64,000 nucleotides of DNA, from the NCBI GenBank assembly GCA_021650895.1, contig CP091278.1, positions 711,659 through 775,658 of the forward strand, in the 5' to 3' direction. Below, piece after piece: positions 1 through 64,000 of the stretch (its first letter is position 1; the number at the start of each line of letters is the position of its first letter). The stretch is from Candidatus Jettenia sp. (GTDB lineage: Bacteria; Planctomycetota; Brocadiia; Brocadiales; Brocadiaceae). The translations under genes were made by a program, and so were the position numbers. The notes beneath the pieces are model-generated. The model was not told where the DNA came from, did no database searches, and saw only the letters and a list, made by a program, of their open reading frames with translations.

Positions 1-2
1 CT

Positions 3-1208
3 GTGTTTAGTGAAACATTATCACCTAAATGGAATCATAAAAATAATGACGGAGAATTAATTGATGATACAAGTCGCCATGGAGGTGATAAAGTGAAGTC
101 GAAAACTACTTATGAAGAAGGAATGTTCCGTGCTTTTCGTTTTTGCAATGATGCATTGAGCACTGGCGGTCGTTTGGTTGTTGTTTTTGCCCACAAAAAA
201 CCAGATGCTTGGGAGACGTTAGCTTCAGCAATTATTCGTGCAGGATTTATTGTAGATGGTAGCTGGCCAATTCAAACCGAACGTATAGCTCGTTCTCGGG
301 CTCATGGATCCGCAGCCCTCTCTTCCTCCGTTTGGCTTGTTTGCAAAAAGCGTCCAATTACAACCCGTTCTGGATGGGATAATCAGGTACTCGAAGAGAT
401 GCGACAGAACATAAAGGAACGCCTCCGTGAATACTGGGATGCTGGTATCCGTGGACCGGATTTTGTATGGGCTGCAACTGGCCCGGCACTTGAGGCCTAC
501 AGCAAACACCCCATAGTAAAGAAGGCCAATGAACCTGGAATATTGACGGTAAATGAATTCCTTAATCACGTCCGCCGGATTGTTGTGGATTTTGTTGTAG
601 GCCGTGTCCTTTCTCATGGAAAAGAAGGAGATGCAGAATTGGCCACCGCTGACCGTTTGGATGAACCGACAGCGTATTACTTACTTCATCGTAATGATTT
701 CGGACTGGAAGAGGCGCCAGCGGGGGCATGTATCCTCTATGCAATTTCATGCGGTATTTCTGACAAAGAGCTCGCCGATACATGGAATCTCATTTCCTTC
801 ACAAAAGGGAAATCCACGGATGACAGTGATGAAGAGGAGATAGATGTGGATGCTGAGGCTGACGAAATTGAGAAGGATTCCGGTAGCAAGGTGAAGCTCA
901 AGACCTGGGCACAGAGGAAGAGTCGTTCTCTCGGGTATGAAACATCTGGGGGAAAACCCATTCCACTCATTGATCGTGTCCACCGCCTTATGCATCTCTG
1001 GAAAGAGGGAGATTTGCATAAGGTTGATGCGTATCTTGATGATAATGGATTGAGGCGCCATGAGTTGTTTAAACGGCTTCTTCAGTCACTTATTGAACTT
1101 TCTCCGCATGGAAGTGAAGAACGCTCGCTTCTGGAGAGCATAAGCAATCATATTCAGGCCAAAGGTGCTGTGGCACAGAAGAGATTGCCTTTACCAGGCG
1201 AAGAATAA
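3..1208 (+). CDS. DUF1156-type adenine-specific DNA methyltransferase, C-terminal part (5' truncated by window edge)
   Basis: The reading frame is open from the window edge, so the GTG at 3 is probably internal and the methyltransferase N-terminus with its catalytic motif lies outside. Visible near residues 40-115 is the end of the Rossmann-type methylase fold: an EEGMFRAFRFCNDALSTGG helix followed by a hydrophobic strand RLVVVFAHK and a later SSSVWLVCKKRP strand, as in COG1743/DUF1156 proteins. The rest (about residues 120-401) is the helical C-terminal region with an acidic low-complexity stretch (DDSDEEEIDVDAEADEIE). Known for the family: predicted N6-adenine methylases that often neighbour DUF499 ATPases in defence islands. 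Here a DUF499 gene follows on the same strand, which supports the call. The exact substrate cannot be read from this fragment. Confidence 0.75.
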   Translation: MFSETLSPKWNHKNNDGELIDDTSRHGGDKVKSKTTYEEGMFRAFRFCNDALSTGGRLVVVFAHKKPDAWETLASAIIRAGFIVDGSWPIQTERIARSRAHGSAALSSSVWLVCKKRPITTRSGWDNQVLEEMRQNIKERLREYWDAGIRGPDFVWAATGPALEAYSKHPIVKKANEPGILTVNEFLNHVRRIVVDFVVGRVLSHGKEGDAELATADRLDEPTAYYLLHRNDFGLEEAPAGACILYAISCGISDKELADTWNLISFTKGKSTDDSDEEEIDVDAEADEIEKDSGSKVKLKTWAQRKSRSLGYETSGGKPIPLIDRVHRLMHLWKEGDLHKVDAYLDDNGLRRHELFKRLLQSLIELSPHGSEERSLLESISNHIQAKGAVAQKRLPLPGEE

Positions 1209-1304
1209 ACCAAATTGTCCAATATTTGTCTGAAAGTCCACATCATCCTTGAAATAAGGACATTATATTGATAAATTGTCCTTGGTTAAAGGACAAATAT
1301 TCAA

Positions 1305-1595
1305 TGTTAAGGAATTTCAATATTTGTTGTAGGGGCAGATTTTAAACCTGCCCCTACGTGGTCACAAATAAAGCTGCCGCAAGGCCTAACTTAATGCATA
1401 GGAATTTCAAACTAACTCTATAGTGGCAAGGCGCGCCTTGCCACTGTTATAAAAGTTACGTAGGGCGACCCTTTAGGGTTGCTCTCCCCGTATGCACGTT
1501 CATACGGGGAAGCAAGGCTAAAGCCTTGCCCTACGTTTTGATTAAAAACAAAAGTAGCCGAAGGCCTATTTTAACGTTTAGGAATTTCAAAGTTT
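1305..1595. repeat. array of modular intergenic palindromic repeats
   Basis: Three hairpin-forming modules follow one another here, bounded by the motif AGGAATTTCAA at about 1309, 1402 and 1581. The modules are a GGGGCAG/CTGCCCC stem (1334-1358), a GTGGCAAGGCGCGCCTTGCCAC palindrome (1424-1445) and a GTAGGGC...GCCCTAC stem enclosing further inverted repeats (1461-1535). Two copies of GCCG(C/A)AGGCCT precede the boundary motif. Related modules recur at 26261-26352 and 54568-54655, so this is a dispersed family of small non-coding elements (MITE/REP-like) rather than gene sequence. A weaker TTGTCC/GGACAA hairpin lies just upstream at about 1277-1297. Confidence 0.65.
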
Positions 1596-1610
1596 TTCAT
1601 TATGCCCTTA

Positions 1611-1680
1611 ACACACCCCTAACCCCTCTCAAGAGGGGAATTTAAGAAGTCCCCTCTTGGGAGGGGATTTAGGGGTGGGT
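1611..1680. repeat. 70-bp palindromic repeat (CCCCTCTTGGGAGGGG family), copy 1
   Basis: A near-perfect inverted repeat: the left arm begins ACACCCCTAACCCCTCTC and the right arm ends with the complement, CCCTCTTGGGAGGGGA then TTTAGGGGTGGG. The same unit occurs at 22074-22143 and, shortened, at 25665-25725. It would fold into a long GC-rich hairpin in otherwise AT-rich intergenic DNA, immediately upstream of the AAA ATPase gene. Confidence 0.75.
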
Positions 1681-1729
1681 AAAAAGCGTTGGGTTCTTGT
1701 CTATTAAAATCCAATCTAACTTAATCTTT

Positions 1730-3073
1730 ATGGTAAACATACAGACCCTTAAAGAAATAATTGTCTCCAATGAAGATTTCATTAACAAGGAAATTGGCAA
1801 ACCTGTTCCCAGAGAGGGACTGGCATTTCCTGAATCTTCAAATAAGGTTATTGTTTTCTATGGCGTGAGGAGGAGCGGCAAGACCTTTATTCTCTACGAT
1901 CTTTTCCGGAGATATGAGGGAAGGGCGTTGTACATTGATTTCGAAGACGACCGGCTCTCGCAATTTGAGACTAAGGATTTTGAACGATTGAAGCAGGCGT
2001 TTTTTGAACTGAGGCCTCAGCTTGTTCAGAAGGGTGACGTTGTCTTTCTGCTTGACGAGGTGCAGAATGTTGACGGATGGGAAAAGTTTTGCAGAAGGGC
2101 TGTTGAGAGGGAAGGATTCAAGGTATTTGTAAGTGGGTCGTCTTCAAAAGTAATGCCAGGTGAGATTCAAACAGAACTCCGGGGCAGGTCATGGAATTTG
2201 GAGATTTTACCCTTTTCTTTTGCTGAATATGTACGGTTGAAAGGGCTTGATCCGTCTTCTGAAGAGATACTATACGGCAAGGAAGGTGTTATGGTAAAAA
2301 ATCTCTTTTCCCAGTATGCCAAATGGGGAGGATTCCCGGAAGTATGTTTTGCAGATTCTGAATTTGAGAAAAGAAAAATTCTTAGAGAATATCTGGAAGC
2401 CATGTTTTTCAAGGATATGGTGGAAAGATACCGTATTACGAACATATCTCTTCTGGATGTCCTTTTTGACAAAGTATTTGCTTCGTTTGCCACAAAGATG
2501 TCGCTCAATTCTTTTTACCGTCAATACCATAACAAGTTACCTTTTTCCAAAGACATTCTTTTCGAATATTACCGGCATTTACAGCAGAGTATGCTTATTT
2601 CAGAGGTGCGGATGTTTGCCGAATCATCCTACCGGAGAATGAGGAACCCGGCAAAGCTATATCCTGTTGACATAGGGATGTGCAGGCGAATAACATCAGC
2701 CGATTTCGGACGCATTTTGGAAACTATTGTCTTTCTGGAACTAAAGAGGCGGGGAAATGAGAATTTCTATTTCAGCGGGCAAAATGAATGTGATTTTATT
2801 TCAAAAACCCCGGAAAATATTTATATCCCCTGTCAGGTATGTCACGATCTGCATGAAGATAACAGGGAAAGAGAAATCAGGGGACTGACAGAGGCATGCA
2901 TGCATCTTAATGTCAGCGAGGGTTTCATGCTTACCAGCAATGAGGACGATGAAATCCACGTTAACGACATACAAATAACAGTTATTCCGGTCTGGAGGTG
3001 GCTCTTACTGCCACAAAGAGATGCAGGAGTGATTGACAAACAAAAAAAGACGAGGAGACCCAATAATGGCTAA
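1730..3073 (+). CDS. AAA_14/DUF4143-family ATPase
   Basis: A 447-residue P-loop ATPase of the AAA_14 plus DUF4143 type. A Walker A motif, GVRRSGKT, lies near residue 44 and a Walker B, VVFLLDEVQNVDGWE, near residue 105. An FVSGSSS strand (sensor-1-like) follows at about 135, then the conserved LRGRSW/LPFSFAEY block. The C-terminal half matches the DUF4143 nuclease-like region, with FYFSGQNECDFI near residue 350 resembling a PD-(D/E)XK core. I chose the ATG at 1730 rather than the TTG at 1697. Neither has a strong ribosome-binding site. The gene ends 8 bases inside the next gene, implying cotranslation with DUF499. Family members are widespread and poorly characterised, some linked to toxin-antitoxin or defence roles. 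Its position between two defence-type genes suggests a similar role here, but this is inference. Confidence 0.8.
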   Translation: MVNIQTLKEIIVSNEDFINKEIGKPVPREGLAFPESSNKVIVFYGVRRSGKTFILYDLFRRYEGRALYIDFEDDRLSQFETKDFERLKQAFFELRPQLVQKGDVVFLLDEVQNVDGWEKFCRRAVEREGFKVFVSGSSSKVMPGEIQTELRGRSWNLEILPFSFAEYVRLKGLDPSSEEILYGKEGVMVKNLFSQYAKWGGFPEVCFADSEFEKRKILREYLEAMFFKDMVERYRITNISLLDVLFDKVFASFATKMSLNSFYRQYHNKLPFSKDILFEYYRHLQQSMLISEVRMFAESSYRRMRNPAKLYPVDIGMCRRITSADFGRILETIVFLELKRRGNENFYFSGQNECDFISKTPENIYIPCQVCHDLHEDNREREIRGLTEACMHLNVSEGFMLTSNEDDEIHVNDIQITVIPVWRWLLLPQRDAGVIDKQKKTRRPNNG

Positions 3074-5591
3074 ATTACCATGGAAACCCTGGCATGAAGT
3101 AGTAAAGTTACGTAAGGATCTGCGCTCAGGTGAATTACCGCTTCACCTGTTCGCTGCCGATCTGTATGAAGTAATGATGCAAAAGGGGAAACGACCTGTT
3201 TATGAAAAGCCTGAGAACTTCTTTGCCCTTACATACCCTACTTACAACCTTCGGCGATTAGTACGGGACGTCGTATTGCGACTTGCAGGCAAGAACGATA
3301 AGGCCGTCCGCCAGTTGGAACTGACCTATGGAGGCGGTAAAACCCACACACTTATTACGCTTCGCCATTTAGTCTACGATCCGGATAATTTACCCAAGCT
3401 CCTCACGGTAGATGAGTTTATTCAAGATATAGGAGCAAGTCTTCCTAAATGCCGGGTAGCAGGATTGTGCTTCGATAAATTGGACGTTGAAAAGGGTATG
3501 GAAGTCAGTAACCCTGACGGCAAGGTGAGAATTCTAAAACACCCATGGAGTATTTTGGCTTATCAAATTGCCGGAGATAACGGACTGAAGCTTCTTCATG
3601 CCGATGGAAAGGCTGAGGAGAGAGATTCAGCGCCAGCAGAGAATCTGCTCACAGAACTCCTTGAGATGCCTGTTAAGAAGGGGCTTGGTATCCTTGTACT
3701 GATTGATGAAGTACTTATGTATTCACGTGAGAAAATCGCCCAGAACAGGGAATGGCGTGGTAGATTGGTAAACTTCTTCCAGTACCTTACACAGGCAGCT
3801 ACAAAAGTCGACCGGTGTTGTATCGTGGCATCACTATTAGCCAATGATCCACGCATGAGCGACCACTTTGGCAGGGAGTTACAGGGAGATCTCTACGATA
3901 TCTTCCAACGGCAGCGTGAAGAGGCCATAGAACCAGTTGTAAAAGAGGATGTGGCCGAGGTAATGAGGCGCTGGTTCTTTGCTCCTGAATCGATAAAAGA
4001 TCGGGAGGGGTACAAGCAACATGTCGTTGCGGCACTCAAAGGTATTGCGGCCCTTGATGATCAGACCACAAAACAAGGTGCCGCAGCAGAGGACCGTTAT
4101 CTTAAGAGCTACCCGTTCCATCCTGATCTTACAGAAGTCTTTTATAGCAAATGGACGAATCTTGAGGGTTTCCAGCGTGCCCGTGGTGTACTGAGGACCT
4201 TTGCTCTTGCCCTGCGTGAAGCAGAAAAATGGGATACCAGTCCTCTTGTGGGTCCAGCAGTATTTCTTGCTGCACCGGATAAGGAAGCTCTTTCAGAGGC
4301 AATGAGAGAATTAGTAACAGTTGCCGATACAGAAGAATGGGAAGGCAAAAAACAGGCGTGGACGGGGATACTGGATAATGAATTTTCATGTGCCCGGGAA
4401 ATCCAAAAGGAGTCTGTAGGTTTAAGATATCGTGAGATTGAGCAGGCTGTTGTAGCAACCTTTCTGCACTCGCAACCCATAGGGCAGAATGCTAAGGCAC
4501 GAGATATTGTCAAATTAATTGCCTCTACAAGACCAGACAAAATTGAGCTTGAAAAAGGTCTTGTTCGATGGGCGCAAACGAGCTACTGGCTCGATGATCT
4601 ATACACAAGCATACCTGATGGTAGATTGCCAGATACGTGGCGATTAGGCAATCGTCCAAATCTCACACAGATGCATGCGGTGGCCTCAAAAAACATCGAT
4701 AGTGATCATGTATATGTGAGATTGTTAGATGAGATCAGTAGGGTAAAGGCATTAACTGCTAATGCATCTGCGGCTGGAGTTCGTGTTCATACCTTGCCAA
4801 CCAGACCGAAAGATATAGAAGACGATGGGATTTTTCACTATGCTGTCCTTGGTCCTGATGCAGCCTCAGAATCAGGGAAACCCAGCTCCTTGGCAAAAAA
4901 ATATCTCGATGAAACTACAGGGTCTGACAAACCGCGTGTGTACAGAAACTCCGTTCTCCTCCTTACTCCTTCAAAAGACGGTTTAGAACTAGCCTTGGCC
5001 AGGGTACGTGACTATCTCGCATGGGAAATAGTGCGTGAAGAGATAAAAAAACAGCAAAAAGACGGTAATGTAGACACTGCTCGCTCACAGACCTTACAGA
5101 TTAATATCGATAAGGCGAGGGGGCGTATTCCGGAGACTATTAAACAAGCATACTGCATCGTAGTAACTGTTTCCGAAAAGAATGATGTTCATGCATTCAA
5201 AATAACGGTAACTGAAGATCCCCATTTTAACATTATTAAGGCCGATTCACGATCGCGTGTTCAAGATACTGCCATTACCGCAGAAGCTCTTTTGCCTCAC
5301 GGTCCCTATAATCTTTGGAGGCAGGGAGAAACCTCTCGACGAGTTAAAGACCTGGCCGGTGCTTTTGCCCAGTTACCTCATCTGCCCAAAATGATCAAGA
5401 CAAAAGCAATCCTCGATACACTTGCTGAGGGATGTGAGCAAGGAACATTTGTACTGCGACTAACCCGGCCAGATAGTACATTTAGAACCTGGTGGATGTC
5501 ACGTCCAGACGAGAACGCATTAAATGACCCGGCATTAGAGCTTGTACTTCCCGAATTTGCTGAACTTAACGAGATATCCCTAATCTGCTAG
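3066..5591 (+). CDS. DUF499 ATPase, N-terminal and central part (frameshifted near its 3' end)
   Basis: A large ATPase of the DUF499 family (COG1483), predicted AAA+-like. Walker A is LTYGGGKTHT near residue 90 and Walker B is GLGILVLIDEV near residue 212, followed by a long helical region. The ATG at 3066 is chosen because GAGGAG precedes it by about 8 bases; an upstream start would overlap the previous gene further. The frame stops at 5591 after EISLIC. Homologous coding sequence continues without a break in another frame to 6364, giving a whole protein of roughly 1,100 residues, closer to usual DUF499 length. DUF499 proteins typically accompany DUF1156 methylases in defence islands. The mechanism is not established, so the defence role is inferred from context. 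Confidence 0.8.
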   Translation: MAKLPWKPWHEVVKLRKDLRSGELPLHLFAADLYEVMMQKGKRPVYEKPENFFALTYPTYNLRRLVRDVVLRLAGKNDKAVRQLELTYGGGKTHTLITLRHLVYDPDNLPKLLTVDEFIQDIGASLPKCRVAGLCFDKLDVEKGMEVSNPDGKVRILKHPWSILAYQIAGDNGLKLLHADGKAEERDSAPAENLLTELLEMPVKKGLGILVLIDEVLMYSREKIAQNREWRGRLVNFFQYLTQAATKVDRCCIVASLLANDPRMSDHFGRELQGDLYDIFQRQREEAIEPVVKEDVAEVMRRWFFAPESIKDREGYKQHVVAALKGIAALDDQTTKQGAAAEDRYLKSYPFHPDLTEVFYSKWTNLEGFQRARGVLRTFALALREAEKWDTSPLVGPAVFLAAPDKEALSEAMRELVTVADTEEWEGKKQAWTGILDNEFSCAREIQKESVGLRYREIEQAVVATFLHSQPIGQNAKARDIVKLIASTRPDKIELEKGLVRWAQTSYWLDDLYTSIPDGRLPDTWRLGNRPNLTQMHAVASKNIDSDHVYVRLLDEISRVKALTANASAAGVRVHTLPTRPKDIEDDGIFHYAVLGPDAASESGKPSSLAKKYLDETTGSDKPRVYRNSVLLLTPSKDGLELALARVRDYLAWEIVREEIKKQQKDGNVDTARSQTLQINIDKARGRIPETIKQAYCIVVTVSEKNDVHAFKITVTEDPHFNIIKADSRSRVQDTAITAEALLPHGPYNLWRQGETSRRVKDLAGAFAQLPHLPKMIKTKAILDTLAEGCEQGTFVLRLTRPDSTFRTWWMSRPDENALNDPALELVLPEFAELNEISLIC

Positions 5592-6364
5592 CTCCTCGCA
5601 AGTTACCAGAACTCTGGTCATCTGATGAAATACGTGTTAAAGATCTTATTGACTATTTTAATGGCTCAAGAATAGTTCAGGTTGAACGTGACGGATACAA
5701 AGAATCCTTAACAATCCCAAAGGCTGATAGGATAGTTATAGAAAAGGTAATTAGTATAGGAGTTGAAAATGGTATTTTATGGCTAATTTCCGGGCCAGCG
5801 AGCATCCTAGCAGAGCCGATACCTGCCGGGGTATTAACAGAAAATGCCAAATTATGCGTACCTCCCACATCAACTACCTCTGTTGAGATACTTTCTGAAA
5901 ACTTACCGGATGCATGGAAGAATGAAATTTGTTCTGGTTTGTCTATTGCTACTGCACTGTCCCAAAAGATTGGAAAAAACTTACCATGGAAGACAGTTAA
6001 GGATGTCATAAGTGCGGCATTACAGGCTCATTTTCTTGAGGTAGCTGAAGAATCTGATCCCTGGCCTTGTGATTTCCCATCAGCAAAGTTTGCGGTATTC
6101 AAACAAACATCTGGAGCTCCAATTCCAAAACCCACACCACGACCAAATATCCTTGTAGCAGATACAGAACTAGATCCCGCCCAAATTCAAGACCTTGGTG
6201 ATATAATTCCTAAACTTCTGGAAATTAAGGCAAAGGCAAACACACCCATAAAATTCCAGATCAGAATCGAAATAGGTGATGGAAAAATATTACTATCCTC
6301 CGAGTATTCCAAAGAGATAAATATGTTATTAAACAATATCAAGGAAGGGTTTCGATTAAGCTAA
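5582..6364 (+). pseudogene. C-terminal part of the DUF499 protein, displaced by a -1 frameshift
   Basis: Reading in the frame that includes 5582, the DNA is open from before the DUF499 stop to 6364 and gives a sensible sequence (PRKLPELWSSDEI...GVENGILWLISGP...AALQAHFLEVAEESDPWPCDFP...). No start codon with a ribosome-binding site is present at its head; the first plausible internal start is a TTG at 5939. It is therefore read as the tail of the preceding gene after loss of one base between about 5573 and 5590. Either the gene is genuinely broken or the consensus has a one-base error; the intact coding character downstream favours error or a very recent mutation. Confidence 0.7.
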
Positions 6365-6552
6365 TATTCTTAGTGCAACGAATCGGTCTTTAAAAGTTTC
6401 TATAATTAGAATAATTTAAAAGAATCTTTTTCTTACTATTCATGGAAAATGGTGGAAAAATAGGTAAAAAGGTACATTAATTGCGTACTTTACCCGTATA
6501 GATGTGCTAAAGAAAATGTAAAATTTTACCATTTATTGTAAAGGAGAGGAGA

Positions 6553-7146
6553 ATGCTACGACAAAACTATCGTAACTTTTTGGCACAAGATATGAATGCA
6601 ATTATTGAGACGCTTCCACTGTCCGATTTACAAAAACATTTTCTTCGATCACGCTGGCTGAATCATGTGCTGTGGATGGAAGGCAAGGCAAATGAAGCTC
6701 ATAGTCGATATTATATCCTGCGCCTGATTACCATTGTTGGAGGTGTAATCATTCCTACCCTGGTAAGTTTAAATATTATTGGCGCCGCAGTTTCACCTGT
6801 TAGATGGGGTACATTGGGTCTTGGTTTGCTCGTAGCCGTCAGTATTGCAATAGAAGAATTCTTCCACTTTGGAGAACGCTGGCGCCACTATCGTAAAACA
6901 GTAGAATGGTTGAAGATAGAAGGCTGGCAATTTTTTCAATTAGGCGGCCCTTACCAAAATTACTTAGATCATATTGATGCATATCCCGTTTTTGCCAACC
7001 GTGTGGAATCTATCATTCAACGGGATGTTGAGGTGTATATCACTGAAATAGTACATGAAAAAAAAGAGGAAAAGCTCAATAATTCCATAACTCCAAACAA
7101 GATAAATAAGTTAGATATCGCCATTCAAAAAAGAATTGAATCCTGA
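6553..7146 (+). CDS. DUF4231/SLATT-like two-helix membrane protein
   Basis: A 197-residue protein with two adjacent membrane helices (about residues 57-78 and 86-103), flanked by an amphipathic N-terminal segment and a charged C-terminal tail. HSRYYILRLITIVGGVIIPTLVSL, followed by a second hydrophobic helix and RWRHYRKTVEWLKIEGW, fits the DUF4231/SLATT pattern. Some SLATT-family proteins are thought to act as membrane effectors in nucleotide-signalling defence systems. AAGGAGAGG lies just before the ATG. It follows the DUF499 gene by about 190 bases, so a link with the methylase/ATPase locus is plausible but inferred. Its 3' end overlaps the convergent cinA gene by 22 bases. Confidence 0.65.
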   Translation: MLRQNYRNFLAQDMNAIIETLPLSDLQKHFLRSRWLNHVLWMEGKANEAHSRYYILRLITIVGGVIIPTLVSLNIIGAAVSPVRWGTLGLGLLVAVSIAIEEFFHFGERWRHYRKTVEWLKIEGWQFFQLGGPYQNYLDHIDAYPVFANRVESIIQRDVEVYITEIVHEKKEEKLNNSITPNKINKLDIAIQKRIES

Positions 7147-8462
7147 TGTAACAATTGAAGTCTTGTCATGTTTAAAGAAGTATTTGCCGAGAATTTTTTA
7201 ACATCGACCCGAGAGCCTCTGAATTGGCATTTTTTTACCTCAGCATGATTATCTGTAACAATACCAATATAGACTAAACCTACCGGTTTTTCTTTTGTCC
7301 CACCGGTAGGACCGGCAATACCGGTGATTCCGATGCCAATGTTTGCTGAGGCTCTCTTTCTTACACCTTCGGCCATAGCCTTTGCTACTTGTGGACTTAC
7401 AGCACCATACTCCAAAATAAGTTCCCTGGGCACACCTAATATATCAACCTTTGCCTTATTGCTATAAGCAACAACACCTTCCAAAAAAAACTCTGAAATA
7501 CCAGGTATGTTTGTAAGCTTATCAGAAACTAATCCACCGGTACAGGACTCTGCAATGGCAATTGTTTTGCAATACTTTCTGAGAAGTGCAGTAACCGTGT
7601 ACTCAAGTGTTTCATCGCCCACTCCAAATACTGCATCACCCAATTCCATTCGGATGTCTGTCTCTGCCCTGTCCAGAAGACTTACAGCATCTTCCCTTTT
7701 TCCTGCAGTTGCAAGGAGTTCGATGGTTACAACACCATCGTGTACTAATGTCATTGACTGCACGTGCCCCTGGCTTACTCTAGTATCATGCGGTAGCTTC
7801 TGCCCTGCTTTTCTATGAGAAGAGTTATTCGCAATGTTTTTGAGAATTTGATATTGCAATATACATTTTTTTACTCTATCTGCCACAACAGATTCACGGA
7901 TGCCGAAGGTATGTAAATCTCTTGATACGATACATCCTTCTTCTCTTTTGTCGAATGCGTAAACCTCCAAATATTTATTTAACATGGACTTCATTTCTGT
8001 GTGAACTCCGGGCAAAGAAACAATTTCCTTATCGTTATGATGAAGAGCAAATCCTGTGGCAGTTCCATTATCATTGGTTATTACCAACGCACCTTCAGGA
8101 ACGAGCGTCTGCCTATCATGCTCATCCATGAAATGAGCCTGGCGTTCTTCCATAAACCTCTGAATATGTATACAGGCGTCTTTGTTATGTACCAGGCGAA
8201 CACCAAAAAATTCTGATACAACTTCACGGGTCACATCACTTGCTGTAAGACCTAACCCCCCTGTCGTAATTATTAAATTCACCCGTTCTCTGGCAATCTT
8301 CAGGGCAGACTTCAACAATTCTCTATCATCGCTTACCGATGTCCGGAATTGTACTTGAATTCCTTTTTCTGTTAATGCTTTTGCAATATAGGGAGCATTT
8401 GTATCTGCAATTTGCCCTAATACGATTTCCGTTCCTATCGTAATAATCTCTGCTGTTATCAT
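7125..8462 (-). CDS. cinA: CinA-family protein (MoaB-like domain plus nicotinamide-nucleotide amidase)
   Basis: A 445-residue CinA. The N-terminal MoCF/MoaB-like domain starts at residue 1 (ITIGTEIVLGQIADTN) with ITTGGLGLTASDVTRE near residue 66; the usual TGGLGPTxDD core is altered to GLTASD. The C-terminal PncC domain (about 285-440) has IAESCTGGLVSDKLTNIPG and ITGIAGPTGGTKEKPVG. Family roles are ADP-ribose pyrophosphatase activity and deamidation of nicotinamide mononucleotide in pyridine-nucleotide salvage; some members act in competence. It lies 73 bases downstream of uvrC on the same strand and probably shares its transcript. The altered N-terminal motif may weaken the pyrophosphatase activity, which is inference. 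Confidence 0.92.
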   Translation of the reverse strand: MITAEIITIGTEIVLGQIADTNAPYIAKALTEKGIQVQFRTSVSDDRELLKSALKIARERVNLIITTGGLGLTASDVTREVVSEFFGVRLVHNKDACIHIQRFMEERQAHFMDEHDRQTLVPEGALVITNDNGTATGFALHHNDKEIVSLPGVHTEMKSMLNKYLEVYAFDKREEGCIVSRDLHTFGIRESVVADRVKKCILQYQILKNIANNSSHRKAGQKLPHDTRVSQGHVQSMTLVHDGVVTIELLATAGKREDAVSLLDRAETDIRMELGDAVFGVGDETLEYTVTALLRKYCKTIAIAESCTGGLVSDKLTNIPGISEFFLEGVVAYSNKAKVDILGVPRELILEYGAVSPQVAKAMAEGVRKRASANIGIGITGIAGPTGGTKEKPVGLVYIGIVTDNHAEVKKCQFRGSRVDVKKFSANTSLNMTRLQLLHQDSILF

Positions 8463-8535
8463 AGGTTAAATAATAGTTTTGTCTATGAATAGACACGAAT
8501 TTACACGGATATTTTCAAATGTATCTTATTCATAT

Positions 8536-10380
8536 TCATTCGTGGCTAATTGCCTCTTCCGATTTATGAAAATGATGAAATATTGCATGTGCAACCATGG
8601 GTGGGAGTTTGCTAATTTCGATTAATTGCTCAACCGTGGCGTTTCGTATACCTTCAATGCTTCCAAAACACCTCATTAAAGCCTTTTTACGTGCAGCTCC
8701 AACTCCGGAAATCTCATCAAGGGGTGATTTATAGTATTCTTTAGCTCGCAGTTTTCTATGATAGGTAATAGCAAAGCGATGGGCCTCATCTCGAATTTTA
8801 TCAAGAAATAAGAGTTCAGATGAGGATGGACTGAGCATGATGGGTTCTGGCATATAAGGAACAAAAACCTGTTCCCCGGTCTTTTCTCCTGACACATTGC
8901 TTGCTGTTTTGCCTTTGGCAAGAGCAATTAAATCAACATTACCAATTGCCAGTTCCTCAAACACCTTTAAGGCAACACCCAATTGGCCCTTGCCGCCATC
9001 TACCACGATTAAATGAGGCAAGTCGCCTTCTTCTATAGCCCTCTTATACCTTCTCGTTAGCACCTCGTGCATCATAGCATAATCGTCGATCTTGCCTACT
9101 GTTTTAATCCTGAACCGTTTATACCGGGATTTGTTTGGCTTTCCCTGTTCAAAAGTAACCATAGACCCTACCGCCTGTTTACCAAAGGTATTGGAAATAT
9201 CAAAACACTCTATACGTTCCGGTATTTGTTGTAACCTGAGGGTTTCTTTCAGGGCATGTAATGTCCTGGTAAAATCTCTGCTATGAACCTGAGATACCAG
9301 CCACGCATTTTCAGCATTCTTCTGTGCCATTTCAACAAGACGCATCTTCTCACCCCGATGAGGGCATATAACCACCACTCTTTTACCCTTCCTTTCACTA
9401 AGCCATTCCTCAAGCAACTCCGCATCTTCAGATTCTGTAGGAATAATTACTTCAGAAGGTATAAATCTTGTCTGGCTGTAAAATTGATTCAGAAAAGATC
9501 TGAATATCTCTCTGATGGTAGTATGTCTTGAAGAAAAATGATAAGAGGATACATCTTCCATATTACCCGCCCTGATAAACATGGCCTGAATATACACCTC
9601 ATTTCCATTCATATAATACCCAAAAACATCACGGTCTACAAAATTCATGGAATGGATTTTCTGCTTCTCCACCGTTTCCTCAATATCCCGAATACGGTCA
9701 CGTATCTTTGCAGCCTTCTCGTACTGCATAGCTTTGGATTCCTCATACATCTGCTTTCTCAGTATATCGATAAGGTCTTCATGTTTCCCTTTTAAGATCA
9801 GGACTACCTGATCGATCAGGCCACGATATGTTTCCTCATCTACAAGACCACAACATGGTCCCATGCATTTATGAATCTGATAGTAAAGGCATGGCCTGGT
9901 CCTCTTTTTTAATACACTATCAGGACATTTGCGAATAGGAATGGTTTCGTTAATATACCGCAATGTCTCCCTTACAGCCCTCGTAGAAGCATATGGCCCG
10001 AAATACATTGCATCATTATCCTCAATTTGGCGTACTACCCTGGGGTACGGAAATGTATCATTAACATCGAGTTTGATACTTATAAAGGTCTTATTATCAC
10101 GGAGATCAATATTAAATTTTGGTTTAAATTGTTTAATCAGGTTATTTTCAAGAATAAGCGCCTCTTTTTCTGTTTCGGTAAGCACAAAATCAATATCTGC
10201 AATAGTTTGTACTAGATGCTCTGTGTATAACCTATTGTCTGTACTCTTACGAAAATAACTTCTCACCCGATTTCTCAAATTCTTGGCTTTCCCCACATAA
10301 ATTACCTCGTGTTTAGCATCCATCATAAGATAAACACCCGGTGAAACGGGAATCTTCTTTAGCTTATTCTGCAATTTCAC
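8536..10380 (-). CDS. uvrC: UvrABC system protein C, excision nuclease subunit
   Basis: A 614-residue UvrC of normal length. The GIY-YIG nuclease domain at residues 10-90 shows VSPGVYLMM...VIYVGKAKNLRNRVRSYF. A UVR (UvrB-binding) segment with YEKAAKIRDRIRDIE lies near 215-235, and the RNase H-like 3' nuclease region near 390-520 contains ECFDISNTFGKQAVGSMV and IVVDGGKGQLGVA. Paired helix-hairpin-helix motifs (ISGVGAARKKALMRCFGS) are at the C-terminus. It cuts both sides of DNA lesions after recruitment by UvrB. The start is GTG at 10380, supported by AGAGG 8-12 bases upstream. Confidence 0.97.
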   Translation of the reverse strand: MKLQNKLKKIPVSPGVYLMMDAKHEVIYVGKAKNLRNRVRSYFRKSTDNRLYTEHLVQTIADIDFVLTETEKEALILENNLIKQFKPKFNIDLRDNKTFISIKLDVNDTFPYPRVVRQIEDNDAMYFGPYASTRAVRETLRYINETIPIRKCPDSVLKKRTRPCLYYQIHKCMGPCCGLVDEETYRGLIDQVVLILKGKHEDLIDILRKQMYEESKAMQYEKAAKIRDRIRDIEETVEKQKIHSMNFVDRDVFGYYMNGNEVYIQAMFIRAGNMEDVSSYHFSSRHTTIREIFRSFLNQFYSQTRFIPSEVIIPTESEDAELLEEWLSERKGKRVVVICPHRGEKMRLVEMAQKNAENAWLVSQVHSRDFTRTLHALKETLRLQQIPERIECFDISNTFGKQAVGSMVTFEQGKPNKSRYKRFRIKTVGKIDDYAMMHEVLTRRYKRAIEEGDLPHLIVVDGGKGQLGVALKVFEELAIGNVDLIALAKGKTASNVSGEKTGEQVFVPYMPEPIMLSPSSSELLFLDKIRDEAHRFAITYHRKLRAKEYYKSPLDEISGVGAARKKALMRCFGSIEGIRNATVEQLIEISKLPPMVAHAIFHHFHKSEEAISHE

Positions 10381-10525
10381 AAAAAAATACCTCTTCTTTT
10401 CATTACAAGTCTATGGTAAATCAATCTCTAAAGCAAAAATCATTATAAATATTTATACCATGCATACCCTCCTTTGTAAATATTCCTTTGACAATATTTA
10501 CTACCGATGTTAGTATACGCCTACT

Positions 10526-11434
10526 ATGGTAAATATCAAGGATCGTTCCCAACTATTAACTGAACAGCGTAATCCCCGCACTACCGATATTGACTGCAAA
10601 ACTACCCTGGAAATCATCGATATAATTAATGCCGAAGATGCAAAGGTCTTTACGGCCATCCACAGAGAACGGAAACATATCGCAAAGGCTGCTGACCTGA
10701 TCGTTGATGCCTTTAAAGCTGGTGGCAGGCTTATATACGTTGGCTCAGGAACCAGCGGAAGACTTGGTATATTAGATGCAGCCGAGTGTCCTCCCACCTT
10801 TGGCACTAATCCTCATATGATTACCGGCATCATTGCAGGTGGTGAGAAGGCAGTATTTCAATCGATAGAAGGCGCCGAGGATTTACCCGAAGATGGTGCA
10901 CATGATATTCAACTAAAAGAGGTAAACCATCGGGATGTTGTTGTTGGCATTACCACGGGAGGTACAACCCCGTATGTTATGGGCGCCCTTTTCGAAGCAA
11001 AAAAACGCAATGCAAAAACAATCTTTTTGTGCTGCAATCCGGAGACTATGCCGAACTTCGATATTGATGTCATTATCAGACCAATAGTAGGACCTGAGGT
11101 CATAGCAGGGTCTACCCGGATGAAGGCTGGTACGGTTACAAAGCTCATATTAAATATGCTAACCACAACAGCCATGATTAAGATGGGAAAGGTCTATGAA
11201 AATCTTATGATAGATTTACGGATTCTCAACGCAAAACTTGCTGATCGTGCAGAACGTATTATCATGACCGTTACTGGTATCGGTCGGGAAGATGCCAAAA
11301 AATTGTTAGAAGCCGCCTTTGGTAACGTAAAAGTTGCTATTGTTATGCAAAAACTTACTCTTGACTATGCAGAAGCAAAAAAAAGATTAGATGCTCAGGA
11401 TGGTTTTGTAAGAAAAGTTTTAGAAAAATACTAG
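10526..11434 (+). CDS. murQ: N-acetylmuramic acid 6-phosphate etherase
   Basis: A 302-residue SIS-domain enzyme that cleaves the lactyl ether of N-acetylmuramate 6-phosphate to give GlcNAc 6-phosphate in cell-wall recycling. Diagnostic motifs are LLTEQRNPRTTDID at the N-terminus, GGRLIYVGSGTSGRLGILDAAECPPTFG (about 67-94), VVGITTGGTTPYV (about 140), GPEVIAGSTRMKAGTVTKLILNM (about 192-214) and a C-terminal helical tail. Length and all motifs match the family. No kinase or transporter for MurNAc lies next to it. This fits anammox planctomycetes having peptidoglycan, which makes recycling meaningful. Confidence 0.96.
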   Translation: MVNIKDRSQLLTEQRNPRTTDIDCKTTLEIIDIINAEDAKVFTAIHRERKHIAKAADLIVDAFKAGGRLIYVGSGTSGRLGILDAAECPPTFGTNPHMITGIIAGGEKAVFQSIEGAEDLPEDGAHDIQLKEVNHRDVVVGITTGGTTPYVMGALFEAKKRNAKTIFLCCNPETMPNFDIDVIIRPIVGPEVIAGSTRMKAGTVTKLILNMLTTTAMIKMGKVYENLMIDLRILNAKLADRAERIIMTVTGIGREDAKKLLEAAFGNVKVAIVMQKLTLDYAEAKKRLDAQDGFVRKVLEKY

Positions 11435-11822
11435 AATAGTAGCTGCGGAAACATGGATTTTAAAGTGAGAGATATTCGTAGTAACTATCATTTTTTGAAG
11501 GTAGATACAAAGTTTATCCCTGCAAAAACTCTGATCTATAACTGCTTTGAATTAAATCATCATCGCTCCTTTGCCTGCTCAATTATTTTCAATTGAACTG
11601 AAGTACTCAGTATGTTTACCCCTCATAGCACAAATTCAAATCCAAAAATACCTTCCAAAATTCATAATGACAGGTTTTTAATAATTTTATTAAATTTTGA
11701 CCTGCGGCTGTGATATAGTATCTTGATTTATTCCATAAAATTTATATTATATCGGAGAATTTATCATAATAAAGCGTCAATAGTATCTTATTCACATCCC
11801 TCTGAGTGAAGGAGTTTCGTAA
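11435..11822. other. intergenic stretch without a recognised gene
   Basis: 388 bases between murQ and the first DUF3568 lipoprotein. The longest reading frame is about 47 codons from 11453 and has no ribosome-binding site or recognisable motif. AT-rich sequence near 11690-11730 (TTGACC then TATCTT after 16 bases) could be a weak promoter for the lipoprotein gene, but the match is poor. Confidence 0.4.
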
Positions 11823-12212
11823 GTGAATCAAAAGAATTTATTGCTTATTATCTTACTTGGCATTATTGTATCATCCAGCAGCGGATGTGTTGCCCTCTTA
11901 GTTGGTGGAGGTGCTGGTGCCGGGACGATTGCATATTTAAAGGGTGATTTAAGATCTCTTGAAGAAGCATCGCTTGAGAGAGTTTGGGAAGCAGCACAAA
12001 AGGCCATACAAGAGTTGGAATTCGTCGTAACGAGCAAACAAAAAGACATCTTCTCTGCCAAATTTACTGCACATGGAGCACAAGATAAGAAGGTTACGGT
12101 TGATTTGAAAAAAATATCAGATAATTTAACGGAAATTAAAATTCGCGTAGGAATTTTTGGAGATGAATCGCTCTCCCGGTTACTGTTAGAAAGAGTAAGG
12201 AAACACCTTTGA
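11823..12212 (+). CDS. DUF3568-family lipoprotein, single domain
   Basis: A 129-residue predicted lipoprotein. A hydrophobic signal (NLLLIILLGIIVSSSSGC) ends in a lipobox with the acylated Cys at residue 22. A glycine-rich linker (GGGAGAGT) is followed by one DUF3568 domain: SLEEASLERVWEAAQKAIQELEF, the KQKDIFSAK strand and a final IKIRVGIFGDESLSRLLLERV. The start is GTG at 11823, supported by GAAGGAG 8-14 bases upstream. It shares clear sequence identity with both halves of the next gene, so it is the single-domain member of a local paralogous set. Likely anchored to a periplasm-facing membrane; the function of DUF3568 is unknown. Confidence 0.82.
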   Translation: MNQKNLLLIILLGIIVSSSSGCVALLVGGGAGAGTIAYLKGDLRSLEEASLERVWEAAQKAIQELEFVVTSKQKDIFSAKFTAHGAQDKKVTVDLKKISDNLTEIKIRVGIFGDESLSRLLLERVRKHL

Positions 12213-12369
12213 TTATGATAGTTTTCTCCCCATGAATAGCGATACTCATTTACAAACGACTCCATAACTATCTCGTTATTTACCTCACGCTTTTTAGATT
12301 CTCTTTCTTATGATAACTTTTGGAATAATTTGCTTTTAAAAATTACTTATGAACGGAGGTTTAATCATA

Positions 12370-13074
12370 ATGCCGAAGAAATTGCCCTTCATTATATTGC
12401 TTGGAATCGTTCTGCTCTCTGGTGGCGGATGTGCAGCTCTGAGAGGCGGAGGCGCTGCAGCCGGAACAGTTGCATATGTCATGGGTGAGTTGAAGTCCAT
12501 GGAAGAAGCATCATTAGAGAGAACCTGGGAAGCCGCCCAGAAAACTATGGAAGATTTGGAATTTATCGTAACAAGCAAACAAAAGGATGTATTAACAGCC
12601 AGGCTCATAGCGCGCGGAGCAAACGATAAGAAAATTGTGATACAACTCAAGAAGGTATCAGAAGATTTAACGGAAGTGAGAATCCGTGTCGGAACTTTTG
12701 GGGACGAATCGCTTTCCCGCCAGATCCTGGAGAGATTAAAGAAAAATCTTGGTATAGGCAGTGATGCCGCCGCCGCCGGAACAGCTGCATATACACTCGG
12801 TGAATTACGGTCGATGGAACAGGTATCTCTGGACAGGACCTGGCAAGCCGCACAGAAAGCCGTAGAAGACCTGGAATACACGGTAACAAGCAGAGAAAAA
12901 GATGCATTAGCTGCCAATTTGATTGCGCGTGGGGCGGGTGACAAAAAGATTGAAATTAATCTCAGGAAGGTATCAGAAGAAATGACGGAAGTGAAAATCC
13001 GTGTCGGAACTTTTGGGGATGAATCGCTTTCCCGTTTAGTTTTAAAGAGGATAAAAAAGAACCTGTTTTTTTAA
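12370..13074 (+). CDS. DUF3568-family lipoprotein with two tandem domains
   Basis: About 234 residues from the ATG at 12370, preceded by ACGGAGG. A lipoprotein signal ends at LLSGGGC. Two DUF3568 domains follow, each beginning AAAGT(V/A)AY and containing SME(E/Q)(A/V)SL(E/D)RTW(E/Q)AAQK and ending RVGTFGDESLSR. The second copy begins near residue 128 and lacks its own signal, so it arose by in-frame tandem duplication. The repeat of RVGTFGDESLSR is also conserved at DNA level. It follows the single-domain paralogue by about 160 bases. Function unknown; probably a periplasmic or outer-membrane lipoprotein. Confidence 0.82.
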   Translation: MPKKLPFIILLGIVLLSGGGCAALRGGGAAAGTVAYVMGELKSMEEASLERTWEAAQKTMEDLEFIVTSKQKDVLTARLIARGANDKKIVIQLKKVSEDLTEVRIRVGTFGDESLSRQILERLKKNLGIGSDAAAAGTAAYTLGELRSMEQVSLDRTWQAAQKAVEDLEYTVTSREKDALAANLIARGAGDKKIEINLRKVSEEMTEVKIRVGTFGDESLSRLVLKRIKKNLFF

Positions 13075-13454
13075 GGTAATGAGATAGAAAAGAGAAGATT
13101 ATCCTGGTAAATACGCATCTTGCATTCTTGTCCATCCTGTTTTTCAGAAACGATATCGGAAAACAAGAGAACAGAAAAATTGCTTACCGCGCACGTTGGT
13201 TTATTTTTGCTTACGTGGTGGAGAGAGTAATATAAACAAAACCCATATTACTATTTACCATAATGTATTGGGTTTATTTATCCTGAGAAACAAAGGTCTT
13301 TTATTTAAGATCTTTCTCATTACTCAGAGTAAATGGAACCTTCTACATTATGGTAAAATACTTCTTTGATCTCATGTAATCACGGGAAAAAACATGTATA
13401 TAAATCGAGAGACTACAAGTAAAAGTATGCACAATGTAATACAATACTTTTTTG
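13075..13454. other. intergenic stretch without a recognised gene
   Basis: 380 bases between the convergent DUF3568 and DUF1328 genes. I see no coding frame with a ribosome-binding site, no tRNA-like fold and no clear terminator with a T-run. Two short ATGGTAAA-type sequences and an AT-rich tract are the only notable content. Confidence 0.4.
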
Positions 13455-13628
13455 TTATACTCTTGGCTGGCGGCGTACCAAACTAAGAATCAACATAACA
13501 ACAAAGACTGCAATAAAGATGTAAAACAGGATTTGAGCAATACCTGCGGTTGCCGCTGCAATACCGCCAAATCCAAAAACACCAGCAATAATAGAGATAA
13601 TAAAAAAAACAATGGCCCAGTAAAGCAT
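13455..13628 (-). CDS. DUF1328 small membrane protein (UPF0391 type)
   Basis: A 57-residue protein too short for many gene callers. It begins [20 protein letters not shown] and continues [18 protein letters not shown] then a second hydrophobic helix and LVRRQ. Two membrane helices joined by a Gly/Ala-rich turn with the [11 protein letters not shown] signature are the hallmark of DUF1328. The start is supported by AAAGGAG 8-14 bases upstream of the ATG at 13628. Family members are often stress-induced; the function is not defined. It is a lone gene on this strand, divergent from the VOC-like protein 660 bases away. Confidence 0.85.
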
Positions 13629-14083
13629 AATAAGGTCTCCTTTCTATAAATATTCGATGAGTCTTTATAAAATTTTATCCTTCTTTATTCTTAATCTGAG
13701 AAATAGAGAATAAGAGGATACATGTGTTGAAATTTATAAACTACACGATCTCAACACAAGGCAATCAATTTCCTTAAGTCGGTAAATGTCTGTTATCGCA
13801 GAAAAGGACAAAAGGTCATAAAGAACTTACGCAGCATTTGAGGTATGCTCAAATATGCAAACTTTTGAGATTTCGCGTGAGAATCTATACGCAAGAAATA
13901 ATCGTAATTTACTATACATTACATTAATTTGACATTAATTTGAAGAACATGTAAGGGAAGTTTTATCAAAAGATATACCATGAAACAGAAAAAACAATTT
14001 AATTATATTTTATGGCAAAAATAGTACCTATATGCTGTAAAAGAAAGGGTAAATTATGAAATAAAAAGAGCAAGTATGTAACC

Positions 14084-14130
14084 TGTCACACAAGTGTGTC
14101 GCCACAGATATGTGACATGTCACATATCTG
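14084..14130. promoter_or_regulatory. operator-like element: TGTCACA half-site plus 26-bp perfect palindrome
   Basis: A 26-base perfect palindrome at 14105-14130 has TGTGACATGTCACA at its centre (14111-14124). A TGTCACA half-site lies 27 bases upstream (14084-14090). The same arrangement, with exactly the same 27-base offset, occurs at 28206-28246. TGTGA-N4-TCACA has the layout of a CRP/FNR-superfamily operator with a 4-base spacer, but the cognate factor is not visible. It lies in the 660-base region between the divergent DUF1328 gene (13455-13628, minus) and the VOC-like gene (14289, plus); the rest of that region shows no gene. Confidence 0.55.
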
Positions 14131-14288
14131 GTTGAGTGAATATACCATCAAAAATTATTGCTTGTTGATGTTGCGCATTCCTATTATAATACTTGTGTAA
14201 CGATTCAAAAAGCCTTGCAAAATAGCTGCATTTCCCGAAATGTATCATGTGTAAATCTTCGCTGCAATACTATCAAATGGAGATTTCA

Positions 14289-15671
14289 ATGAAGCCAGAA
14301 AATTATAACCATGCCTGCAATTTCGATTGGGAACTCTATCCACAAGCTGAAAATTTCTTAATCCAGCATATTAATACATTCCTGGAAAACAACAGTTTTG
14401 CCCGTACACTTTCTTCTTCCATCGAACATGAAACCTCTACACTGTTTCTTGATTGGATTGATCATATGGTTTTACCTGAAAATATCGTTAGTGAAAAAGC
14501 CCTTGATGAATTTGGTTTTCAGAGGATGGATTCCGTAGAGGCTCCGCCCGATATGAAAGTCTTTATGCATCCAGGCGCTATTTTCTTTCCTGTTCTCCTT
14601 ACCAAAGGAAGATGTACGGAAGTTATACTGAAACCAGAGAGATTGGATCATTTTATTCAGATGCTTGGAAAAGGTTTTTCTATAGAAGGATGCATCTGTG
14701 GACATTACAGAAAAGCTGTTATTTCTCATCAGGATAATTCGATTCTTTCAGCTGTTGAAAGAAGAGGGTATAACGGCTTCCTTCTATCGGCAGATGCACA
14801 TGATGCGCAAGAATACAGACAAGCCTTGGAAATATTTTTCTGCCGACAACGATACTTTGAAGATCCTGGGGAAGGTATGAACGCAACTTTGCTCCTGATA
14901 AAAAACCTTTGCAAAAAGCTCTCTCTTGCAAGGGTAACCGATGCGTTTTTCAGGGCTGAACGAGTATACTGGGAAAGAAAAAACAGTGCGGGGCAAACTC
15001 AAAAAGCCCGCCAGGACAGGCTTGGGCTGGGATGGGGAAATCATGACCATCATACCTATCGTACATCACGTAACAATTTTACGAAGCTTATAAAGATCTT
15101 TGAAACCCTTGGATTCGTATGCCGTGAACAATTTTTTGCCGGTGAGGAAGCTGGTTGGGGCGCTCAAGTGCTTGAACACCCCCAATGCAACATCGTACTA
15201 TTTACTGATGTCGATCTCCTGAAAGAGGAAAAAAGCAAAGATTTCTCTCACTACGATTTGGAACAAACCACCCGATTTGGAACGGTCGGGCTCTGGGTAG
15301 AACTCCACGGAGAGAGCATGCTGCAGGCAGGTCTTCATCACCTTGCAGCGCGATTCAATTTTGAAAAGATACGTACAGATCTTAAAAGGCAAAATATCAA
15401 TACCATGAACCCATTTTCTTATTTTGAATTTTTGAAACAAGCGTTTACAGAGGCCGAAACCTGGAAGGTAGAGCCAAAACGCTTAAACAAACTTTTTGAG
15501 AAGAATACTATTACCAGGGCGCAATATGAGACATTTCTCAGGAATGGTACCATAGGCAGCCACTTAGAGAATTTGCAAAGAACTCAGGGATTTAAAGGAT
15601 TTAACCAGCGTTCCGTATCAGCTATAATCAAAGCTACAGATCCCAGGGAATATAAGTTTCAAGGGGCATAA
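14289..15671 (+). CDS. uncharacterised protein with two VOC-like metal-binding modules
   Basis: About 460 residues from the ATG at 14289, chosen because GGAGATTT lies 6 bases upstream; earlier in-frame ATGs at 14247 and 14277 lack such a site. I do not recognise a named family. Two segments look like vicinal-oxygen-chelate modules: residues about 52-125 (WIDHMVLPE ... ALDEFGF ... MHPGAIFFPVLL) and about 255-320 (GNHDHHTYRTS ... IFETLGFVC ... VLEHPQCNIVLFTDVD). Each has an early DH(M/H) and a late HP followed by a beta strand, as in two-module dioxygenases such as DUF1338/HglS. Metal binding by these His and Glu residues is inference. The C-terminal 100 residues are helical and charged. It stands alone between divergent and convergent neighbours. 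Confidence 0.55.
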   Translation: MKPENYNHACNFDWELYPQAENFLIQHINTFLENNSFARTLSSSIEHETSTLFLDWIDHMVLPENIVSEKALDEFGFQRMDSVEAPPDMKVFMHPGAIFFPVLLTKGRCTEVILKPERLDHFIQMLGKGFSIEGCICGHYRKAVISHQDNSILSAVERRGYNGFLLSADAHDAQEYRQALEIFFCRQRYFEDPGEGMNATLLLIKNLCKKLSLARVTDAFFRAERVYWERKNSAGQTQKARQDRLGLGWGNHDHHTYRTSRNNFTKLIKIFETLGFVCREQFFAGEEAGWGAQVLEHPQCNIVLFTDVDLLKEEKSKDFSHYDLEQTTRFGTVGLWVELHGESMLQAGLHHLAARFNFEKIRTDLKRQNINTMNPFSYFEFLKQAFTEAETWKVEPKRLNKLFEKNTITRAQYETFLRNGTIGSHLENLQRTQGFKGFNQRSVSAIIKATDPREYKFQGA

Positions 15672-15677
15672 TATAGT

Positions 15678-16655
15678 TTAAATTAAAATATCGCCATACC
15701 GCCATTTTTCATTGTTTCGGATTGATGTGTTAAATTTGGCACACAGCCGCTGCATTTTTAATAGTATTCTTTTTGCATCAATCTGCTTTGCTAACGTTGC
15801 CTGAAAATCACTGATAATCGTTGGGTAAAGCCGAAGCATGTAAATTCGGGAATCACGGACCTCAACGGTAAAAATAAAAGACTCATCATTACGCTCTATC
15901 TCATCAACTGCATAATCATCGATAAAATCACCAGCACTGTAGATGATCGGCTTGCCAAGATATATCTCTATACCTTGAAAAACGTGACAGGAATGACCAA
16001 AGACGATATCAGCACCAGCATCAATTAATGTATGGCCAAAAGAAATATGGTGAGGTTGAGGCCGATTTCTCCAATTTGGTCCCCAATGAGCCGAGATAAC
16101 TAAGACCTGTACCTCTTTTTTCGTGCTGCTGATAATCTCAAAGAGTCTCTTTGCCCGGTTATCTTCAGTATCGACAGGAACATAAAAAATCCCTGGCTTT
16201 TCTTCCGTTGCTTCCCAGTCTGACTCATTATCAGTAAAGGCAATAAATCCTATCTTCATTCCCCCTATCTCAAGAAATGCTGGCCGTGATGCCTCATTTC
16301 TATTGATGCCGGCGCCAGCATGACGAATACCTGCAGTATCTAAAATCTTCAACATCTCAAACATCGCTTCATATTCATAATCCAGGGTATGGTTATTAGC
16401 CAAAGAAACAATATGTATTCCGGCAGCTTTCAATACTTCAATATTTTTGGCATCTGACCTGAAATGGAAAACCTTGGGGGTTATAGTCCATGGATTACCC
16501 CGGTTGGAGATCACACATTCAAGATTGCAAATCCGTACATCAGCATCCCAAAAAATTGGTAACGTATTGCCCCATGGATGAGTCGGCAATTCTTCCTGTA
16601 ATATTTCGTTAACGAATCGGCCAAGCATTACATCACCGGTGAAAAGAAATTTCAT
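15678..16655 (-). CDS. CapA-family metallophosphoesterase-like protein
   Basis: A 325-residue protein of the CapA/PGA_cap family (calcineurin-like fold). The N-terminal FTGDVMLGRFV gives the first metal-binding Asp, NLECVISNRG lies near residue 45, VSLANNHTLDY near residue 83, VLVISAHWGPNW near 185 and GADIVFGHSCHVFQGIEIY near 215. These are the conserved metal-ligand blocks. CapA takes part in poly-gamma-glutamate export or capsule attachment in Firmicutes; elsewhere the family is a broad group of putative cell-wall phosphoesterases. No CapB or CapC is nearby, so the capsule role is not supported here. No signal peptide is evident. It converges on the VOC-like gene with a 6-base gap. Confidence 0.85.
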   Translation of the reverse strand: MKFLFTGDVMLGRFVNEILQEELPTHPWGNTLPIFWDADVRICNLECVISNRGNPWTITPKVFHFRSDAKNIEVLKAAGIHIVSLANNHTLDYEYEAMFEMLKILDTAGIRHAGAGINRNEASRPAFLEIGGMKIGFIAFTDNESDWEATEEKPGIFYVPVDTEDNRAKRLFEIISSTKKEVQVLVISAHWGPNWRNRPQPHHISFGHTLIDAGADIVFGHSCHVFQGIEIYLGKPIIYSAGDFIDDYAVDEIERNDESFIFTVEVRDSRIYMLRLYPTIISDFQATLAKQIDAKRILLKMQRLCAKFNTSIRNNEKWRYGDILI

Positions 16656-16697
16656 TTTTACTTTTTCTTAATGAATACATTGAACAATGCGGTAATT

Positions 16698-17363
16698 TTA
16701 TATTTCCAGAAGAAAATTTTTGATAAACCAATCCCGCGCTAATTGTGCAACTTTTTCCAACGCACCGGGTTCTTCAAAAAGATGAGTAGCGCCCGGGATG
16801 ATAACAAGTTCTTTGGGACACCTCAACCGTATATATGCTGCCTCATTCAGAGGGATAACCGGTTTATCATCACCCCCTGCAATAAGCAAGGTAGGCGCCT
16901 GAACACGTGACAGATGCTCCATGGCAAGATCAGGACGCCCTCCGCGGGAAACTACAGCCGCAATCTTATTCGGCTCACGCGCTGCTGCCTGAAGCGCTGC
17001 ACCAGCACCGGTACTTGCTCCAAAAAAACCTATCCTCATATCTTTCATCTCTGACTGCTCCTGTACCCAATGTGTATTGGCTAAAAGACGTCCAGCGAGA
17101 AGATCTATGTCAAAAACCTTTTGGCGGTCCATAGCCTCCGATTCCTCTAACAGGTCTACCAGTAATGTAGCAATACCCGCATCCTGGAGAACCCGCGCAA
17201 CGAAATTATTTCGGGGACTGAAACGACCACTCCCGCTGCCATGAGCAAATATAACTACTCCTTTGGTCCGGAGAGGTAAACCCAAAATACCCTGGAGGCG
17301 TACAGTATCTGCAAGGATCTCAACCTCCTTTTCGTGCTTTTCTATGGTTATTGATTGATTCAT
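16698..17363 (-). CDS. dienelactone hydrolase-family alpha/beta hydrolase
   Basis: A 221-residue alpha/beta hydrolase. The nucleophile elbow is GFFGASTGAGAAL (Ser near residue 117), the acid is in LLIAGGDDKPV near 166, and the catalytic His is in IPGATHLFEEPGAL near 195. An oxyanion-loop motif, FAHGSGSGRFSPRN, lies near residue 40. This subgroup is commonly encoded next to, or fused with, the phosphoribosyltransferase found here 166 bases upstream on the same strand, which supports an operon. The physiological substrate is unknown. Confidence 0.85.
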   Translation of the reverse strand: MNQSITIEKHEKEVEILADTVRLQGILGLPLRTKGVVIFAHGSGSGRFSPRNNFVARVLQDAGIATLLVDLLEESEAMDRQKVFDIDLLAGRLLANTHWVQEQSEMKDMRIGFFGASTGAGAALQAAAREPNKIAAVVSRGGRPDLAMEHLSRVQAPTLLIAGGDDKPVIPLNEAAYIRLRCPKELVIIPGATHLFEEPGALEKVAQLARDWFIKNFLLEI

Positions 17364-17529
17364 ATTCCATCCACCTTACCCTTTCTGAGCTTACAACTAC
17401 TCAAAACACTTGCGTAGAACAAAGGCATGATTCCCATACATAATACTGACATTGTATGCGCATATGGGTAGAAATGCCGTTTCATACCTTATCTTGAGTG
17501 TCTACTCAAAATTACCTTCCTTAGCCCTT

Positions 17530-18213
17530 TCAGGCATTCACCGGTTTCTGAGGCTTGAACTTAGCCCAGTTACGATGAAGAATTTCAATAGCTTCCTCAT
17601 CACTTACCTGATTAAAGTCGAGGTACCACGCACCTACGGCAATAAATGAATCCGGAATGCTGAGACAAATTATTTCATCTGCAAAATCATACAGTATATC
17701 CAAACTCCCCTGAGCAGCAACAGGCACTGCAGCGATTAACGTTGCAGGATTACGCCGGCGGAGACCTTCTAATGCCGCACGAAATGTATAACCCGTTGCA
17801 ATACCATCGTCAACGACAATAATTTTCCTTCCGGTAATTTCCGGAGACGGCCGACCAGCCCGATACAACTGCAGCCGCCGTTCAATCTCTTCCCGCTGAT
17901 AGGCTATCTCGCTTCTTAGATATTCTTGTGAGGCGCCTACAGCACGAACCAACTCCTCATTAATAATACTGATATTGTCACCGTCCACTACAGCGCCAAT
18001 ACCCAATTCAGGCTGATAGGGAGCCCGGATTTTACGGACAATAACTACATCAAGCGGAGCGGACAGTGCTTCGGCGATCTCATCAGCAACTACAATTCCC
18101 CCGCGTGGAATACCCAATACCATGAACGGTTGATTGCGGTATCCACGTTTTGTAAGTTCATCAGCAAGCCGGCTCCCTGCATCACGCCGATCTTTAAAAA
18201 TGATATTTTTCAT
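17530..18213 (-). CDS. phosphoribosyltransferase-domain protein
   Basis: A 227-residue type I PRTase fold. The PRPP-binding loop is KIIVVDDGIATGYTFRAAL near residue 130, and an N-terminal hood region contains VLGIPRGGIVVADEIA near 32 and DVVIVRKIRAPYQPELGIGAV near 55. RKI.AP..PELA/GIGAV is typical of the stand-alone family that pairs with dienelactone-hydrolase-like enzymes. A strong AAAGGAGG site lies 5-9 bases before the ATG. The nucleobase substrate is not predictable. Probably cotranscribed with the downstream hydrolase. Confidence 0.88.
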   Translation of the reverse strand: MKNIIFKDRRDAGSRLADELTKRGYRNQPFMVLGIPRGGIVVADEIAEALSAPLDVVIVRKIRAPYQPELGIGAVVDGDNISIINEELVRAVGASQEYLRSEIAYQREEIERRLQLYRAGRPSPEITGRKIIVVDDGIATGYTFRAALEGLRRRNPATLIAAVPVAAQGSLDILYDFADEIICLSIPDSFIAVGAWYLDFNQVSDEEAIEILHRNWAKFKPQKPVNA

Positions 18214-18390
18214 AATAACCTCCTTTCAATTAGAAGATATACCTTATCTGTTATATGTCAATACAAATTTCTACAAAAATATGTTAAACAGACTATCGAT
18301 ATTGTTCAGGAAGCCCTATCCCGTTCAGGCGCTATTTACTATTTACCGCACATTTTTCATATTGACATTTAAAACATATGTTTTATACTT

Positions 18391-18771
18391 ATGTTTAAAA
18401 TGAGTATTTTAAATTCTGATCATACTATAGTTAATGCGCTTAATCTCAAGACGCGACAGCGACTTTTGGATGCAGCGGGTGAAGTATTCGCAACTGTTGG
18501 GTTTCGGAACGCTACTATCCGTGAGATTTGCAAACGGGCACACGCAAACGTAGCGGCAGTTAACTACCATTTCCATGATAAAGAGGCCCTTTACTCGGCA
18601 GTTCTGCAGTACACGCACCAATGTGCAGTCGAAAAATATCCTCCCAATCTTGGCTTGGGTGATAACGCAACTGCCATACAGCGGCTACGGGCATTTATAC
18701 GGTCGTTTCTTCTCCGCTTCTTCGATGAAGGCCGTCCTGCATGGCATGGTAAGCTTATGGCGCGGAGATGA
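18391..18771 (+). CDS. CerR/TetR-family regulator, N-terminal part (frameshifted)
   Basis: A TetR-type N-terminal DNA-binding domain: TRQRLLDAAGEVFATVGF, then ATIREICKRAHANVAAVNYHFHDKEALY (about residues 19-70), the helix-turn-helix and its following helix. The frame runs into TGA after GKLMARR. The expected continuation, GKLMAREMIEPT, is present in the next frame if one G is restored in GCGCGGAGATG near 18763-18769. The regulator directly precedes, and its second part overlaps, an ABC exporter operon that it probably controls. Starts at 18391 and 18400 are both possible. Confidence 0.8.
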   Translation: MFKMSILNSDHTIVNALNLKTRQRLLDAAGEVFATVGFRNATIREICKRAHANVAAVNYHFHDKEALYSAVLQYTHQCAVEKYPPNLGLGDNATAIQRLRAFIRSFLLRFFDEGRPAWHGKLMARR

Positions 18772-19076
18772 TTGAACCAACGCACGCTCTTGATGCGCTG
18801 GTAGAAAATGAAATCCGCCCCAATTCACAGCTCTTAGAGTTGATTGTGCGTGAATTGCTTGATTTCAGAGCAAATAATGAATTCGTTCAACTATGCGTCA
18901 GAAGTATTGTGTCCCAATGCGTTTTTTACCATCATGCTCGGCCCGTAATCAATCGTCTCTATCCTGATCAGAAATACCGTCATGAGGATATCGAACGATT
19001 AACGGATCATATTACCCGTTTCTCGCTTGGAGCTTTAAAAGAATTCAAAAAGCAATTACGGATCAAGAAAAAATGA
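18768..19076 (+). pseudogene. C-terminal part of the CerR/TetR-family regulator
   Basis: A 102-residue continuation of the regulator in a second frame: MIEPTHALDALVENEIRPNSQLLELIVRELL matches the DUF1956 (CerR C-terminal) ligand-binding domain that follows the helix-turn-helix domain. There is no ribosome-binding site at its ATG, so it is not an independent gene. Its TGA stop overlaps the ATG of the ABC permease (ATGA, 19073-19076), showing tight translational coupling of regulator and exporter. Confidence 0.78.
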
Positions 19077-20227
19077 ATTTTATTGCATTAAAAATGCTTG
19101 TCGGAAATCGGGCTAAATATCTGGGCATTATTATTGGATTAACCTTTGCATCCTTGCTCATTACCCAACAAGCAGCAATCTTTCTGGGATTGATGACACG
19201 AACGTACAGCTTCCTGACGGATACGTCACTTCCCGACATATGGGTGGTAGACCCAAAAATACAATTCGTTGACGATCTCAAACCGTTAAAAGAAACGGAA
19301 TCACTTCGCGTTCGGAGCGTGGAAGGCGTTGCATGGGCGGTCCCGATGTATAAAGGGCTGCTGAAGGCCCGACTTCCCAACGGAACTTTTCAAACATGTA
19401 ATTTTATTGGTCTTGACGATGAGACGTTAATCGGTGGTCCGCCGGAAATGCTGCAGGGACGGTTAGCAGACCTCCGCCGCAGTGATGCCGTTATTGTTGA
19501 TATTGTCGGTGCTACCGGCAAGCTGGCAACCGTTTTACCGGATGGGAGGCGTATACCCCTGAAAATTGGCGATACTATGGAACTGAACGACCATCGCGCT
19601 GTCGTTGTTGGTATTTGCCGGGTACAGAGAACTTTTCAGTCGCAGCCGGTTGTTTATACTACCTTCTCACGGGCAACTATCTTTGCACCCCGTGAGCGTA
19701 AACTGATGTCATTCATACTGGTGAAAGCAAAACCAGGGCAAGATTTTCATGAATTATGCCAGCGTATCCGGCAGATAACTGGTCTGGCTGCATATACACG
19801 GGAAGATTTCATAACGCTTACCGTCCGGTATTACATGAAATACACCGGTATCCCTATTAATTTTGGGATTACGGTTGTGCTCGGTTTCATAGTCGGTATT
19901 GCCATCGCAGGACAGACATTTCACAACTTTACCCTTGATAACCTTCGTTATTTTGGAACACTAAAGGCAATGGGCGCTTCGGATGGTATGCTGTTGCGAA
20001 TGATCATGCTACAGGCAACTATGGTTGGCTGTATCGGATATGGGCTTGGGGTCGGAGCCGCTTCGGCTTTAGGTTTCATGTCAGGCAGCACAGAACTCTC
20101 TTTCCAACTGCCGTGGCAGCTCCTGCTTTTTAGCGCGATTGCCGTTACTTTGATTTGTGTTGCTTCAGCAGCACTGAGTATGCTGAAAGTAATACGATTG
20201 GAACCGGCAATTGTATTTAAGAGCTAA
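19073..20227 (+). CDS. ABC transporter permease, FtsX/MacB-like
   Basis: A 384-residue permease with one N-terminal membrane helix (about residues 15-37), a long periplasmic domain, and three C-terminal helices (about 262-285, 310-335, 345-370). FGTLKAMGASDGMLLRMIMLQA near 305 is the FtsX-type coupling segment. It forms an exporter with the ATPase and membrane-fusion protein encoded next. The start overlaps the regulator stop. Such CerR-linked systems resemble DevBCA/MacAB exporters; the substrate is unknown. Confidence 0.88.
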   Translation: MNFIALKMLVGNRAKYLGIIIGLTFASLLITQQAAIFLGLMTRTYSFLTDTSLPDIWVVDPKIQFVDDLKPLKETESLRVRSVEGVAWAVPMYKGLLKARLPNGTFQTCNFIGLDDETLIGGPPEMLQGRLADLRRSDAVIVDIVGATGKLATVLPDGRRIPLKIGDTMELNDHRAVVVGICRVQRTFQSQPVVYTTFSRATIFAPRERKLMSFILVKAKPGQDFHELCQRIRQITGLAAYTREDFITLTVRYYMKYTGIPINFGITVVLGFIVGIAIAGQTFHNFTLDNLRYFGTLKAMGASDGMLLRMIMLQATMVGCIGYGLGVGAASALGFMSGSTELSFQLPWQLLLFSAIAVTLICVASAALSMLKVIRLEPAIVFKS

Positions 20228-20332
20228 TGAGGTATTTTTAGATTACCATAGTTATAATTACCGATTATGCAGACAAGAGAATAGAAATTTAGCACAGTAT
20301 CTTCCTGAATATGAGGGTAAGATTTTAACCGT

Positions 20333-21079
20333 ATGAAGAATAAAAATCCTATTGCAGTTCGTTGCAAAGGCATTACTAAAACCTATGGAACTGGAGACAC
20401 ACAGGTGCATGCCCTGAGCGGTGTAAATCTGGAAGTCCACACAGGTGAACATATGATGCTCGTTGGTCCTTCAGGCAGTGGCAAGACCACATTGATCTCT
20501 ATTATTGCAGGTGTCCTCGATCGGGATGGTGGCGAATGTGTGGTATTTGACCATGATTTTGCCCATATGAATCGTTATGAGAAAACGAGGTACCGTGGAC
20601 AAAACATCGGGTTTGTCTTCCAATTGTTCAATCTCATCCCGTCTCTGTCAGCAGCTGAAAACGTTGCTGTACCCCTGTTAATCAACGGAGTCAGGAGGCG
20701 CGAGGCAATTGACAGGGCGCGGGAAATTCTTAGCCGCGTTGGACTGGGAAACCGTACGTTCTCCCTGCCGGAAGAACTATCAGGCGGTCAGCAGCAGAGG
20801 GTCGCTATTGCACGGGCAATTGTGCATAATCCAAGACTTATCGTTTGTGACGAGCCTACAAGTGCGCTTGATCACGAAACTGGACACAAGGTCATGGAGC
20901 TTTTATGTCAGGTGGCAGTTGGCACAGATCGCGTGTTAATCGTCGTTACCCATGATGCGCGCATTTTCGAATTCGCCAACCGTATTGCCAAAATGGATGA
21001 CGGTCACATTATTTCGGTAACAAATACACTCCGTTATGTATCGGATGAAAAAAAAGAATTAGGAGATTCCCATGATTAG
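20333..21079 (+). CDS. ABC transporter ATP-binding protein, LolD/MacB/DevA-like
   Basis: A 248-residue ATPase with all ABC motifs: Walker A GPSGSGKTT near residue 45, Q-loop FVFQLFNLIPSLSAAENV near 95, signature LSGGQQQRVAIARA near 147, Walker B LIVCDEPTSALD near 167 and switch His in VVTHDARI near 200. The form is that of the LolD/MacB class that energises periplasmic export without transport of substrate through the membrane. It overlaps the start of the membrane-fusion gene by 8 bases. Confidence 0.93.
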   Translation: MKNKNPIAVRCKGITKTYGTGDTQVHALSGVNLEVHTGEHMMLVGPSGSGKTTLISIIAGVLDRDGGECVVFDHDFAHMNRYEKTRYRGQNIGFVFQLFNLIPSLSAAENVAVPLLINGVRRREAIDRAREILSRVGLGNRTFSLPEELSGGQQQRVAIARAIVHNPRLIVCDEPTSALDHETGHKVMELLCQVAVGTDRVLIVVTHDARIFEFANRIAKMDDGHIISVTNTLRYVSDEKKELGDSHD

Positions 21080-21497
21080 AAAATACCTGCTTCCCATCCT
21101 TGCCGTATTCGGCATAGGATTCGCCATTCTAACGGTTATCAATGGCAACAGAACCATTCCTGCCGCTCCACCTGTTGTTGAACCTGCTGCCCCGCCTTTT
21201 ACCTCATCTGTAGCAGGTGCTGGTATCGTTGAGGCAAATACTGAAAACATCGCTATCGGCACGCTCATAGATGGTGTTGTCTCAGAGATTTATGTTTCTG
21301 TTGGTACCAGAGTTAAAGATGGAGATCCGTTGTTTAAGATTGATGACAGGGAGCTGAAGGCACAACTAACGGTACGAACCATGGCATTGCATGTGGCAAA
21401 AGCAGGCGTTAAGGTAGCAAAGGCCTCGCTGGCAGATGAGAAGAACCAACTGAGCAGAGCAGAAATTTTAGCAAAACAGACAAGTCATCAGTGTTGA
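21072..21497 (+). CDS. HlyD/MacA-type membrane-fusion protein, N-terminal part (frameshifted)
   Basis: AGGAG precedes the ATG at 21072. An N-terminal membrane anchor (about residues 5-22), a Pro-rich linker and the first half of a biotinyl-lipoyl domain (GTLIDGVVSEIYVSVGTRVKDGDPLFKID) lead into an alpha-hairpin, interrupted by TGA at 21495-21497 after AKQTSHQC. Removing one base near 21480 joins the frame to the next segment as AKQQVISVDELDRH. This is the periplasmic adaptor of the exporter. Confidence 0.82.
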   Translation: MIRKYLLPILAVFGIGFAILTVINGNRTIPAAPPVVEPAAPPFTSSVAGAGIVEANTENIAIGTLIDGVVSEIYVSVGTRVKDGDPLFKIDDRELKAQLTVRTMALHVAKAGVKVAKASLADEKNQLSRAEILAKQTSHQC

Positions 21498-22044
21498 TGA
21501 ACTTGACAGACACCGTTATGCTGTGCAGATTGCCGATTCAAAATTAGCTCAGGCACGAGCTGAAGTCACATCAGCAAAGGCACAGATAAAAGAGACGAAG
21601 GTGAATCTTGACAGGATCATTGTGCGCGCTCCCGTCGACGGAGAAATCCTGCAGGTAAAAATTCACCCCGGAGAATTTGCCCCCGCGGGGATCACCCAAA
21701 CACCGCTTATCCTTATGGGCGATACCGACCCTTTGCATGTTCGTGTTGATGTGGATGAAAACGATGCATGGCGGGTTCGCCCCCTATCGCCCGCAGTGGC
21801 TTTTTTACGAGGTAACCGGGAGGTAAAAACACCCCTAAAATTTGTACGTTTTGAGCCTTATGTCATCCCGAAAAAGTCCCTCACCGGAGATAGCACCGAG
21901 CGGGTAGATACGCGTGTCCTCCAGGTCGTTTACCGCTTTGAGCACACCGATTTGCCTGTCTTCGTTGGTCAGCAGATGGATGTGTTCATTGAAGCGCCTG
22001 ACCAGTTGAGTTTAAAAGGTAATAACGACCAGATATTAAATTAG
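21481..22044 (+). pseudogene. C-terminal part of the membrane-fusion protein
   Basis: Coding sequence in the second frame, readable from about 21481 (QVISVDELDRHRYAVQIADSKL) to 22044; the first internal start is GTG at 21523. It supplies the return helix of the hairpin, the second half of the lipoyl domain (NLDRIIVRAPVDGEILQVKIHPGEFA) and the beta-barrel domain. The two halves together give about 320 residues, normal for the family. A one-base insertion near 21474-21480 explains the break. Confidence 0.78.
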
Positions 22045-22073
22045 GTTAGGTTTTAAGAGGCAAACGACTTTTT

Positions 22074-22143
22074 ACCCACCCCTAAATCCCCTCCCAAGAG
22101 GGGACTTTTTATTCCCCTCTTGGGAGGGGATTTAGGGGTGGGT
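22074..22143. repeat. 70-bp palindromic repeat, copy 2
   Basis: The best-preserved copy: ACCCACCCCTAAATCCCCTC at the left, its exact complement at the right, and a short T-rich loop. It follows the membrane-fusion gene and converges on 22263, where it may also serve as a bidirectional terminator, although that is not its only likely nature because the unit is dispersed. The left flank (TTAGGTTAGGTTTTAAGAGG) and the right flank (CATTCCCCTGGAGAGA...) are also shared with the tract at 25616-26090. Confidence 0.75.
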
Positions 22144-22262
22144 TCATTCCCCTGGAGAGATACAAAATCTTGCCTCTCTACGTCTCATTTGCACACAATG
22201 ACCTGAATCGTTAACCTTTTTAAATAATCTAAAATTAAAAAGTAATCATCAAAGGTGCAAAC

Positions 22263-23240
22263 TTAATGTTTCGTTTCTTCCTTTGGAGACTTTGGCGTCT
22301 CCTCTGGCGCTTTACCCGTTGAGCGAACGGAAACAAATTTATTAAGGATGTCGAACCAAAACGGAGCGCCAAGGGAGGCAGCGCCTGCCGTCAACAGTAA
22401 CCCGAATATCTTTGTAAGCCATCCCCATCCTGCCGGTTTACTGCCGGGAATATTCCATCCTAACGGTATTCCGAGTTGCTGTAGCTCGGCAATTTCCTTC
22501 TTGAATTCCTTAAAAGCTGCGCTAGTACTCGCTTTATTACCATCTGCTGAAGGAGAAGATTTCCGGTTAGACTTTTCAGCTATTGTAACGAGCGCGGCAC
22601 GCAATGTAGAATCATTTGAGAGGCTCCTGGTAATCGATATGGTATCAACATTTAGTACACACGTAAACAAGAGCGCCAATCCAAAAGTTAGTACTTGTAT
22701 TTTTCGCTTATACCAGCCGGAGACCCGTTCCATTGAGTTATTGAACCAAATCTCAATATTTTCCCGCAGCTTATTCAGGGCGGTTTCTGTTTTTTTAATA
22801 TCAAGCCCCGATTCTATAAGATCGCTCTCTGTCTCATTCATCAGAACGAGAAGCACTTCTTTCAAGTCCTTATCGATCCTCTCATCCGTTAATCTGCCGA
22901 CCATATCACGAATTCTATCTAATGTTCTGGAACGATCAGGATTTTCAGGATCGTGATGAGGAATAACAATATCCATCAAGGCAATAGCAAAGGTTCGTGA
23001 TGGTATGTATGATGGCATTTTCCCTTTGCGGTACAATCCTCTCATGAGAGGATGATTATATAACTGATGCTCCATTCTTTTATCGTACTGCAAAAGATTT
23101 CGTATTCCTTCTGCAAGGGTTTTTGCACGCCATCTTGTTAATGAAGCAATCAATTCATTGGCAGCAGTGCATACCAGACTCAACGATAGGTATATAAAAA
23201 TTACACCAATTGCAACTTCGATCATCGATGAACCGAACAT
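22263..23240 (-). CDS. uncharacterised membrane protein
   Basis: A 325-residue protein I cannot place in a named family. Membrane helices are predicted at about residues 7-30, 185-203 and 273-297. Between the first two is a soluble helical, charged region (RTLDRIRDMVGRL...ESDLIESGLDIKKTETALNKLRENIEIWF). WFNNSMERVSGWYKRKIQVLTFGLALL before the second helix recalls similar proteins in other bacteria where WxxxMDRVSGWYKR is conserved. The C-terminus is Pro/Glu/Lys rich. GGAG lies upstream of the ATG at 23240 (AAAGGAG). It is a single gene, apart from archease by about 130 bases. Confidence 0.7.
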   Translation of the reverse strand: MFGSSMIEVAIGVIFIYLSLSLVCTAANELIASLTRWRAKTLAEGIRNLLQYDKRMEHQLYNHPLMRGLYRKGKMPSYIPSRTFAIALMDIVIPHHDPENPDRSRTLDRIRDMVGRLTDERIDKDLKEVLLVLMNETESDLIESGLDIKKTETALNKLRENIEIWFNNSMERVSGWYKRKIQVLTFGLALLFTCVLNVDTISITRSLSNDSTLRAALVTIAEKSNRKSSPSADGNKASTSAAFKEFKKEIAELQQLGIPLGWNIPGSKPAGWGWLTKIFGLLLTAGAASLGAPFWFDILNKFVSVRSTGKAPEETPKSPKEETKH

Positions 23241-23373
23241 TTTGATCTCCTTTCAGATACTAAAGCACCAGGGAAACCTGGCCTCAGAGCACACAAAGAA
23301 ATCATTACATTCCAGAACATAAAGAAAATGCAAATTCAATAACGCAGGAATAGTGTAGACAAAAGCCGCGTAT

Positions 23374-23835
23374 CTATATGTCTAATATTACCAGTGTTTC
23401 CCATCCACTGCCGGTTCTTTCAAGTCGGAAATGATGGAGGGTTACGGCTTTGACATCGACCTTAAGATGGTGGCGTTCCGGATTGAGTTTTTCACCCATA
23501 GCAGTTGCTTCCAGCACATAGGTATGATCTTTCCCTTTAATTTGTATCTGTTGAGTACGCAATATCAACTGTTCAGCATCTTTGTAGTAAATGAACTCCT
23601 GCAAAAAATTGAAAAGGAGCATGTCCAGCTCTTCGTTTTCGAGCTGTATTTCACGCTTTTCCTGAAGCTGAATTGAATCAAGATCTTCCACCATCACATT
23701 CATCGTAGCATTGGCTGCTGATATAAACGTCTCCTCTAAATCCTTACCCCAGGCTTTAAAAGCTGTATCAGCAATGGCAATATCTTCCAGATATTCGTAT
23801 GGCATTATCATACTGCGGTACAACCGCACCTGCAA
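23374..23835 (-). CDS. archease, RtcB activator
   Basis: A protein of about 143-153 residues. PYEYLEDIAIADTAFKAWGKDLEETFISAANATMNVM is the archease N-terminal signature with metal-binding Asp residues, and the C-terminus has the conserved (K/R)AVTLHHFRLE and a final VILDI. Archease speeds guanylylation and turnover of the RtcB RNA ligase, which is encoded just upstream on the same strand (160 bases). The annotated start is TTG at 23835; the ATGs at 23811 and 23805 are equally likely, and 23805 (MPYEYLED) best fits the family. Confidence 0.9.
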   Translation of the reverse strand: MQVRLYRSMIMPYEYLEDIAIADTAFKAWGKDLEETFISAANATMNVMVEDLDSIQLQEKREIQLENEELDMLLFNFLQEFIYYKDAEQLILRTQQIQIKGKDHTYVLEATAMGEKLNPERHHLKVDVKAVTLHHFRLERTGSGWETLVILDI

Positions 23836-23992
23836 TAAAGAAAATCAACAACACAACATCGATATAATTTTTGCATTATGAGGATATAATACTGCGAGGA
23901 AACTCGTTTGGGATTATTACCTTTCCAGGGTAAGCACAAGGTTTGCCCCTGCAAGATTATGATCTTTCCCTGTATTGACTATGCTGTATGCG

Positions 23993-25018
23993 TTATCCCT
24001 TTACATTACCAATGGGTATAAAGAGTGCCACACGTTTGCTGATTCCTGATAGCTCAGTGGCCTCGATGACATCGTTAATATCCTTATAGGCACCTCCAGC
24101 TTCTTCAGCCAGTCCTAACCATGATGCACTCCGGACATAGATACCCCGTGCCTCCATTTCATGCTGCAATGTCTCCCCTCTCCATGTCTTCTTTGCTTTA
24201 CTTCGGCTCATAGTTCTGCCACTTCCATGCGCCGTGCTAAAGAAGGTTTGGCAGCCTCCGGGAGTACCCACTAATAAATAAGAGCCGGTTTCCATACTGC
24301 CTCCAATAATAACCGGTTGACCTATTTCCTTATAGCGTTTCGGCACTCCCTCCATCCCAGGTCCAAATGCGCGGGTAGCCCCCTTTCGATGTACCAGCAG
24401 TTTTTTTGTCTGACCATTGACACTATGATTCTCAACCTTAGCTGTATTGTGTGCAACATCGTATACCATATGCATCCCCATGTCCTGAGGAGAACGACCA
24501 AATACATCTGAGAAAACTTCGCGTATTCGATGTAAAATAAGCTGGCGATTTGCAAATGACATATTGATTCCGCATTTCATAGCAGCATAGTAATCTTTCC
24601 CTTCGGGTGAATTGAAAGGGGCAGAAGCTAACTCGCGATCCAAAACGCTGATTCCATATTTACTTTGCATCACCTTCAGAAAAACTTGCAGATAGTCAGT
24701 TGCCACCTGATGGCCAAACCCACGGCTGCCAGTATGAAACATGACAGCGATCTGATCAGGAACGGTAATCCCGAACACCTTGGCTAACTTCTCATCCATT
24801 ATATATTCACGGCGTACTACCTGTATTTCCAGATAATGATTGCCAGAACCTAATGTACCAATTTGGTTGTATCCCCGATCAATAGCTTTTTCGCTAATTT
24901 TCTTTGAGTCAGCCCCTTCAATACAACCAGACTCTTCGGTCATCTCCAGGTCTTCTTCCCATCCATAGCCATGTTTGACACACCAGTATGCCCCCTGTTC
25001 AACAATCTGCCGAAATTC
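23993..25018 (-). pseudogene. rtcB: RtcB RNA-splicing ligase, C-terminal part after a frameshift
   Basis: From 25018 this frame reads EFRQIVEQGAYWCVKHGYGWEEDLEMTEESGCIEGAD and carries on through the RtcB core: GYNQIGTLGSGNHYLEIQVV, MFHTGSRGFGHQVATDYL, VYDVAHNTAKVE, LLVHRKGATRAFGPG (guanylation-site region with His), and STAHGSGRTMSR. The metal-binding Cys and His residues of the active site are split between this part and the N-terminal part. An internal ATG exists at 24943, but without the N-terminal part the protein could not be active. Confidence 0.85.
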
Positions 25019-25449
25019 GTCTCTGATACCTTCAGAAAGCCTGTGCTCCCTACACCTGCCGGGATTCTCTTATACAGTTTATCAACCAGTTCCTTAAGAT
25101 GAGGTTTCACTTCGTTATAGGTAAGATTTGTCATCACTAGACGCATACCGCAATTGATATCAAAGCCAATACCACCCGGAGAAATTATCCCTTCTTCTGT
25201 GTCCATAGCAGCTACACCCCCAATAGGGAAACCGTAGCCAGAGTGACCATCAGGCATACAAAGCGCATACTTGGTAATGCCTGGTAATGTAGCCACATTA
25301 GTAATCTGGTCATAGACAGCTTCATCCATTGCCTGAATCAACTTTTCCGTTCCATAGATCCTTGCTGGTACGCGCATGCCGGGTTTATAAGAGACAGGTA
25401 ATTCCCAAACAGTATCGGATATTCGTTCAATGATATTGGGCAGGGGCAT
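24940..25449 (-). CDS. rtcB: RtcB RNA-splicing ligase, N-terminal part (frameshifted)
   Basis: The N-terminal 143 residues are a normal RtcB: MRVPARIYGTEKLIQ, CMPDGHSGYGFPIGGVAA with the first metal ligands near residues 64-70, and GGIGFDINCGMRL with the metal Cys near 100. After VGSTGFLKVSET (about 25019) the sequence becomes nonsense and ends at 24940, while the proper continuation is in the adjacent frame. Restoring one G in GAGACGAAT at 25017-25024 (minus strand) joins SET to EFRQIVEQG. RtcB ligates RNA 2',3'-cyclic phosphate to 5'-OH ends in RNA repair. Confidence 0.87.
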   Translation of the reverse strand: MPLPNIIERISDTVWELPVSYKPGMRVPARIYGTEKLIQAMDEAVYDQITNVATLPGITKYALCMPDGHSGYGFPIGGVAAMDTEEGIISPGGIGFDINCGMRLVMTNLTYNEVKPHLKELVDKLYKRIPAGVGSTGFLKVSETNFGRLLNRGHTGVSNMAMDGKKTWR

Positions 25450-25615
25450 AAGTTCTTGTATTCCTTTTCTTAACTATTGTAATCTTCAAGAACAGAAAAA
25501 TAAAATTTTGCTCCATCTCATTATTAGCATCTTTTATACCAACTTGCAAGTCTATCCATCAATTATAGATAACTTAAGGAGAAATGCTCCGTTGTTATTC
25601 TTTTCCTATTTACGT

Positions 25616-26360
25616 TACATTAGGTTGGGTTTTAAAAGGCAAAACCCAACGACTTTTCTTTTTTACCCACCCCTAAATCCCCCGAGAGGGGACTTTTTTA
25701 TTCCCCTCTTGGGAGGGGTTAGGGGCATATGCATCAAGCTAAGAATCGTGTTCCATAAAAAAGGAGGTATCTCCCTGGAAAAAGAGCATGTGTGTCCATA
25801 TTCCCCTCTAATCCCCCCTAACCCCCCTTTAAAAAAGGGGGGAAAGAAGGATAAGTTTAGGAAAGAAGGAAGGATTTTCTCTTGGGAAAAGTTTACCTGA
25901 TCAAAAATATCAAACTTTTCCCCCTTCTCTAAAGGGAAACTAAGAGGAATTATGCATTTCCCCCTTTTCTAAAGGGGGATTAAGGGGGATTATGTTATTC
26001 TTCGCCGTTTCCACATTTTAGTTTGATGCATATGGGGTTCATTCCCCCGGAGAGACGCAACATCTTGCGTCTCTACTGGGTTAGGGGTGGGTTAACGGCA
26101 CAATATAAAATACTTTGAAATTCCTATACATTTATAGCATCTAATAACATACTATAATAAAACCAAATAAAATGAACCATAATTTGGTTACACCATCACG
26201 GACAAACAAGTTTGTCCGTGCCACCCTATCAAAAATACGTTCGGTTTCATCCCTTGAATACTATAATCAGGCCTTCGGCGACTTTTAAATCGTAAAGACG
26301 TGTAGTGGCAAGCGCGCCTTGCCACTACAGAATCGCTTTGAAATTCCTATACATTATAGT
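25616..26360. repeat. intergenic tract of modular palindromic repeats
   Basis: Most of the 1.2 kb between rtcB and the FAD oxidase gene is repeat sequence. It holds a shortened copy of the 70-bp palindrome (25665-25725); CCCCC(T)TT...AAAGGGGG hairpins near 25815-25845 and two near 25917-25985; a GGAGAGACGCAA...TTGCGTCTCT hairpin at 26051-26077 (related to one at 26443-26465); and a GCCTTCGGC motif with a GTGGCAAGCGCGCCTTGCCAC palindrome at 26270-26325. The motif TTTGAAATTCCTATACAT occurs twice (26112 and 26338), apparently as a module border. Reading frames across this tract are compositional and not considered genes. Confidence 0.65.
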
Positions 26361-26656
26361 AAACCGGGATATACCATAATTCTGATGAATTTATCTATAG
26401 GCCCTTGACACCCTTTCAATGCCAGATGGATACAAACCTGTAGAGGCGCAAGATTTTGCGTCTCTCCATAGCTATTTCGAAATGCCTGAACATACAATAA
26501 TACATGATTATAAACAATTGCCCTTACAAGATTGCAATATATGATCTTATCAAGTATAGTAAGCAGCAATGAGGTAATGCTTTGATTTTTATTGTACAGG
26601 TAAATAAGTCAGCACATAAATAAAATAGATGTAAGAGAAAAGATAGAGAGACCAGT

Positions 26657-28156
26657 ATGCTCCGCAGCACTGATCCAGATATAATACACCCTTACCTTAA
26701 AGATGCTTCAAACCTTAACGGTGGTTATGCGCAGGAGGTGGTCTTCCCCGAAAATGAAACAGAGGTTGTTCAGATCCTGGAAGAGGCATCATGTACCAGG
26801 ACGCCAGTAACGATCTCAGGAAATGGGACAGGCCTTGTGGGGGCGAGAATACCGTTCGGTGGGATTGTTCTTTCAACTGAAAAATTAGGTGGATTGAGGG
26901 GAGTTTATCAAACAGATAGTAAATCGGGTTATATCATAACAGGACCTGCCCTCACCCTGAAAGGGCTTCAGGAAGCAGCTTCAGCGAATGGGCTTCTTTA
27001 CCCGCCAGATCCCACAGAACAGAACGCCTTTATTGGCGCCAGTGTAGCGACCAATGCCTCCGGGGCCAGAACCTTCAAATATGGAGCTACCCGCAAGTGG
27101 GTGAGGCGGTTAAAAGTTATTCTTGTTACAGGTGACATCCTGGAGTTGCGCCGTGGAGAATTCCCTGCCGATACAAAAGATCATATTTTCCTGAACGGTT
27201 CCAGAAATACCTTTACACTAAAGTTACCTCACTATCGTTCACCACACATAAAACATTCAGCTGGTTATTACATCACTCCAGAAATGAGCGCCCTCGATCT
27301 CTTTATCGGGTCAGAAGGAACTTTAGGCGTATTCACGGAAGTTGAGGTTGAGCTTATTCTTAAACCTTACGGATTCTTTAGTGGAATTGTTTTTCTCAAT
27401 CAAGAGGAAGATGCCTGGCATCTGGTAGACCAGGCCAGAGAGGAGTCGTTAAAAAACCGTGTTTCTCAGGCAAAAGATCAATTCGATGCCAGTGTTCTGG
27501 AATATTTTGATTCCCATGCTCTTCACATCCTGCGTACTGCCTATCCTCAAATCCCGCCACAAGCCCAATCGGCTGTTTTCTTTGAACAGGAAATTCTCCC
27601 CCATTCAAGAAAAAAGCTTACAGAACAATGGTTTCGGTTATTCCAAAGCCATCAGGTCCTGTTAGACCAGAGTTGGTTCAGCGAAAGTTCTCAAGAACAT
27701 ATTGAATTTCGTATGTTTCGCCATGCTATCCCCGCTCTCGTTAACAAGCTCTTACGGCAACACCACCAAATGAAGATTGGCACTGATTTTACCGTCCCAA
27801 AAGAACACTTTTTTGATCTCTTGAGACTGTACCGGCAAACCCTGAGGGATTCAGGCCTTCGATACTGTACCTTTGGACACATTGCGGACAATCACCTTCA
27901 CGTAAACATTCTTCCACAGAACGATCACGAGGCGCAAAGAGGATGGCAACTCTACGGTCAAATTGCCGATATAATTATTCGTTGGGGAGGTTCTATCTCT
28001 GCAGAGCATGGAGTGGGCAAGGTCAAAAGGAATTATCTGCTCAATATGGTCGGACGCTCAGGTATTACGGAGATGGCCTGCATTAAGAAAAAGCTCGATC
28101 CTTATGGAATTTTAGGAAGAGGAAATATTATTCCGGAAGAGTTTTTGAATACCTGA
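26657..28156 (+). CDS. FAD-linked oxidase, GlcD/D-lactate dehydrogenase type
   Basis: A 499-residue flavoprotein. The FAD_binding_4 (PCMH-type) domain spans about residues 25-240, with VTISGNGTGLVGARIPFGGIVLS and the FAD pyrophosphate loop FIGASVATNASGARTFKYG near 125, and GSEGTLGVFTEVEVEL near 222. The FAD-oxidase C-terminal domain (about 245-495) contains FGHIADNHLHVNILP near 410 and ISAEHGVGKVKRNYL near 443, whose His residues bind the active-site metal in the family. Such enzymes oxidise D-2-hydroxy acids (D-lactate, glycolate, 2-hydroxyglutarate). No Fe-S partner such as GlcF is adjacent, so the electron acceptor is unknown. Confidence 0.9.
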   Translation: MLRSTDPDIIHPYLKDASNLNGGYAQEVVFPENETEVVQILEEASCTRTPVTISGNGTGLVGARIPFGGIVLSTEKLGGLRGVYQTDSKSGYIITGPALTLKGLQEAASANGLLYPPDPTEQNAFIGASVATNASGARTFKYGATRKWVRRLKVILVTGDILELRRGEFPADTKDHIFLNGSRNTFTLKLPHYRSPHIKHSAGYYITPEMSALDLFIGSEGTLGVFTEVEVELILKPYGFFSGIVFLNQEEDAWHLVDQAREESLKNRVSQAKDQFDASVLEYFDSHALHILRTAYPQIPPQAQSAVFFEQEILPHSRKKLTEQWFRLFQSHQVLLDQSWFSESSQEHIEFRMFRHAIPALVNKLLRQHHQMKIGTDFTVPKEHFFDLLRLYRQTLRDSGLRYCTFGHIADNHLHVNILPQNDHEAQRGWQLYGQIADIIIRWGGSISAEHGVGKVKRNYLLNMVGRSGITEMACIKKKLDPYGILGRGNIIPEEFLNT

Positions 28157-28205
28157 GAAGATTGTATCAGACTTTGGATACTATAACTCCGGGAAGGGTG
28201 TGAAC

Positions 28206-28246
28206 TGTCACACTTTTGTAGCAACACATTTCTGTGACATGTCACA
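28206..28246. promoter_or_regulatory. second copy of the TGTCACA-N20-TGTGACATGTCACA element
   Basis: TGTCACA at 28206-28212 and the 14-base palindrome TGTGACATGTCACA at 28233-28246, with the same offset of 27 bases as at 14084-14124. The flanks are only partly conserved (for example GCCACA versus GCAACACA between the boxes), as expected for a binding site rather than a recently copied repeat. It lies between the FAD oxidase stop (28156) and the first Slp gene (28563), in a 406-base gap with no other recognised content. Confidence 0.5.
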
Positions 28247-28562
28247 CTCTCATACAAAAACTCCTCTCTTATTACTGAGTTTGGATACAGAAAGAGTTTT
28301 CTCAAACCTGCAGGCTTAAATTGCCTTACCTTAGTGGTTATATATTTTATTTGTATTCTGTTTAGTTTCACTTCACGATATATTTTTTGTTGCTTAATTT
28401 GGGTTCTCAGGCTAAGCTAAAGCAGAAACAATCTCTATTAAAATCATGTGCATAGAACTCTATTGCTTCTGTTAAAATTCCACCGTGTCATGCAGGCTTT
28501 GATGAAGCCCACATGATATTTTAATTCATACGACACTCTTTGAAGGGAGGGTAAATTAATCC

Positions 28563-29084
28563 ATGGTAAAAAGCAACAGGCACTTTATTTTCCCCAGATT
28601 CATGCCGATTGTATTACTGCTATCAACGCTTGGCTGTGCCCCTGTTATATCAAAACAAATCAGAGAACAGGTAAAACCAGATATCACTCCCGAAGCTGTA
28701 TTAAGCGATCCTGAACATTATAAAGGTGAAATGATTGTGATAAGCGGGATTATCATTGAGGCTGAAAACACGAAAGAGGAAACTTTGTTAAAGGTATTAC
28801 AGCGCCCTGCTGGTTCTCGCGGAAAACCGAAAGATGTAGATGTATCCGGCGGAAGATTTTTAGCCATCGTTGATCACTATCTCGATCCGGTTCTCTATTC
28901 TAAGGATCGCGCTGTTACCATCGGTGGAGAAGTTCAGGGAACGAGGATACTACCTTTGGGAGAAATACAGTATACCTATCCGGTTGTTAATGTTAAAGAG
29001 ATATACCTTTGGCCAGTTGAAAAGCAGTACTATTCTCCTTCTCCTTCATTCCACATCGGCTTTGGTCTTGGGTATTTCCATTAA
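28563..29084 (+). CDS. Slp-family outer-membrane lipoprotein, copy 1
   Basis: A 173-residue lipoprotein. A signal (MPIVLLLSTLGC) ends in a lipobox with Cys at residue 25, followed by APVISKQIREQV, the Slp N-terminal signature. The body has the OB-like strands YKGEMIVISGIIIEAEN, GRFLAIVDHYLDPVLYSKDRAVTIGGEVQG and YTYPVVNVKEIYLWP, which are the conserved blocks of starvation/acid-inducible Slp lipoproteins. Its tandem neighbour is a close paralogue. An upstream GGGAGG lies about 10 bases from the ATG. Role: an envelope lipoprotein of unclear function. Confidence 0.88.
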   Translation: MVKSNRHFIFPRFMPIVLLLSTLGCAPVISKQIREQVKPDITPEAVLSDPEHYKGEMIVISGIIIEAENTKEETLLKVLQRPAGSRGKPKDVDVSGGRFLAIVDHYLDPVLYSKDRAVTIGGEVQGTRILPLGEIQYTYPVVNVKEIYLWPVEKQYYSPSPSFHIGFGLGYFH

Positions 29085-29099
29085 TAAGGAGGAATACAT

Positions 29100-29630
29100 A
29101 TGATAAAAGGCATTACATATTTCAACTCATATCAATGTATATCATTTGCGATATTGTTATTGATAACCGGTTGCGCACCTGTTATATCAAAACAAGTAAG
29201 AGAACAAGTTAATCCAAATATCACGGTTGAAGAGGTATTTAAGGACCCTGAACGTTACCAGGGTGAAATGATTATCGTAAGTGGGAATATTATCGAGACC
29301 GAAAATACCAAAGAAGGCACTTTCATAAAGATATTGCAACATCCTGCGGGTTCCCGAGGAAGGCCTAAAGATGTGGATACAAGTGAAGGAAGATTTCTGG
29401 CGGCTTTCGACCACTATTTGGATCCGGTTATCTATGCTAAAGGACGCGCCATCACCATCGCAGGAGAAGTGCAGGGAAAACAAACATTACCTGTAGGAGA
29501 AGTGCAATATACCTATCCAGTTATCCAGGCTAAGGAGATGCACCTTTGGCCAGTTGAAAAGCGATATTATTCACCTGATTACTACTATCATGATCATTTC
29601 TGGTGGCGACGAGGTTTCTGGTATTACTAA
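29100..29630 (+). CDS. Slp-family outer-membrane lipoprotein, copy 2
   Basis: A 176-residue paralogue of the preceding gene, sharing APVISKQ(I/V)REQV, the (Y/R)GEMI(V/I)SG core, GSRG(K/R)PKDVD and (Y/H)LWPVEK(Q/R)YYSP. Lipobox LLITGC. It begins 16 bases after the first copy with AAGGAGG before the ATG, so the two form an operon made by tandem duplication. The C-terminus differs: YYYHDHFWWRRGFWYY, rich in aromatic residues and His. Confidence 0.88.
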   Translation: MIKGITYFNSYQCISFAILLLITGCAPVISKQVREQVNPNITVEEVFKDPERYQGEMIIVSGNIIETENTKEGTFIKILQHPAGSRGRPKDVDTSEGRFLAAFDHYLDPVIYAKGRAITIAGEVQGKQTLPVGEVQYTYPVIQAKEMHLWPVEKRYYSPDYYYHDHFWWRRGFWYY

Positions 29631-29641
29631 ATTTTTATATC

Positions 29642-30025
29642 TTACTCCTCAATAAAAGGTTTTATCGTTCGTGAGATAATGTACCTATTATTGGCAATCC
29701 AGTGATAGATAGCATACAAGAGTGCTTTTATTATGGGTATCTTAAACAATACATACAACCATCTGAGACCCTTTAATCGGACAATTATCTCTGGTAATGC
29801 CATATCGCCAGCTAAAATCCGGTTATCTGAAAGTACGAGTTGAAGGGATTTTCGACATGTTTCATCGGTCATCTGAGGGAATCGGATTCTTCGTTCCTCT
29901 GATTGGCACGGAATACATTCAAAGGCATCTCTTCGGATTGCATACAGATGAATCCATTTCATGCTGGCGCGACATAAACAACAGGCATCATCATACATGA
30001 GAACGACACGCCCTTTATTTTTCAC
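29642..30025 (-). CDS. DUF393 (DCC family) thiol-disulfide oxidoreductase-like protein
   Basis: A 127-residue protein with the family motif MYDDACCLCRAS near residue 10 (DxxCxxC arrangement), then FECIPCQSEERRIRFP and a hydrophobic C-terminal half (GLRWLYVLFKIPIIKALLYAIYHWIANNRY) as is usual for DCC proteins. A thioredoxin-like redox role is predicted but unproven. It converges on the second Slp gene with an 11-base gap. Confidence 0.87.
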   Translation of the reverse strand: MKNKGRVVLMYDDACCLCRASMKWIHLYAIRRDAFECIPCQSEERRIRFPQMTDETCRKSLQLVLSDNRILAGDMALPEIIVRLKGLRWLYVLFKIPIIKALLYAIYHWIANNRYIISRTIKPFIEE

Positions 30026-30067
30026 GTATATCCTTTTATCTTTACAATCTGTGACTATAATTATTTT

Positions 30068-30790
30068 CTACCAATTTGAATGAACCTCTATCTCACAAAG
30101 CTCAATGCCTGATAAATTAGAGATATCTCTAACCGGCAAACCACCATCGTATATACTTTCCAGGATAGCGTTCCCATTATTATAAATCGTAACAGGTTCG
30201 CTATTGACATTCCTTTGAAGTATGAATTTATAGTGAAACCTTGTACGATCTCCGGAATTTCTGGTAATAACGGATACAACCCTATTCTTACCCGGTAATA
30301 GTCTATCTTCTCCATTACAGAAACCTTTATATTTTAATCTTTCGGCCTTTTGGGATTCTATAAAAACCAGGGCTACTTCATCTCCTTCTGTTAACTCTGC
30401 AAGGTTAAATCCTAGTCCCTTTAATCCGTCTGCAACGACAATTTTTATTGGTTCCTTATGGATAATCCTCTTTGTGTCCTCCCAGGCGCTCGGGTTCTTT
30501 AAAAAATAATCCACGATATTCCCCTGAGCAAGACTGACATTCTTCATGGAAAAGAGAGTGAATACTACAAGTAACATACACCATAAGTACAGGCAGGGTA
30601 TCTTTTTTTGAAAATACAACAACGATTGAGAGGCAAAAGAATTCCACCGGAAAAATTTCCTGTTACGATACAGTAGTACTCCACGAGATTCTTTGTTCTC
30701 TTCAGTATAATGATTACCCTCATGCTGAAGAATAAAACGATGAAGAATCTCAATTGTGAAATCTCTGAGAACATGCTTAATATTTTTCAT
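30068..30790 (-). CDS. uncharacterised membrane-anchored protein
   Basis: About 240 residues from the ATG at 30790, with AAAAGGG upstream. A basic, apparently cytoplasmic N-terminal 65 residues is followed by one membrane helix (about 66-86, PCLYLWCMLLVVFTLFSM) and an extracytoplasmic domain with a predicted beta-rich fold (IKIVVADGLKGLGFNLAELTEGDEVALVFIES...). A start at the internal ATG near 30580 would turn the helix into a signal peptide, and this remains possible. I recognise no family. Downstream of nadD on the same strand. Confidence 0.5.
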   Translation of the reverse strand: MKNIKHVLRDFTIEILHRFILQHEGNHYTEENKESRGVLLYRNRKFFRWNSFASQSLLYFQKKIPCLYLWCMLLVVFTLFSMKNVSLAQGNIVDYFLKNPSAWEDTKRIIHKEPIKIVVADGLKGLGFNLAELTEGDEVALVFIESQKAERLKYKGFCNGEDRLLPGKNRVVSVITRNSGDRTRFHYKFILQRNVNSEPVTIYNNGNAILESIYDGGLPVRDISNLSGIELCEIEVHSNW

Positions 30791-30817
30791 GTTTATTACC
30801 CTTTTACGCAACTATCT

Positions 30818-31510
30818 TTATTTATATTCAATAAACCCGACGGGATTTTTTCTATATAAATTATGTGCTTTAATATACTCTTCCACGCATCGGGGAACCA
30901 AATATCGTATACTACGCCCGTCCCGTAATCTACCTCTGATTTCGGTAGAGGATATCCCTATGAATGGGATCATGACTTTTAGTCTTTCGATTTCTTTTTT
31001 CTCTTTATTTTTGAACTCTGCCTCATCCTTCATAAGGGAAAGGTTGTAAGATTCCTCTTTGGTGAGGGGTAAATGGAATTGATGGGAATCTTCGTTTCTT
31101 GGTATCGGGAAACGATTAACCACGACAAAACGGCACAAGCTGGAAAGTATATCAATGTCTTTCCAGGTATTTATCTCATGCAGCATATCTGATCCAATAA
31201 TCAGATATAAGTTCTGTTTTTCCCCATATATCTCCTTAAAAGTTCTTACGGTATCTATCGTATAGGATTTTCCTGACCGTTTAATTTCTAAATCAGAAAT
31301 CTCAAAATGATCGTTATCGCTTATAGCCTGTTTTACCATGTGATATCTATGAGAAGAATGTATTAAATCGATCGAGTCTTTATGCGGAGATATACCGGTA
31401 GGGATAAATACCACTTTCGATAATCTTTGCTGCTGAAATACTTCCTCTGCAACAATTAAGTGACCTATATGGATTGGGTTAAACGATCCACCAAATATAC
31501 CAATATCCAT
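30818..31510 (-). CDS. nadD: nicotinate-nucleotide adenylyltransferase
   Basis: A 230-residue NadD that adenylates nicotinate mononucleotide in NAD synthesis. Motifs: IGIFGGSFNPIHIGHL (the GxFxPxHxGH nucleotide-binding signature), VFIPTGISPHKD near residue 35, LIIGSDMLHEINTWKD near 100 and ISSTEIRGRLRDG near 190 (SSTxIR motif). Somewhat longer than usual because of an insertion around residues 125-165. The start ATG is followed directly by the conserved strand. Confidence 0.95.
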   Translation of the reverse strand: MDIGIFGGSFNPIHIGHLIVAEEVFQQQRLSKVVFIPTGISPHKDSIDLIHSSHRYHMVKQAISDNDHFEISDLEIKRSGKSYTIDTVRTFKEIYGEKQNLYLIIGSDMLHEINTWKDIDILSSLCRFVVVNRFPIPRNEDSHQFHLPLTKEESYNLSLMKDEAEFKNKEKKEIERLKVMIPFIGISSTEIRGRLRDGRSIRYLVPRCVEEYIKAHNLYRKNPVGFIEYK

Positions 31511-31753
31511 CGTATTTAATAATCATTCAGCCCTTGGGAGCCTAAACATAAAGATAAAATATGAGAGAAGAATCTCTATTCTAAAACTAAAAATCTGGAT
31601 TTTATCGGTAATCCTATTATATACCATGATATAAAGGGATGTAAATAAGTTAATAAAAATGGGTCTCGTTTTTCATTGACTCGTAAAAAAAGGTGTGTTA
31701 GCATCTGGAAATTGTAATGAATCAGAAAGATTTGACACTTTTGAGGAAATCTC

Positions 31754-32965
31754 TTGAAGATTGCATATTTTGATTGTTTTTCCGGTGTAAGCGGTGATAT
31801 GACATTAGGGGCTTTTATAGATGCAGGATTAGATCTCACTGTTTTAAAAGAACACCTGGGACAACTTCCCATTCATGGTTATGAGCTATCTGCAGAAAAG
31901 GTAAAACGAGCAGGTATCGGCGGTACAAAAGTTCATGTAATAATATCTCAAAAAGATGAACATACACATAAACACCACAATCATCACCATTCACATTATA
32001 ATTTTTCTGATATACAGACAATTATAGAAAAAAGTAACCTCCACCACGATATCAAGAAAGATAGTATCAGGATTTTTCATAGATTGGCAACGGTTGAGGC
32101 AAAAGTCCATAATACCTCAATAGAGAAAGTTCATTTTCATGAAGTAGGAGCAATAGACTCAATCGTTGACATTGTCGGGTCAGTAATTGCTCTAAAATAC
32201 ACAGGAATAGAAAAGATATATTTCTCACCTATTCCCACCGGTCATGGATATACGATGTGTGAACATGGCACATTCCCTGTTCCTCCACCTGCAGTGGCAG
32301 AACTCCTTAAGGGGCACTTATTAAAATCTGTCGATATAGCAAAAGAATTAACAACCCCTACTGGCGCTGCAATAGTAACGACGTTGGGAGAAGGCATACA
32401 CACTATTCCAGAAATGAGAATCCTTCAGGTCGGTTATGGGGCAGGTAGTTACCATGACTCTACGATACCGAATTTATTACGTGTCATCATAGGAGAAACA
32501 ACTCCGGGTACGGAAGCCGATGAAATGTGGGTTGTTGAGACCAACATTGATAATATGTCCGGAGAAATAATAGGCTATGTTATGGATAAATTATTTGAGG
32601 CAGGCGCGGTGGATGTGTATTTTACACCGATTCAGATGAAAAAGGAGCGTCCCGGAATAATTATTAGTGCTCTTGTACCGGAACGAAATCTATCTTCTGT
32701 TGAATTGGTTTTGTTTGACCAGACAGCCACCTTTGGCATAAGGAAATATAAAGTAATTCGTACAATACTTACCCGTGAGTTCAAAGAATTTGATACCCGG
32801 TTTGGTAAAATAAAGGTTAAAATTGGGAAATTTCATGAGGATATTAAAAGTTTTTCTCCTGAATATGAGGATTGCAAAAGGATTGCTGAGGAAAAAGGCA
32901 TCCCCCTAAAGCATGTCTATCGTATCATTTCAAAAGATCTGGAAAATCATGGGTTTTTGAAATAA
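31754..32965 (+). CDS. larC: LarC, nickel-pincer cofactor (NPN) nickel insertase
   Basis: A 403-residue LarC (DUF111) in one continuous frame; in Lactobacillus it is split between two frames. CFSGVSGDMTLGAFIDAGLDL is the N-terminal signature, a His-rich stretch HTHKHHNHHHSH (about residues 73-84) suits nickel binding, and VHFHEVGAIDSIVDIVG, PTPTG-type KELTTPTGAAIVTTL and VETNIDNMSGEIIGYVMDKLFEAGAVDVYFTPIQMKKERPG are the conserved blocks. The start is TTG, with GAGGAAA 7 bases upstream. LarB and LarE, which make the earlier cofactor intermediates, are not in this window. The cofactor would serve LarA-type racemases or epimerases. Confidence 0.93.
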   Translation: MKIAYFDCFSGVSGDMTLGAFIDAGLDLTVLKEHLGQLPIHGYELSAEKVKRAGIGGTKVHVIISQKDEHTHKHHNHHHSHYNFSDIQTIIEKSNLHHDIKKDSIRIFHRLATVEAKVHNTSIEKVHFHEVGAIDSIVDIVGSVIALKYTGIEKIYFSPIPTGHGYTMCEHGTFPVPPPAVAELLKGHLLKSVDIAKELTTPTGAAIVTTLGEGIHTIPEMRILQVGYGAGSYHDSTIPNLLRVIIGETTPGTEADEMWVVETNIDNMSGEIIGYVMDKLFEAGAVDVYFTPIQMKKERPGIIISALVPERNLSSVELVLFDQTATFGIRKYKVIRTILTREFKEFDTRFGKIKVKIGKFHEDIKSFSPEYEDCKRIAEEKGIPLKHVYRIISKDLENHGFLK

Positions 32966-32971
32966 TTATTG

Positions 32972-33466
32972 TTATTTATAATTTACAAACTGCATAGCAA
33001 AATCGTAATTTTGGTCTTTAATTGCCTTCATAACTGACTGGAGATCGTCTATCTTTTGCCCGGTTATACGGACCTTATCTTCCTGAATTTGAGCCTGGAT
33101 TTTCAGTTTCAATCCCTTAATAAATTTTACCAGTTCTTTGGCCTTTTCCATAGGAATGCCTGACTGAAACGTAATAACCTGCCGAATAGTGCCACCTAAT
33201 GCATTTTCTGGCTCGCCAACGTTAAGCGATTTTAAGGGAATGCCCCTCTTTTCAAGCTTATCTTGTAAAATCTCTGTTAAACTCCTCATCTTGTAGTCGT
33301 CATCGGCAATTAATGTTATAGAATTATCATTGTTTAACGTAACAGAAGATTTACTTCCTTTAAAATCATATCTTACTGCAAGCTGCTTTTTGGCCTGATC
33401 AACCGCATTATTTACCTCGTGCATTTCTACCTTACATACAATATCAAACGAATGCATTTCTGCCAT
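32972..33466 (-). CDS. YajQ-family nucleotide-binding protein
   Basis: A 164-residue protein of full YajQ length: HSFDIVCKVEMHEVNNAVDQAKKQLAVRYDFKG at the N-terminus and KAKELVKFIKGLKLKIQAQIQEDKVRITGQKIDDLQSVMKAIK at the C-terminus. Proteins of the family bind RNA or cyclic di-GMP in some species; the function here is unknown. It converges on larC with a 6-base gap. Confidence 0.93.
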   Translation of the reverse strand: MAEMHSFDIVCKVEMHEVNNAVDQAKKQLAVRYDFKGSKSSVTLNNDNSITLIADDDYKMRSLTEILQDKLEKRGIPLKSLNVGEPENALGGTIRQVITFQSGIPMEKAKELVKFIKGLKLKIQAQIQEDKVRITGQKIDDLQSVMKAIKDQNYDFAMQFVNYK

Positions 33467-33520
33467 ACCAGTATCTCCTTATCTTCGTAATTTTGTGGCT
33501 ATTTTGAAATTTCTGAACAT

Positions 33521-34246
33521 TCAATAACCTAAATTCTTGATTTCTTCTTCCGTAAACCCGATAAGATGAGCTAATTCATGACGTACCACATTTTTTATCC
33601 TTCTCTTAATCTCCTCCTCCGAGTGGCAAAGAGACTCGATATTCTTCTGAAATATCGTAATCCTCTCCGGCATTGTACCAGAATGCCATACACTTTTCTT
33701 GTTAAGCGGTATACCCTCAAATAACCCTAACAAAATTCCGCTGGGTGTTATTTTCAGTTTTTCTAATACATTACTGGTAGGCCTATCCTCTACAACAATA
33801 GACACATTCGATAAACGGTCCTGTATATTTTGTGGCAATTCTTTGATTGCATCAATCACAAGCCGATCGAAAACTATAGTATGCTCTGTGCTTTGAACTT
33901 CCGGAATTATTTCATCCAATCCATACTCAACAATTCCGGTGATTTTATAGGTACCCACAAAGATCTTACCTACAAGATAAATAATTCCCCCTAACACAGC
34001 AAACGTTACCCAGAAGTTCCATCCTTGCATGAGCATAGCGCCACCTAACGATCCCAAAAGAGCAACAATTGCAAAATACCCCAGCAAGACACAAAACCCT
34101 TTTGTATCCTTCTCGTGCCTTTTCCCGGCTAGTATAGGAACTACCCTTAAACCACAGCCGACACATATCATACTCTTTTTCTGATTACACTCTTCAATAC
34201 GATATATCTGACCACAATGAAAGCATCGTAATAGATCTTTTGTCAT
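33521..34246 (-). CDS. zinc-ribbon membrane protein with a minimal metallopeptidase domain
   Basis: A 241-residue protein with an N-terminal zinc ribbon (CFHC ... CVGC near residues 8-31), two membrane helices (about 53-72 and 74-95), and a C-terminal zincin-like domain carrying VVRHELAHLIGFTEEEI near 225 (HExxH). The C-terminal domain resembles the bacterial zincin-1/minimal MMP family, including IPLNKKSVWHSGTMPERITIFQKNIE. The combination is less usual than the stand-alone domain. Proteolytic activity is predicted from the motif only. Genes downstream and upstream face the same way. Confidence 0.75.
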   Translation of the reverse strand: MTKDLLRCFHCGQIYRIEECNQKKSMICVGCGLRVVPILAGKRHEKDTKGFCVLLGYFAIVALLGSLGGAMLMQGWNFWVTFAVLGGIIYLVGKIFVGTYKITGIVEYGLDEIIPEVQSTEHTIVFDRLVIDAIKELPQNIQDRLSNVSIVVEDRPTSNVLEKLKITPSGILLGLFEGIPLNKKSVWHSGTMPERITIFQKNIESLCHSEEEIKRRIKNVVRHELAHLIGFTEEEIKNLGY

Positions 34247-34261
34247 AAAATAAAGGCTCTC

Positions 34262-35368
34262 TTAGAAATTATACCCTATGGTACTCAATATGGTAGCATC
34301 GTTATTTTTTACCCCTTCTGCACTAGGATCACTATCATATTGGTTGATCCAGCTAATGTTCCAGGATATATGTTTATTCAATCTTTGCCTTAATCCTACA
34401 TCAGATTCTAATCGCCATTGTATAAGATTATCTACTGCAGGTATAAAATCTACTTTCGCATACATGAAAGTTGAATCAAAAATTTGCCAATCTAAATAAT
34501 TTCCAATTCTCAAACCAGGACTTGTTCGTACCATACTGTCTTGAAATCTCTCATAGGTATATGACGGACCTATTTCAGACTTATACTTCAAATTTTCCCT
34601 TTCAATAAACCGATAGCCCATACCTGATGATGTAATAGACCTGAGACTTAACTTCTCGATCTCATCATGCTCTATACTCTCCTGGTGAAAGGAATACAAT
34701 CTTTCTTTATGCTTACGCTCATACTTAAAAGCTCCGTGTTGTTCGTCAGCACTCTTCGTCCCGGCAGTTGTCTCAAAAAGAAGAAGGCTATTGAAATAAA
34801 AATTATCTTTCATTCTTTCCAGAGAAAAATTTGTCTTTACGCTCGTAGTTAATGCGTCTCTATTTCCCCTTTGAAGGGTAAGACCGGCATCAATATTCCC
34901 CTTCCACGGTTTACCTTGTTGAAGGGTATCTTGCCGCTGAGATGCTGCATAAACATCTGGAGTATCGTGAGTACTCGCCTGCACAGATGGTTCTACTCCA
35001 TCCGTAAAAAATGACCGACTGGCTATCATCTCCTTTGGGTAAATTGATGATACAGTATCTGCCGTCGTGAGGCTTATATCTTTAGCAGAAAGACTACCCT
35101 CAGTCTTAAGGATAGTAAATTTCCTCCGGGTTTCATCGTGGCTTACGATAATAACCTCTTTATCTCTTGAAATAAGGCTGATAACACGCCACTGGATAAA
35201 ACTAATAGCGCCTCCACCTTCGTCTCTGATCGAGAGACACTCCTCATCAGCATCTACTACTTCTCCTTTTATTATATCACCATCAATAGTTTTTATCTCT
35301 TCGGTAAATGCCTTATTTATAAGACAGAAATACATCAGGAAAAAAATTAAAAATCTTAATTTAGGCAT
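34262..35368 (-). CDS. DUF481-family outer-membrane protein
   Basis: 368 residues from the ATG at 35368, chosen because AAAGGAAT lies just upstream; the ORF overlaps the stop of the channel gene by 8 bases, so the two are coupled. A signal peptide ends near residue 23 (FCLINKAFTEE). A small N-terminal domain reading TIDGDIIKGEVVDADEECLSI is followed by the DUF481 beta-barrel (about residues 150-368) with KGNIDAGLTLQRGNRD and a terminal aromatic residue (GYNF). These salt-induced YdiY-type proteins are outer-membrane barrels. Confidence 0.82.
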   Translation of the reverse strand: MPKLRFLIFFLMYFCLINKAFTEEIKTIDGDIIKGEVVDADEECLSIRDEGGGAISFIQWRVISLISRDKEVIIVSHDETRRKFTILKTEGSLSAKDISLTTADTVSSIYPKEMIASRSFFTDGVEPSVQASTHDTPDVYAASQRQDTLQQGKPWKGNIDAGLTLQRGNRDALTTSVKTNFSLERMKDNFYFNSLLLFETTAGTKSADEQHGAFKYERKHKERLYSFHQESIEHDEIEKLSLRSITSSGMGYRFIERENLKYKSEIGPSYTYERFQDSMVRTSPGLRIGNYLDWQIFDSTFMYAKVDFIPAVDNLIQWRLESDVGLRQRLNKHISWNISWINQYDSDPSAEGVKNNDATILSTIGYNF

Positions 35369-38300
35369 TATTCCTTTTGTAAACAATATTCTCAATATCT
35401 GCTGTCACGATCTCCTTTTTATCTTTGTCAGGAAAAGGTGCTATTGAACGGATATGAATATCATGCTGTGGGAAGGCAATCTCAATGTTATTCTGTTTAA
35501 ACACCTTATCAATAGCAAAATTAAGTTCACTCATGGTAAACCAGCGTTTCCCTGGATCATCTGCCCAAAAATACAATTCGAATCTGAGCGCATTCTCACC
35601 GAACTCAGCAAACCGTACGACGGGTTCCGGATATACCTTTACATTTGGATTCTGCTTAGCAATTTCCAATAAACACTGCTTTACAAGACTGGTATCAGAA
35701 CCATATGCGACTCCGACCTTCACACATCCCCTCATCAGTGGTGTTGGAAGTGTCCAATTTGTTATTCTATTTTCGATAAACTTTGCATTCGGTACAGTTA
35801 TCGTAACCCCATCAGGGGTTGTCAGTGTAGTGCTTCTTGCATTGATACTCTCAATAGTTCCTCCTGTTCCGTCATCCAGAATAACGACATCCCCTACACG
35901 CATAGGCCGCTCAAAAAGCAGGATAATTCCACTGACAAAATTGCTGATGATATTCTGCATTCCAAAGCCAATACCAATACCAAATGCACCTGCAAAAATT
36001 GTCAGACTTTTTAATGGGATGCCGGCCAGGTTGAGACCAATAAGCGCAGCAATACCTACAATAACATATCGTATGAGAGAAGAGAATGTTTGCCTCGCCC
36101 CGCGTTCTAAACGGAGTTTATAAAATACCCGTTCCTCCAGCAATTTTTTTATATACCGTGCAATGAAAAAGAACACGAGGAATATGGCGAATGCAACAAT
36201 AATCTTTATCGGCGTAGTATATTTACCATCTTCAAAAACAAAACGATAGCTTAATCCGCTCCTGAGAGTTCCTAGTGCTGCACCTATTTGGCCGAATATT
36301 TTTTGAACCAGATAGGGAGCTGCAGGAGAGCCTAATGCATCATAAAAGGTCCTCACCCATACCCGAATAATAATGATTGCTGCAATAATAGAAATAGCAT
36401 ACTTGCACGAAACAGAATATACCGATGTAATGGCATGAAATTTCTTCTCCTCAGAAGTGCCCTTTTGAATCATTTTCTTTTTGAGACGCACATCTCTTAT
36501 ATAATTCAAACGGTGCTGTACGTACTTCCACACCAAAAATACAATAAATGCAACAATAAAACTTTTTATACATGTTTTTAAGAGTGCATAGGTTAGTACC
36601 GAATACCCAAGGCTTCTTATTGCAAACAACGAAATAACAAACGTAATAAAGATTGGGTATATTATCACGATAACACGATGAATGAATTTCCCTAATTTAC
36701 CTTCTCCACTCGGTAATAGTTTGAGAATAAAGGTTTTCTGCGTAGCAAGCCACAACAGGAGAATCAACATGCCTAACCGGTAAACAAACCAGAGTAATTT
36801 AATTGCATCGTTTCTGTATCCGAAAACTGTTAATACCGTAATTGCAGATAGAGAGATCAAAGAGAATAAAAGCATAATATTTAATGAACGGTACAGGTGT
36901 GTGGGGGAAACATACGCCAGGGAGGTAACCAGTTTTTTATCCCCCTTTTCAGGGCCGAAAGACTCAATGAGAAAACCCTTCAGTATCTTATATACTGCAA
37001 AATAGGTTAGGATATATACGGTTGCTATTACCCAGGGGACTCTGATATGAAAGAGAGAAGTCAGAGAAAAAGAAAGAATAGCAATCCAAAGGGCGCCCAT
37101 ACTCTTTTTCATGATAATGAGAAGGCTGGGAAGAAGCCTTGATTTATAGTAGGATACATCAGTAACCTTATAGGATTCTTCGATTTTAGAGGTAATCTCA
37201 TCTCCGGCAGCCAAAACATCACTTCCATTCTCTGCATGAGTGGCCTCATAGGATTCTTCGATTTTAGAGGTGCACCACCTATACAGAAATCTTTTTGAAA
37301 AATAAAGCCCTGCAAGTATTACCAATAGTCCACACAACCGTATCCAAAAACTGATAGTTTTCTTTTCCGTATTGAGGTATAGAATGAAATTTTTAACAGC
37401 GTTTTGAGCCGTATTGTAAAACGTATCGAACAAGAGGTAACTCTGTATCAAATCCTTATATATTGTTTTAAATGTTTCTGTAGAAATGTTACTTTCAATC
37501 CTTGCCCAAATATTTGCTGCCCTCATGGTAATTAATTTTTCTCTCGTTCTATTCGACAGGGCAAGCGCATTATTCTTAATCTCCAATCGTTCATGGAGTC
37601 TATCTAATATTGCGGATAGAAGTTTTGTTAGTTCCTCATGAATTTCTATTTTTTGATGCGCATACTCCTTAATTTGACGCGCTAATTCTTTGTCCTCAAA
37701 AACAGCGATCTCTTTTTCAATTTTTGATATTTCTTCTTGTGCATTCTTCAGATTATCTAAAAACAGTTTTTCCTCTTGTTTTACCGATGTAATAAGGCTT
37801 TCAATCACCGTTATTGCATTTGAAAACCGCTGTATGTCTGATTCTGTTTTTCTTAAGAATTCATCTATTACACTTGCTGTCATCCTTCGTTCTAAGAAAA
37901 ATTCAATATCCGCTTCCAATTCTTTATATTCAGTGGCATCTTTATATCTCTGTTCACCCTCCGTTATGAGCTCGTCTTTCTTTCTGGCTAAAAGTCCGGT
38001 TTGCTTGTGAAGTTCAGCTTCTAATTCTAGTACCCTTTTCTTTTCCGGAGAAGTTGTTACCATTTGCTTTTGTGCAACCTCTTCGGCCTTTCTGATTGCT
38101 TCCTGCAGTGCCCTTTCAGCCTCTGCTCTTCTCATCTCTGCAATCTTTTGATTTACCTCTTCGGCTTTTTTAGCAGCTTCTAACTCGGCCTGCTTCTTTT
38201 TTAGTTCTTCGCCCCTTAACTTTTCCTCCAAACGGTTTGCTTTTTCAGCTAAAAAGGCTATGTTGAGTTCTGCATTTTTTAATACCTGTATTATTTGATC

Positions 38301-39131
38301 ATAACGAACTTTAGCCGTTTCAAGCCTCGTCTTGAATATAGCAATCCATTGTGCACCTATTGCCTTCCTCCACAATATAATACTGTCAATTTTCTCTTGT
38401 ATTTTTTTAAGGAGTTCCTCATCGCTTATATCTTTTTTTAGTAATTCCAAATCTTTAATAAGATCTTTCTCTCTGTCAGAGACCCTGACTTTGACATCCT
38501 CCAGTTCGTGAGTAAAAAAAGATACTATCGTATCCCTCTCCTTGAGACTTGCATGAATCGTAGCAATGTAACCCTTTGCAATATCTAATTCTTTTTTCAC
38601 TACAAGGGCTTGATCAAAAGGTGTTACAGCAATTATCTCTTCAAGCTTTGCTATCGTCTCTAATAATGCAACTTGATCTGTATAAGCCTTTAACTGATTT
38701 TGAAGGGCTGTAATCTGATCTTCATATGTCTCTATTTGTTCATCGCTTACGTTTAATTTTTCTTTAATAATATCTATTTCTTTATCGAGTAGTTGTAAAA
38801 ACTTCGGATTTTCTCCCTCTGTCTGATAGGTTTTTTTATCCTGCTGTAATCTCTTAAGATAAACCATCGTTGTATCTCTATCTCTTTGTAAATCTGAGAT
38901 TAAAGACTCATTCTCTTCCATAGATTTATCAACAATAGCTTTTATCTCCTCTGCTTTTAATCTTGCCTTTTCAACATCTTCTGATTCTACCTTTATACCA
39001 ATTTCAGCAGACTTTACTTCATCTGATTTTTTCTCTGGAGTTTGAGCCAATACACCAAGAGAGCTGCCTACTATTAATAAGAAACATATGCTAAAATACC
39101 TTGCTAATGGGAATGTATTTTTTTTCGACAT
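35361..39131 (-). CDS. large MscS/MscK-type mechanosensitive channel with coiled-coil periplasmic region
   Basis: About 1,256 residues from the ATG at 39131 (AAAGG upstream). A signal peptide (about 1-28) is followed by a long periplasmic coiled-coil region (about 30-580, Glu/Lys heptads), about ten membrane helices (from about 605) and the C-terminal MscS module with the pore helix LNLAGIPLKSLTIFAGAFGIGIGFGMQNIISNFVSGIILLFERPMRVGDVV near residue 1040, then a beta domain and the cytosolic vestibule. This layout matches MscK/KefA. It opens on osmotic down-shock. An in-frame 26-codon duplication carrying SKIEESY lies at 37170-37271. It is in an operon with the TetR gene upstream and the DUF481 gene downstream. 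Confidence 0.93.
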   Translation of the reverse strand: MSKKNTFPLARYFSICFLLIVGSSLGVLAQTPEKKSDEVKSAEIGIKVESEDVEKARLKAEEIKAIVDKSMEENESLISDLQRDRDTTMVYLKRLQQDKKTYQTEGENPKFLQLLDKEIDIIKEKLNVSDEQIETYEDQITALQNQLKAYTDQVALLETIAKLEEIIAVTPFDQALVVKKELDIAKGYIATIHASLKERDTIVSFFTHELEDVKVRVSDREKDLIKDLELLKKDISDEELLKKIQEKIDSIILWRKAIGAQWIAIFKTRLETAKVRYDQIIQVLKNAELNIAFLAEKANRLEEKLRGEELKKKQAELEAAKKAEEVNQKIAEMRRAEAERALQEAIRKAEEVAQKQMVTTSPEKKRVLELEAELHKQTGLLARKKDELITEGEQRYKDATEYKELEADIEFFLERRMTASVIDEFLRKTESDIQRFSNAITVIESLITSVKQEEKLFLDNLKNAQEEISKIEKEIAVFEDKELARQIKEYAHQKIEIHEELTKLLSAILDRLHERLEIKNNALALSNRTREKLITMRAANIWARIESNISTETFKTIYKDLIQSYLLFDTFYNTAQNAVKNFILYLNTEKKTISFWIRLCGLLVILAGLYFSKRFLYRWCTSKIEESYEATHAENGSDVLAAGDEITSKIEESYKVTDVSYYKSRLLPSLLIIMKKSMGALWIAILSFSLTSLFHIRVPWVIATVYILTYFAVYKILKGFLIESFGPEKGDKKLVTSLAYVSPTHLYRSLNIMLLFSLISLSAITVLTVFGYRNDAIKLLWFVYRLGMLILLLWLATQKTFILKLLPSGEGKLGKFIHRVIVIIYPIFITFVISLFAIRSLGYSVLTYALLKTCIKSFIVAFIVFLVWKYVQHRLNYIRDVRLKKKMIQKGTSEEKKFHAITSVYSVSCKYAISIIAAIIIIRVWVRTFYDALGSPAAPYLVQKIFGQIGAALGTLRSGLSYRFVFEDGKYTTPIKIIVAFAIFLVFFFIARYIKKLLEERVFYKLRLERGARQTFSSLIRYVIVGIAALIGLNLAGIPLKSLTIFAGAFGIGIGFGMQNIISNFVSGIILLFERPMRVGDVVILDDGTGGTIESINARSTTLTTPDGVTITVPNAKFIENRITNWTLPTPLMRGCVKVGVAYGSDTSLVKQCLLEIAKQNPNVKVYPEPVVRFAEFGENALRFELYFWADDPGKRWFTMSELNFAIDKVFKQNNIEIAFPQHDIHIRSIAPFPDKDKKEIVTADIENIVYKRNNA

Positions 39132-39146
39132 ATTGAGACCTTTCAA

Positions 39147-39737
39147 TTAAACACCTATCCCCTGTTTATAAACATTCCATAGATCCGAATGCATCTTTTG
39201 GGGTACAAAATTAAAATTTTTATACGACCATATCGTCACCGTAGATTGTATAAGACCCATAAAGACCATGGCGGATATTTTCGGATTAATATCTTTTTTT
39301 ATCAACCCTAACTCGATACTACTCAAAAGGAGCTTCTCTATCTTTCGTAAATATTTCTGGATAAGTTGTAAAATCTTTTTACGAATAATCGGATCACTAA
39401 ACTGCATAGCCCCCATAATAACAACGAAAGATGTCTTACGGCGGTTTTTTGCTAAAATAAGCTGAGCAAGTAAAATATTTTTCAGATTTTGAACCGGATC
39501 TTTCTCTACCATTGCACTATTTATGGATTCCATAAGGGTTTTTTCAATATCATCTATCAACAAACTCAATATATCTCTTTTGCTCTTAAAATGCCGGTAG
39601 ATGGCGCCTTTTGTAGTCCCTATTTCCTCTGCTATTTCACTGATAGTAACATGTTCAATTCCTTTTGAAGAAATAATGTTGCGAATTATATCTATAATCT
39701 GTTGTCTTCTAATCTCTGTAGATTTTCTAACCTGCAT
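39147..39737 (-). CDS. TetR-family transcriptional regulator
   Basis: A 196-residue regulator. The N-terminal helix-turn-helix domain spans about residues 8-55: RRQQIIDIIRNIISSKGIEHVTISEIAEEIGTTKGAIYRHFKSKRDIL. The C-terminal ligand-binding part is helical with FVVIMGAMQFSDPIIRKKILQLIQKYLRK. AGGAGG lies just before the ATG. It ends 15 bases before the channel gene and probably controls that operon. It is one candidate for the factor that binds the GTAAAC-N4-GTTTAC sites further on, but its own upstream region does not contain such a site. Confidence 0.9.
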   Translation of the reverse strand: MQVRKSTEIRRQQIIDIIRNIISSKGIEHVTISEIAEEIGTTKGAIYRHFKSKRDILSLLIDDIEKTLMESINSAMVEKDPVQNLKNILLAQLILAKNRRKTSFVVIMGAMQFSDPIIRKKILQLIQKYLRKIEKLLLSSIELGLIKKDINPKISAMVFMGLIQSTVTIWSYKNFNFVPQKMHSDLWNVYKQGIGV

Positions 39738-40125
39738 GAAACCTCCTTCTGTATTGTGAATTGTTAGGTATAATCAAGATACAGAGTTATAATTTAATGT
39801 CTTGTATATAAAAATGAAACCATATTATAAGAAAAAAGAGACTGGATTTAAATTAAAACTTAAAATTTGATAAGAAAAAATACCACGGAATAATGCATAA
39901 AATGTTGTAAGTGAGAGGTAACCCATAATAATTGTTACGGAAATCGGCTCTTTGATCACTCATGTACTGATATTTCATTAAAAATACTCATTCTAAAAGT
40001 AAATAAAAAGAGAAGAATATTTTATATTTTTGTTAAGGCTATACTGAGTTATAATATTAATTAAAGGAAATCGGCGTAGCTACGTTTTGCATTACGGATC
40101 AGGAAAAAAAACAGGAGAATACTCT
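39738..40125. other. divergent intergenic region
   Basis: 388 bases between the TetR gene and the chemoreceptor-like gene. AT-rich, with several TATAAT-like boxes on both strands (for example TATAAT near 39770 and 40050). No gene or repeat is recognised. Confidence 0.35.
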
Positions 40126-41184
40126 ATGAAATTAACCGTAGGAAAAAAGATGAGTGGTGGTTTTGCGATATCGTTTATTATATCGGCAATTACTGGCGGA
40201 TTAATCTTATATTGGTTAACGAACCTTACTGCAATGAGTCAAACGGTATTGAATGTTCACACACCATCTACAATAGAGGCAGAACGGCTTTTACGCTACT
40301 GTGGGTTAACAATTGGAGAGGTAAAGGGCTTCCTTGTATCAGGTGATGAAAAATGTATTCATGACTTAGAAATTGCAAAGTCTGAGATACTGGAAAGCTA
40401 TAAGAAACTTGAAAAGTTATCACATGATTGGACTCTACAAGAAAATAAGGATATCCTGAAGGAGATAGGAAAGTGCTTAGATACATTTAACGCCTCAACT
40501 CACAAGGTATTTGAGAAAAGTTATAACCCAGGAAGCGATACAACGCGCTGTTATTTTGAAAACACTATCACACCTTCATATCAATCAGTGCATGGACAAA
40601 TAAATACCCTATTCATAATCCTGGGAGAAATACCATTAACAGATACAATAAAAGAGGCTCTTATTGCAGTAGCAAATATGAAAGAAGGGATAGCATATTC
40701 TGACATGGCAATAAGGGAATTCCTTACAAAGGCAGATGAAAAATATATAAGGAATTATGAGGATGCAGTAAATTTATATACCCGTGGATTATATACTTTA
40801 CAAGAGATTTCAAAAGAATTACCCGATAATGCCCAGGCATCCATTGCAGGGCTCTTTGATGAAAATGGACAATTTATAGACCAGACAAGAAAAATATTTG
40901 AGATAAAAAGTGGAAATAATCGTTCCGATTTGATATTCGTAAACGAAGAGCTTTCCCCCCTCATAGATACCATACAAGGTCACATTGATCAAATGGGAAT
41001 TAACATGATCAAATTATTAGAGACTGAAATACAAACCGTATTGAGATTACAGAAATTGTTATGGTTTATTGCCTTAATCGCTATAGGAATTAGTGTGGCA
41101 ACAGGTACATTCTTTGCTCTGTTTAGTAGAAAGTATCTTATATTAAGCTGGCCACGAAGGTTAGTACAATCCTCACGAGTCTAA
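40126..41184 (+). CDS. truncated chemoreceptor-like sensor (periplasmic domain only)
   Basis: 352 residues from the ATG at 40126, chosen for GGAGAA 8-13 bases upstream. The layout is TM1 (about residues 12-32), a helical periplasmic domain of about 270 residues (HTPSTIEAERLLRYCGLTIGEVKGFLVSGDEK... resembling a double 4HB_MCP sensor), and TM2 (about 318-338). The protein ends about 13 residues after TM2 (LSWPRRLVQSSRV), so HAMP and the methyl-accepting signalling domain are missing. A strong terminator begins 40 bases later, so no distal part follows. It may be a truncated gene or a membrane sensor acting through a partner. Confidence 0.65.
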   Translation: MKLTVGKKMSGGFAISFIISAITGGLILYWLTNLTAMSQTVLNVHTPSTIEAERLLRYCGLTIGEVKGFLVSGDEKCIHDLEIAKSEILESYKKLEKLSHDWTLQENKDILKEIGKCLDTFNASTHKVFEKSYNPGSDTTRCYFENTITPSYQSVHGQINTLFIILGEIPLTDTIKEALIAVANMKEGIAYSDMAIREFLTKADEKYIRNYEDAVNLYTRGLYTLQEISKELPDNAQASIAGLFDENGQFIDQTRKIFEIKSGNNRSDLIFVNEELSPLIDTIQGHIDQMGINMIKLLETEIQTVLRLQKLLWFIALIAIGISVATGTFFALFSRKYLILSWPRRLVQSSRV

Positions 41185-41223
41185 TTCTAATAACAGTATT
41201 TATAAATTTTTTGATTCTGGTTT

Positions 41224-41256
41224 AAAAAAAGGCCAGCTTTACAACGCTGGCCTTTT
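41224..41256. terminator. bidirectional rho-independent terminator
   Basis: AAAAAAA followed by GGCCAGC (41231-41237), an 8-base loop, and the complement GCTGGCC (41246-41252) followed by TTTT. The A-run on one side and T-run on the other make it usable from both strands: for the chemoreceptor-like gene (plus) and focA (minus, ending at 41380). Confidence 0.85.
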
Positions 41257-41379
41257 ATGCACTCAGACTTTTACTAACGCTACTGCTATGGATGAAAGAG
41301 GCGCCAGGAAGCCTTTTGTGCACGAGATTTTTACTACTAATTTTCTGTTATTACCTTATTTTAGAATACATTTCTGAAT

Positions 41380-42273
41380 TTATTGCTTCGTCTTCACCCT
41401 AATATCCTTAATCTCTTCTTCCATCTTTGGTGGCTTTAATGATTCTTGAGTTCCGGTAGTAGCCTTTAATGCCTCTAATTTCCTTGCCCCTTTTTCATCC
41501 ATCGCAGTGGCAAACCAATAGAGGAACGTGACGAAGAAACTACCACCCACGATATTCCCAAGGGTAACTGCAACGAGATTCCACCCAAACATCTTACCCC
41601 ATGAAATCATCGCAGGATCGTGAGGCAGTAAATTCGCAATCGTCAAAAACGTCATATTCGCTACACTGTGTTCCATGCCTGTAGTAACAAAACAAAACAA
41701 AACCCACCAACACATCATTATCTTGGCGCTGTCACTGGTAACTCTAAAGCAACTCCATATACCTAAACATACAAGCCAGTTACAAAAAATACCCCTGAAA
41801 AACAATTCCCACCACGGCGCATTGCACTTATAGGTAGCAACCTTGTTCAAAAATGTGTGCCATGGATCAGGGGCAAACACACCAGACATATAAATTAAAA
41901 GCGCAAAAATCAGTGACCCACCCAGGTTACCTACATATGTCCAAAACCAGCCCAACATTGAATCACTAAGTGATACAGTACCTCTAAAAGTACCTTTCAG
42001 TATCAGTAAATTATACCCGGTAAACAACTCAGCTCCGCCAATAACTACTAATATCAAAGCGATAGGAAATACTGCACCTCCAACTATTTTACCGATTCCG
42101 GGATTTAACGCTGCAACAGGAGCAGCCGCAACAACCATAAGAAGGACACCAAATCCAATAAAAAAACCAGCTACTACAGAAAGCGTCAAGAAACCTACCA
42201 GACTATGCTTCAATGCAGTAGATTTCTTGAGAGACATTGCCGCAATTGCATCTACATTTCCAGTATATAACAT
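41380..42273 (-). CDS. FocA/NirC-family nitrite (formate) channel
   Basis: A 297-residue FNT channel with six membrane helices. Family motifs include KHSLVGFLTLSVVAGFFIGFGVLL, GGAELFTGYNLLILKG (helix 2-3), NWLVCLGIWSCF, TGMEHSVANMTFL with the pore His, and NLVAVTLGNIVGGSFFVTFLYW. The C-terminal tail is charged. AGAGGAGA lies 8 bases before the ATG. In anammox bacteria such channels are considered routes of nitrite uptake, which fits the P-II and nxrA genes nearby. The upstream region has operator-like repeats inside two predicted promoters. Confidence 0.93.
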   Translation of the reverse strand: MLYTGNVDAIAAMSLKKSTALKHSLVGFLTLSVVAGFFIGFGVLLMVVAAAPVAALNPGIGKIVGGAVFPIALILVVIGGAELFTGYNLLILKGTFRGTVSLSDSMLGWFWTYVGNLGGSLIFALLIYMSGVFAPDPWHTFLNKVATYKCNAPWWELFFRGIFCNWLVCLGIWSCFRVTSDSAKIMMCWWVLFCFVTTGMEHSVANMTFLTIANLLPHDPAMISWGKMFGWNLVAVTLGNIVGGSFFVTFLYWFATAMDEKGARKLEALKATTGTQESLKPPKMEEEIKDIRVKTKQ

Positions 42274-42465
42274 TACTTGTTCTCCTCTAAAATGTTGTAT
42301 ACAGCATCTTAAAACAACACGAATTATCTCCTCCCCTTCTAAAGCTCAATACAACACAACTACTTATTCTCCTGTAATACTCTTTTTGATACACCCCTCC
42401 TTTCTTGATCACTCCTCTTTAAACATCCGTACATATTCTGTGTTCATTCTATACAAACTTTATCT

Positions 42466-42588
42466 AGTAACTATTCGTTTACTTAACAAAACATATGCCA
42501 ACGACACTTTGCAGCAAAAATGCTGTTCATATTTTTATATAAGCAATTTCAAATCAACACACTATATAAACGATAGTTTATTTGTCAT
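42466..42588 (-). promoter_or_regulatory. focA upstream region: two predicted promoters each overlapped by a GTAAAC-N4-GTTTAC-type site
   Basis: On the minus strand, ATGACA (42583-42588) and TATAGT (42561-42566) are 16 bases apart, and the spacer is almost filled by ATAAACTATCGTTTAT (42566-42581). Downstream, TTGTTA (42484-42489) and TAGATA (42461-42466) are 17 bases apart with a degenerate site GTAAACGAATAGTTAC in the spacer (42467-42482). The first is 5/6 for both boxes; the second is weak. Placement in the spacer suggests repression. The sites resemble those at nxrA, the antiporter and P-II genes. Confidence 0.5.
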
Positions 42589-43255
42589 ATGGATATCGGG
42601 GTGCTGTTAGAATCATGCAGGTCTTTCATTATGCAATAATAGTTTCACTGTCTGAATTTCATTTCCATAATAACCTATACGGTAAACGAGTGTTTATATA
42701 TAATACGCTCTGGGTATAAGAGACCCTATGGTTACTGACAGATATAACTTCAGAGAAGACCTCATAAAACCGGTCTTTCACGCATTTTGAGAAATACTCT
42801 GCGCCATTTTGGCACATATGCAAGATGGTTTCACATCGCCTGCACATCTCTCAGCATAACAAAAGGCAAAAAAGTTGATTATTCCGTAATTGAACAAATG
42901 GAAGAATTAGATAAGGCTATGGATCATGTGGTCGCCCTTTAGAAACTGTTCCAGAGCAACTTTCCAAAGAATGGCTGTAGGATCATACAGAGATGACCGG
43001 GATGATTTGTTTTTCCGGTTAATAAAAAGCTGAATATCTTATTGCCGTGATTAAGGGATTGAGTAATAGAGGGGCATTCCATACAAAAACAAACAAGATT
43101 TTTGCTTCTTCAGATGATTGAGGTTTTTTTGTTTCAGGGTATGATACAAGACCGATTTTTATATCACAAAATCGATCACAGGATAGAAGTTTCCTGTTTA
43201 GTAATTAAACGAATCAGAAGATTCATGTAACATTCAGATCTTACTGAACACTAGC
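42589..43255. other. intergenic region, possible gene remnant
   Basis: About 670 bases without a convincing gene. On the plus strand a short frame ending at 42952 reads KKVDYSVIEQMEELDKAMDHVVAL with no start, which has coding character and may be the relic of a decayed gene. The minus-strand frame at 42659-42847 has no ribosome-binding site. A TTGATTCGTTT/AACGAATCAG-type inverted pair near 43195-43215 is weak. Confidence 0.3.
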
Positions 43256-43990
43256 TTATAAGCCAATAAATATACTAATTATAGAATGAATAATAATAAT
43301 CGGTGTTAAAAAGTCCAGGACAGAAGCCCCAATGTACAAATCATATTCCGTAATAAATCCGAACATATTGGTTGCACAAAGAAATCGTATAAAAAAGAAT
43401 GCATAGAGTGTTAGGGTTATAGTTTTATTCAAAAATAGATATTTGCTATAGATATAAACGAAAATAAAAACAGAACCTAACCGAATTATACAGTTCAAAA
43501 CATTTAAGATAAACAGAATACGGGATTCCTCTTCATCTTCTAAAAATATCTCTATGCCTACAGATAAAAAATATTTTGAGAAAAAATACAAACCAAAACC
43601 AATAATACTGAGGGAAAAAAGAGTTTTTGCCCAATCTATCAATTGTCTGATAGGCTGTACATCCTGATTCTTCAACTCAGATGAATTATCAGTCATTCCT
43701 CTTACTACTTTTTTCACAGAATCAGATGTAATGAAAATATATGCAAAGGCAAAAACGATAGCCATTACCACATCACCACACATATCAGGTAAATTTGGCA
43801 CATGTACTTCGTACCTATGTTCATGATTTCCTGACTGAAGAAAGTCAAAATAGATCAGACCATGCATAATATTCCCTATTGCGAACCGTAAATTAACACC
43901 GATAAATATTAATAACGCGCCTATTTTTAAGTCCTTTATCGCATGTTTTGTTAATTTATTTTGACTCACGCAATTCGCTATACTAAACAT
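43256..43990 (-). CDS. uncharacterised six-helix membrane protein
   Basis: A 244-residue protein with about six membrane helices (roughly residues 24-46, 70-90, 124-148, 160-182, 190-210 and 222-244). Between helices 1 and 2 is a hydrophilic loop HGLIYFDFLQSGNHEHRYEVHVPNLPDMCGD, rich in His and acidic residues. No family is recognised. It diverges from the P-II gene across a 524-base region that contains the P-II promoter. Confidence 0.55.
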   Translation of the reverse strand: MFSIANCVSQNKLTKHAIKDLKIGALLIFIGVNLRFAIGNIMHGLIYFDFLQSGNHEHRYEVHVPNLPDMCGDVVMAIVFAFAYIFITSDSVKKVVRGMTDNSSELKNQDVQPIRQLIDWAKTLFSLSIIGFGLYFFSKYFLSVGIEIFLEDEEESRILFILNVLNCIIRLGSVFIFVYIYSKYLFLNKTITLTLYAFFFIRFLCATNMFGFITEYDLYIGASVLDFLTPIIIIHSIISIFIGL

Positions 43991-44288
43991 CGATTTTCCC
44001 CCTTATTTAATAATCATGAATAATTTTAGGGTATTACACGTCTGATAATTCCGTCAGTATAAAAAACTGCACCTCTTAATTGGTTTCAATTTGTAAGGAG
44101 CTTTTCCAATTTCATTACCACTAAATTATACATTAATTTTTAATATTTTCAACCATAATGAATATTTTATTATTTATAAATATTTATGGATATGTTTTAT
44201 ATGTGCAAAATCGCCTGTTGATACAATCGAAAATTTACCAACCCCTTCTCCGTCTTTATTAATTTTAACTGTACATGGTCTCTTTTTT

Positions 44289-44363
44289 GTAAACTATCAT
44301 TTACTTGACATAGTACAAACAACGCAGTATAATACCATGCATATTATGTAAACGATAGTTTAC
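44289..44363 (+). promoter_or_regulatory. sigma70 promoter of the P-II gene flanked by two operator-like inverted repeats
   Basis: TTGACA at 44305-44310 and TATAAT at 44328-44333, 17 bases apart, are both perfect consensus boxes. GTAAACTATCATTTAC (44289-44304) touches the -35 box and GTAAACGATAGTTTAC (44348-44363) lies about 8 bases beyond the predicted transcription start (near 44340). An operator on each side of a perfect promoter suggests strong repression, perhaps with looping. The leader to the P-II ATG is about 175 bases. Confidence 0.72.
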
Positions 44364-44400
44364 TATTACAACAAGAAAAATATATTATTGAAGAACGTCT

Positions 44401-44502
44401 ATGAAGAAAAAGCTGCTTAGGAAAAGATTAACCACCAAATTCCGAAGGGAAGTTGGAGTAATAGTCTTCATCATACGAAAAAAAAAACAGTACTCGGTAT
44501 AG
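44401..44502 (+). other. possible 33-residue leader ORF upstream of the P-II gene
   Basis: An ATG at 44401 opens a 33-codon frame encoding a very basic peptide (MKKKLLRKRLTTKFRREVG...), whose TAG stop at 44500-44502 overlaps the GGGAGGAA ribosome-binding site of the P-II gene. There is no clear ribosome-binding site in front of it. It lies inside the mRNA from the promoter above, so it could affect P-II translation, or it could be chance. Confidence 0.25.
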
Positions 44503-44514
44503 GGAGGAATTTTT

Positions 44515-44853
44515 ATGAAAAAGATAGAAGCAATCGTTAGAACGGAAATGTTTGATAGTATCAAGAGTGCGTTATCAGAATTGGGCTATCCGGGAATGAC
44601 GGTAACAATGGTAAAAGGACACGGGAATCAAAAAGGTATCGTTGAAACGTGGCGTGGAAAAATGTTTCGGATTGACCTCCTATCCAAGATTAAAATCGAA
44701 ATAACGGTCAAAGATACTGATGTTGAAAATATTGTAAACACGATTATCCAAAAATCCCAAACCGGGAATATGGGTGATGGAAAGATATTTATTTCCCATA
44801 TAGAAAATGTTTATCGTGTTCGAACCAGGGAGTCAGGTGAAATTGCAATCTAA
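44515..44853 (+). CDS. P-II-family nitrogen regulatory protein lacking the T-loop tyrosines
   Basis: A 112-residue P-II protein with GMTVTMVKGHGNQKG (residues 28-41), the ATP-binding block TGNMGDGKIF (83-92) and RVRTRESGEIAI at the C-terminus (Arg101, Arg103). In the T-loop, the positions of Tyr46 and the uridylylated Tyr51 of E. coli GlnB are Trp46 and Phe51 (ETWRGKMFRID), so uridylylation at Tyr51 cannot occur. GGGAGGAA is 5-12 bases upstream. The location near focA, not next to an ammonium transporter, suggests control of a nitrite-related partner, which is inference. Confidence 0.9.
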   Translation: MKKIEAIVRTEMFDSIKSALSELGYPGMTVTMVKGHGNQKGIVETWRGKMFRIDLLSKIKIEITVKDTDVENIVNTIIQKSQTGNMGDGKIFISHIENVYRVRTRESGEIAI

Positions 44854-44967
44854 ACCGAGCAGTATAGCCTTATTTTGGTTGTGTTAACAGGGCAGGAATT
44901 TGATTCGTTCGTAAGATATCGTTTCTCCCTTACACCATAGGGAAAGACTTCTCATCTTTATAGGCAC

Positions 44968-45480
44968 TTATTGAGCAGGAATATGCCATCGACCTGGTAT
45001 TTCTGATCGTTCTTCACGTTGTTTTTTCAGTAATGCCTCTTTTACCATTTCTAATCTATCGGCAAGTTCGTGGAGTTCCCAATCCTTTTCCCTTATTATA
45101 TCTTTCGTTTGAGATAATAAATCTTCTAAAGCCCATACCTCTTTTTGGAACCCGGCTTTTTCCTCTTCACCTTTTATCATTGAATCTTCAAGTTTTCTGT
45201 TCAGTAGTTTTAATTGCACATCCTGTTCCTTTAACAGGACAGCATTCTTTTCTGCTGCATCTTTGTATCGTACAAAATCATTAATCAACTTGTTTAACTC
45301 TTCTTTGTTACCAAAGGATCTCATTACCCTCTGTTCAAGCTGTTCCTGAAATGCTTCTTCCCTGAGATACCCGGATTTTTTCGTTTTGTGGTACTGATTC
45401 AACATTTTTACTATAAAACCGATATTAATAAATAACACTATGATAATAAAGATAATCGTATTGATAGACAAATCCTTCAT
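44968..45480 (-). CDS. single-pass membrane coiled-coil protein
   Basis: About 170 residues from the ATG at 45480; a longer frame to 45567 would run into the end of the UspA gene and is not favoured. One membrane helix (about 5-25, INTIIFIIIVLFINIGFIVKML) is followed by a long charged coiled coil (about 45-155, EELNKLINDFVRYKDAAEKNAVLL...). No family is recognised. Downstream of the UspA gene on the same strand. Confidence 0.55.
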   Translation of the reverse strand: MKDLSINTIIFIIIVLFINIGFIVKMLNQYHKTKKSGYLREEAFQEQLEQRVMRSFGNKEELNKLINDFVRYKDAAEKNAVLLKEQDVQLKLLNRKLEDSMIKGEEEKAGFQKEVWALEDLLSQTKDIIREKDWELHELADRLEMVKEALLKKQREERSEIPGRWHIPAQ

Positions 45481-45536
45481 GTTTTTTTCATTCCATAACC
45501 TTCCAGTCCGGAAAAGAGACCTATATAAACGAAATG

Positions 45537-45971
45537 CTAGTTGTCCTTTATACAGAGAACCGGGCAAGGAGATGCCCTTATCACCTTCTCTGTTACACTA
45601 CCTATAACCATATGGGAAATGCCTGCGCGCCCATGAGTACCCATCACTATAGCATCTATCCTTTTTCTCCTGGCTACCTTTATAATCTCATCGGCAGGAA
45701 TACCTATAGCAATTAAAGTTTCTATACTGATATATTCCCTTACATCTTCAGGAACACTATCCATGAGTTTTTTCTTCATTTTTACAACAGTATCTGGGTC
45801 AAGAATGCCCTCATAACCAAACTTAAGCCCTCCGTAATCAAATACACACTCAACGTACATAAGATAAAGCCTGGCAGAGTCCTTTATTGCCATTTTTACA
45901 GCGTATCCGAGTGCATTCATTGAACAATCCGAATAATCAATTGGGCAAAGAATTTTCTTAAAGTAGATCAT
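45537..45971 (-). CDS. universal stress protein, UspA family
   Basis: A 144-residue single Usp domain. N-terminal KKILCPIDYSDCSMNALGYAVKMA and C-terminal AIVMGTHGRAGISHMVIGSVTEKVIRASPCPVLCI give the ATP-binding GxxGx9G(S/T) motif. The start lies 14 bases after the antiporter stop, so it belongs to that operon; Usp proteins often accompany or are fused to CPA2 antiporters. Confidence 0.94.
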   Translation of the reverse strand: MIYFKKILCPIDYSDCSMNALGYAVKMAIKDSARLYLMYVECVFDYGGLKFGYEGILDPDTVVKMKKKLMDSVPEDVREYISIETLIAIGIPADEIIKVARRKRIDAIVMGTHGRAGISHMVIGSVTEKVIRASPCPVLCIKDN

Positions 45972-45985
45972 TTTACCTGTATTGT

Positions 45986-48562
45986 TTAATCAATAGTAAC
46001 TTTTTCCATCTCTTTTCTTCCCACAATACTATGAGCACTTTTCCAATAAATATCTTTTTTCCTGAGTAAGGATATTCTCAAAAAAGAAGGGCATATCGTG
46101 GAAGTAAGTACTATTACCATAATAATAGAGGAAAATACAACATCATCCAGTATTCCTATATCCCTGCTTATTCCGGCCAAAATCAAGGTACCTTCTAACT
46201 TCATCGCCATGCCTATACCTATAGCCAGACGATTTATACCTTTCTCGATTGGACAAACACTGCAAAATAGCTTTCCCAGAATAGCAGCTCCTGTTATCGC
46301 AAGGCCGAGAAGGATTGCATGTATATCCAAAAAACTTTTCAAGTCTACCTGAGCCCCAACCCGCACAAAAAGTATCGGTACAAGAATCATATAATATGGC
46401 CGGATAATTCGCTCTATATTGCTATACTCTTTATCATCCGAATCTTTGAACTTTACATTTCGCAGAAGTAAACCTGCAGCAAAAGCACCTATTACACCGT
46501 GAAGTCCAATTGACCCGGAAATAAAAGCAAACAAAAGAGATAAAGTTACAACAATCGATATTTTTAAACCTTCGGCAAATTTACTCGTTAGGAAGTTTCC
46601 AAAACTTTCTCCATATTTTAAAACCGATATCAAAACAATAGCGAGAAAGGAAAATGCAATAACAACGGTAACTAATACACCCAATACAGAAACTTCACCT
46701 CTCACTGCAATTCCGCTTACGATACCGAAGGTCAAAATTACAATAATTTCCGTAAGGATCGTTGCTCCCGTTATCACCCTCCCTTCCAAAGTATTTATCG
46801 CCTTTAGTTCACTCAGAGTTGCAAATAATAAGCCTGTACTTGTATTACAAATAATAATCGCCAAAATTAAATTTGCACCAAAGGTAGCACCGGGAAGAAG
46901 AAAATATCCAACAACAAGACTCAAACCCGCTGGAGCTATTATACCACCAATACTTACAAGAAAAGAGGTGGCACCAACCCTTAATAACGCCTTGAGGTCT
47001 GTATGAAGGCCTGCGGTTAAAAGAAGCAATAAAGTCCCAAAATAGGAGACCACTTTCAAAAATGGCATTGTCTTGAGAAAATCAAAAAAATTCCATTCAG
47101 TAAAAAAATAAATATTACCCAATACCATCCCTATGATTAAATTTCCTACTACCTCGGGAAGCTTCACCATATTTGCTATCCACCCACCAATTTTGGCAGC
47201 TATAAGGGTAATAGCAACTGCAAGGATGATACTGAGGGTTTGATTTGTATGCCATATGCTCCATGTCGATTTTACCTCTTCCTTCCCTTTTATTATCTCA
47301 CTAACTTGTTTTTCTTTCTTATACTCAATTGCGTTCCCGGGTAATGATACAGATTTTCCCCCTTCTGCTGTATTCGAAGACTTACTCATAGCGGTTGGTG
47401 GAACTTTCTCTTCAGAGATGCCTTGTAAGCGTTTATCCTCCATAGCAGATGTTTGTGTCCTGTTTTCTTCTTTAACCAAGGACTCCCCTTTGTTAACAGG
47501 AGGGGTAGAAAACACATGGGGAGGTATAACAGAAAGAGTATCATTCTCTTCGTCTAAGATAATCTTTCTCTCCTGGATACCTTTTTGTTCATTTTCATTA
47601 TCAAGAGATTTTATCTCTGAATTTTTACTACTTTCAGTATTAAATGCAGAAAGAACTTCCTTCTCATGAACAGTTGTTGCAGGAAGTTCTGGCGGAGTTG
47701 AAGAACTTCCCCTCTCTTTCATATCCTGAGAAATTTCAGTCCCCGTAGTATTTGATTGGAGATCAATGAGCGATTTTTCTTCTGGTAGGGAAGAAGGTTG
47801 TTTCTCATCAGGAATAATCTTCTGCTGTTCATTATCCCCAGCAGATGTCTGTGTTCTTTCTTCTATAGTTATAGATAATTGCGTTCCATGCTCCTCGAGA
47901 GAAGAAGATTGTGTCCCTAAGATTGACGCACCTGAATATTCTTGTATTGATGTATTTTGAGAGACATCTTTTTCTCTGCCATTTAAAGAAGCCTCTTTTT
48001 CTGTAACAGTCGACTGACTATTTTCATGAATAGATAGTTCTTCTTGAACATTTTTTTCTTCTTTTATCGCAGGCGTAGAGCAATCATCTTTTTCGATAAG
48101 TACCTGATGAGGCTCTATTTTAACAACAGTAGTTTGTGTTCCTTTTTCCTCTTTCAACTGAGATTGTCCGTCTTCAACAGATGTATTAGAATGTAGCTGT
48201 GAAGACATACTTGAAGGTGTATCCTTTTCCTCAGCTTCTCCTGATGTTTTCTTTTTCGTAATAGTTGTTTGATATTTCTCATCAGGAAGTTTCTTTCGAA
48301 GATACTCTTTCTTCAGAATCTGCAAGAGTTCCTCCGAAAAAATACTTCCTGCTTCAACAAAAGACTCCGTCCTTTTTTTATTATCGGGAGGAATTTGCTG
48401 AGAATCCTTTGTTGTTACTTCAGCTTTTCCTTGCGGTAACGATATTCCGTAGAAATAATACAGAGAAATCAACAGTAGAATAAAGGTTTGTTTTGATTTT
48501 AAGGTATGCATAAATATAAGAAAAATCAAAAGTTTTTTGAGGTTTTTTAACAACATTGACAA
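45986..48562 (-). CDS. CPA2-type monovalent cation/proton antiporter with a long Ser/Thr/Glu-rich N-terminal extension
   Basis: 858 residues. The C-terminal 420 residues (about 435-858) are a Na+/H+-exchanger-type CPA2 domain with about 12 helices, including LPEVVGNLIIGMVLGNIYFF, NTSTGLLFATLSELKAI and GSIGLHGVIGAFAAGLLLRNVKF. Upstream lies a signal or anchor helix (about 18-45) and about 390 residues of low-complexity, probably extracytoplasmic, sequence rich in Glu, Ser, Thr, Lys and Gln. This extension contains three imperfect repeats with EE(K/R/N)-(G/R)TQT(T/S). The TTG start at 48562 is only about 14 bases from the predicted transcription start, so the ATG at 48556 or 48511 may be the real one. 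Likely role: ion homeostasis across the cytoplasmic or anammoxosome membrane. Confidence 0.87.
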   Translation of the reverse strand: MSMLLKNLKKLLIFLIFMHTLKSKQTFILLLISLYYFYGISLPQGKAEVTTKDSQQIPPDNKKRTESFVEAGSIFSEELLQILKKEYLRKKLPDEKYQTTITKKKTSGEAEEKDTPSSMSSQLHSNTSVEDGQSQLKEEKGTQTTVVKIEPHQVLIEKDDCSTPAIKEEKNVQEELSIHENSQSTVTEKEASLNGREKDVSQNTSIQEYSGASILGTQSSSLEEHGTQLSITIEERTQTSAGDNEQQKIIPDEKQPSSLPEEKSLIDLQSNTTGTEISQDMKERGSSSTPPELPATTVHEKEVLSAFNTESSKNSEIKSLDNENEQKGIQERKIILDEENDTLSVIPPHVFSTPPVNKGESLVKEENRTQTSAMEDKRLQGISEEKVPPTAMSKSSNTAEGGKSVSLPGNAIEYKKEKQVSEIIKGKEEVKSTWSIWHTNQTLSIILAVAITLIAAKIGGWIANMVKLPEVVGNLIIGMVLGNIYFFTEWNFFDFLKTMPFLKVVSYFGTLLLLLTAGLHTDLKALLRVGATSFLVSIGGIIAPAGLSLVVGYFLLPGATFGANLILAIIICNTSTGLLFATLSELKAINTLEGRVITGATILTEIIVILTFGIVSGIAVRGEVSVLGVLVTVVIAFSFLAIVLISVLKYGESFGNFLTSKFAEGLKISIVVTLSLLFAFISGSIGLHGVIGAFAAGLLLRNVKFKDSDDKEYSNIERIIRPYYMILVPILFVRVGAQVDLKSFLDIHAILLGLAITGAAILGKLFCSVCPIEKGINRLAIGIGMAMKLEGTLILAGISRDIGILDDVVFSSIIMVIVLTSTICPSFLRISLLRKKDIYWKSAHSIVGRKEMEKVTID

Positions 48563-48582
48563 CGTGCACAGAATTATTATTT

Positions 48583-48632
48583 AGTATAATTCCGTTTACA
48601 TATTTGTCAAGATAATGTAAATATTTGTTTAC
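48583..48632 (-). promoter_or_regulatory. antiporter promoter with GTAAAC-N4-type operator
   Basis: On the minus strand, TTGACA (48605-48610) and TATACT (48583-48588) are 16 bases apart. GTAAACAAATATTTAC (48617-48632) lies 6 bases upstream of the -35 box, and an additional GTAAAC half-site is inside the spacer. The same order and 6-base gap occur at the nxrA promoter. Predicted transcription start near 48576. Confidence 0.65.
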
Positions 48633-48781
48633 TTAAAAAAAACGTAAATATTGCACGATACTAAAGATAGATAAAAAATCTTCTCTTCAGCATATTATTT
48701 GCCCCTACTTCTCATCTATAATACCATTCTCTATATGCTCTAGAAAATGGTTTGACCATTTTATCATTTTTATAAAGAGAA

Positions 48782-49492
48782 TTAATCCTCCTTTGCCTTC
48801 CATTTAGCCTGATAGATTACCCCCAAAGCAAAATGTACTTTGTAATCATTGGGATTAATTTCTAAGGCCTTTTCTAAAGATTTAATAGCATCGTCATACT
48901 GGTTGTTCTTTGCATAGGCAATACCCAAGTTATAATAGGCATCAGCATATTTAGGGTTAATTTCCAGAGTACCCTTAAAAGCACGAATAGCATCGTCAAT
49001 TGCATCCATAGCAACATACACAACACCTAAGTTATAATAACCCTTATCAAATTCCGGATTAAACTCTAGGGTCTTTTTAAAGGCTTCAATGGCATCGCTA
49101 TATTGCTTTTTCCCATAATAAGCAATGCCCAAGTTATAGAATGCTTCAATATATTGGGGTGATGCAGCAATAGCCTTTCTTAAGGATTCAACGGCTTCAT
49201 CCAGTCTCCCCACCTCATAATAAGTAACACCAAGATTATTATAAGCCTTTACAAAACCCGGGTCTATCTCTATAGCCTTTTTGTACTCACGGATGGCATC
49301 TTCCGTCATCCTTTTTTCACCGTATGCAATTCCAAGATTATAATGAGCCTCGGTAAAATGAGGATTTTTTTCTATTGCCTGCTTGAAGGATTCTATTGAA
49401 ATATCAAGGAATTTATCTTTCTCCTGGTCTTGACTATAACCTTTATTTACGAAAGTCACCATTATAAGTATTGCAAAAATATACGTTTTCAT
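48782..49492 (-). CDS. secreted TPR-repeat protein
   Basis: 236 residues. A signal peptide (about 1-20, IFAILIMVTFVNKGYS) is followed by six consecutive tetratricopeptide repeats (from about residue 34), each with the (A/F)YNLG(I/V)xY and DAI(R/E/K) pattern, for example KAYNNLGVTYYEVGRLDEAVESLRKAI. It is the last gene of the nxrA cluster on this strand. TPR proteins usually assist assembly; here a role in NXR maturation or tubule organisation is a guess from position. The ribosome-binding site AAAGGAG lies before the ATG. Confidence 0.88.
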   Translation of the reverse strand: MKTYIFAILIMVTFVNKGYSQDQEKDKFLDISIESFKQAIEKNPHFTEAHYNLGIAYGEKRMTEDAIREYKKAIEIDPGFVKAYNNLGVTYYEVGRLDEAVESLRKAIAASPQYIEAFYNLGIAYYGKKQYSDAIEAFKKTLEFNPEFDKGYYNLGVVYVAMDAIDDAIRAFKGTLEINPKYADAYYNLGIAYAKNNQYDDAIKSLEKALEINPNDYKVHFALGVIYQAKWKAKED

Positions 49493-49522
49493 AGATTACT
49501 CCTTTTTTAAAGGTATCCGAAT

Positions 49523-50365
49523 TTAATCAGTAGATATTCGGTCTCCCTTTAAAGGTCCATGTAAATTCATTACAAAAGTTATTCCTATTGCCTTCTCAGA
49601 TAAGGATAGCCAAGTCTTGTGAACTTCTAATGTTGTAATTGGCGTTTCCTGGACGAATTTATCATGTGATAATAAAACGAAACAATCTCTATCTAAATAT
49701 CCCTGAATCATAGATTCACACTTTTTCATACATCCTAAATCATGAAACCCCATACCTGTATCTCTTATAATAGGGGTAATTTCATATCTCTCTCCTAGAA
49801 ACAATGGTTTTTCTTTCATTACCAATTCTAGCGGTATAATATATGATAATTCAGGTCCTGCCATGGTTAAATCTGCAGTCAACTTCTTTAATTGATCCAG
49901 AGATATTGCCGGTAAATGTTTTTCGTATTTCGAAGTTACTCCAGAAAATTTTTCTCTGGTTGCAAAAATAACCGGTTGTCTTTTGATAGTCTTCACAATC
50001 TTACTAACAAAGAGATCTCCTACTAGTAGTTGCTTAAAAGGAGCATCTTTTTTTACCATTTTTAAAAAGTAATAATTCATATAGATCAATGCAATCCCAA
50101 ATACTATAACAATTACCAATGAGAAGATCTTAGAAATGTAGGGAAAGAATTTTATAACAAAGTAAAAAGAAAAAATGAAAATTAACGTTGATATTCCAAT
50201 CTCCAAAAGACCTGCTTGTGGTGAACCTGTCAAGGTAAAATAGACTAGGATAAGGGCTATAACGAGGAACCAAATACACAGATAAACAACGATATGCTTC
50301 CCTACAAATCTATGAGAAGTAGATGTCGTTATTTGCTCTGTGATTTGGTTGTTTTTGTGTACCAT
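49523..50365 (-). CDS. uncharacterised membrane protein of the nxrA cluster
   Basis: 280 residues, with three or four membrane helices in the N-terminal third (about 24-48, 52-72, 76-98) and a soluble C-terminal domain of about 180 residues (LPAISLDQLKKLTADLTMAGPELSYIIPLEL...FVMNLHGPLKGDR). No family is recognised. It starts 31 bases after the stop of the Ig-like protein gene and ends 30 bases before the TPR gene, so these form an operon. Confidence 0.55.
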   Translation of the reverse strand: MVHKNNQITEQITTSTSHRFVGKHIVVYLCIWFLVIALILVYFTLTGSPQAGLLEIGISTLIFIFSFYFVIKFFPYISKIFSLVIVIVFGIALIYMNYYFLKMVKKDAPFKQLLVGDLFVSKIVKTIKRQPVIFATREKFSGVTSKYEKHLPAISLDQLKKLTADLTMAGPELSYIIPLELVMKEKPLFLGERYEITPIIRDTGMGFHDLGCMKKCESMIQGYLDRDCFVLLSHDKFVQETPITTLEVHKTWLSLSEKAIGITFVMNLHGPLKGDRISTD

Positions 50366-50396
50366 AAATTAGGTATATATCCACTAAAAGTATTGC

Positions 50397-50840
50397 TTAA
50401 GGTACCAAAAAAATGTCTGCTTGCTTCACATTATCATCGAGATGCATCTCTCCGGGCACATCTTCTAATTCTGCCAGTATTACGTACCTATCCTCCTTTA
50501 ATTCTTTGGTGTCCCAGCTATAGACAATTTTATGAGAAGACAAGCCGTCTAACGTTTCAGCCTCTCGGCCAATAATTTGGTCTGTTGTAAGACATGTTAC
50601 CGTCAATATTGTTGTTACCTTCGTCGTCCTCTCATTACCAACAATTATTTCAACATAAATCTTGTTTCCAAGAGTAGCGCGCAAAGGTACGTTAAGAGAT
50701 ACAATCATTACTCCACGCGCATCCTTGTGCTCAATCTTCTTTTTTTCATTAGCTAAACAATAGGATAATTCACTTAACAAAAAACATCCAAAGAAAAGAG
50801 TAAAACCCAATCCCCAGCCATTTATATAATATTTTTTCAT
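50397..50840 (-). CDS. secreted CARDB/Ig-like domain protein
   Basis: 147 residues. A signal peptide (about 1-30, GFTLFFGCFLLSELSYCLA) precedes a single domain resembling CARDB/Ig-like folds: LRATLGNKIYVEIIVGNE then KIVYSWDTKELKEDRYVILAELEDVPGE and DDNVKQADIFLV. AAGGAGG is just before the ATG. It lies 170 bases downstream of nxrA; a hairpin is in between. A structural or assembly role with NXR is inferred from position only. Confidence 0.65.
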   Translation of the reverse strand: MKKYYINGWGLGFTLFFGCFLLSELSYCLANEKKKIEHKDARGVMIVSLNVPLRATLGNKIYVEIIVGNERTTKVTTILTVTCLTTDQIIGREAETLDGLSSHKIVYSWDTKELKEDRYVILAELEDVPGEMHLDDNVKQADIFLVP

Positions 50841-50947
50841 AATGGCCTCCTTTTTTGTAAATTACTCTATTTGAATTAACCATTACCCGACACTTACAAT
50901 TCGTCATTACGATCCTTTATTTGTAAACTATACTGCGCCAGGCATAA

Positions 50948-50994
50948 GTGAGCTAACATATGCTGCTATGCTCTGATACTATCTGTTAGCTCAC
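50948..50994 (-). other. long-stem hairpin between nxrA and the following gene
   Basis: An 11-base perfect stem (GTGAGCTAACA at 50948-50958 and TGTTAGCTCAC at 50984-50994) with a 25-base loop, 18 bases downstream of the nxrA stop. No T-run follows on the minus strand, so it is more likely to stabilise or process the nxrA mRNA than to act as a simple terminator. Confidence 0.6.
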
Positions 50995-51011
50995 CCTTAA
51001 ACCTGTTGCGT

Positions 51012-51422
51012 CTACGCTTTTTCCACCTTTATTAATTCTCCGTTCAGGTATTTTTTCATGAAATCGTTCTCGTTGCCAGCGGTATACCCTGTCTTTGCCG
51101 GATCCCACAATCCCTTACCTCCAATACCACCATCCTCCGCCTTAGTGATCTTTACCAAGGTCTCCTTTGGAGTAGTATTAATGCCATGATTATCGGCTTC
51201 ATAGCCAAAAACAAACTTCATACTCGTTTTTGACTTATGGAATAAGCTATCCAATTGGTGCATGGGCATAGACCAATTCCTGGTAATACTCTGTTGTGAT
51301 CCATAACGGAAGCTTGACTGATACCCGGTGCCTGCCGATAGTGCCCTTCCATCCGGTCTTGTCTCATGGGCCTTCACCGACCGCTCTGTTGAAATGCACG
51401 CAGAGTGCTTCATCATGGTCAC
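51012..51422 (-). pseudogene. nxrA: nitrite oxidoreductase alpha subunit, C-terminal part after frameshift
   Basis: 136 residues that complete the NxrA chain: VTMMKHSACISTERSVKAHETRPDGR, SFRYGSQQSITRNWSMPMHQLDSLFHKSK and a C-terminal KKYLNGELIKVEKA. The GTG (51420-51422) overlaps the stop of the upstream part as GTGA. There is no ribosome-binding site for an independent start. Adding one G to the GGG run at 51421-51424 gives PYGVTMMKHS in one frame, with a total of about 1,148 residues. Confidence 0.85.
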
Positions 51423-54400
51423 CCATACGGATATGCCGGATTGTACTTACACCGTAACATCAGACGCGCTACCTTATAGAACGGGTCGCTTGGCTTCCAT
51501 CCCTCATACGGCCTGTCCGCAGGGTTGGCATCTACATACACATAATCACCATCATTGATACCTAAATCCTTCGCAGCTTCCGGATTCATATGGATTTGAT
51601 GTTCTCCCACCCCTGGCATTCTCTTGTCCATCCTGTAGGGGTCACCAAAGTTGTTATTCCAGATAAAGTTCCAGTCCGTTACTGCCCACTGGGAGTGTAC
51701 CGTATGGCGGGATTTCGGTGTTACACAATAGAACTTATATCCCTTCTCCCACAAGAAGTTCTTCGTTTTCTTTGTCTCAGCCCATGACTTCTTGATGTTC
51801 CTTACCGTTCTCTCATCCCAATGTTCTGCATTCTCCGGTATTCCATAATCATCCGGACGGATATACGGATTGGTGCTGACGATGACATTCGGAAGATACT
51901 GGGTTGCCTCCGGTCCTTCACGATGTACGATAAAGTTCTCTCCGTACTCAATAATCTCCGATTCATCATTGTACCCCTGTAACCTTCCTGTCGGTGTATA
52001 GAAGGGAAGGCTCTCATGTACCTGTTCCCAGAATGGATGTCTCGGATAGGTACGGTAGAGCAACAAGGCAACTCCTGGCTCGCCATATTTCCCATTAATG
52101 ATGTCAACAAAACTGTACCCCTTTGTCGTCGTACTGCCATCCAATAATCTCTGGATATAGACCTCTGGTCTTCCCTCAAGGGCAAACTTCCAAACATCAT
52201 GGAATCTCATATCTCTGAGGAGTTCTCCGAGCTTGGCTCCCATACCCGCAAGGATCATCACATCATCCTTAGAGTCGTTCACCGGTTTTATGCCACCCTT
52301 CCATATCTGAATGAAGGGATTGGAGCATGAGGTGGTAATCTCATGGGTCTCAAACTCTGCCCAGGAGTTCGCCGGAAATGCAAAATCGGCATATTCAATA
52401 GAACCGGTCATCTCTATATCGTTCGACATGATTTGTTCGATATTGGGATTGACATTCTTCAGCATCTGGTACACATGCTTGGCATTGTTTACCAGGTTTA
52501 CGTTCGTAAACCACATGATCTTCGTTGGTGTCGGCATGTGGGTTTTACCCGTAAAGCATTTCCGTCCATACTTTGGGGTATTCACAATTAACGGCCTGTC
52601 ATTGTGATTCCAGTACGCCACTTCTTCATCATAGGCACGTCCCTTTACCTTGAGTTCCGTTGCAGGTGCATCGGGATCAAGGTTCGGGTTAAATACATCC
52701 TCTGCTACCCATCCATAGAATCCGGGACCACTCCACTTTGATGCCTGGAAATTGCCTGCCTTATAGTTACCCGACCAGGTATGAGAGCCTGAACCAGGAC
52801 AACCGATATTCCCTGTTAACATCAGAGGTAAATAAGTTGATCTGTTAAACAATGTTGCATGGAACCAGTGGTTAATACCCTCACCATAATGGATCGCTAC
52901 CGGCTTAATGGTTGCTATATCATGTGCCAGCCTTACGATTAACTCTTTTGGTGAATTCGTCATTTCAACGACACTATCAATATCGTAATCTTTCAGATGT
53001 ATTTTATACATCTCAAAGAGCGGCATGACCTCAATCTCTTTGCCATCTACCGTTTTCACCTTGAATATTCCATCGAGAGCCGGATCAATACCCTTTGCAA
53101 CAAGCTTATCACCAACATCATCACGGGTAATCGGTTTCGGGCTATTTGTCTTTGCATCCCATACCACAAAGTCTCCGATAATCTCCCTCTGGTCGTCATG
53201 TAAGCCGTGAATCTTATAGCTTGCCCCATGTGACATATCCTCTAGTTTATAATCCGGGAAGATATCTTTCGCCTGCAGTCTCTTCAAGGTATCTGTTCGA
53301 ACGAGTAAGGGGAAATCGGTAAACTTCTTCACATAATCTGCATCATACAGTTTCTCATCCATGAGGATCTTGGTTATCCCCAGGAACAATGCCGTATCGG
53401 TATTACACTTGATCGGTATCCAGTAATCTGCCTTTTGAGCAGATGGGCTATATTCGGGGGTAATAACAACCAGCTTCCCACCTCTCTCGAAAACCTGTGT
53501 TAACCAGTGTGCCTCAGGCATCTTATTCTCAATAAGGTTCTTTCCGGTCTGGATTACCAACTTTGAGAATCGTACATCGTTCATATCTACATCCGATGTC
53601 TGCAATCCATGGACAAACGGATGTCCGGGGGCCTGATCACCATGCCAGGTATAGTTTGACCAGTTTCTTCCGCCCAATGCCTTGTCAGGACCAACACCTC
53701 TGTTGTGACTATCGACCAGGGCAAGGGAATTGTTAAACCGGTACATCCCGTATTTACCAATAACACCCAAGAGACCCATACCACCGCGTCCCTTAAAGGT
53801 TCGTGTGCCGGCACCCTTCATCGCATCAACCATCTCTTTAGGATAGCCTTGATCCAGGAGTTTCCGTGCGCCTTCTTCTCCACTGTACTTCTTGGTAATG
53901 TGGATAATACCCTTTGCAGCATAGGTCCAGGCATCATCCCAGGAGGCCTTTAAGAGTTCATCCTGACCTCTGGCATCAAACATATACTTTGATTTATTTT
54001 CCGGTGTTAGTTCCGGGAATCCATCATCAGCCCATTGCTTCCATCCCTTTCGGATCAGAGGATACCGTAATCGATAGGGGCCGTATACCCTGCGATGGAA
54101 GGTATATCCTTTCAGGCACATCCTGGGGTTCCAGTTCCTTGTAGCCTTATTTCCATACAGGTCTGCGTAGTTCTGATGATCATAATTCTGTTCAACCCTC
54201 ATGAGTACTTCGTTTCTCACAAACGCCCTCACTCTACAGGCATGGGTATCATTGGGAGAGCAACAATAAGTGAAGGTACGATCGTACCGGTACTGTTCTC
54301 GATATACACTTTCCCATGCACGGTCTGGATAAGCATCCAGGGGGTTTCCAACTTCTACAGCGGGCTTTAATAACCTGAACGCCATTGCCTTATTGGCAAG

Positions 54401-54460
54401 GGTAAAGGTCGCACCCGTTGCGCCTGCCACCTGTAGGAAAGTCCTCCTCGTAAGTTTCAT
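51419..54460 (-). CDS. nxrA: nitrite oxidoreductase alpha subunit (NxrA), main part
   Basis: 1,013 residues of the molybdenum-bis-MGD catalytic subunit of the NarG/NXR group in anammox bacteria; it oxidises nitrite to nitrate, supplying electrons in the anammoxosome. A twin-arginine signal, KLTRRTFLQ, starts the protein. Fe-S (FS0) ligands are in FTYCCSPNDTHAC (Cys66, Cys67, Cys75) and RMCLKG (Cys115). The likely Mo ligand Asp275 is in NYTWHGDQ. Bis-MGD segments include KLVIQTGKN and a C-terminal dinucleotide-binding part. TGA at 51419-51421 cuts off the final 136 residues, which follow in the next frame. No NxrB or NxrC gene is adjacent. The promoter is at 54696-54746, with a leader of about 230 bases that includes a palindromic repeat. 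Confidence 0.93.
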   Translation of the reverse strand: MKLTRRTFLQVAGATGATFTLANKAMAFRLLKPAVEVGNPLDAYPDRAWESVYREQYRYDRTFTYCCSPNDTHACRVRAFVRNEVLMRVEQNYDHQNYADLYGNKATRNWNPRMCLKGYTFHRRVYGPYRLRYPLIRKGWKQWADDGFPELTPENKSKYMFDARGQDELLKASWDDAWTYAAKGIIHITKKYSGEEGARKLLDQGYPKEMVDAMKGAGTRTFKGRGGMGLLGVIGKYGMYRFNNSLALVDSHNRGVGPDKALGGRNWSNYTWHGDQAPGHPFVHGLQTSDVDMNDVRFSKLVIQTGKNLIENKMPEAHWLTQVFERGGKLVVITPEYSPSAQKADYWIPIKCNTDTALFLGITKILMDEKLYDADYVKKFTDFPLLVRTDTLKRLQAKDIFPDYKLEDMSHGASYKIHGLHDDQREIIGDFVVWDAKTNSPKPITRDDVGDKLVAKGIDPALDGIFKVKTVDGKEIEVMPLFEMYKIHLKDYDIDSVVEMTNSPKELIVRLAHDIATIKPVAIHYGEGINHWFHATLFNRSTYLPLMLTGNIGCPGSGSHTWSGNYKAGNFQASKWSGPGFYGWVAEDVFNPNLDPDAPATELKVKGRAYDEEVAYWNHNDRPLIVNTPKYGRKCFTGKTHMPTPTKIMWFTNVNLVNNAKHVYQMLKNVNPNIEQIMSNDIEMTGSIEYADFAFPANSWAEFETHEITTSCSNPFIQIWKGGIKPVNDSKDDVMILAGMGAKLGELLRDMRFHDVWKFALEGRPEVYIQRLLDGSTTTKGYSFVDIINGKYGEPGVALLLYRTYPRHPFWEQVHESLPFYTPTGRLQGYNDESEIIEYGENFIVHREGPEATQYLPNVIVSTNPYIRPDDYGIPENAEHWDERTVRNIKKSWAETKKTKNFLWEKGYKFYCVTPKSRHTVHSQWAVTDWNFIWNNNFGDPYRMDKRMPGVGEHQIHMNPEAAKDLGINDGDYVYVDANPADRPYEGWKPSDPFYKVARLMLRCKYNPAYPYG

Positions 54461-54567
54461 ACTTCCTACTCCTTTCTTGAATAGATTAAATGATAATATT
54501 CAGGGATCTTTAAAGAAAACTGTCAATACATCTCTTAAATTTTTCTGGATACAAGTAGTAGTATAAT

Positions 54568-54655
54568 GTAGGACAAGGCTTTAGCCTTGCCTCCCCGCCT
54601 GAATACCTGCACGAGGATAGCAATCCGAAAGGGTTACCCTACAGAATGAAAATTC
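54568..54655. repeat. palindromic repeat inside the nxrA leader
   Basis: The GTAGG/CTACA-bounded module with GGACAAGGCTTTAGCCTTGCC and AACCCTTTCGGATTGC-like inverted parts (54571-54642), followed by AAAATTCCTATACAT, corresponds to the module at 1456-1535 plus the common border motif. It lies between the predicted transcription start (near 54689) and the nxrA ATG (54460), so it is transcribed in the nxrA leader. Confidence 0.6.
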
Positions 54656-54695
54656 CTATACATCAAGAGAGCAATGCCGCAGATTAACGCTCTTA

Positions 54696-54746
54696 AGTAT
54701 ACATTTGTTTACTTAATTTGTCAATATCAAATAAACTATTGTTTAT
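54696..54746 (-). promoter_or_regulatory. nxrA promoter with GTAAAC-N4-type operator
   Basis: On the minus strand, TTGACA (54719-54724) and TATACT (54696-54701) are 17 bases apart. ATAAACAATAGTTTAT (54731-54746) lies 6 bases upstream of the -35 box, and a GTAAAC half-site lies in the spacer. This is the same architecture as the antiporter promoter. Predicted transcription start near 54689. The remaining 54747-55139 region contains TTGACT-N17-TTATGT near 54874-54902 as a possible promoter of the dehydrogenase gene, and several GTGTCA repeats near 54995-55065. Confidence 0.68.
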
Positions 54747-55139
54747 ATATCACGATACTACGAAATATCACAACCCTTTTGTTTTTGATTTATAATAATG
54801 CTACACGATATTTCCTATGAGGTAACGAGGTTGTAGAAGTAAGGGTGAGCACGCTCTTATTTTATTTTTTGGCTTGACTTAAAATACTAAAGCATGTTAT
54901 GTAAATATGAGTAATATCAACGAGTAAAAAATAGCATGAAAAAGGCAAACTCTGAGTGATCAGAGGACGCAAAGGAAAGGGTCTTGTAATAGTGGACAGT
55001 GTTTGTGAATAGTGTCAGTATACATACCAGACACTTACACTCATAACTGACACGAAGAAATAAGATAGCCTTACTGCCAAAGATTGTTATGGTAAATATC
55101 TTTGCAGCAAGGTTTTTTTGTTTTTAAGGAGGTTGCTCT

Positions 55140-56006
55140 ATGACTCAACAATTTCAGGAAAAAAAGTATCCGCCTCAACACCAGGAACAGCAACCGGGAA
55201 AAGAACATCAAATGCAGCCCAAGCCGAAAAGTCAGATGAAGGAGTACCGTGGCTGCGATAAGTTACAGGACAAGGTAGCTCTTATCACGGGCGGGGATAG
55301 TGGTATAGGGAGGGCTGCAGCTATCGCCTTTGCCAAGGAAGGGGCACAGGTATCTGTCGTATATCATAATGAGCATAAAGATGCAGAGGAAACCCGCAGA
55401 TTAATAGAAAAGGAAGGACGTCGTTGTTTATTGATTGCGGGTGATGTTGGTGATGGGGTATTCTGCTCACAAGCAGTCAAGAAGACCGTTAATGAACTAG
55501 GTAAGCTCGATATCCTAGTCAACAATGCTGCCGTACAGTTTGTTCAGGAAAGCATAGAAAATATTACAGAGGAACAATTGGTAACTACATTCCGTACCAA
55601 CATTTTCTCGTATTTTTTTATGACCCGAGCGGCCTTAAAACATTTAGGGAAAGGTTCTACTATCATTAATACCACCTCCGTCACTGCATATCGGGGCAGC
55701 CCGCATCTTTTGGATTACTCCTCTACGAAAGGCGCAATTGTTTCCTTTACTCGTTCGCTGGCCTTATCCCTGATCAAAGAAGGCATCCGTGTAAATGCTG
55801 TAGCACCTGGACCGGTTTGGACACCGCTCATTCCTGCCAGTTTTCCTGAAGAAAAGGTAGAGAGTTTCGGCGCCCAGGTTCCTATGGAGAGGGCAGGAGA
55901 ACCAGATGAAATTGCCCCTTGTTATGTATTTTTAGCCTCTAACGATTCCTCATACATAACAGGACAAGTTCTTCACCCTAACGGCGGAGAGATGGTCGGC
56001 GGGTAA
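55140..56006 (+). CDS. short-chain dehydrogenase/reductase (SDR), YghA/YhdF-like
   Basis: 288 residues. After a Gln/Pro/Lys-rich N-terminal 40 residues comes the SDR fold: ALITGGDSGIGRAAAIAFAKEGA (NAD(P) binding, near residue 48), LVNNAAVQ near 128, catalytic Ser in TTSVTAYRG near 180, YSSTKGAIV (Tyr and Lys) near 198, and C-terminal ITGQVLHPNGGEMVGG. AAGGAGG lies 8 bases before the ATG. This subgroup is often a general-stress oxidoreductase, and the substrate is unknown. Confidence 0.92.
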   Translation: MTQQFQEKKYPPQHQEQQPGKEHQMQPKPKSQMKEYRGCDKLQDKVALITGGDSGIGRAAAIAFAKEGAQVSVVYHNEHKDAEETRRLIEKEGRRCLLIAGDVGDGVFCSQAVKKTVNELGKLDILVNNAAVQFVQESIENITEEQLVTTFRTNIFSYFFMTRAALKHLGKGSTIINTTSVTAYRGSPHLLDYSSTKGAIVSFTRSLALSLIKEGIRVNAVAPGPVWTPLIPASFPEEKVESFGAQVPMERAGEPDEIAPCYVFLASNDSSYITGQVLHPNGGEMVGG

Positions 56007-56191
56007 TTTATTATGGTGCTCTTCAAATATCAATGTCGAAGACTCTTTTATCTGTGAATGTTTAGCGTTGTAATTTCACCGATCTTTCTGTAAAAGAGAG
56101 ATCGAGGAATAAGATGACAAAGCTCGTAAGGAGATTGAACCGCGGAAAATCTGAATAACTGAAAATATCTATCTCTACGGAAGGAAGAAGG

Positions 56192-56917
56192 ATGGAATTT
56201 ACGATGAATACATTAGGAAAAGCAAAGGAACCTTTTATATTTTCTACACAATTCTCTCTCACCGAGCTTACAGGGCTAAAAGCAACAAATTTGCAACAGT
56301 TACTAGACCTCATCAAGACCGTTCCAGGATCAGTTATTTATCATCATACCCATCATTTTCTCCAGGAACATCAATATTTATTACCTGAACCGCCAAATGA
56401 TTTTTCCTACTGGGTTACTGAATTTTTAGGTGAAGCAAGGCTTGGTGAATATTTGCTGAGCATTGATACCATTCAGTACGCAACAATTCGTGAACTCCGT
56501 GATAAAATAGCTCGTACCATTGAAGATTACGTTAAAGACTACCCAACATCATTGAATAAATTTACAACCACAGGAGAAGAGTTCCGTTTTTTAAAATCTG
56601 TTAGCTTTGTTTTACAAACACCACATAAAGCTTCAGACCTTAAGGAATTCAAAACTGCATTGCAAAAAGTAACACCTCGTTCTCTCTATTTTCACATGTT
56701 TGAGGCAAGACTTCGTATAAGACAAGGCATTAATGATTTTTCTAAGTGGCTAGAAGATTGTTTATCAGAAAATAAACTGGCAAATAAAATAGCTGCCCTG
56801 GACCCCTATACCTATACTTTAGAAAATTTACGATTTACCATTATAAAGTTAGTCGAAAAAAGAATTACCGAATCTTTAAAGGAACATCCGGTTATTCCAG
56901 AAGCTCTTCCAAGATAA
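56192..56917 (+). CDS. DUF5752-family protein
   Basis: 241 residues. Two imperfect halves: FSLTELTGLKATNLQQLLDLIKTVPGSVIYHHTHHFLQEH...FSYWVTEFLGEARLGEYLLSID and LQTPHKASDLKEFKTALQKVTPRSLYFHMFEARLRIRQGINDFSKWLEDCL...LANKIAALDPYTYTLENLR. The pair HxHHF / HMFEAR and (Y/K)W suits DUF5752, a family often encoded beside trehalose synthase-type glycosyltransferases. GGAAGGAAG is upstream. The gene runs 9 bases ahead of the glycosyltransferase, so an operon is likely. The function is not known. Confidence 0.75.
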   Translation: MEFTMNTLGKAKEPFIFSTQFSLTELTGLKATNLQQLLDLIKTVPGSVIYHHTHHFLQEHQYLLPEPPNDFSYWVTEFLGEARLGEYLLSIDTIQYATIRELRDKIARTIEDYVKDYPTSLNKFTTTGEEFRFLKSVSFVLQTPHKASDLKEFKTALQKVTPRSLYFHMFEARLRIRQGINDFSKWLEDCLSENKLANKIAALDPYTYTLENLRFTIIKLVEKRITESLKEHPVIPEALPR

Positions 56918-56926
56918 AAAAGAATT

Positions 56927-58150
56927 ATGGCAAAAATTTCAGAATATAGTTCTGTAGTCGGTTCTAGCACCATTGAAGAGTTACAAATATTAGCAGGCAG
57001 ACTTCACGGAAAAGTCGTTCAAAATATCAATTCTACTGCAACAGGAGGTGGTGTTGCAGAACTTCTCAGTCGAATTGTGCCTTTGTTACAGGAATTAGGG
57101 GTGAATACCAGGTGGGATGTAATTAAAGGCGGGGAGAGTTTCTTCAATGTTACAAAGAAATTCCACAATGCCTTGCACGGAAGGCCTGAAGAGATTAGTC
57201 CACAAATGTTTGAAGCATTTATGGAGACAAGTCAGCAAAACATTGACGAACTTAAGGTATATGGAGATATCATGATTATCCATGATCCACAACCTATTGC
57301 GCTTATTAAAAAAAAATTGTCTATGCCCGGTAGCAAGTGGGCCTGGCGATGTCATATCGACATCTCCTCCCCGGATACTCACGTATGGAATTTTCTAAAA
57401 CCATTTATTCATCAGTATGATAGCGCGATTTTTTCTTCCCCAAATTTCTCACCAGCCTTACCTATCCGGCAATTTCTTATCCTGCCGTCTATCGATCCTT
57501 TAAGCGATAAGAATAAAGATCTGCCTCAAGAAACAATCGATGCGGTACTGGAAAAATATCAAATCAAGAAAGATAAACCTATTATTACCCAGATCTCACG
57601 GTTTGACTATCTGAAAGACCCTATTGGCGTTATTGAAGCCTACCGTTTAGTAAAGAAGCGTATCGACTGTCAACTCATTCTCGCCGGAGGAACAGCTACA
57701 GATGATCCGGAATCAAGCAAGGTTTTTGCAGACACAAAAGAAATAGCAGGAAGCGATACAGATATACATATTCTCCCTGTTCCATCCGGAAGTGACTTAG
57801 AAATCAATGCGCTACAAAGGGCGTCCACCGTCATTGTACAAAAATCACTGCGTGAAGGGTTTGGACTTACCGTAACCGAGGCATTATGGAAGGCAAAACC
57901 GGTTGTCGCTTCCAGCACCGGTGGTATCCCATTACAAATCAAACATAAATATAATGGACTTTTATGCCATAGTATTTTTGGCGCCGCTCTTTCTATAAAA
58001 CAGTTATTACATAACCCAGAATATGCTAAAAGGCTCGGTGAAAATGGACGTGAACACGTTAAACAAAACTTTATCCTTACTCGTCATCTCAAGGATTGCC
58101 TGCTTTTATTCTTATGCATGTATCATCCTGACGATATCATTCATTTATAA
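56927..58150 (+). CDS. GT4 glycosyltransferase, trehalose synthase (TreT)-like
   Basis: 407 residues of GT-B fold. N-terminal NINSTATGGGVAELLSRIVPLLQELGVNTRWDVI is typical of TreT-like proteins, followed by DIMIIHDPQPIALI, WRCHIDISSPD and the C-terminal nucleotide-sugar site with SLREGFGLTVTEALWKAKPVVASSTGGIPLQI (E-x7-E motif). TreT joins NDP-glucose and glucose to trehalose in a reversible reaction. Neighbouring ABC transporter genes suggest linkage of synthesis and uptake. The exact sugar is not certain. Confidence 0.85.
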   Translation: MAKISEYSSVVGSSTIEELQILAGRLHGKVVQNINSTATGGGVAELLSRIVPLLQELGVNTRWDVIKGGESFFNVTKKFHNALHGRPEEISPQMFEAFMETSQQNIDELKVYGDIMIIHDPQPIALIKKKLSMPGSKWAWRCHIDISSPDTHVWNFLKPFIHQYDSAIFSSPNFSPALPIRQFLILPSIDPLSDKNKDLPQETIDAVLEKYQIKKDKPIITQISRFDYLKDPIGVIEAYRLVKKRIDCQLILAGGTATDDPESSKVFADTKEIAGSDTDIHILPVPSGSDLEINALQRASTVIVQKSLREGFGLTVTEALWKAKPVVASSTGGIPLQIKHKYNGLLCHSIFGAALSIKQLLHNPEYAKRLGENGREHVKQNFILTRHLKDCLLLFLCMYHPDDIIHL

Positions 58151-58231
58151 TTGATCACCAAGATACAAAGGCGAAAAAAGAAGTCTTTTAAGGTTTAATT
58201 TTCTCTATCCTAAACAACAGTTTAAATCACT

Positions 58232-59053
58232 ATGAATTATTATAAAAAAGCTTTATTTTACCTGCTCGTAATTATTATTACCATTTGGAGTATATTTCCT
58301 TTCTTTTGGATTTTATTAACCTCCATCAAGCCTCCCTTTCAGATTATGCAATTACCACCAGTATTTCCCACTACCATTACTCTTGCTGCATATAAGAATG
58401 TCCTTCTGAAAAGTTATTTTCCTCATTATTTATTCAATAGTTTCATGGTATCGTTATCAACGGTATTCATTACAATACCAATCGCACTTCTTGCGGCTTA
58501 CAGTATATCACGCTTCTCATTCCGAGGGAAAACGTCCATTCTCTTTATGATTATTATTTTATTTACCCTCCCTTCCATAAGCCTTGTAGCTGCCCTTTAT
58601 AAACTATTTTATACCTTAGGCTGGATTAATCTTCCTATTTCTCTTATCGTTACGTACAGTGCCAATAATTTCCCTTTAGCCTTTTTTCTTCTGGTAAAAT
58701 ATCTTGATAAGATCCCAACAGATATGGACTGTGCTGCCCTTATTGATGGATGCACTTATTTTCAAGCCTTTCGGTACATTATTACTCCTTTATCATTACC
58801 GGGCGTTATTTCTGCAGCAGTTCTTATTTTTATTTTTTGCTGGAATGAATTTCTTTTTGCGCTTACTTTTACCCTTGATGAATCATCAAGATTAGCATCA
58901 GTAGGAATTGCATTATTTCAGGGTACCTTTGAAATTCCCTGGGGTGATATTGCAGCAGCATCAGTTATAGTAACACTTCCTCTTCTTCTGTTTTTGCTGT
59001 TTTTTCAAAAATATATTATACAGGGGCTAACAGCAGGAGCGCTCAAAGGATGA
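58232..59053 (+). CDS. carbohydrate ABC transporter permease, MalG/ThuG type
   Basis: 273 residues with six membrane helices (about 12-33, 68-90, 103-125, 135-155, 185-205, 240-262). The cytoplasmic EAA loop is DCAALIDGCTYFQAFRYIITPLSLPG near 180. It pairs with the ATPase encoded next (4-base overlap, ATGA). The second permease of such importers (MalF type) is not found in the window. The preceding 80 bases contain no clear promoter. Confidence 0.93.
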   Translation: MNYYKKALFYLLVIIITIWSIFPFFWILLTSIKPPFQIMQLPPVFPTTITLAAYKNVLLKSYFPHYLFNSFMVSLSTVFITIPIALLAAYSISRFSFRGKTSILFMIIILFTLPSISLVAALYKLFYTLGWINLPISLIVTYSANNFPLAFFLLVKYLDKIPTDMDCAALIDGCTYFQAFRYIITPLSLPGVISAAVLIFIFCWNEFLFALTFTLDESSRLASVGIALFQGTFEIPWGDIAAASVIVTLPLLLFLLFFQKYIIQGLTAGALKG

Positions 59054-60105
59054 AAATAAAATTACAAGATGTTATAAAACTCTACAACAACCATTACGCT
59101 GCCGTGAACAAGCTGAATTTAGATATATCCAGTGGTGAATTTCTTGTTGTGCTCGGTCCTAGCGGAAGCGGAAAATCCACAACCTTGAATATGCTTGCTG
59201 GTTTAGAAATACCTACCTCCGGACATATATTCTTTAATGAACGTATCGTGAATAATGTCCCGCCAAGAAAAAGAGATATCGCTTTGGTCTTCCAGAATTA
59301 TGCCCTATACCCCCACATGAAGAGTTATGATAATATTGCCTTCCCTCTGAGAATGCGAAAAGAAAAGGATTTACACCAGCGGGTTATGAAAACCGCTGAA
59401 ATGCTGGGATTAAGTGCCTTACTGCATAAGTACCCAAAAGAACTCTCTGGTGGAGAAAGGCAACGGATAGCATTGGCACGGGCACTTGTGAGAAATCCAC
59501 AAGTCTTTCTCATGGATGAGCCACTCAGTAATTTAGACGCACGGCTTCGGCTCTCAGCGCGAGGAGAGTTAAAGAAATTACAAAAACAGCGTAATGTCAC
59601 TACAATATATGTCACTCATGACCAAACAGAAGCGCTTACTCTGGGAGATCGCATCGTAATCATGGATAAAGGCAACTTACAACAGATAGGCGCACCGGAT
59701 GAAATATATCAGAAACCGCACAATACCTTTGTTGCCAGTTTCATTGGGACTCCTCCCATGAACATGGTACAGGTGCAGAAATATACCACCCATTCTTTTA
59801 TCCTTGAAAATACTACGATTGAATTTCCCACCCCGTTACCTGATCAAACAAATCTTATTCTCGGCATAAGGCCTGAAAATCTGACGATAGTACCAGCAGA
59901 TGCACAATTCATTATGCCATGCACCGTGGAACATATAGAATATCTCGGTAATGAATCAATAGGACATATTAAAATCAATCCCACGACAATATGGTATGCA
60001 AAGAATATGAGAGAAGGAATAAAGATAGGTGATAAAGCTGGTTTAAAATTCTCACCAGATGATGCCCACTGGTTTGATTCTGTAACCAGAAAAAGGATAG
60101 CATAA
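59050..60105 (+). CDS. sugar ABC transporter ATP-binding protein, UgpC/MsmX type
   Basis: 351 residues. Walker A GPSGSGKST near 36, Q-loop VFQNYALYPHM near 80, signature LSGGERQRIALARAL near 135, Walker B VFLMDEPLSNLDA near 154, switch His in VTHDQTEALTLGDR, and a C-terminal OB-type regulatory domain (about 240-351, LGIRPENL). These are the marks of the MsmX/MalK family that energises sugar importers. The start overlaps the permease stop. Confidence 0.95.
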   Translation: MKIKLQDVIKLYNNHYAAVNKLNLDISSGEFLVVLGPSGSGKSTTLNMLAGLEIPTSGHIFFNERIVNNVPPRKRDIALVFQNYALYPHMKSYDNIAFPLRMRKEKDLHQRVMKTAEMLGLSALLHKYPKELSGGERQRIALARALVRNPQVFLMDEPLSNLDARLRLSARGELKKLQKQRNVTTIYVTHDQTEALTLGDRIVIMDKGNLQQIGAPDEIYQKPHNTFVASFIGTPPMNMVQVQKYTTHSFILENTTIEFPTPLPDQTNLILGIRPENLTIVPADAQFIMPCTVEHIEYLGNESIGHIKINPTTIWYAKNMREGIKIGDKAGLKFSPDDAHWFDSVTRKRIA

Positions 60106-60241
60106 TCGAAATTGTTTCTCCATGAAGACACAAAGAAAGAATCGAAGCATTAACCAGGGGGAAGCCGTCTCCTGGCAGCGATTGATAATGAACAAGTATA
60201 GTAATTTATACAGATGATCAATTTGTTGTGAAAGGTAAAGC

Positions 60242-63200
60242 ATGAACTGGTATCAGCTTCCTGTAAAAGAAATAGTGAAAAAACTTGGAACATCCGATGA
60301 GGGATTGCCTGATAAGGAAGCCAAAGAACGCCTTCAGCAATATGGTCCAAATAGACTTGCAGAAGAGAAAAAGATAAGCAAAATAAAGATACTCCTTCAC
60401 CAGTTTACCAGTCCCCTCATTTATATCCTTTTCGTAGCAGCATTCGTTACCTTTTTTCTGAAAGAATTTATTGATACCAGTGTAATTATGGTAGCCGTAT
60501 TCCTTAATGCAATTATTGGTTATATCCAGGAATTTAAGGCAGAACAGAGTGTCAGGGCACTCAAAAAGATGCTGATACCGAAGGCAAAGGTTTTACGGGA
60601 TGAACAAGAAAAAGAAATAAACAGCGAAGAGCTTGTACCAGGTGACATCGTTCTTCTTGCATCAGGCGGTAAGGTACCGGCAGATCTAAGACTTTTTAAG
60701 ACTCTTGAGTTAAAAATTGATGAATCCATGCTCACTGGTGAATCAATCCCTGGAGAAAAAACTACAACACCAATACAAAAGAATAATCTGACGCCCGGAG
60801 ACCAGAAGAATATGGCCTTCACAGGAACAATTGTTGTAAGTGGAAGAGGGAGAGGCATTGTTACCGAAACGGGAAATAAAACGGTTCTTGGTCAAATTGC
60901 AAAGGACGTTAGAGAAACGGTTAAAATAAAAACACCTCTTCAGAATAAACTGGAGCGGTTTGCAAAAATTATAGGAGTTGTTATTGTTGGACTTTCTGGC
61001 ATTCTCTTTGGTATAGGCTTAATGCACGGATCAAACATTTCTGAAATGTTTATGGTTGCTGTTGCCACCGCCGTATCAGCAATACCTGAAGGTCTTCCTG
61101 TTGCAGTAACCATTACCATGGCAATCGGTGTATCAAGAATGGCAAGGAGAAATGCTATTATAAGAAAATTACCCGCAGTGGAAACCCTGGGAAGTACTAC
61201 CGTCATATGCTCTGACAAGACAGGAACACTAACGAAGAATGAAATGACCGTGAAACTCATTTATAATGAAAATCATATCTATGAAGTAACCGGAACAGGA
61301 TATGATCCAAAGGGTGAGATTCTTCGTGATGAGATGCCTGTTCCACACAAAGATAAGGAAGATATCCTGCTTGTTTTACGAATAGGATTACTTTGTAATG
61401 AATCTCATATTTATCTTGAAGATAGCCAATACAAAATTGAGGGAGATCCTACAGAAGGAGCGCTTATTGTATCAGCAATAAAAGGAGATCTTAACCCTGA
61501 AGAAGAGAGGGGAAATTATCCACAAATTGCGATTATACCTTTTGAATCGGAACGCGGTTATATGGCTACCCTTAATAAGCACCGAAACAAAAAATGTATT
61601 TTTGTAAAGGGCGCCCCGGAAAAGATAGTAGACATGTGTACCAAATTTAAGACAAATAGCAGTTCTCCCAAAAAAGAGATCCTTCAGGCTGCAAATGCTT
61701 TTGCAAAAAAAGGTTTACGAGTGCTTGCATTTGCTTATAAAGAAACGCCGAACAACAAGGAAGAACTTACTCACCAGGATATAGAATCAGGATTAACCTT
61801 TGCAGGTCTTCAGGCTATGATAGATCCACCAAGACAAGAAGTAATAGAAGCAATAGAGGGGTGTAAACAAGCAGGCATCAGAACCATAATGATAACCGGT
61901 GACCATGCAATCACTGCAGTATCTATCGCAAAAGAGCTTGGATTGGGTGGACAGGATGAGAAGGTTTGCACAGGAAAAGAACTTGAAACGATGAGTGATG
62001 AAGAACTTTTTCATACGGTAAAAAACGTATCGGTATTTGCAAGGGTATCACCTCAACATAAGTTAAGAATAACGAATCAATTATTAAAACATGGTGAGGT
62101 AGTCGCAATGACAGGAGACGGAGTTAATGATGCACCTGCCCTCAAGGCTGCTCATATTGGTATTGCCATGGGCAGGACAGGAACTGATGTTGCGAAAGAG
62201 GCCTCCGATGCTGTCCTTACCGATGATAATTTTGCAAGCATTTTTGCAGCGGTTGAAGAGGGAAGGGTAGTGTATGATAATATCAAGAAGGTCACCCTCT
62301 TTCTGATATCATGCGGTTTTGGAGAACTGATTGCCATTATCACCACCGTTGCAATGGGTTTCCCTATACCCTATATAGCGGTACAGATACTCTGGTTGAA
62401 CCTCGTAACAAACGGGCTTCAAGATATCGCTCTTGCCTTTGAACCAGGAGAAAAAGGAGTCTTACAGAAACCACCAAGGCATCCGAAAGAACGTATTCTT
62501 ACCAGTATTATGATTCAAAGGACTGTTCTCATGGGACTTGTTATAGCAGCAGGAACGGTCACTCTCTACCTATACCATCTCAATAAAGGAGCATCATTAG
62601 AACAGGCTCGTACCGTAGCCCTTACAACCATGGTCATTTTCCAATCCTACCAGGCATTTAACTGCCGTTCTGAATCACAATCCATTTTCAGGAAGAATCC
62701 TCTGAGTAACCCATTTTTATTCTTCAGCATGATTGCTGCCCTCTTTGCCCATCTTTCAGTGTTGTATGTACCGGCTCTTCAATGGGTTTTTAGAACAGTT
62801 CCTCTTACCAGGGAAGAATGGATCGATATCGGAGTGATAACCGTAGCAATTGTTATTGCCGTTGAGATCGATAAATTGATAAGAAGAAAAAGGAAAACAA
62901 GAGCAACGATTACAGGATTTAAAACGGGAAAAATACTTGCATCAGTCAAAATACTTTTGATATCTGTTTGTATTTTCCTTGGATTATGGACTGCCTATAC
63001 ATTCTTCAGGCCCAAAAGAGAAGATGAAGTTGTTTTTAGTATTGGGTGTGGCGCCGAAGAAATCGGAATAATAAGGAGACTCATAGATACATTTGAAAAG
63101 GAAAATCCTGCGATACATGTTAAATTAAACATCCTTCCTGCGCCTACGGATCAGCAGCACCATTACTATCTTACTACCTTTGGGGTAAAGTCTGAAGATA

Positions 63201-64000
63201 TTGATGTGATGAGAATTGATACTATCTGGATTGCAGAATTTGCGTCAGCAAGATGGCTAGAGCCATTAGAAACATATATCAATCCTGGATATAAAGCATC
63301 ATTTATTCCCATAATTGATGCGATAAACATATACCAGGATCGTTTATACGCCATTCCCTGGAATGCCGATATTGGACTTTTCTATTATCGAAACGATTTA
63401 TTAAAAAAATACCAGGCATCTCCGCCGCAAACGTGGGAAGAGCTTATTGAAACAGGCACAAAAATTTCCTCCATGGAACCTGTATATGGATACCTCTGGC
63501 AAGGAAAACAGTATGAAGGATTGGTCTGTAATTTTATTGAATTCATTGGCAGCAACAATGGAGAAATACTTGATGCACAGGGAAGAGTAGTTGTTAATTC
63601 GATACAAAATCACACAGCTCTCAATCTCATGCATGATTTACTATGGAAGTATCAGATATCACCGCCAAATACCTACAGCGAACTTATGGAAGAGCCCACT
63701 CGTCATCTATTTCAACAGGGTAGAGGTCTTTTTTTAAGAAATTGGACTTATGTATGGAATCTTTTTCAGGCAGACCAGTTTATGAGGAATAAAGTAGGAG
63801 TATCTCACTTGCCTAAATTCTCCGGTGGACGCCCAGCTCCTGTATACGGAGGATGGCATCTCGCTATAAATGCTAACTCAAAAAGGAAGAAGCAGGCATG
63901 GCAACTCGTTAAATTCTTAAGCTCACACAGGGTGCAAAGAGAACTATCCAAGAGACTATCCTGGGCGCCGACACGTACCTCACTATATAAAGACCCGAGA
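60242..64000 (+). CDS. fusion of a Ca2+-ATPase-like P-type ATPase with an ABC sugar-binding protein (3' end outside window)
   Basis: One uninterrupted frame of 1,253 codons from the ATG at 60242 to the window edge. Residues about 1-890 are a P2-type ATPase: TGES near 163, M4 motif AIPEGLPVAV, SDKTGTLTKNEM with phosphorylated Asp325, KGAPE, ITGDHA, GDGVNDAPA, and M5-M6 FGELIAIITTVAMGFP ... LWLNLVTNGLQDIAL (SERCA Asn768 and Asp800 equivalents are Gly and Asn, so ion choice is uncertain). M10 ends at IDKLIRRKRK. Then an eleventh helix (about 900-920, KILLISVCIFLGLWTAYTFF) and a solute-binding domain from about 925 (VVFSIGCGAEEIGIIRRLIDTFEKENPAIHV...PWNADIGLFYYRNDLL...GGWHLAINANSKRKKQAWQLVKFLS). 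The last domain matches the MalE/ThuE class expected for the neighbouring importer. AAAGG is upstream of the ATG. Confidence 0.9.
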   Translation, partial: MNWYQLPVKEIVKKLGTSDEGLPDKEAKERLQQYGPNRLAEEKKISKIKILLHQFTSPLIYILFVAAFVTFFLKEFIDTSVIMVAVFLNAIIGYIQEFKAEQSVRALKKMLIPKAKVLRDEQEKEINSEELVPGDIVLLASGGKVPADLRLFKTLELKIDESMLTGESIPGEKTTTPIQKNNLTPGDQKNMAFTGTIVVSGRGRGIVTETGNKTVLGQIAKDVRETVKIKTPLQNKLERFAKIIGVVIVGLSGILFGIGLMHGSNISEMFMVAVATAVSAIPEGLPVAVTITMAIGVSRMARRNAIIRKLPAVETLGSTTVICSDKTGTLTKNEMTVKLIYNENHIYEVTGTGYDPKGEILRDEMPVPHKDKEDILLVLRIGLLCNESHIYLEDSQYKIEGDPTEGALIVSAIKGDLNPEEERGNYPQIAIIPFESERGYMATLNKHRNKKCIFVKGAPEKIVDMCTKFKTNSSSPKKEILQAANAFAKKGLRVLAFAYKETPNNKEELTHQDIESGLTFAGLQAMIDPPRQEVIEAIEGCKQAGIRTIMITGDHAITAVSIAKELGLGGQDEKVCTGKELETMSDEELFHTVKNVSVFARVSPQHKLRITNQLLKHGEVVAMTGDGVNDAPALKAAHIGIAMGRTGTDVAKEASDAVLTDDNFASIFAAVEEGRVVYDNIKKVTLFLISCGFGELIAIITTVAMGFPIPYIAVQILWLNLVTNGLQDIALAFEPGEKGVLQKPPRHPKERILTSIMIQRTVLMGLVIAAGTVTLYLYHLNKGASLEQARTVALTTMVIFQSYQAFNCRSESQSIFRKNPLSNPFLFFSMIAALFAHLSVLYVPALQWVFRTVPLTREEWIDIGVITVAIVIAVEIDKLIRRKRKTRATITGFKTGKILASVKILLISVCIFLGLWTAYTFFRPKREDEVVFSIGCGAEEIGIIRRLIDTFEKENPAIHVKLNILPAPTDQQHHYYLTTFGVKSEDIDVMRIDTIWIAEFASARWLEPLETYINPGYKASFIPIIDAINIYQDRLYAIPWNADIGLFYYRNDLLKKYQASPPQTWEELIETGTKISSMEPVYGYLWQGKQYEGLVCNFIEFIGSNNGEILDAQGRVVVNSIQNHTALNLMHDLLWKYQISPPNTYSELMEEPTRHLFQQGRGLFLRNWTYVWNLFQADQFMRNKVGVSHLPKFSGGRPAPVYGGWHLAINANSKRKKQAWQLVKFLSSHRVQRELSKRLSWAPTRTSLYKDPR

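Follow-up and report, generated by a model that had tools for sequence, protein, structure and literature searches.

The consensus promoter of a P-II gene in the anammox bacterium Candidatus Jettenia sp. is bracketed by two copies of a short dyad, and the same dyad recurs in arrays before genes for a formate/nitrite transporter (FNT), a CPA2-type cation:proton antiporter and an NxrA-like oxidoreductase. A repressor of the TetR family, most likely the product of the gene at 39147-39737, probably acts on both P-II dyads, and its control would cover the P-II, FNT, antiporter and NxrA-like genes. Coordinates refer to the window, i.e. the complete stretch of 64,000 nucleotides that was analysed. 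The P-II promoter, its flanking sites and the candidate regulator are:

44289..44304: putative operator 1 of P-II, GTAAACTATCATTTAC, one mismatch from a perfect dyad, abutting the -35 box
44305..44333, plus strand: P-II promoter TTGACA-N17-TATAAT (TTGACA 44305-44310, TATAAT 44328-44333, spacer 17)
44348..44363: putative operator 2 of P-II, GTAAACGATAGTTTAC, perfect dyad, 15 nt past the -10 box
44515..44853, plus strand: gene for a P-II protein of 112 aa (Pfam P-II 103 bits, cut-off 25; domain over residues 1-106)
39147..39737, minus strand: TetR-family regulator, candidate repressor (TetR_N 51.5 bits, cut-off 24; TetR_C_4 35.5 bits, cut-off 21)

The initial annotation had described a promoter with two perfect boxes and a 17-nt spacer, and two inverted repeats 59 nt apart (start to start), one abutting the -35 box and one just past the start; the sequence reads exactly so. 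The promoter follows the sigma-70-type pattern TTGACA-16..18-TATAAT and is the sole 12/12 match among 45 promoter-like sites between 38000 and 52000; its -35 box is invariant in all eight aligned P-II upstream sequences. The accompanying remark that a perfect consensus promoter is uncommon was overstated: TTGACAN{16,18}TATAAT has 38 matches in this genome, the reversed control one. Transcription is predicted to start near 44340, about 7 nt past the -10 box, which places operator 2 at about +9 to +24; the upstream dyad is centred near -43. By analogy, repression with induction would be the usual consequence of such operator placing. Both of the sites noted originally are real, but they are not private to P-II, as at least nine of the same kind lie in the window. 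With up to three mismatches allowed, the dyad pattern has 46 matches in the window compared with a shuffle mean of 30, and none of 100 shuffles reached 46. The proposal that the dyads are operators is very probably correct, given their conservation, their recurrence before other genes and their link to one TetR gene, and given that the bracketing of P-II is kept in another genus.

For the P-II leader, a leader peptide (a 33-codon basic ORF at 44402-44503) was considered and rejected, its ATG being gone in G001, and a search for RNA elements in the leader and the FNT upstream region (42200-44900) gave no Rfam match at the gathering score. The leader of G002 (L041, 15323-15620) is about 150 nt longer than that of the window, with an insertion past operator 2 and ahead of the start codon.

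The encoded protein has a full-length P-II domain. Its T-loop carries W46 and F51; Tyr51, the residue for uridylylation of the enteric type, is absent, and F51 is also found in the four operator-bearing relatives of the T-loop comparison. With GlnK/AmtB gene pairs the locus thus shares a P-II family protein; it differs in F51, in the adjoining NarK or Cache/NarK genes of relatives, and in that no amtB gene lies beside the P-II gene of the window, the neighbours being genes for a 244-aa membrane protein, a 199-aa ORF, Usp and the antiporter. The membrane protein gene (43256-43990, minus strand) has no Pfam match and is divergent from P-II; its relatives adjoin TetR homologues in several loci.

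Seven further sites of the dyad lie within 12 kb, in multi-site arrays before the FNT gene, the antiporter gene and the gene at 51012-54460, which we take to be NxrA-like:

41380..42273, minus strand: FNT gene (Pfam Form_Nir_trans 244 bits)
42467..42482: weak third site of the FNT array, two mismatches
42561..42588, minus strand: promoter-like ATGACA-N16-TATAGT of FNT
42566..42581: putative operator in the spacer of the FNT promoter, ATAAACGATAGTTTAT; homologous array in G040 and G041
42682..42697: putative upstream operator of the FNT array, GTAAACGAGTGTTTAT
45986..48562, minus strand: CPA2-type cation:proton antiporter gene (Pfam Na_H_Exchanger 145 bits; NCBIfam CPA2 below cut-off)
48583..48610, minus strand: antiporter promoter TTGACA-N16-TATACT
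48584..48599: putative antiporter operator overlapping the -10 box
48617..48632: putative second antiporter operator, upstream of the -35 box and spaced 33 nt from the other; same spacing in relatives
51012..54460, minus strand: gene for an NxrA-like molybdopterin oxidoreductase, with a frame interruption near 51422; the genome has a second copy
54696..54724, minus strand: nxrA-like promoter TTGACA-N17-TATACT
54697..54712: putative nxrA operator overlapping the -10 box
54731..54746: putative second nxrA operator, upstream of the -35 box and spaced 34 nt from the other

The antiporter start is listed as TTG 48562; homologous starts in relatives suggest a Met about 17 codons further in. The interruption of the NxrA-like gene is seen relative to an intact copy in the same genome (at about 2140.8-2144.2 kb), which is 97% identical at the DNA level and carries no operator in the upstream DNA fetched; the copy in G002 is intact as well (1149 aa).

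Throughout the 3.82-Mb genome, the exact pattern RTAAACNNNNGTTTAY occurs at eight sites, four of them within 12 kb at genome positions 754224-766404 (0.3% of the genome); this clustering (4/8) is given without a p-value, as the pattern was derived from those same sites. The other four sites (374804, 2452672, 2687064, 3145657) were rejected as members of the regulon, two being coding and two lying in near-identical repeated intergenic DNA. The latter (2687064 and 3145657) are two copies of a ATAAACAATCGTTTAC dyad and perhaps belong to mobile elements. Over the whole genome, the single dyad shows no enrichment (GTWWACNNNNGTWWAC, 7 matches versus 6 for the control; RTAAACNNNNGTTTAY with one mismatch, 73 versus 65), so that the target set is small and local. 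A genome-wide regulon could not be separated from background by means of the single dyad, and a composite of promoter and operator was used instead.

In related genomes, the arrangement of the sites falls into classes. All ten type-A intergenic pairs less than 150 nt apart in 33 loci are spaced by 33-34 (six), 58 (three) or 100 nt (one). With a spacing of 33-34 (class 1), the two sites enclose the -35 box, the second one overlapping the -10 box; with a spacing of 57-59 (class 2, P-II), one site lies on either side of the promoter. A third array, with distances of about 116 and 100 nt, precedes FNT in the genome of the window (G000), G002, G040 and G041, if sites with up to two mismatches are counted. 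The P-II pair with a spacing of 57-59 and an abutting TTGACA is found in the window, G001, G002, G020, G022, G042, G041 and G039; G001 and G002, which belong to the genus of the window, have kept both operators. In five Brocadia-group genomes (genus g11), the P-II upstream DNA contains, in this order, a dyad, an abutting TTGACA, 17 nt, a -10-like hexamer and a second dyad (spacing 57-58), and the other strand of the same DNA reads TTGACA-17-TATAAT or -TATACT towards a Cache/NarK or NarK operon. Here, the Cache protein scores 43.7 for dCache_1 (cut-off 45), and the best NCBIfam match of the MFS protein is NarK with 222 bits, below the cut-off of 312. The two opposed, overlapping promoters between both P-II operators are located at L043 10509-10582, L109 14470-14543, L132 1174-1246, L170 13136-13209 and L171 12598-12671. 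No reverse promoter with at least 10 of 12 matches was detected in the P-II region of the window or in its two congeners. Operators with at most one mismatch were found within 450 nt in only four of 30 P-II loci, and sites with at most one mismatch in only five of 30 FNT loci. G040, which possesses the TetR gene, has no operator between P-II and NarK; in G011 (4.4 Mb), operators precede NarK and an antiporter-like gene, and none was found in the FNT/HPP region.

The candidate regulator has an N-terminal TetR helix-turn-helix, and its fold was predicted with a pLDDT of 83. Its gene lies 1.6 kb beyond the FNT gene; in G020, the orthologue adjoins the FNT gene and P-II is about 9 kb away. A gene for an MscS-like channel of 1261 aa comes immediately after the TetR gene (35361-39737, minus strand), and several relatives have kept this gene order. 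According to the predicted model, the closest solved structures are Bacillus FadR and SlmA (TM about 0.8 over 186-190 columns, 20-24% identity), and the best sequence matches are likewise SlmA (61 bits) and FadR (56 bits). The scores for the curated NCBIfam equivalogs are far below the cut-offs (SlmA 72 of 120 bits, FadR 69 of 200 bits); the protein is therefore neither SlmA nor FadR, and the likeness to both is one of fold. Moreover, the operators of FadR and SlmA differ from the dyad found here. The best site within 300 nt upstream of the window TetR gene has three mismatches, which argues against autoregulation; autoregulation is common in the TetR family, not obligatory. Most of its closest orthologues are also without an operator in their own promoters; several paralogues do have own-promoter sites. 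In L124, L125 and L128, TetR paralogues are divergent from GT20 genes (trehalose-phosphate synthase type), with a single GTAAACNNNNGTATAC-type operator in between.

Which signal the regulator might respond to was judged from its targets and neighbours. The initial annotation had assumed that P-II follows the nitrogen state. This assumption is not supported: with a CPA2 antiporter in the regulon, the gene for an MscS-like channel beside the regulator and trehalose-phosphate synthase genes beside its paralogues, the signal could with equal likelihood be ionic or osmotic stress. It is quite possible, if short of probable, that the operators serve ionic/osmotic or pH stress and not nitrogen control, with P-II as a passenger. 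Besides the genes just named, this alternative is favoured by L129, where SulP transporter and antiporter genes lie behind a 33-nt pair, and by Kuenenia, in which two narK genes were unresponsive to ammonium versus nitrite limitation, as stated in the available part of the transcriptome paper (PMC7438415). On the other hand, the putative targets overall are FNT, NarK, HPP, NxrA, the antiporter and P-II, and thus include a set of nitrite/nitrate genes (FNT, NarK, HPP, NxrA). The same part of that paper reports a rise of focA_2, HPP, nirC, nxrBC and nrp3/4 under nitrite limitation (PMC7438415). This transcriptome could not be tied to the operators, as the FNT/HPP region of G011 is without sites. 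Targets and neighbours taken together fit nitrite handling under ionic or nitrite stress. Note that the stress alternative bears on the signal and not on the architecture.

The assignment of the dyad to the TetR protein is based on linkage across the Brocadiaceae. We analysed 33 loci chosen solely for holding a TetR homologue, several genomes giving more than one locus. Their intergenic DNA (73 kb) contains 15 exact GTAWACNNNNGTWTAC sites and 29 with one mismatch; five control patterns gave 0 exact matches and 0-4 with one mismatch in the same DNA, and the coding DNA of these loci (426 kb) contains 1 and 14 sites, respectively. In 33 Brocadiales loci of a named-genome collection, a set that largely covers the same organisms and is not independent of the first, there were 13 exact sites and 47 with one mismatch (reversed control: 0 and 8). 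In 46 loci whose TetR homologues are distant (at most 40% identity over most of the protein), the numbers were 0 and 5, compared with 0 and 2 for the control. Counts of loci are not independent of each other, because some loci overlap or share a genome. The composite TTGACAN{5,6}GTAWMCNNNNKTATACT, i.e. a -35 box followed by an operator ending in the -10 box, has 18 matches in 15 of the 33 genomes of the family and none for the reversed control. The TetR gene is present in 25 of these genomes (E <=1e-60), and composites occur in 15 of the 25 genomes with the gene and in none of the eight counted as lacking it (p = 0.003; some of the eight are incomplete, 58-84%). Six of the 18 composites precede NxrA, four the antiporter (one of these, L190, assigned by N-terminus resemblance alone), two orf147, two Cache/NarK and one an unassigned 340-aa ORF; three lie in short loci without an assigned ORF.

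Own-promoter sites of TetR homologues provide a second line of evidence. A perfect GTWWACNNNNGTWWAC occurs in 11 of 28 upstream regions (a few of them duplicated), with 0.02 expected. In the non-duplicate sites with at most one mismatch, Gly at residue 44 goes with the half-site GTA in 15 of 16 halves and Thr with GTT in 16 of 18, the exceptions being L127 and one half in L114. In the predicted structure, residue 44 belongs to a helix (43-47) that follows helix 32-39, and would thus occupy a recognition-helix position. The protein of the window has Gly44, and the window sites are of the GTA type. This tally strongly suggests that half-site and recognition-helix residue change together between TetR paralogues; as it may reflect shared descent, it does not count as independent evidence. 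From the linkage and this co-change, both of which give indirect support, we infer that the 39147-39737 protein may bind a short palindromic operator as a dimer.

Alternatively, though this is unlikely, the dyads might serve as operators for another factor whose gene lies elsewhere, such as one of CRP/FNR or MarR type, and the TetR linkage would be incidental. This reading would be in line with the lack of autoregulation in the nearest orthologues and with the P-II upstream site near -43, which is close to the positions of class II activators. The restriction of the composites to TetR-bearing genomes, the excess of sites in TetR own promoters and the co-change of half-site and residue 44 all speak against it; in addition, an activator would hardly be expected where the -35 box is perfect and where sites cover -10 boxes or lie past the start. 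CRP/FNR half-sites are of the TGTGA or TTGAT type; those of the dyad read GTAAAC/GTATAC and differ from TGTGA of CRP. In favour of this alternative, a CRP-type regulator and its regulon have been predicted in Brocadia in one paper, as far as its available part goes (PMC8510549).

Among known systems, the dyad most resembles the site of PsrA of Pseudomonas, a TetR-family protein which, in the available part of the source, recognizes GAAACN4GTTTC and represses by means of a site over the promoter (PMC13104628). Common to both are the core AAAC-N4-GTTT, the TetR family and a promoter-overlapping site; the flanking letters (GT..AC), the pairing of sites and the targets, nitrite/nitrate and ion transport compared with fatty acids, are different. 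This comparison is one of site and description, not of protein sequence. The same source states that TetR proteins can activate or repress (PMC13104628), and it is conceivable, if quite unlikely, that the TetR protein binds the P-II sites and activates, or that the upstream site activates and the downstream site represses. The upstream site does lie where activators can touch polymerase; however, the P-II promoter already has full consensus, and in the other class one of the sites overlaps the -10 box. Finally, that the dyads are chance or selfish repeats, as the missing genome-wide enrichment might suggest, is highly implausible in view of their local clustering, their conserved positions and spacings and their absence in controls, and is contradicted by conservation across genera.

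Repression by the TetR protein thus remains the preferred reading, in which DNA binding, the sign of the control and induction are inferred from sequence. One TetR dimer would occupy the upstream operator beside the -35 box and a second one the downstream operator just past the start, and together they would deny RNA polymerase access to the strong P-II promoter; at the other promoters, the repressor would block polymerase by overlap. A ligand, which one might guess to be linked to nitrite or ionic stress, would release the repressor, and P-II would be made together with FNT, the CPA2 antiporter and the NxrA-like protein. The classical paired-operator repressors likewise act on a strong promoter that lies between two copies of the same operator; regulon, organism and regulator differ from those, and the bracketed DNA of the Brocadia-group relatives serves two opposed promoters. 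The kind of repressor is known, and the regulon appears undescribed; no paper describing it was found in the open-access literature.

A more far-reaching joint reading is speculative and rather doubtful as a whole. An anammox TetR regulon may couple NxrA, nitrite/nitrate transport, proton/cation exchange and an AmtB-free P-II protein. The 75 bp of the Brocadia group might then be a two-way switch between P-II and Cache/NarK, as polymerase could use only one of two promoters which overlap face to face between both operators at a time; Jettenia might have turned this switch into a one-way P-II promoter of full consensus. P-II would, in this case, gate NarK/FNT and not ammonium channels.

A large share of the world's fixed nitrogen is removed by anammox bacteria, which are not easy to manipulate genetically; this is why, to our knowledge, almost nothing is known about the switching of their nitrite transport and nitrite oxidation. 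With a named regulator, an operator of 16 bp and a list of targets, the question of nitrite control would become open to simple in-vitro tests, and the operator motif can be used for reading existing transcriptomes. The proposed regulon may thus serve as a testable first sketch of the control of nitrite handling in anammox bacteria.

What the first reader, a model, noticed from the sequence alone, without database searches (positions are those of the whole stretch)
60242..64000. P-type ATPase fused in frame to an ABC sugar-binding protein
A complete P2-type ATPase (10 helices, all catalytic motifs) reads without a stop into a solute-binding domain. The junction is natural: the ATPase ends at its normal C-terminal basic tail (IDKLIRRKRK), and about 10 residues later an extra helix would carry the chain from the cytoplasm to the outside, where a solute-binding protein belongs. 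The topology therefore works: M10 ends inside, helix 11 goes out, and the binding domain is external. The gene stands in a sugar importer/trehalose-synthase operon whose stand-alone binding protein is absent, so this domain is likely the importer's receptor. I know of no described P-type ATPase with a tethered ABC receptor. Physical coupling of ion pumping and sugar uptake would be new; it could also be a passive fusion of adjacent operon genes.
Basis: partly seen in the sequence, partly recalled or inferred. Interest (0 to 1): 0.88.

Follow-up and report, generated by a model that had tools for sequence, protein, structure and literature searches.

The report
Ion pump fused to sugar receptor
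In some anammox bacteria the gene for an ion-pumping ATPase runs on without a break into the gene for the sugar-catching receptor of a trehalose importer, giving one large membrane protein; the join is real, occurs in four species and probably arose twice, but nobody has shown that the two machines drive each other.

Summary
Window 60242-64000 is the start of one 1322-aa ORF, whose stop lies 210 bases past the window in a closed 3.82 Mb genome. Residues 1-884 are a complete P2-type ATPase; 899-922 an extra helix; from about 941 a solute-binding protein (SBP) closest to the Thermococcus litoralis trehalose/maltose-binding protein (1EU8, E 1e-97). The gene sits between MalK and MalF in a TreT/OtsAB trehalose operon with no other such receptor. 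Fusions of 1321-1343 aa occur in three Jettenia species (one carries two) and one Loosdrechtia-genus species. A second Loosdrechtia has the two genes adjacent but separate; other Brocadiaceae have stand-alone SBPs that already carry the anchor helix. Fused ATPases fall in two old subfamilies (single clade rejected, p 2e-85): at least two joinings, or one joining plus ATPase exchange. Both domains are under purifying selection; the linker is not. Unfused ATPase genes also lie in trehalose/glycogen clusters. Best reading: the receptor's own anchor was appended to a co-operonic pump, giving a tethered importer receptor for osmolyte handling. Energetic coupling is untested; the pumped ion is unknown (an M6 calcium-ligand Asp is Asn).

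The parts
56192..56917 (+). DUF5752 protein, first gene of the trehalose operon
   Evidence: PF19027, E 3e-68; same place in the TreT operons of other phyla
56927..58150 (+). TreT-type trehalose glycosyltransferring synthase
   Evidence: PF21269 TreT_GT1 E 2e-53; NF041139 362.6 bits, under its cut-off of 775
58232..59053 (+). MalG-type permease of the ABC importer
   Evidence: PF00528 and MalG/GlcU-like NCBIfam hits
59050..60105 (+). MalK/UgpC-type ATPase of the ABC importer, overlapping MalG by 4 bases
   Evidence: PF00005, TOBE_2; UgpC/GlcV/MalK-like
60242..62893 (+). P2-type cation ATPase half of the fusion (residues 1-884)
62894..62935 (+). basic linker (residues 885-898), not under detectable selection
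   Evidence: alignment; dN/dS near 1 over residues 884-906; low-confidence coil in the model
62936..63007 (+). extra helix TM11 (residues 899-922), the SBP family's own signal anchor
63062..64000 (+). TMBP-like solute-binding domain (residue 941 on; continues to window-equivalent 64210)

Best explanation
A single bifunctional membrane protein. Its N-terminal 884 residues are a P2-type cation pump. Its C-terminal part is the receptor of the neighbouring MalF-MalG-MalK trehalose/maltose importer, held outside the membrane by the receptor's own ancestral signal-anchor helix, which now follows the pump's cytoplasmic tail. It arose when an ATPase gene just upstream of the SBP gene in the same operon became joined to it in frame; this happened at least twice, or once followed by exchange of the ATPase part. 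Most likely effect: the receptor is made in fixed ratio with the pump and kept beside it, both serving osmolyte and ion balance. Shown: the open frame, its recurrence, the domain identities, the operon, the selection pattern. Inferred: topology, substrate, receptor function, osmotic role, and that the tether acts without energetic coupling.
For: Open frame and domains; recurrence in 4 species and 5 genes; both halves under purifying selection, omega 0.05-0.27 in the ATPase and 0.05-0.17 in the SBP; stand-alone relatives of the SBP carry the same anchor helix and the same 20-base overlap with MalF; unfused but adjacent pair in G005, 36 bases apart in the same frame; TMBP-like sequence and fold; no other gene of this SBP type in the genome; unfused ATPase orthologues in trehalose/glycogen clusters; no start codon conserved at the old SBP start.
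Against: No expression, localisation or transport data. The cation is unknown. The second fused copy in G002 follows a Na+/H+ exchanger gene and has no MalF directly after it, which a pure importer-receptor role does not explain. The membrane part of the structure model is of low confidence.
Confidence: 0.6

Rival explanations
1. Functional coupling: sugar binding to the external domain regulates the ion pump, or the pump's movements gate delivery of sugar to MalFG, for example a trehalose-sensing cation pump in osmotic response.
For: ATPases of two different subfamilies are joined to the same receptor; ATPase and trehalose genes keep company even when unfused; copy b in G002 pairs the fusion with a Na+/H+ exchanger rather than with MalF, as a sugar-regulated pump might.
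Against: Linker near-neutral and variable in length; stand-alone SBPs and stand-alone ATPases are the rule in sister genera; no contacts can be read from the model.
Confidence: 0.14
2. Neutral fusion: adjacent co-directional genes lost the stop codon between them; the signal anchor made this harmless, loss of the SBP start made it irreversible, and it brings no benefit.
For: Genes adjacent and in the same frame in G005; linker omega near 1; topology permits it without change.
Against: At least two joinings, or one joining kept through an ATPase exchange, and persistence across two genera at saturated dS.
Confidence: 0.2
3. Two products after all: the SBP is released by proteolysis after TM11 or is also made from an internal start.
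For: G012 has an in-frame ATG preceded by AAGGAAA at the start of TM11; Jettenia copies a have an in-frame TTG at residue 879/880.
Against: No small-x-small signal-peptidase motif after TM11 in fused or stand-alone sequences (read by eye); G002b has no in-frame start before mid-helix and no candidate start is shared by all copies.
Confidence: 0.1

Closest known systems
Trehalose/maltose-binding protein (TMBP, 1EU8) and the TreT-linked importer operon of Thermococcus litoralis
   Same: SBP sequence and fold (41% identity in the Foldseek alignment, TM 0.89 to the target) and operon with TreT, MalF, MalG and MalK types of genes (operon of Thermococcus from general knowledge)
   Different: There the SBP is its own gene product; here it is the C-terminal part of a P-type ATPase
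P2-type Ca2+-ATPases SPCA1/PMR1 and Listeria LMCA1
   Same: Full-length similarity (E about 1e-179), all catalytic motifs, M4 PEGLP
   Different: Under the curated cut-offs of the PMR1 and SERCA families; M6 Asp replaced by Asn; carries TM11 plus SBP
ABC importers with the SBP fused to the permease (for example GlnPQ and OpuA types, general knowledge; NCBIfam NF043073 is such a permease/substrate-binding protein)
   Same: Receptor tethered covalently to a membrane transport protein
   Different: There the partner is the importer's own permease; here it is a transporter of another class

Membership tests
P2-type (IIA) ATPase | phosphorylation, dephosphorylation and hinge motifs DKTGT, TGES, TGDGVND | tested here: met
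P2-type (IIA) ATPase | N-terminal, actuator, nucleotide-binding and C-terminal transmembrane domains | tested here: met
   PF00690, PF00122, PF13246, PF00689
PMR1/SPCA or SERCA calcium pump | score above the curated equivalog cut-off | tested here: not met
   TIGR01522 754.4 against 798.3; TIGR01116 693.6 against 703.4
PMR1/SPCA or SERCA calcium pump | M6 Asp calcium ligand | tested here: not met
   NLVTN against NIIMD of SPCA1; role of the Asp from general knowledge
Carbohydrate SBP, TMBP type | SBP_bac_1 domain above cut-off and TMBP as nearest solved relative | tested here: met
   114 bits against 26; 1EU8 E 1e-97; fold
Carbohydrate SBP, TMBP type | binds trehalose or maltose | not testable with these tools
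   needs binding assay; several aligned aromatic and charged positions are kept in the 1EU8 alignment, but site residues were not tested one by one
MalFGK-type ABC importer | two permeases, a MalK-type ATPase and one SBP in one operon | tested here: met
   the SBP is the fused domain

The most novel reading that the evidence does not exclude
A sugar-sensing ion pump: trehalose or maltose bound outside controls a P-type ATPase, or the pump and the ABC importer work as one complex, linking ion transport to osmolyte uptake in anammox bacteria.
Probability: 0.14. Interest if true: 0.88.

Novelty: new variant of a known kind. Interest (0 to 1): 0.62.

Why it matters
It joins two unrelated classes of ATP-driven transporter in one chain, was made twice (or remade by ATPase exchange) in one small clade, and has natural unfused controls in sister species. 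That makes a direct test of coupling between transporters possible, and it points to a link between trehalose handling and ion pumping in anammox bacteria, which are used in wastewater treatment.

Tried and rejected
Sequencing or assembly error: rejected by recurrence in four assemblies. Chance open frame: rejected by omega well under 1 in both domains. One fusion inherited unchanged: rejected for the ATPase half (AU p 2e-85). The SBP half first looked like one clade (97/92), but a probable gene-conversion tract between the two Jettenia copies (dS about 0.25 in one 65-codon window against about 1 to 2.4 elsewhere) causes part of that; over the C-terminal part G002b joins G012 (93/93) and the A lineage is unresolved. 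Fusions elsewhere: none outside the family among 392 phylum genomes, and only Jettenia among the 80 named loci kept from the GTDB scan; two long frames (L115, L141) carried no recognised domain before the SBP. Literature: no paper on such a fusion found in the held library; the J. ecosi genome paper mentions a maltose/maltodextrin ABC transporter and no P-type ATPase (PMC6828613).

Full report
Observation. The frame that starts at 60242 is open to the end of the window. The window lies in a closed genome of 3,822,769 bases. Past the window the frame stops after 1322 codons, and a MalF-type permease gene begins 20 bases before the end of that frame; OtsA and OtsB follow. Pfam places the ATPase domains at 3-880 and SBP_bac_1 at 942-1232 of one chain.

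The ATPase half. All catalytic motifs are present. The nearest solved relatives are SPCA1 and Listeria LMCA1. It falls just short of the curated cut-offs for PMR1-type and SERCA-type calcium pumps. In M6 it has NLVTN where SPCA1 has NIIMD, so a calcium-ligand aspartate is asparagine; this holds in every relative of the group whose M6 could be read, fused or not. In M5 the two subfamilies differ: A reads CGFGEL, with a glutamate where SPCA1 has alanine, and B reads TGIAAI or similar. The cation is therefore not assigned.

The receptor half. By sequence (E 1e-97) and by fold (TM 0.89 to the target) it is closest to the trehalose/maltose-binding protein of Thermococcus litoralis. With TreT, DUF5752, MalG, MalK, MalF, OtsA and OtsB around it, this is a TreT-linked trehalose importer operon; similar gene sets with a free SBP are seen in Nitrospirota, Deltaproteobacteria and others. 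The genome has no second gene of this SBP type at E 1e-10; the other hits of the two SBP Pfam families are in other, shorter genes elsewhere.

The junction. Stand-alone SBPs of the same bacterial family start with a short basic stretch and a hydrophobic helix (for example KKIIILSVYVMVGLWIAYTFFR) with no small-x-small cleavage motif that I could see, so a signal anchor is likely. In the fusions this helix follows directly on the ATPase's basic C-terminal tail. Since the tail of a P2 ATPase is cytoplasmic (general knowledge), the helix can insert as it always did, and the SBP ends outside. The AlphaFold model of residues 690-1322 shows M10 to about residue 888, a low-confidence coil, a helix at 899-922 and a very confident SBP. 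The membrane part is of low confidence and is not used as evidence of contacts.

Distribution. Fused frames are in G000, G001, G002 (twice) and G012, which shares the genus code of G005. In G012 a separate ATPase gene precedes the fused one. In G005 the ATPase ends, 36 bases with further stops follow in the same frame, and the SBP starts. The other family members in which this SBP was found have it free. Nothing comparable was found elsewhere among 392 genomes of the phylum.

History. The fused ATPases belong to two subfamilies: A (G000, G001, G002a, with unfused G005) and B (G002b, G012, with Brocadia relatives). Holding them together as one clade is rejected. Between the two copies in G002, dS is 2.2 in the ATPase and 1.05 in the SBP, but the SBP value is lowered by a probable conversion tract. 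Over the C-terminal part of the SBP, G002b goes with G012, matching its ATPase. So either the A and B fusions arose separately, or one fusion later had its ATPase exchanged. Selection is strong on both domains and not detectable on the linker, a stretch of only 23 codons. No start codon is conserved where the SBP used to begin.

Company of the genes without fusion. In several Brocadia-type genomes the unfused ATPase lies about 17-24 kb from the importer SBP on the same contig; in G022, the one scanned in detail, it follows GlgE, an amylase/maltokinase-type protein, GH57, GH77 and GH13 genes. In G019 it follows DUF5752, TreT and a histidine-phosphatase gene. In G002 the second fused copy follows a Na+/H+ exchanger gene with a 4-base overlap. 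A shared role in osmolyte and ion balance is inference from this neighbourhood.

Mechanism and verdict. Shown: one chain is encoded, kept and selected. Inferred: an external receptor tethered to a pump and serving MalFGK. Not shown: any effect of sugar on the pump or of the pump on uptake. The near-neutral linker and the unchanged anchor favour a passive tether; the recurrence, the gene company and the MalF-free copy b leave a regulated pump open. The architecture is a new combination of known parts; I found no description of it, within a library that lacks most subscription journals.

Noticed in passing
L173:4874-8377 (-), same genome C1:382873-386376, outside the window: A P-type ATPase of 1167 aa whose C-terminal membrane half (M5-M10) is present twice in tandem, 60% identical; matching open frames of 1177-1185 aa occur in G001, G002 and G005.
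   Followed up: partly
L031:7169-11143 and 13645-17610: Two diverged fused copies 2.5 kb apart in G002, with a probable gene-conversion tract in the N-terminal part of the SBP.
   Followed up: yes
L166:277-16582: Large GlgE/amylase-maltokinase/GH57/GH77/GH13 cluster ending in the unfused ATPase orthologue.
   Followed up: partly
L046:7057-8334 (-) and 11498-12060 (-): In G030 the SBP and MalK genes are interrupted by stops or frame breaks, so the importer may be decaying there or misassembled.
   Followed up: no
L094: A contig labelled Burkholderiales bacterium FR_12 holds a Brocadiaceae-like SBP (59%) and MalF (68%); it may be a mislabelled anammox genome.
   Followed up: no
51419-54460 (-): Large molybdopterin-oxidoreductase-like protein with a twin-arginine start (MKLTRRTFLQ), possibly a nitrite oxidoreductase subunit; read from the sequence only.
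   Followed up: no
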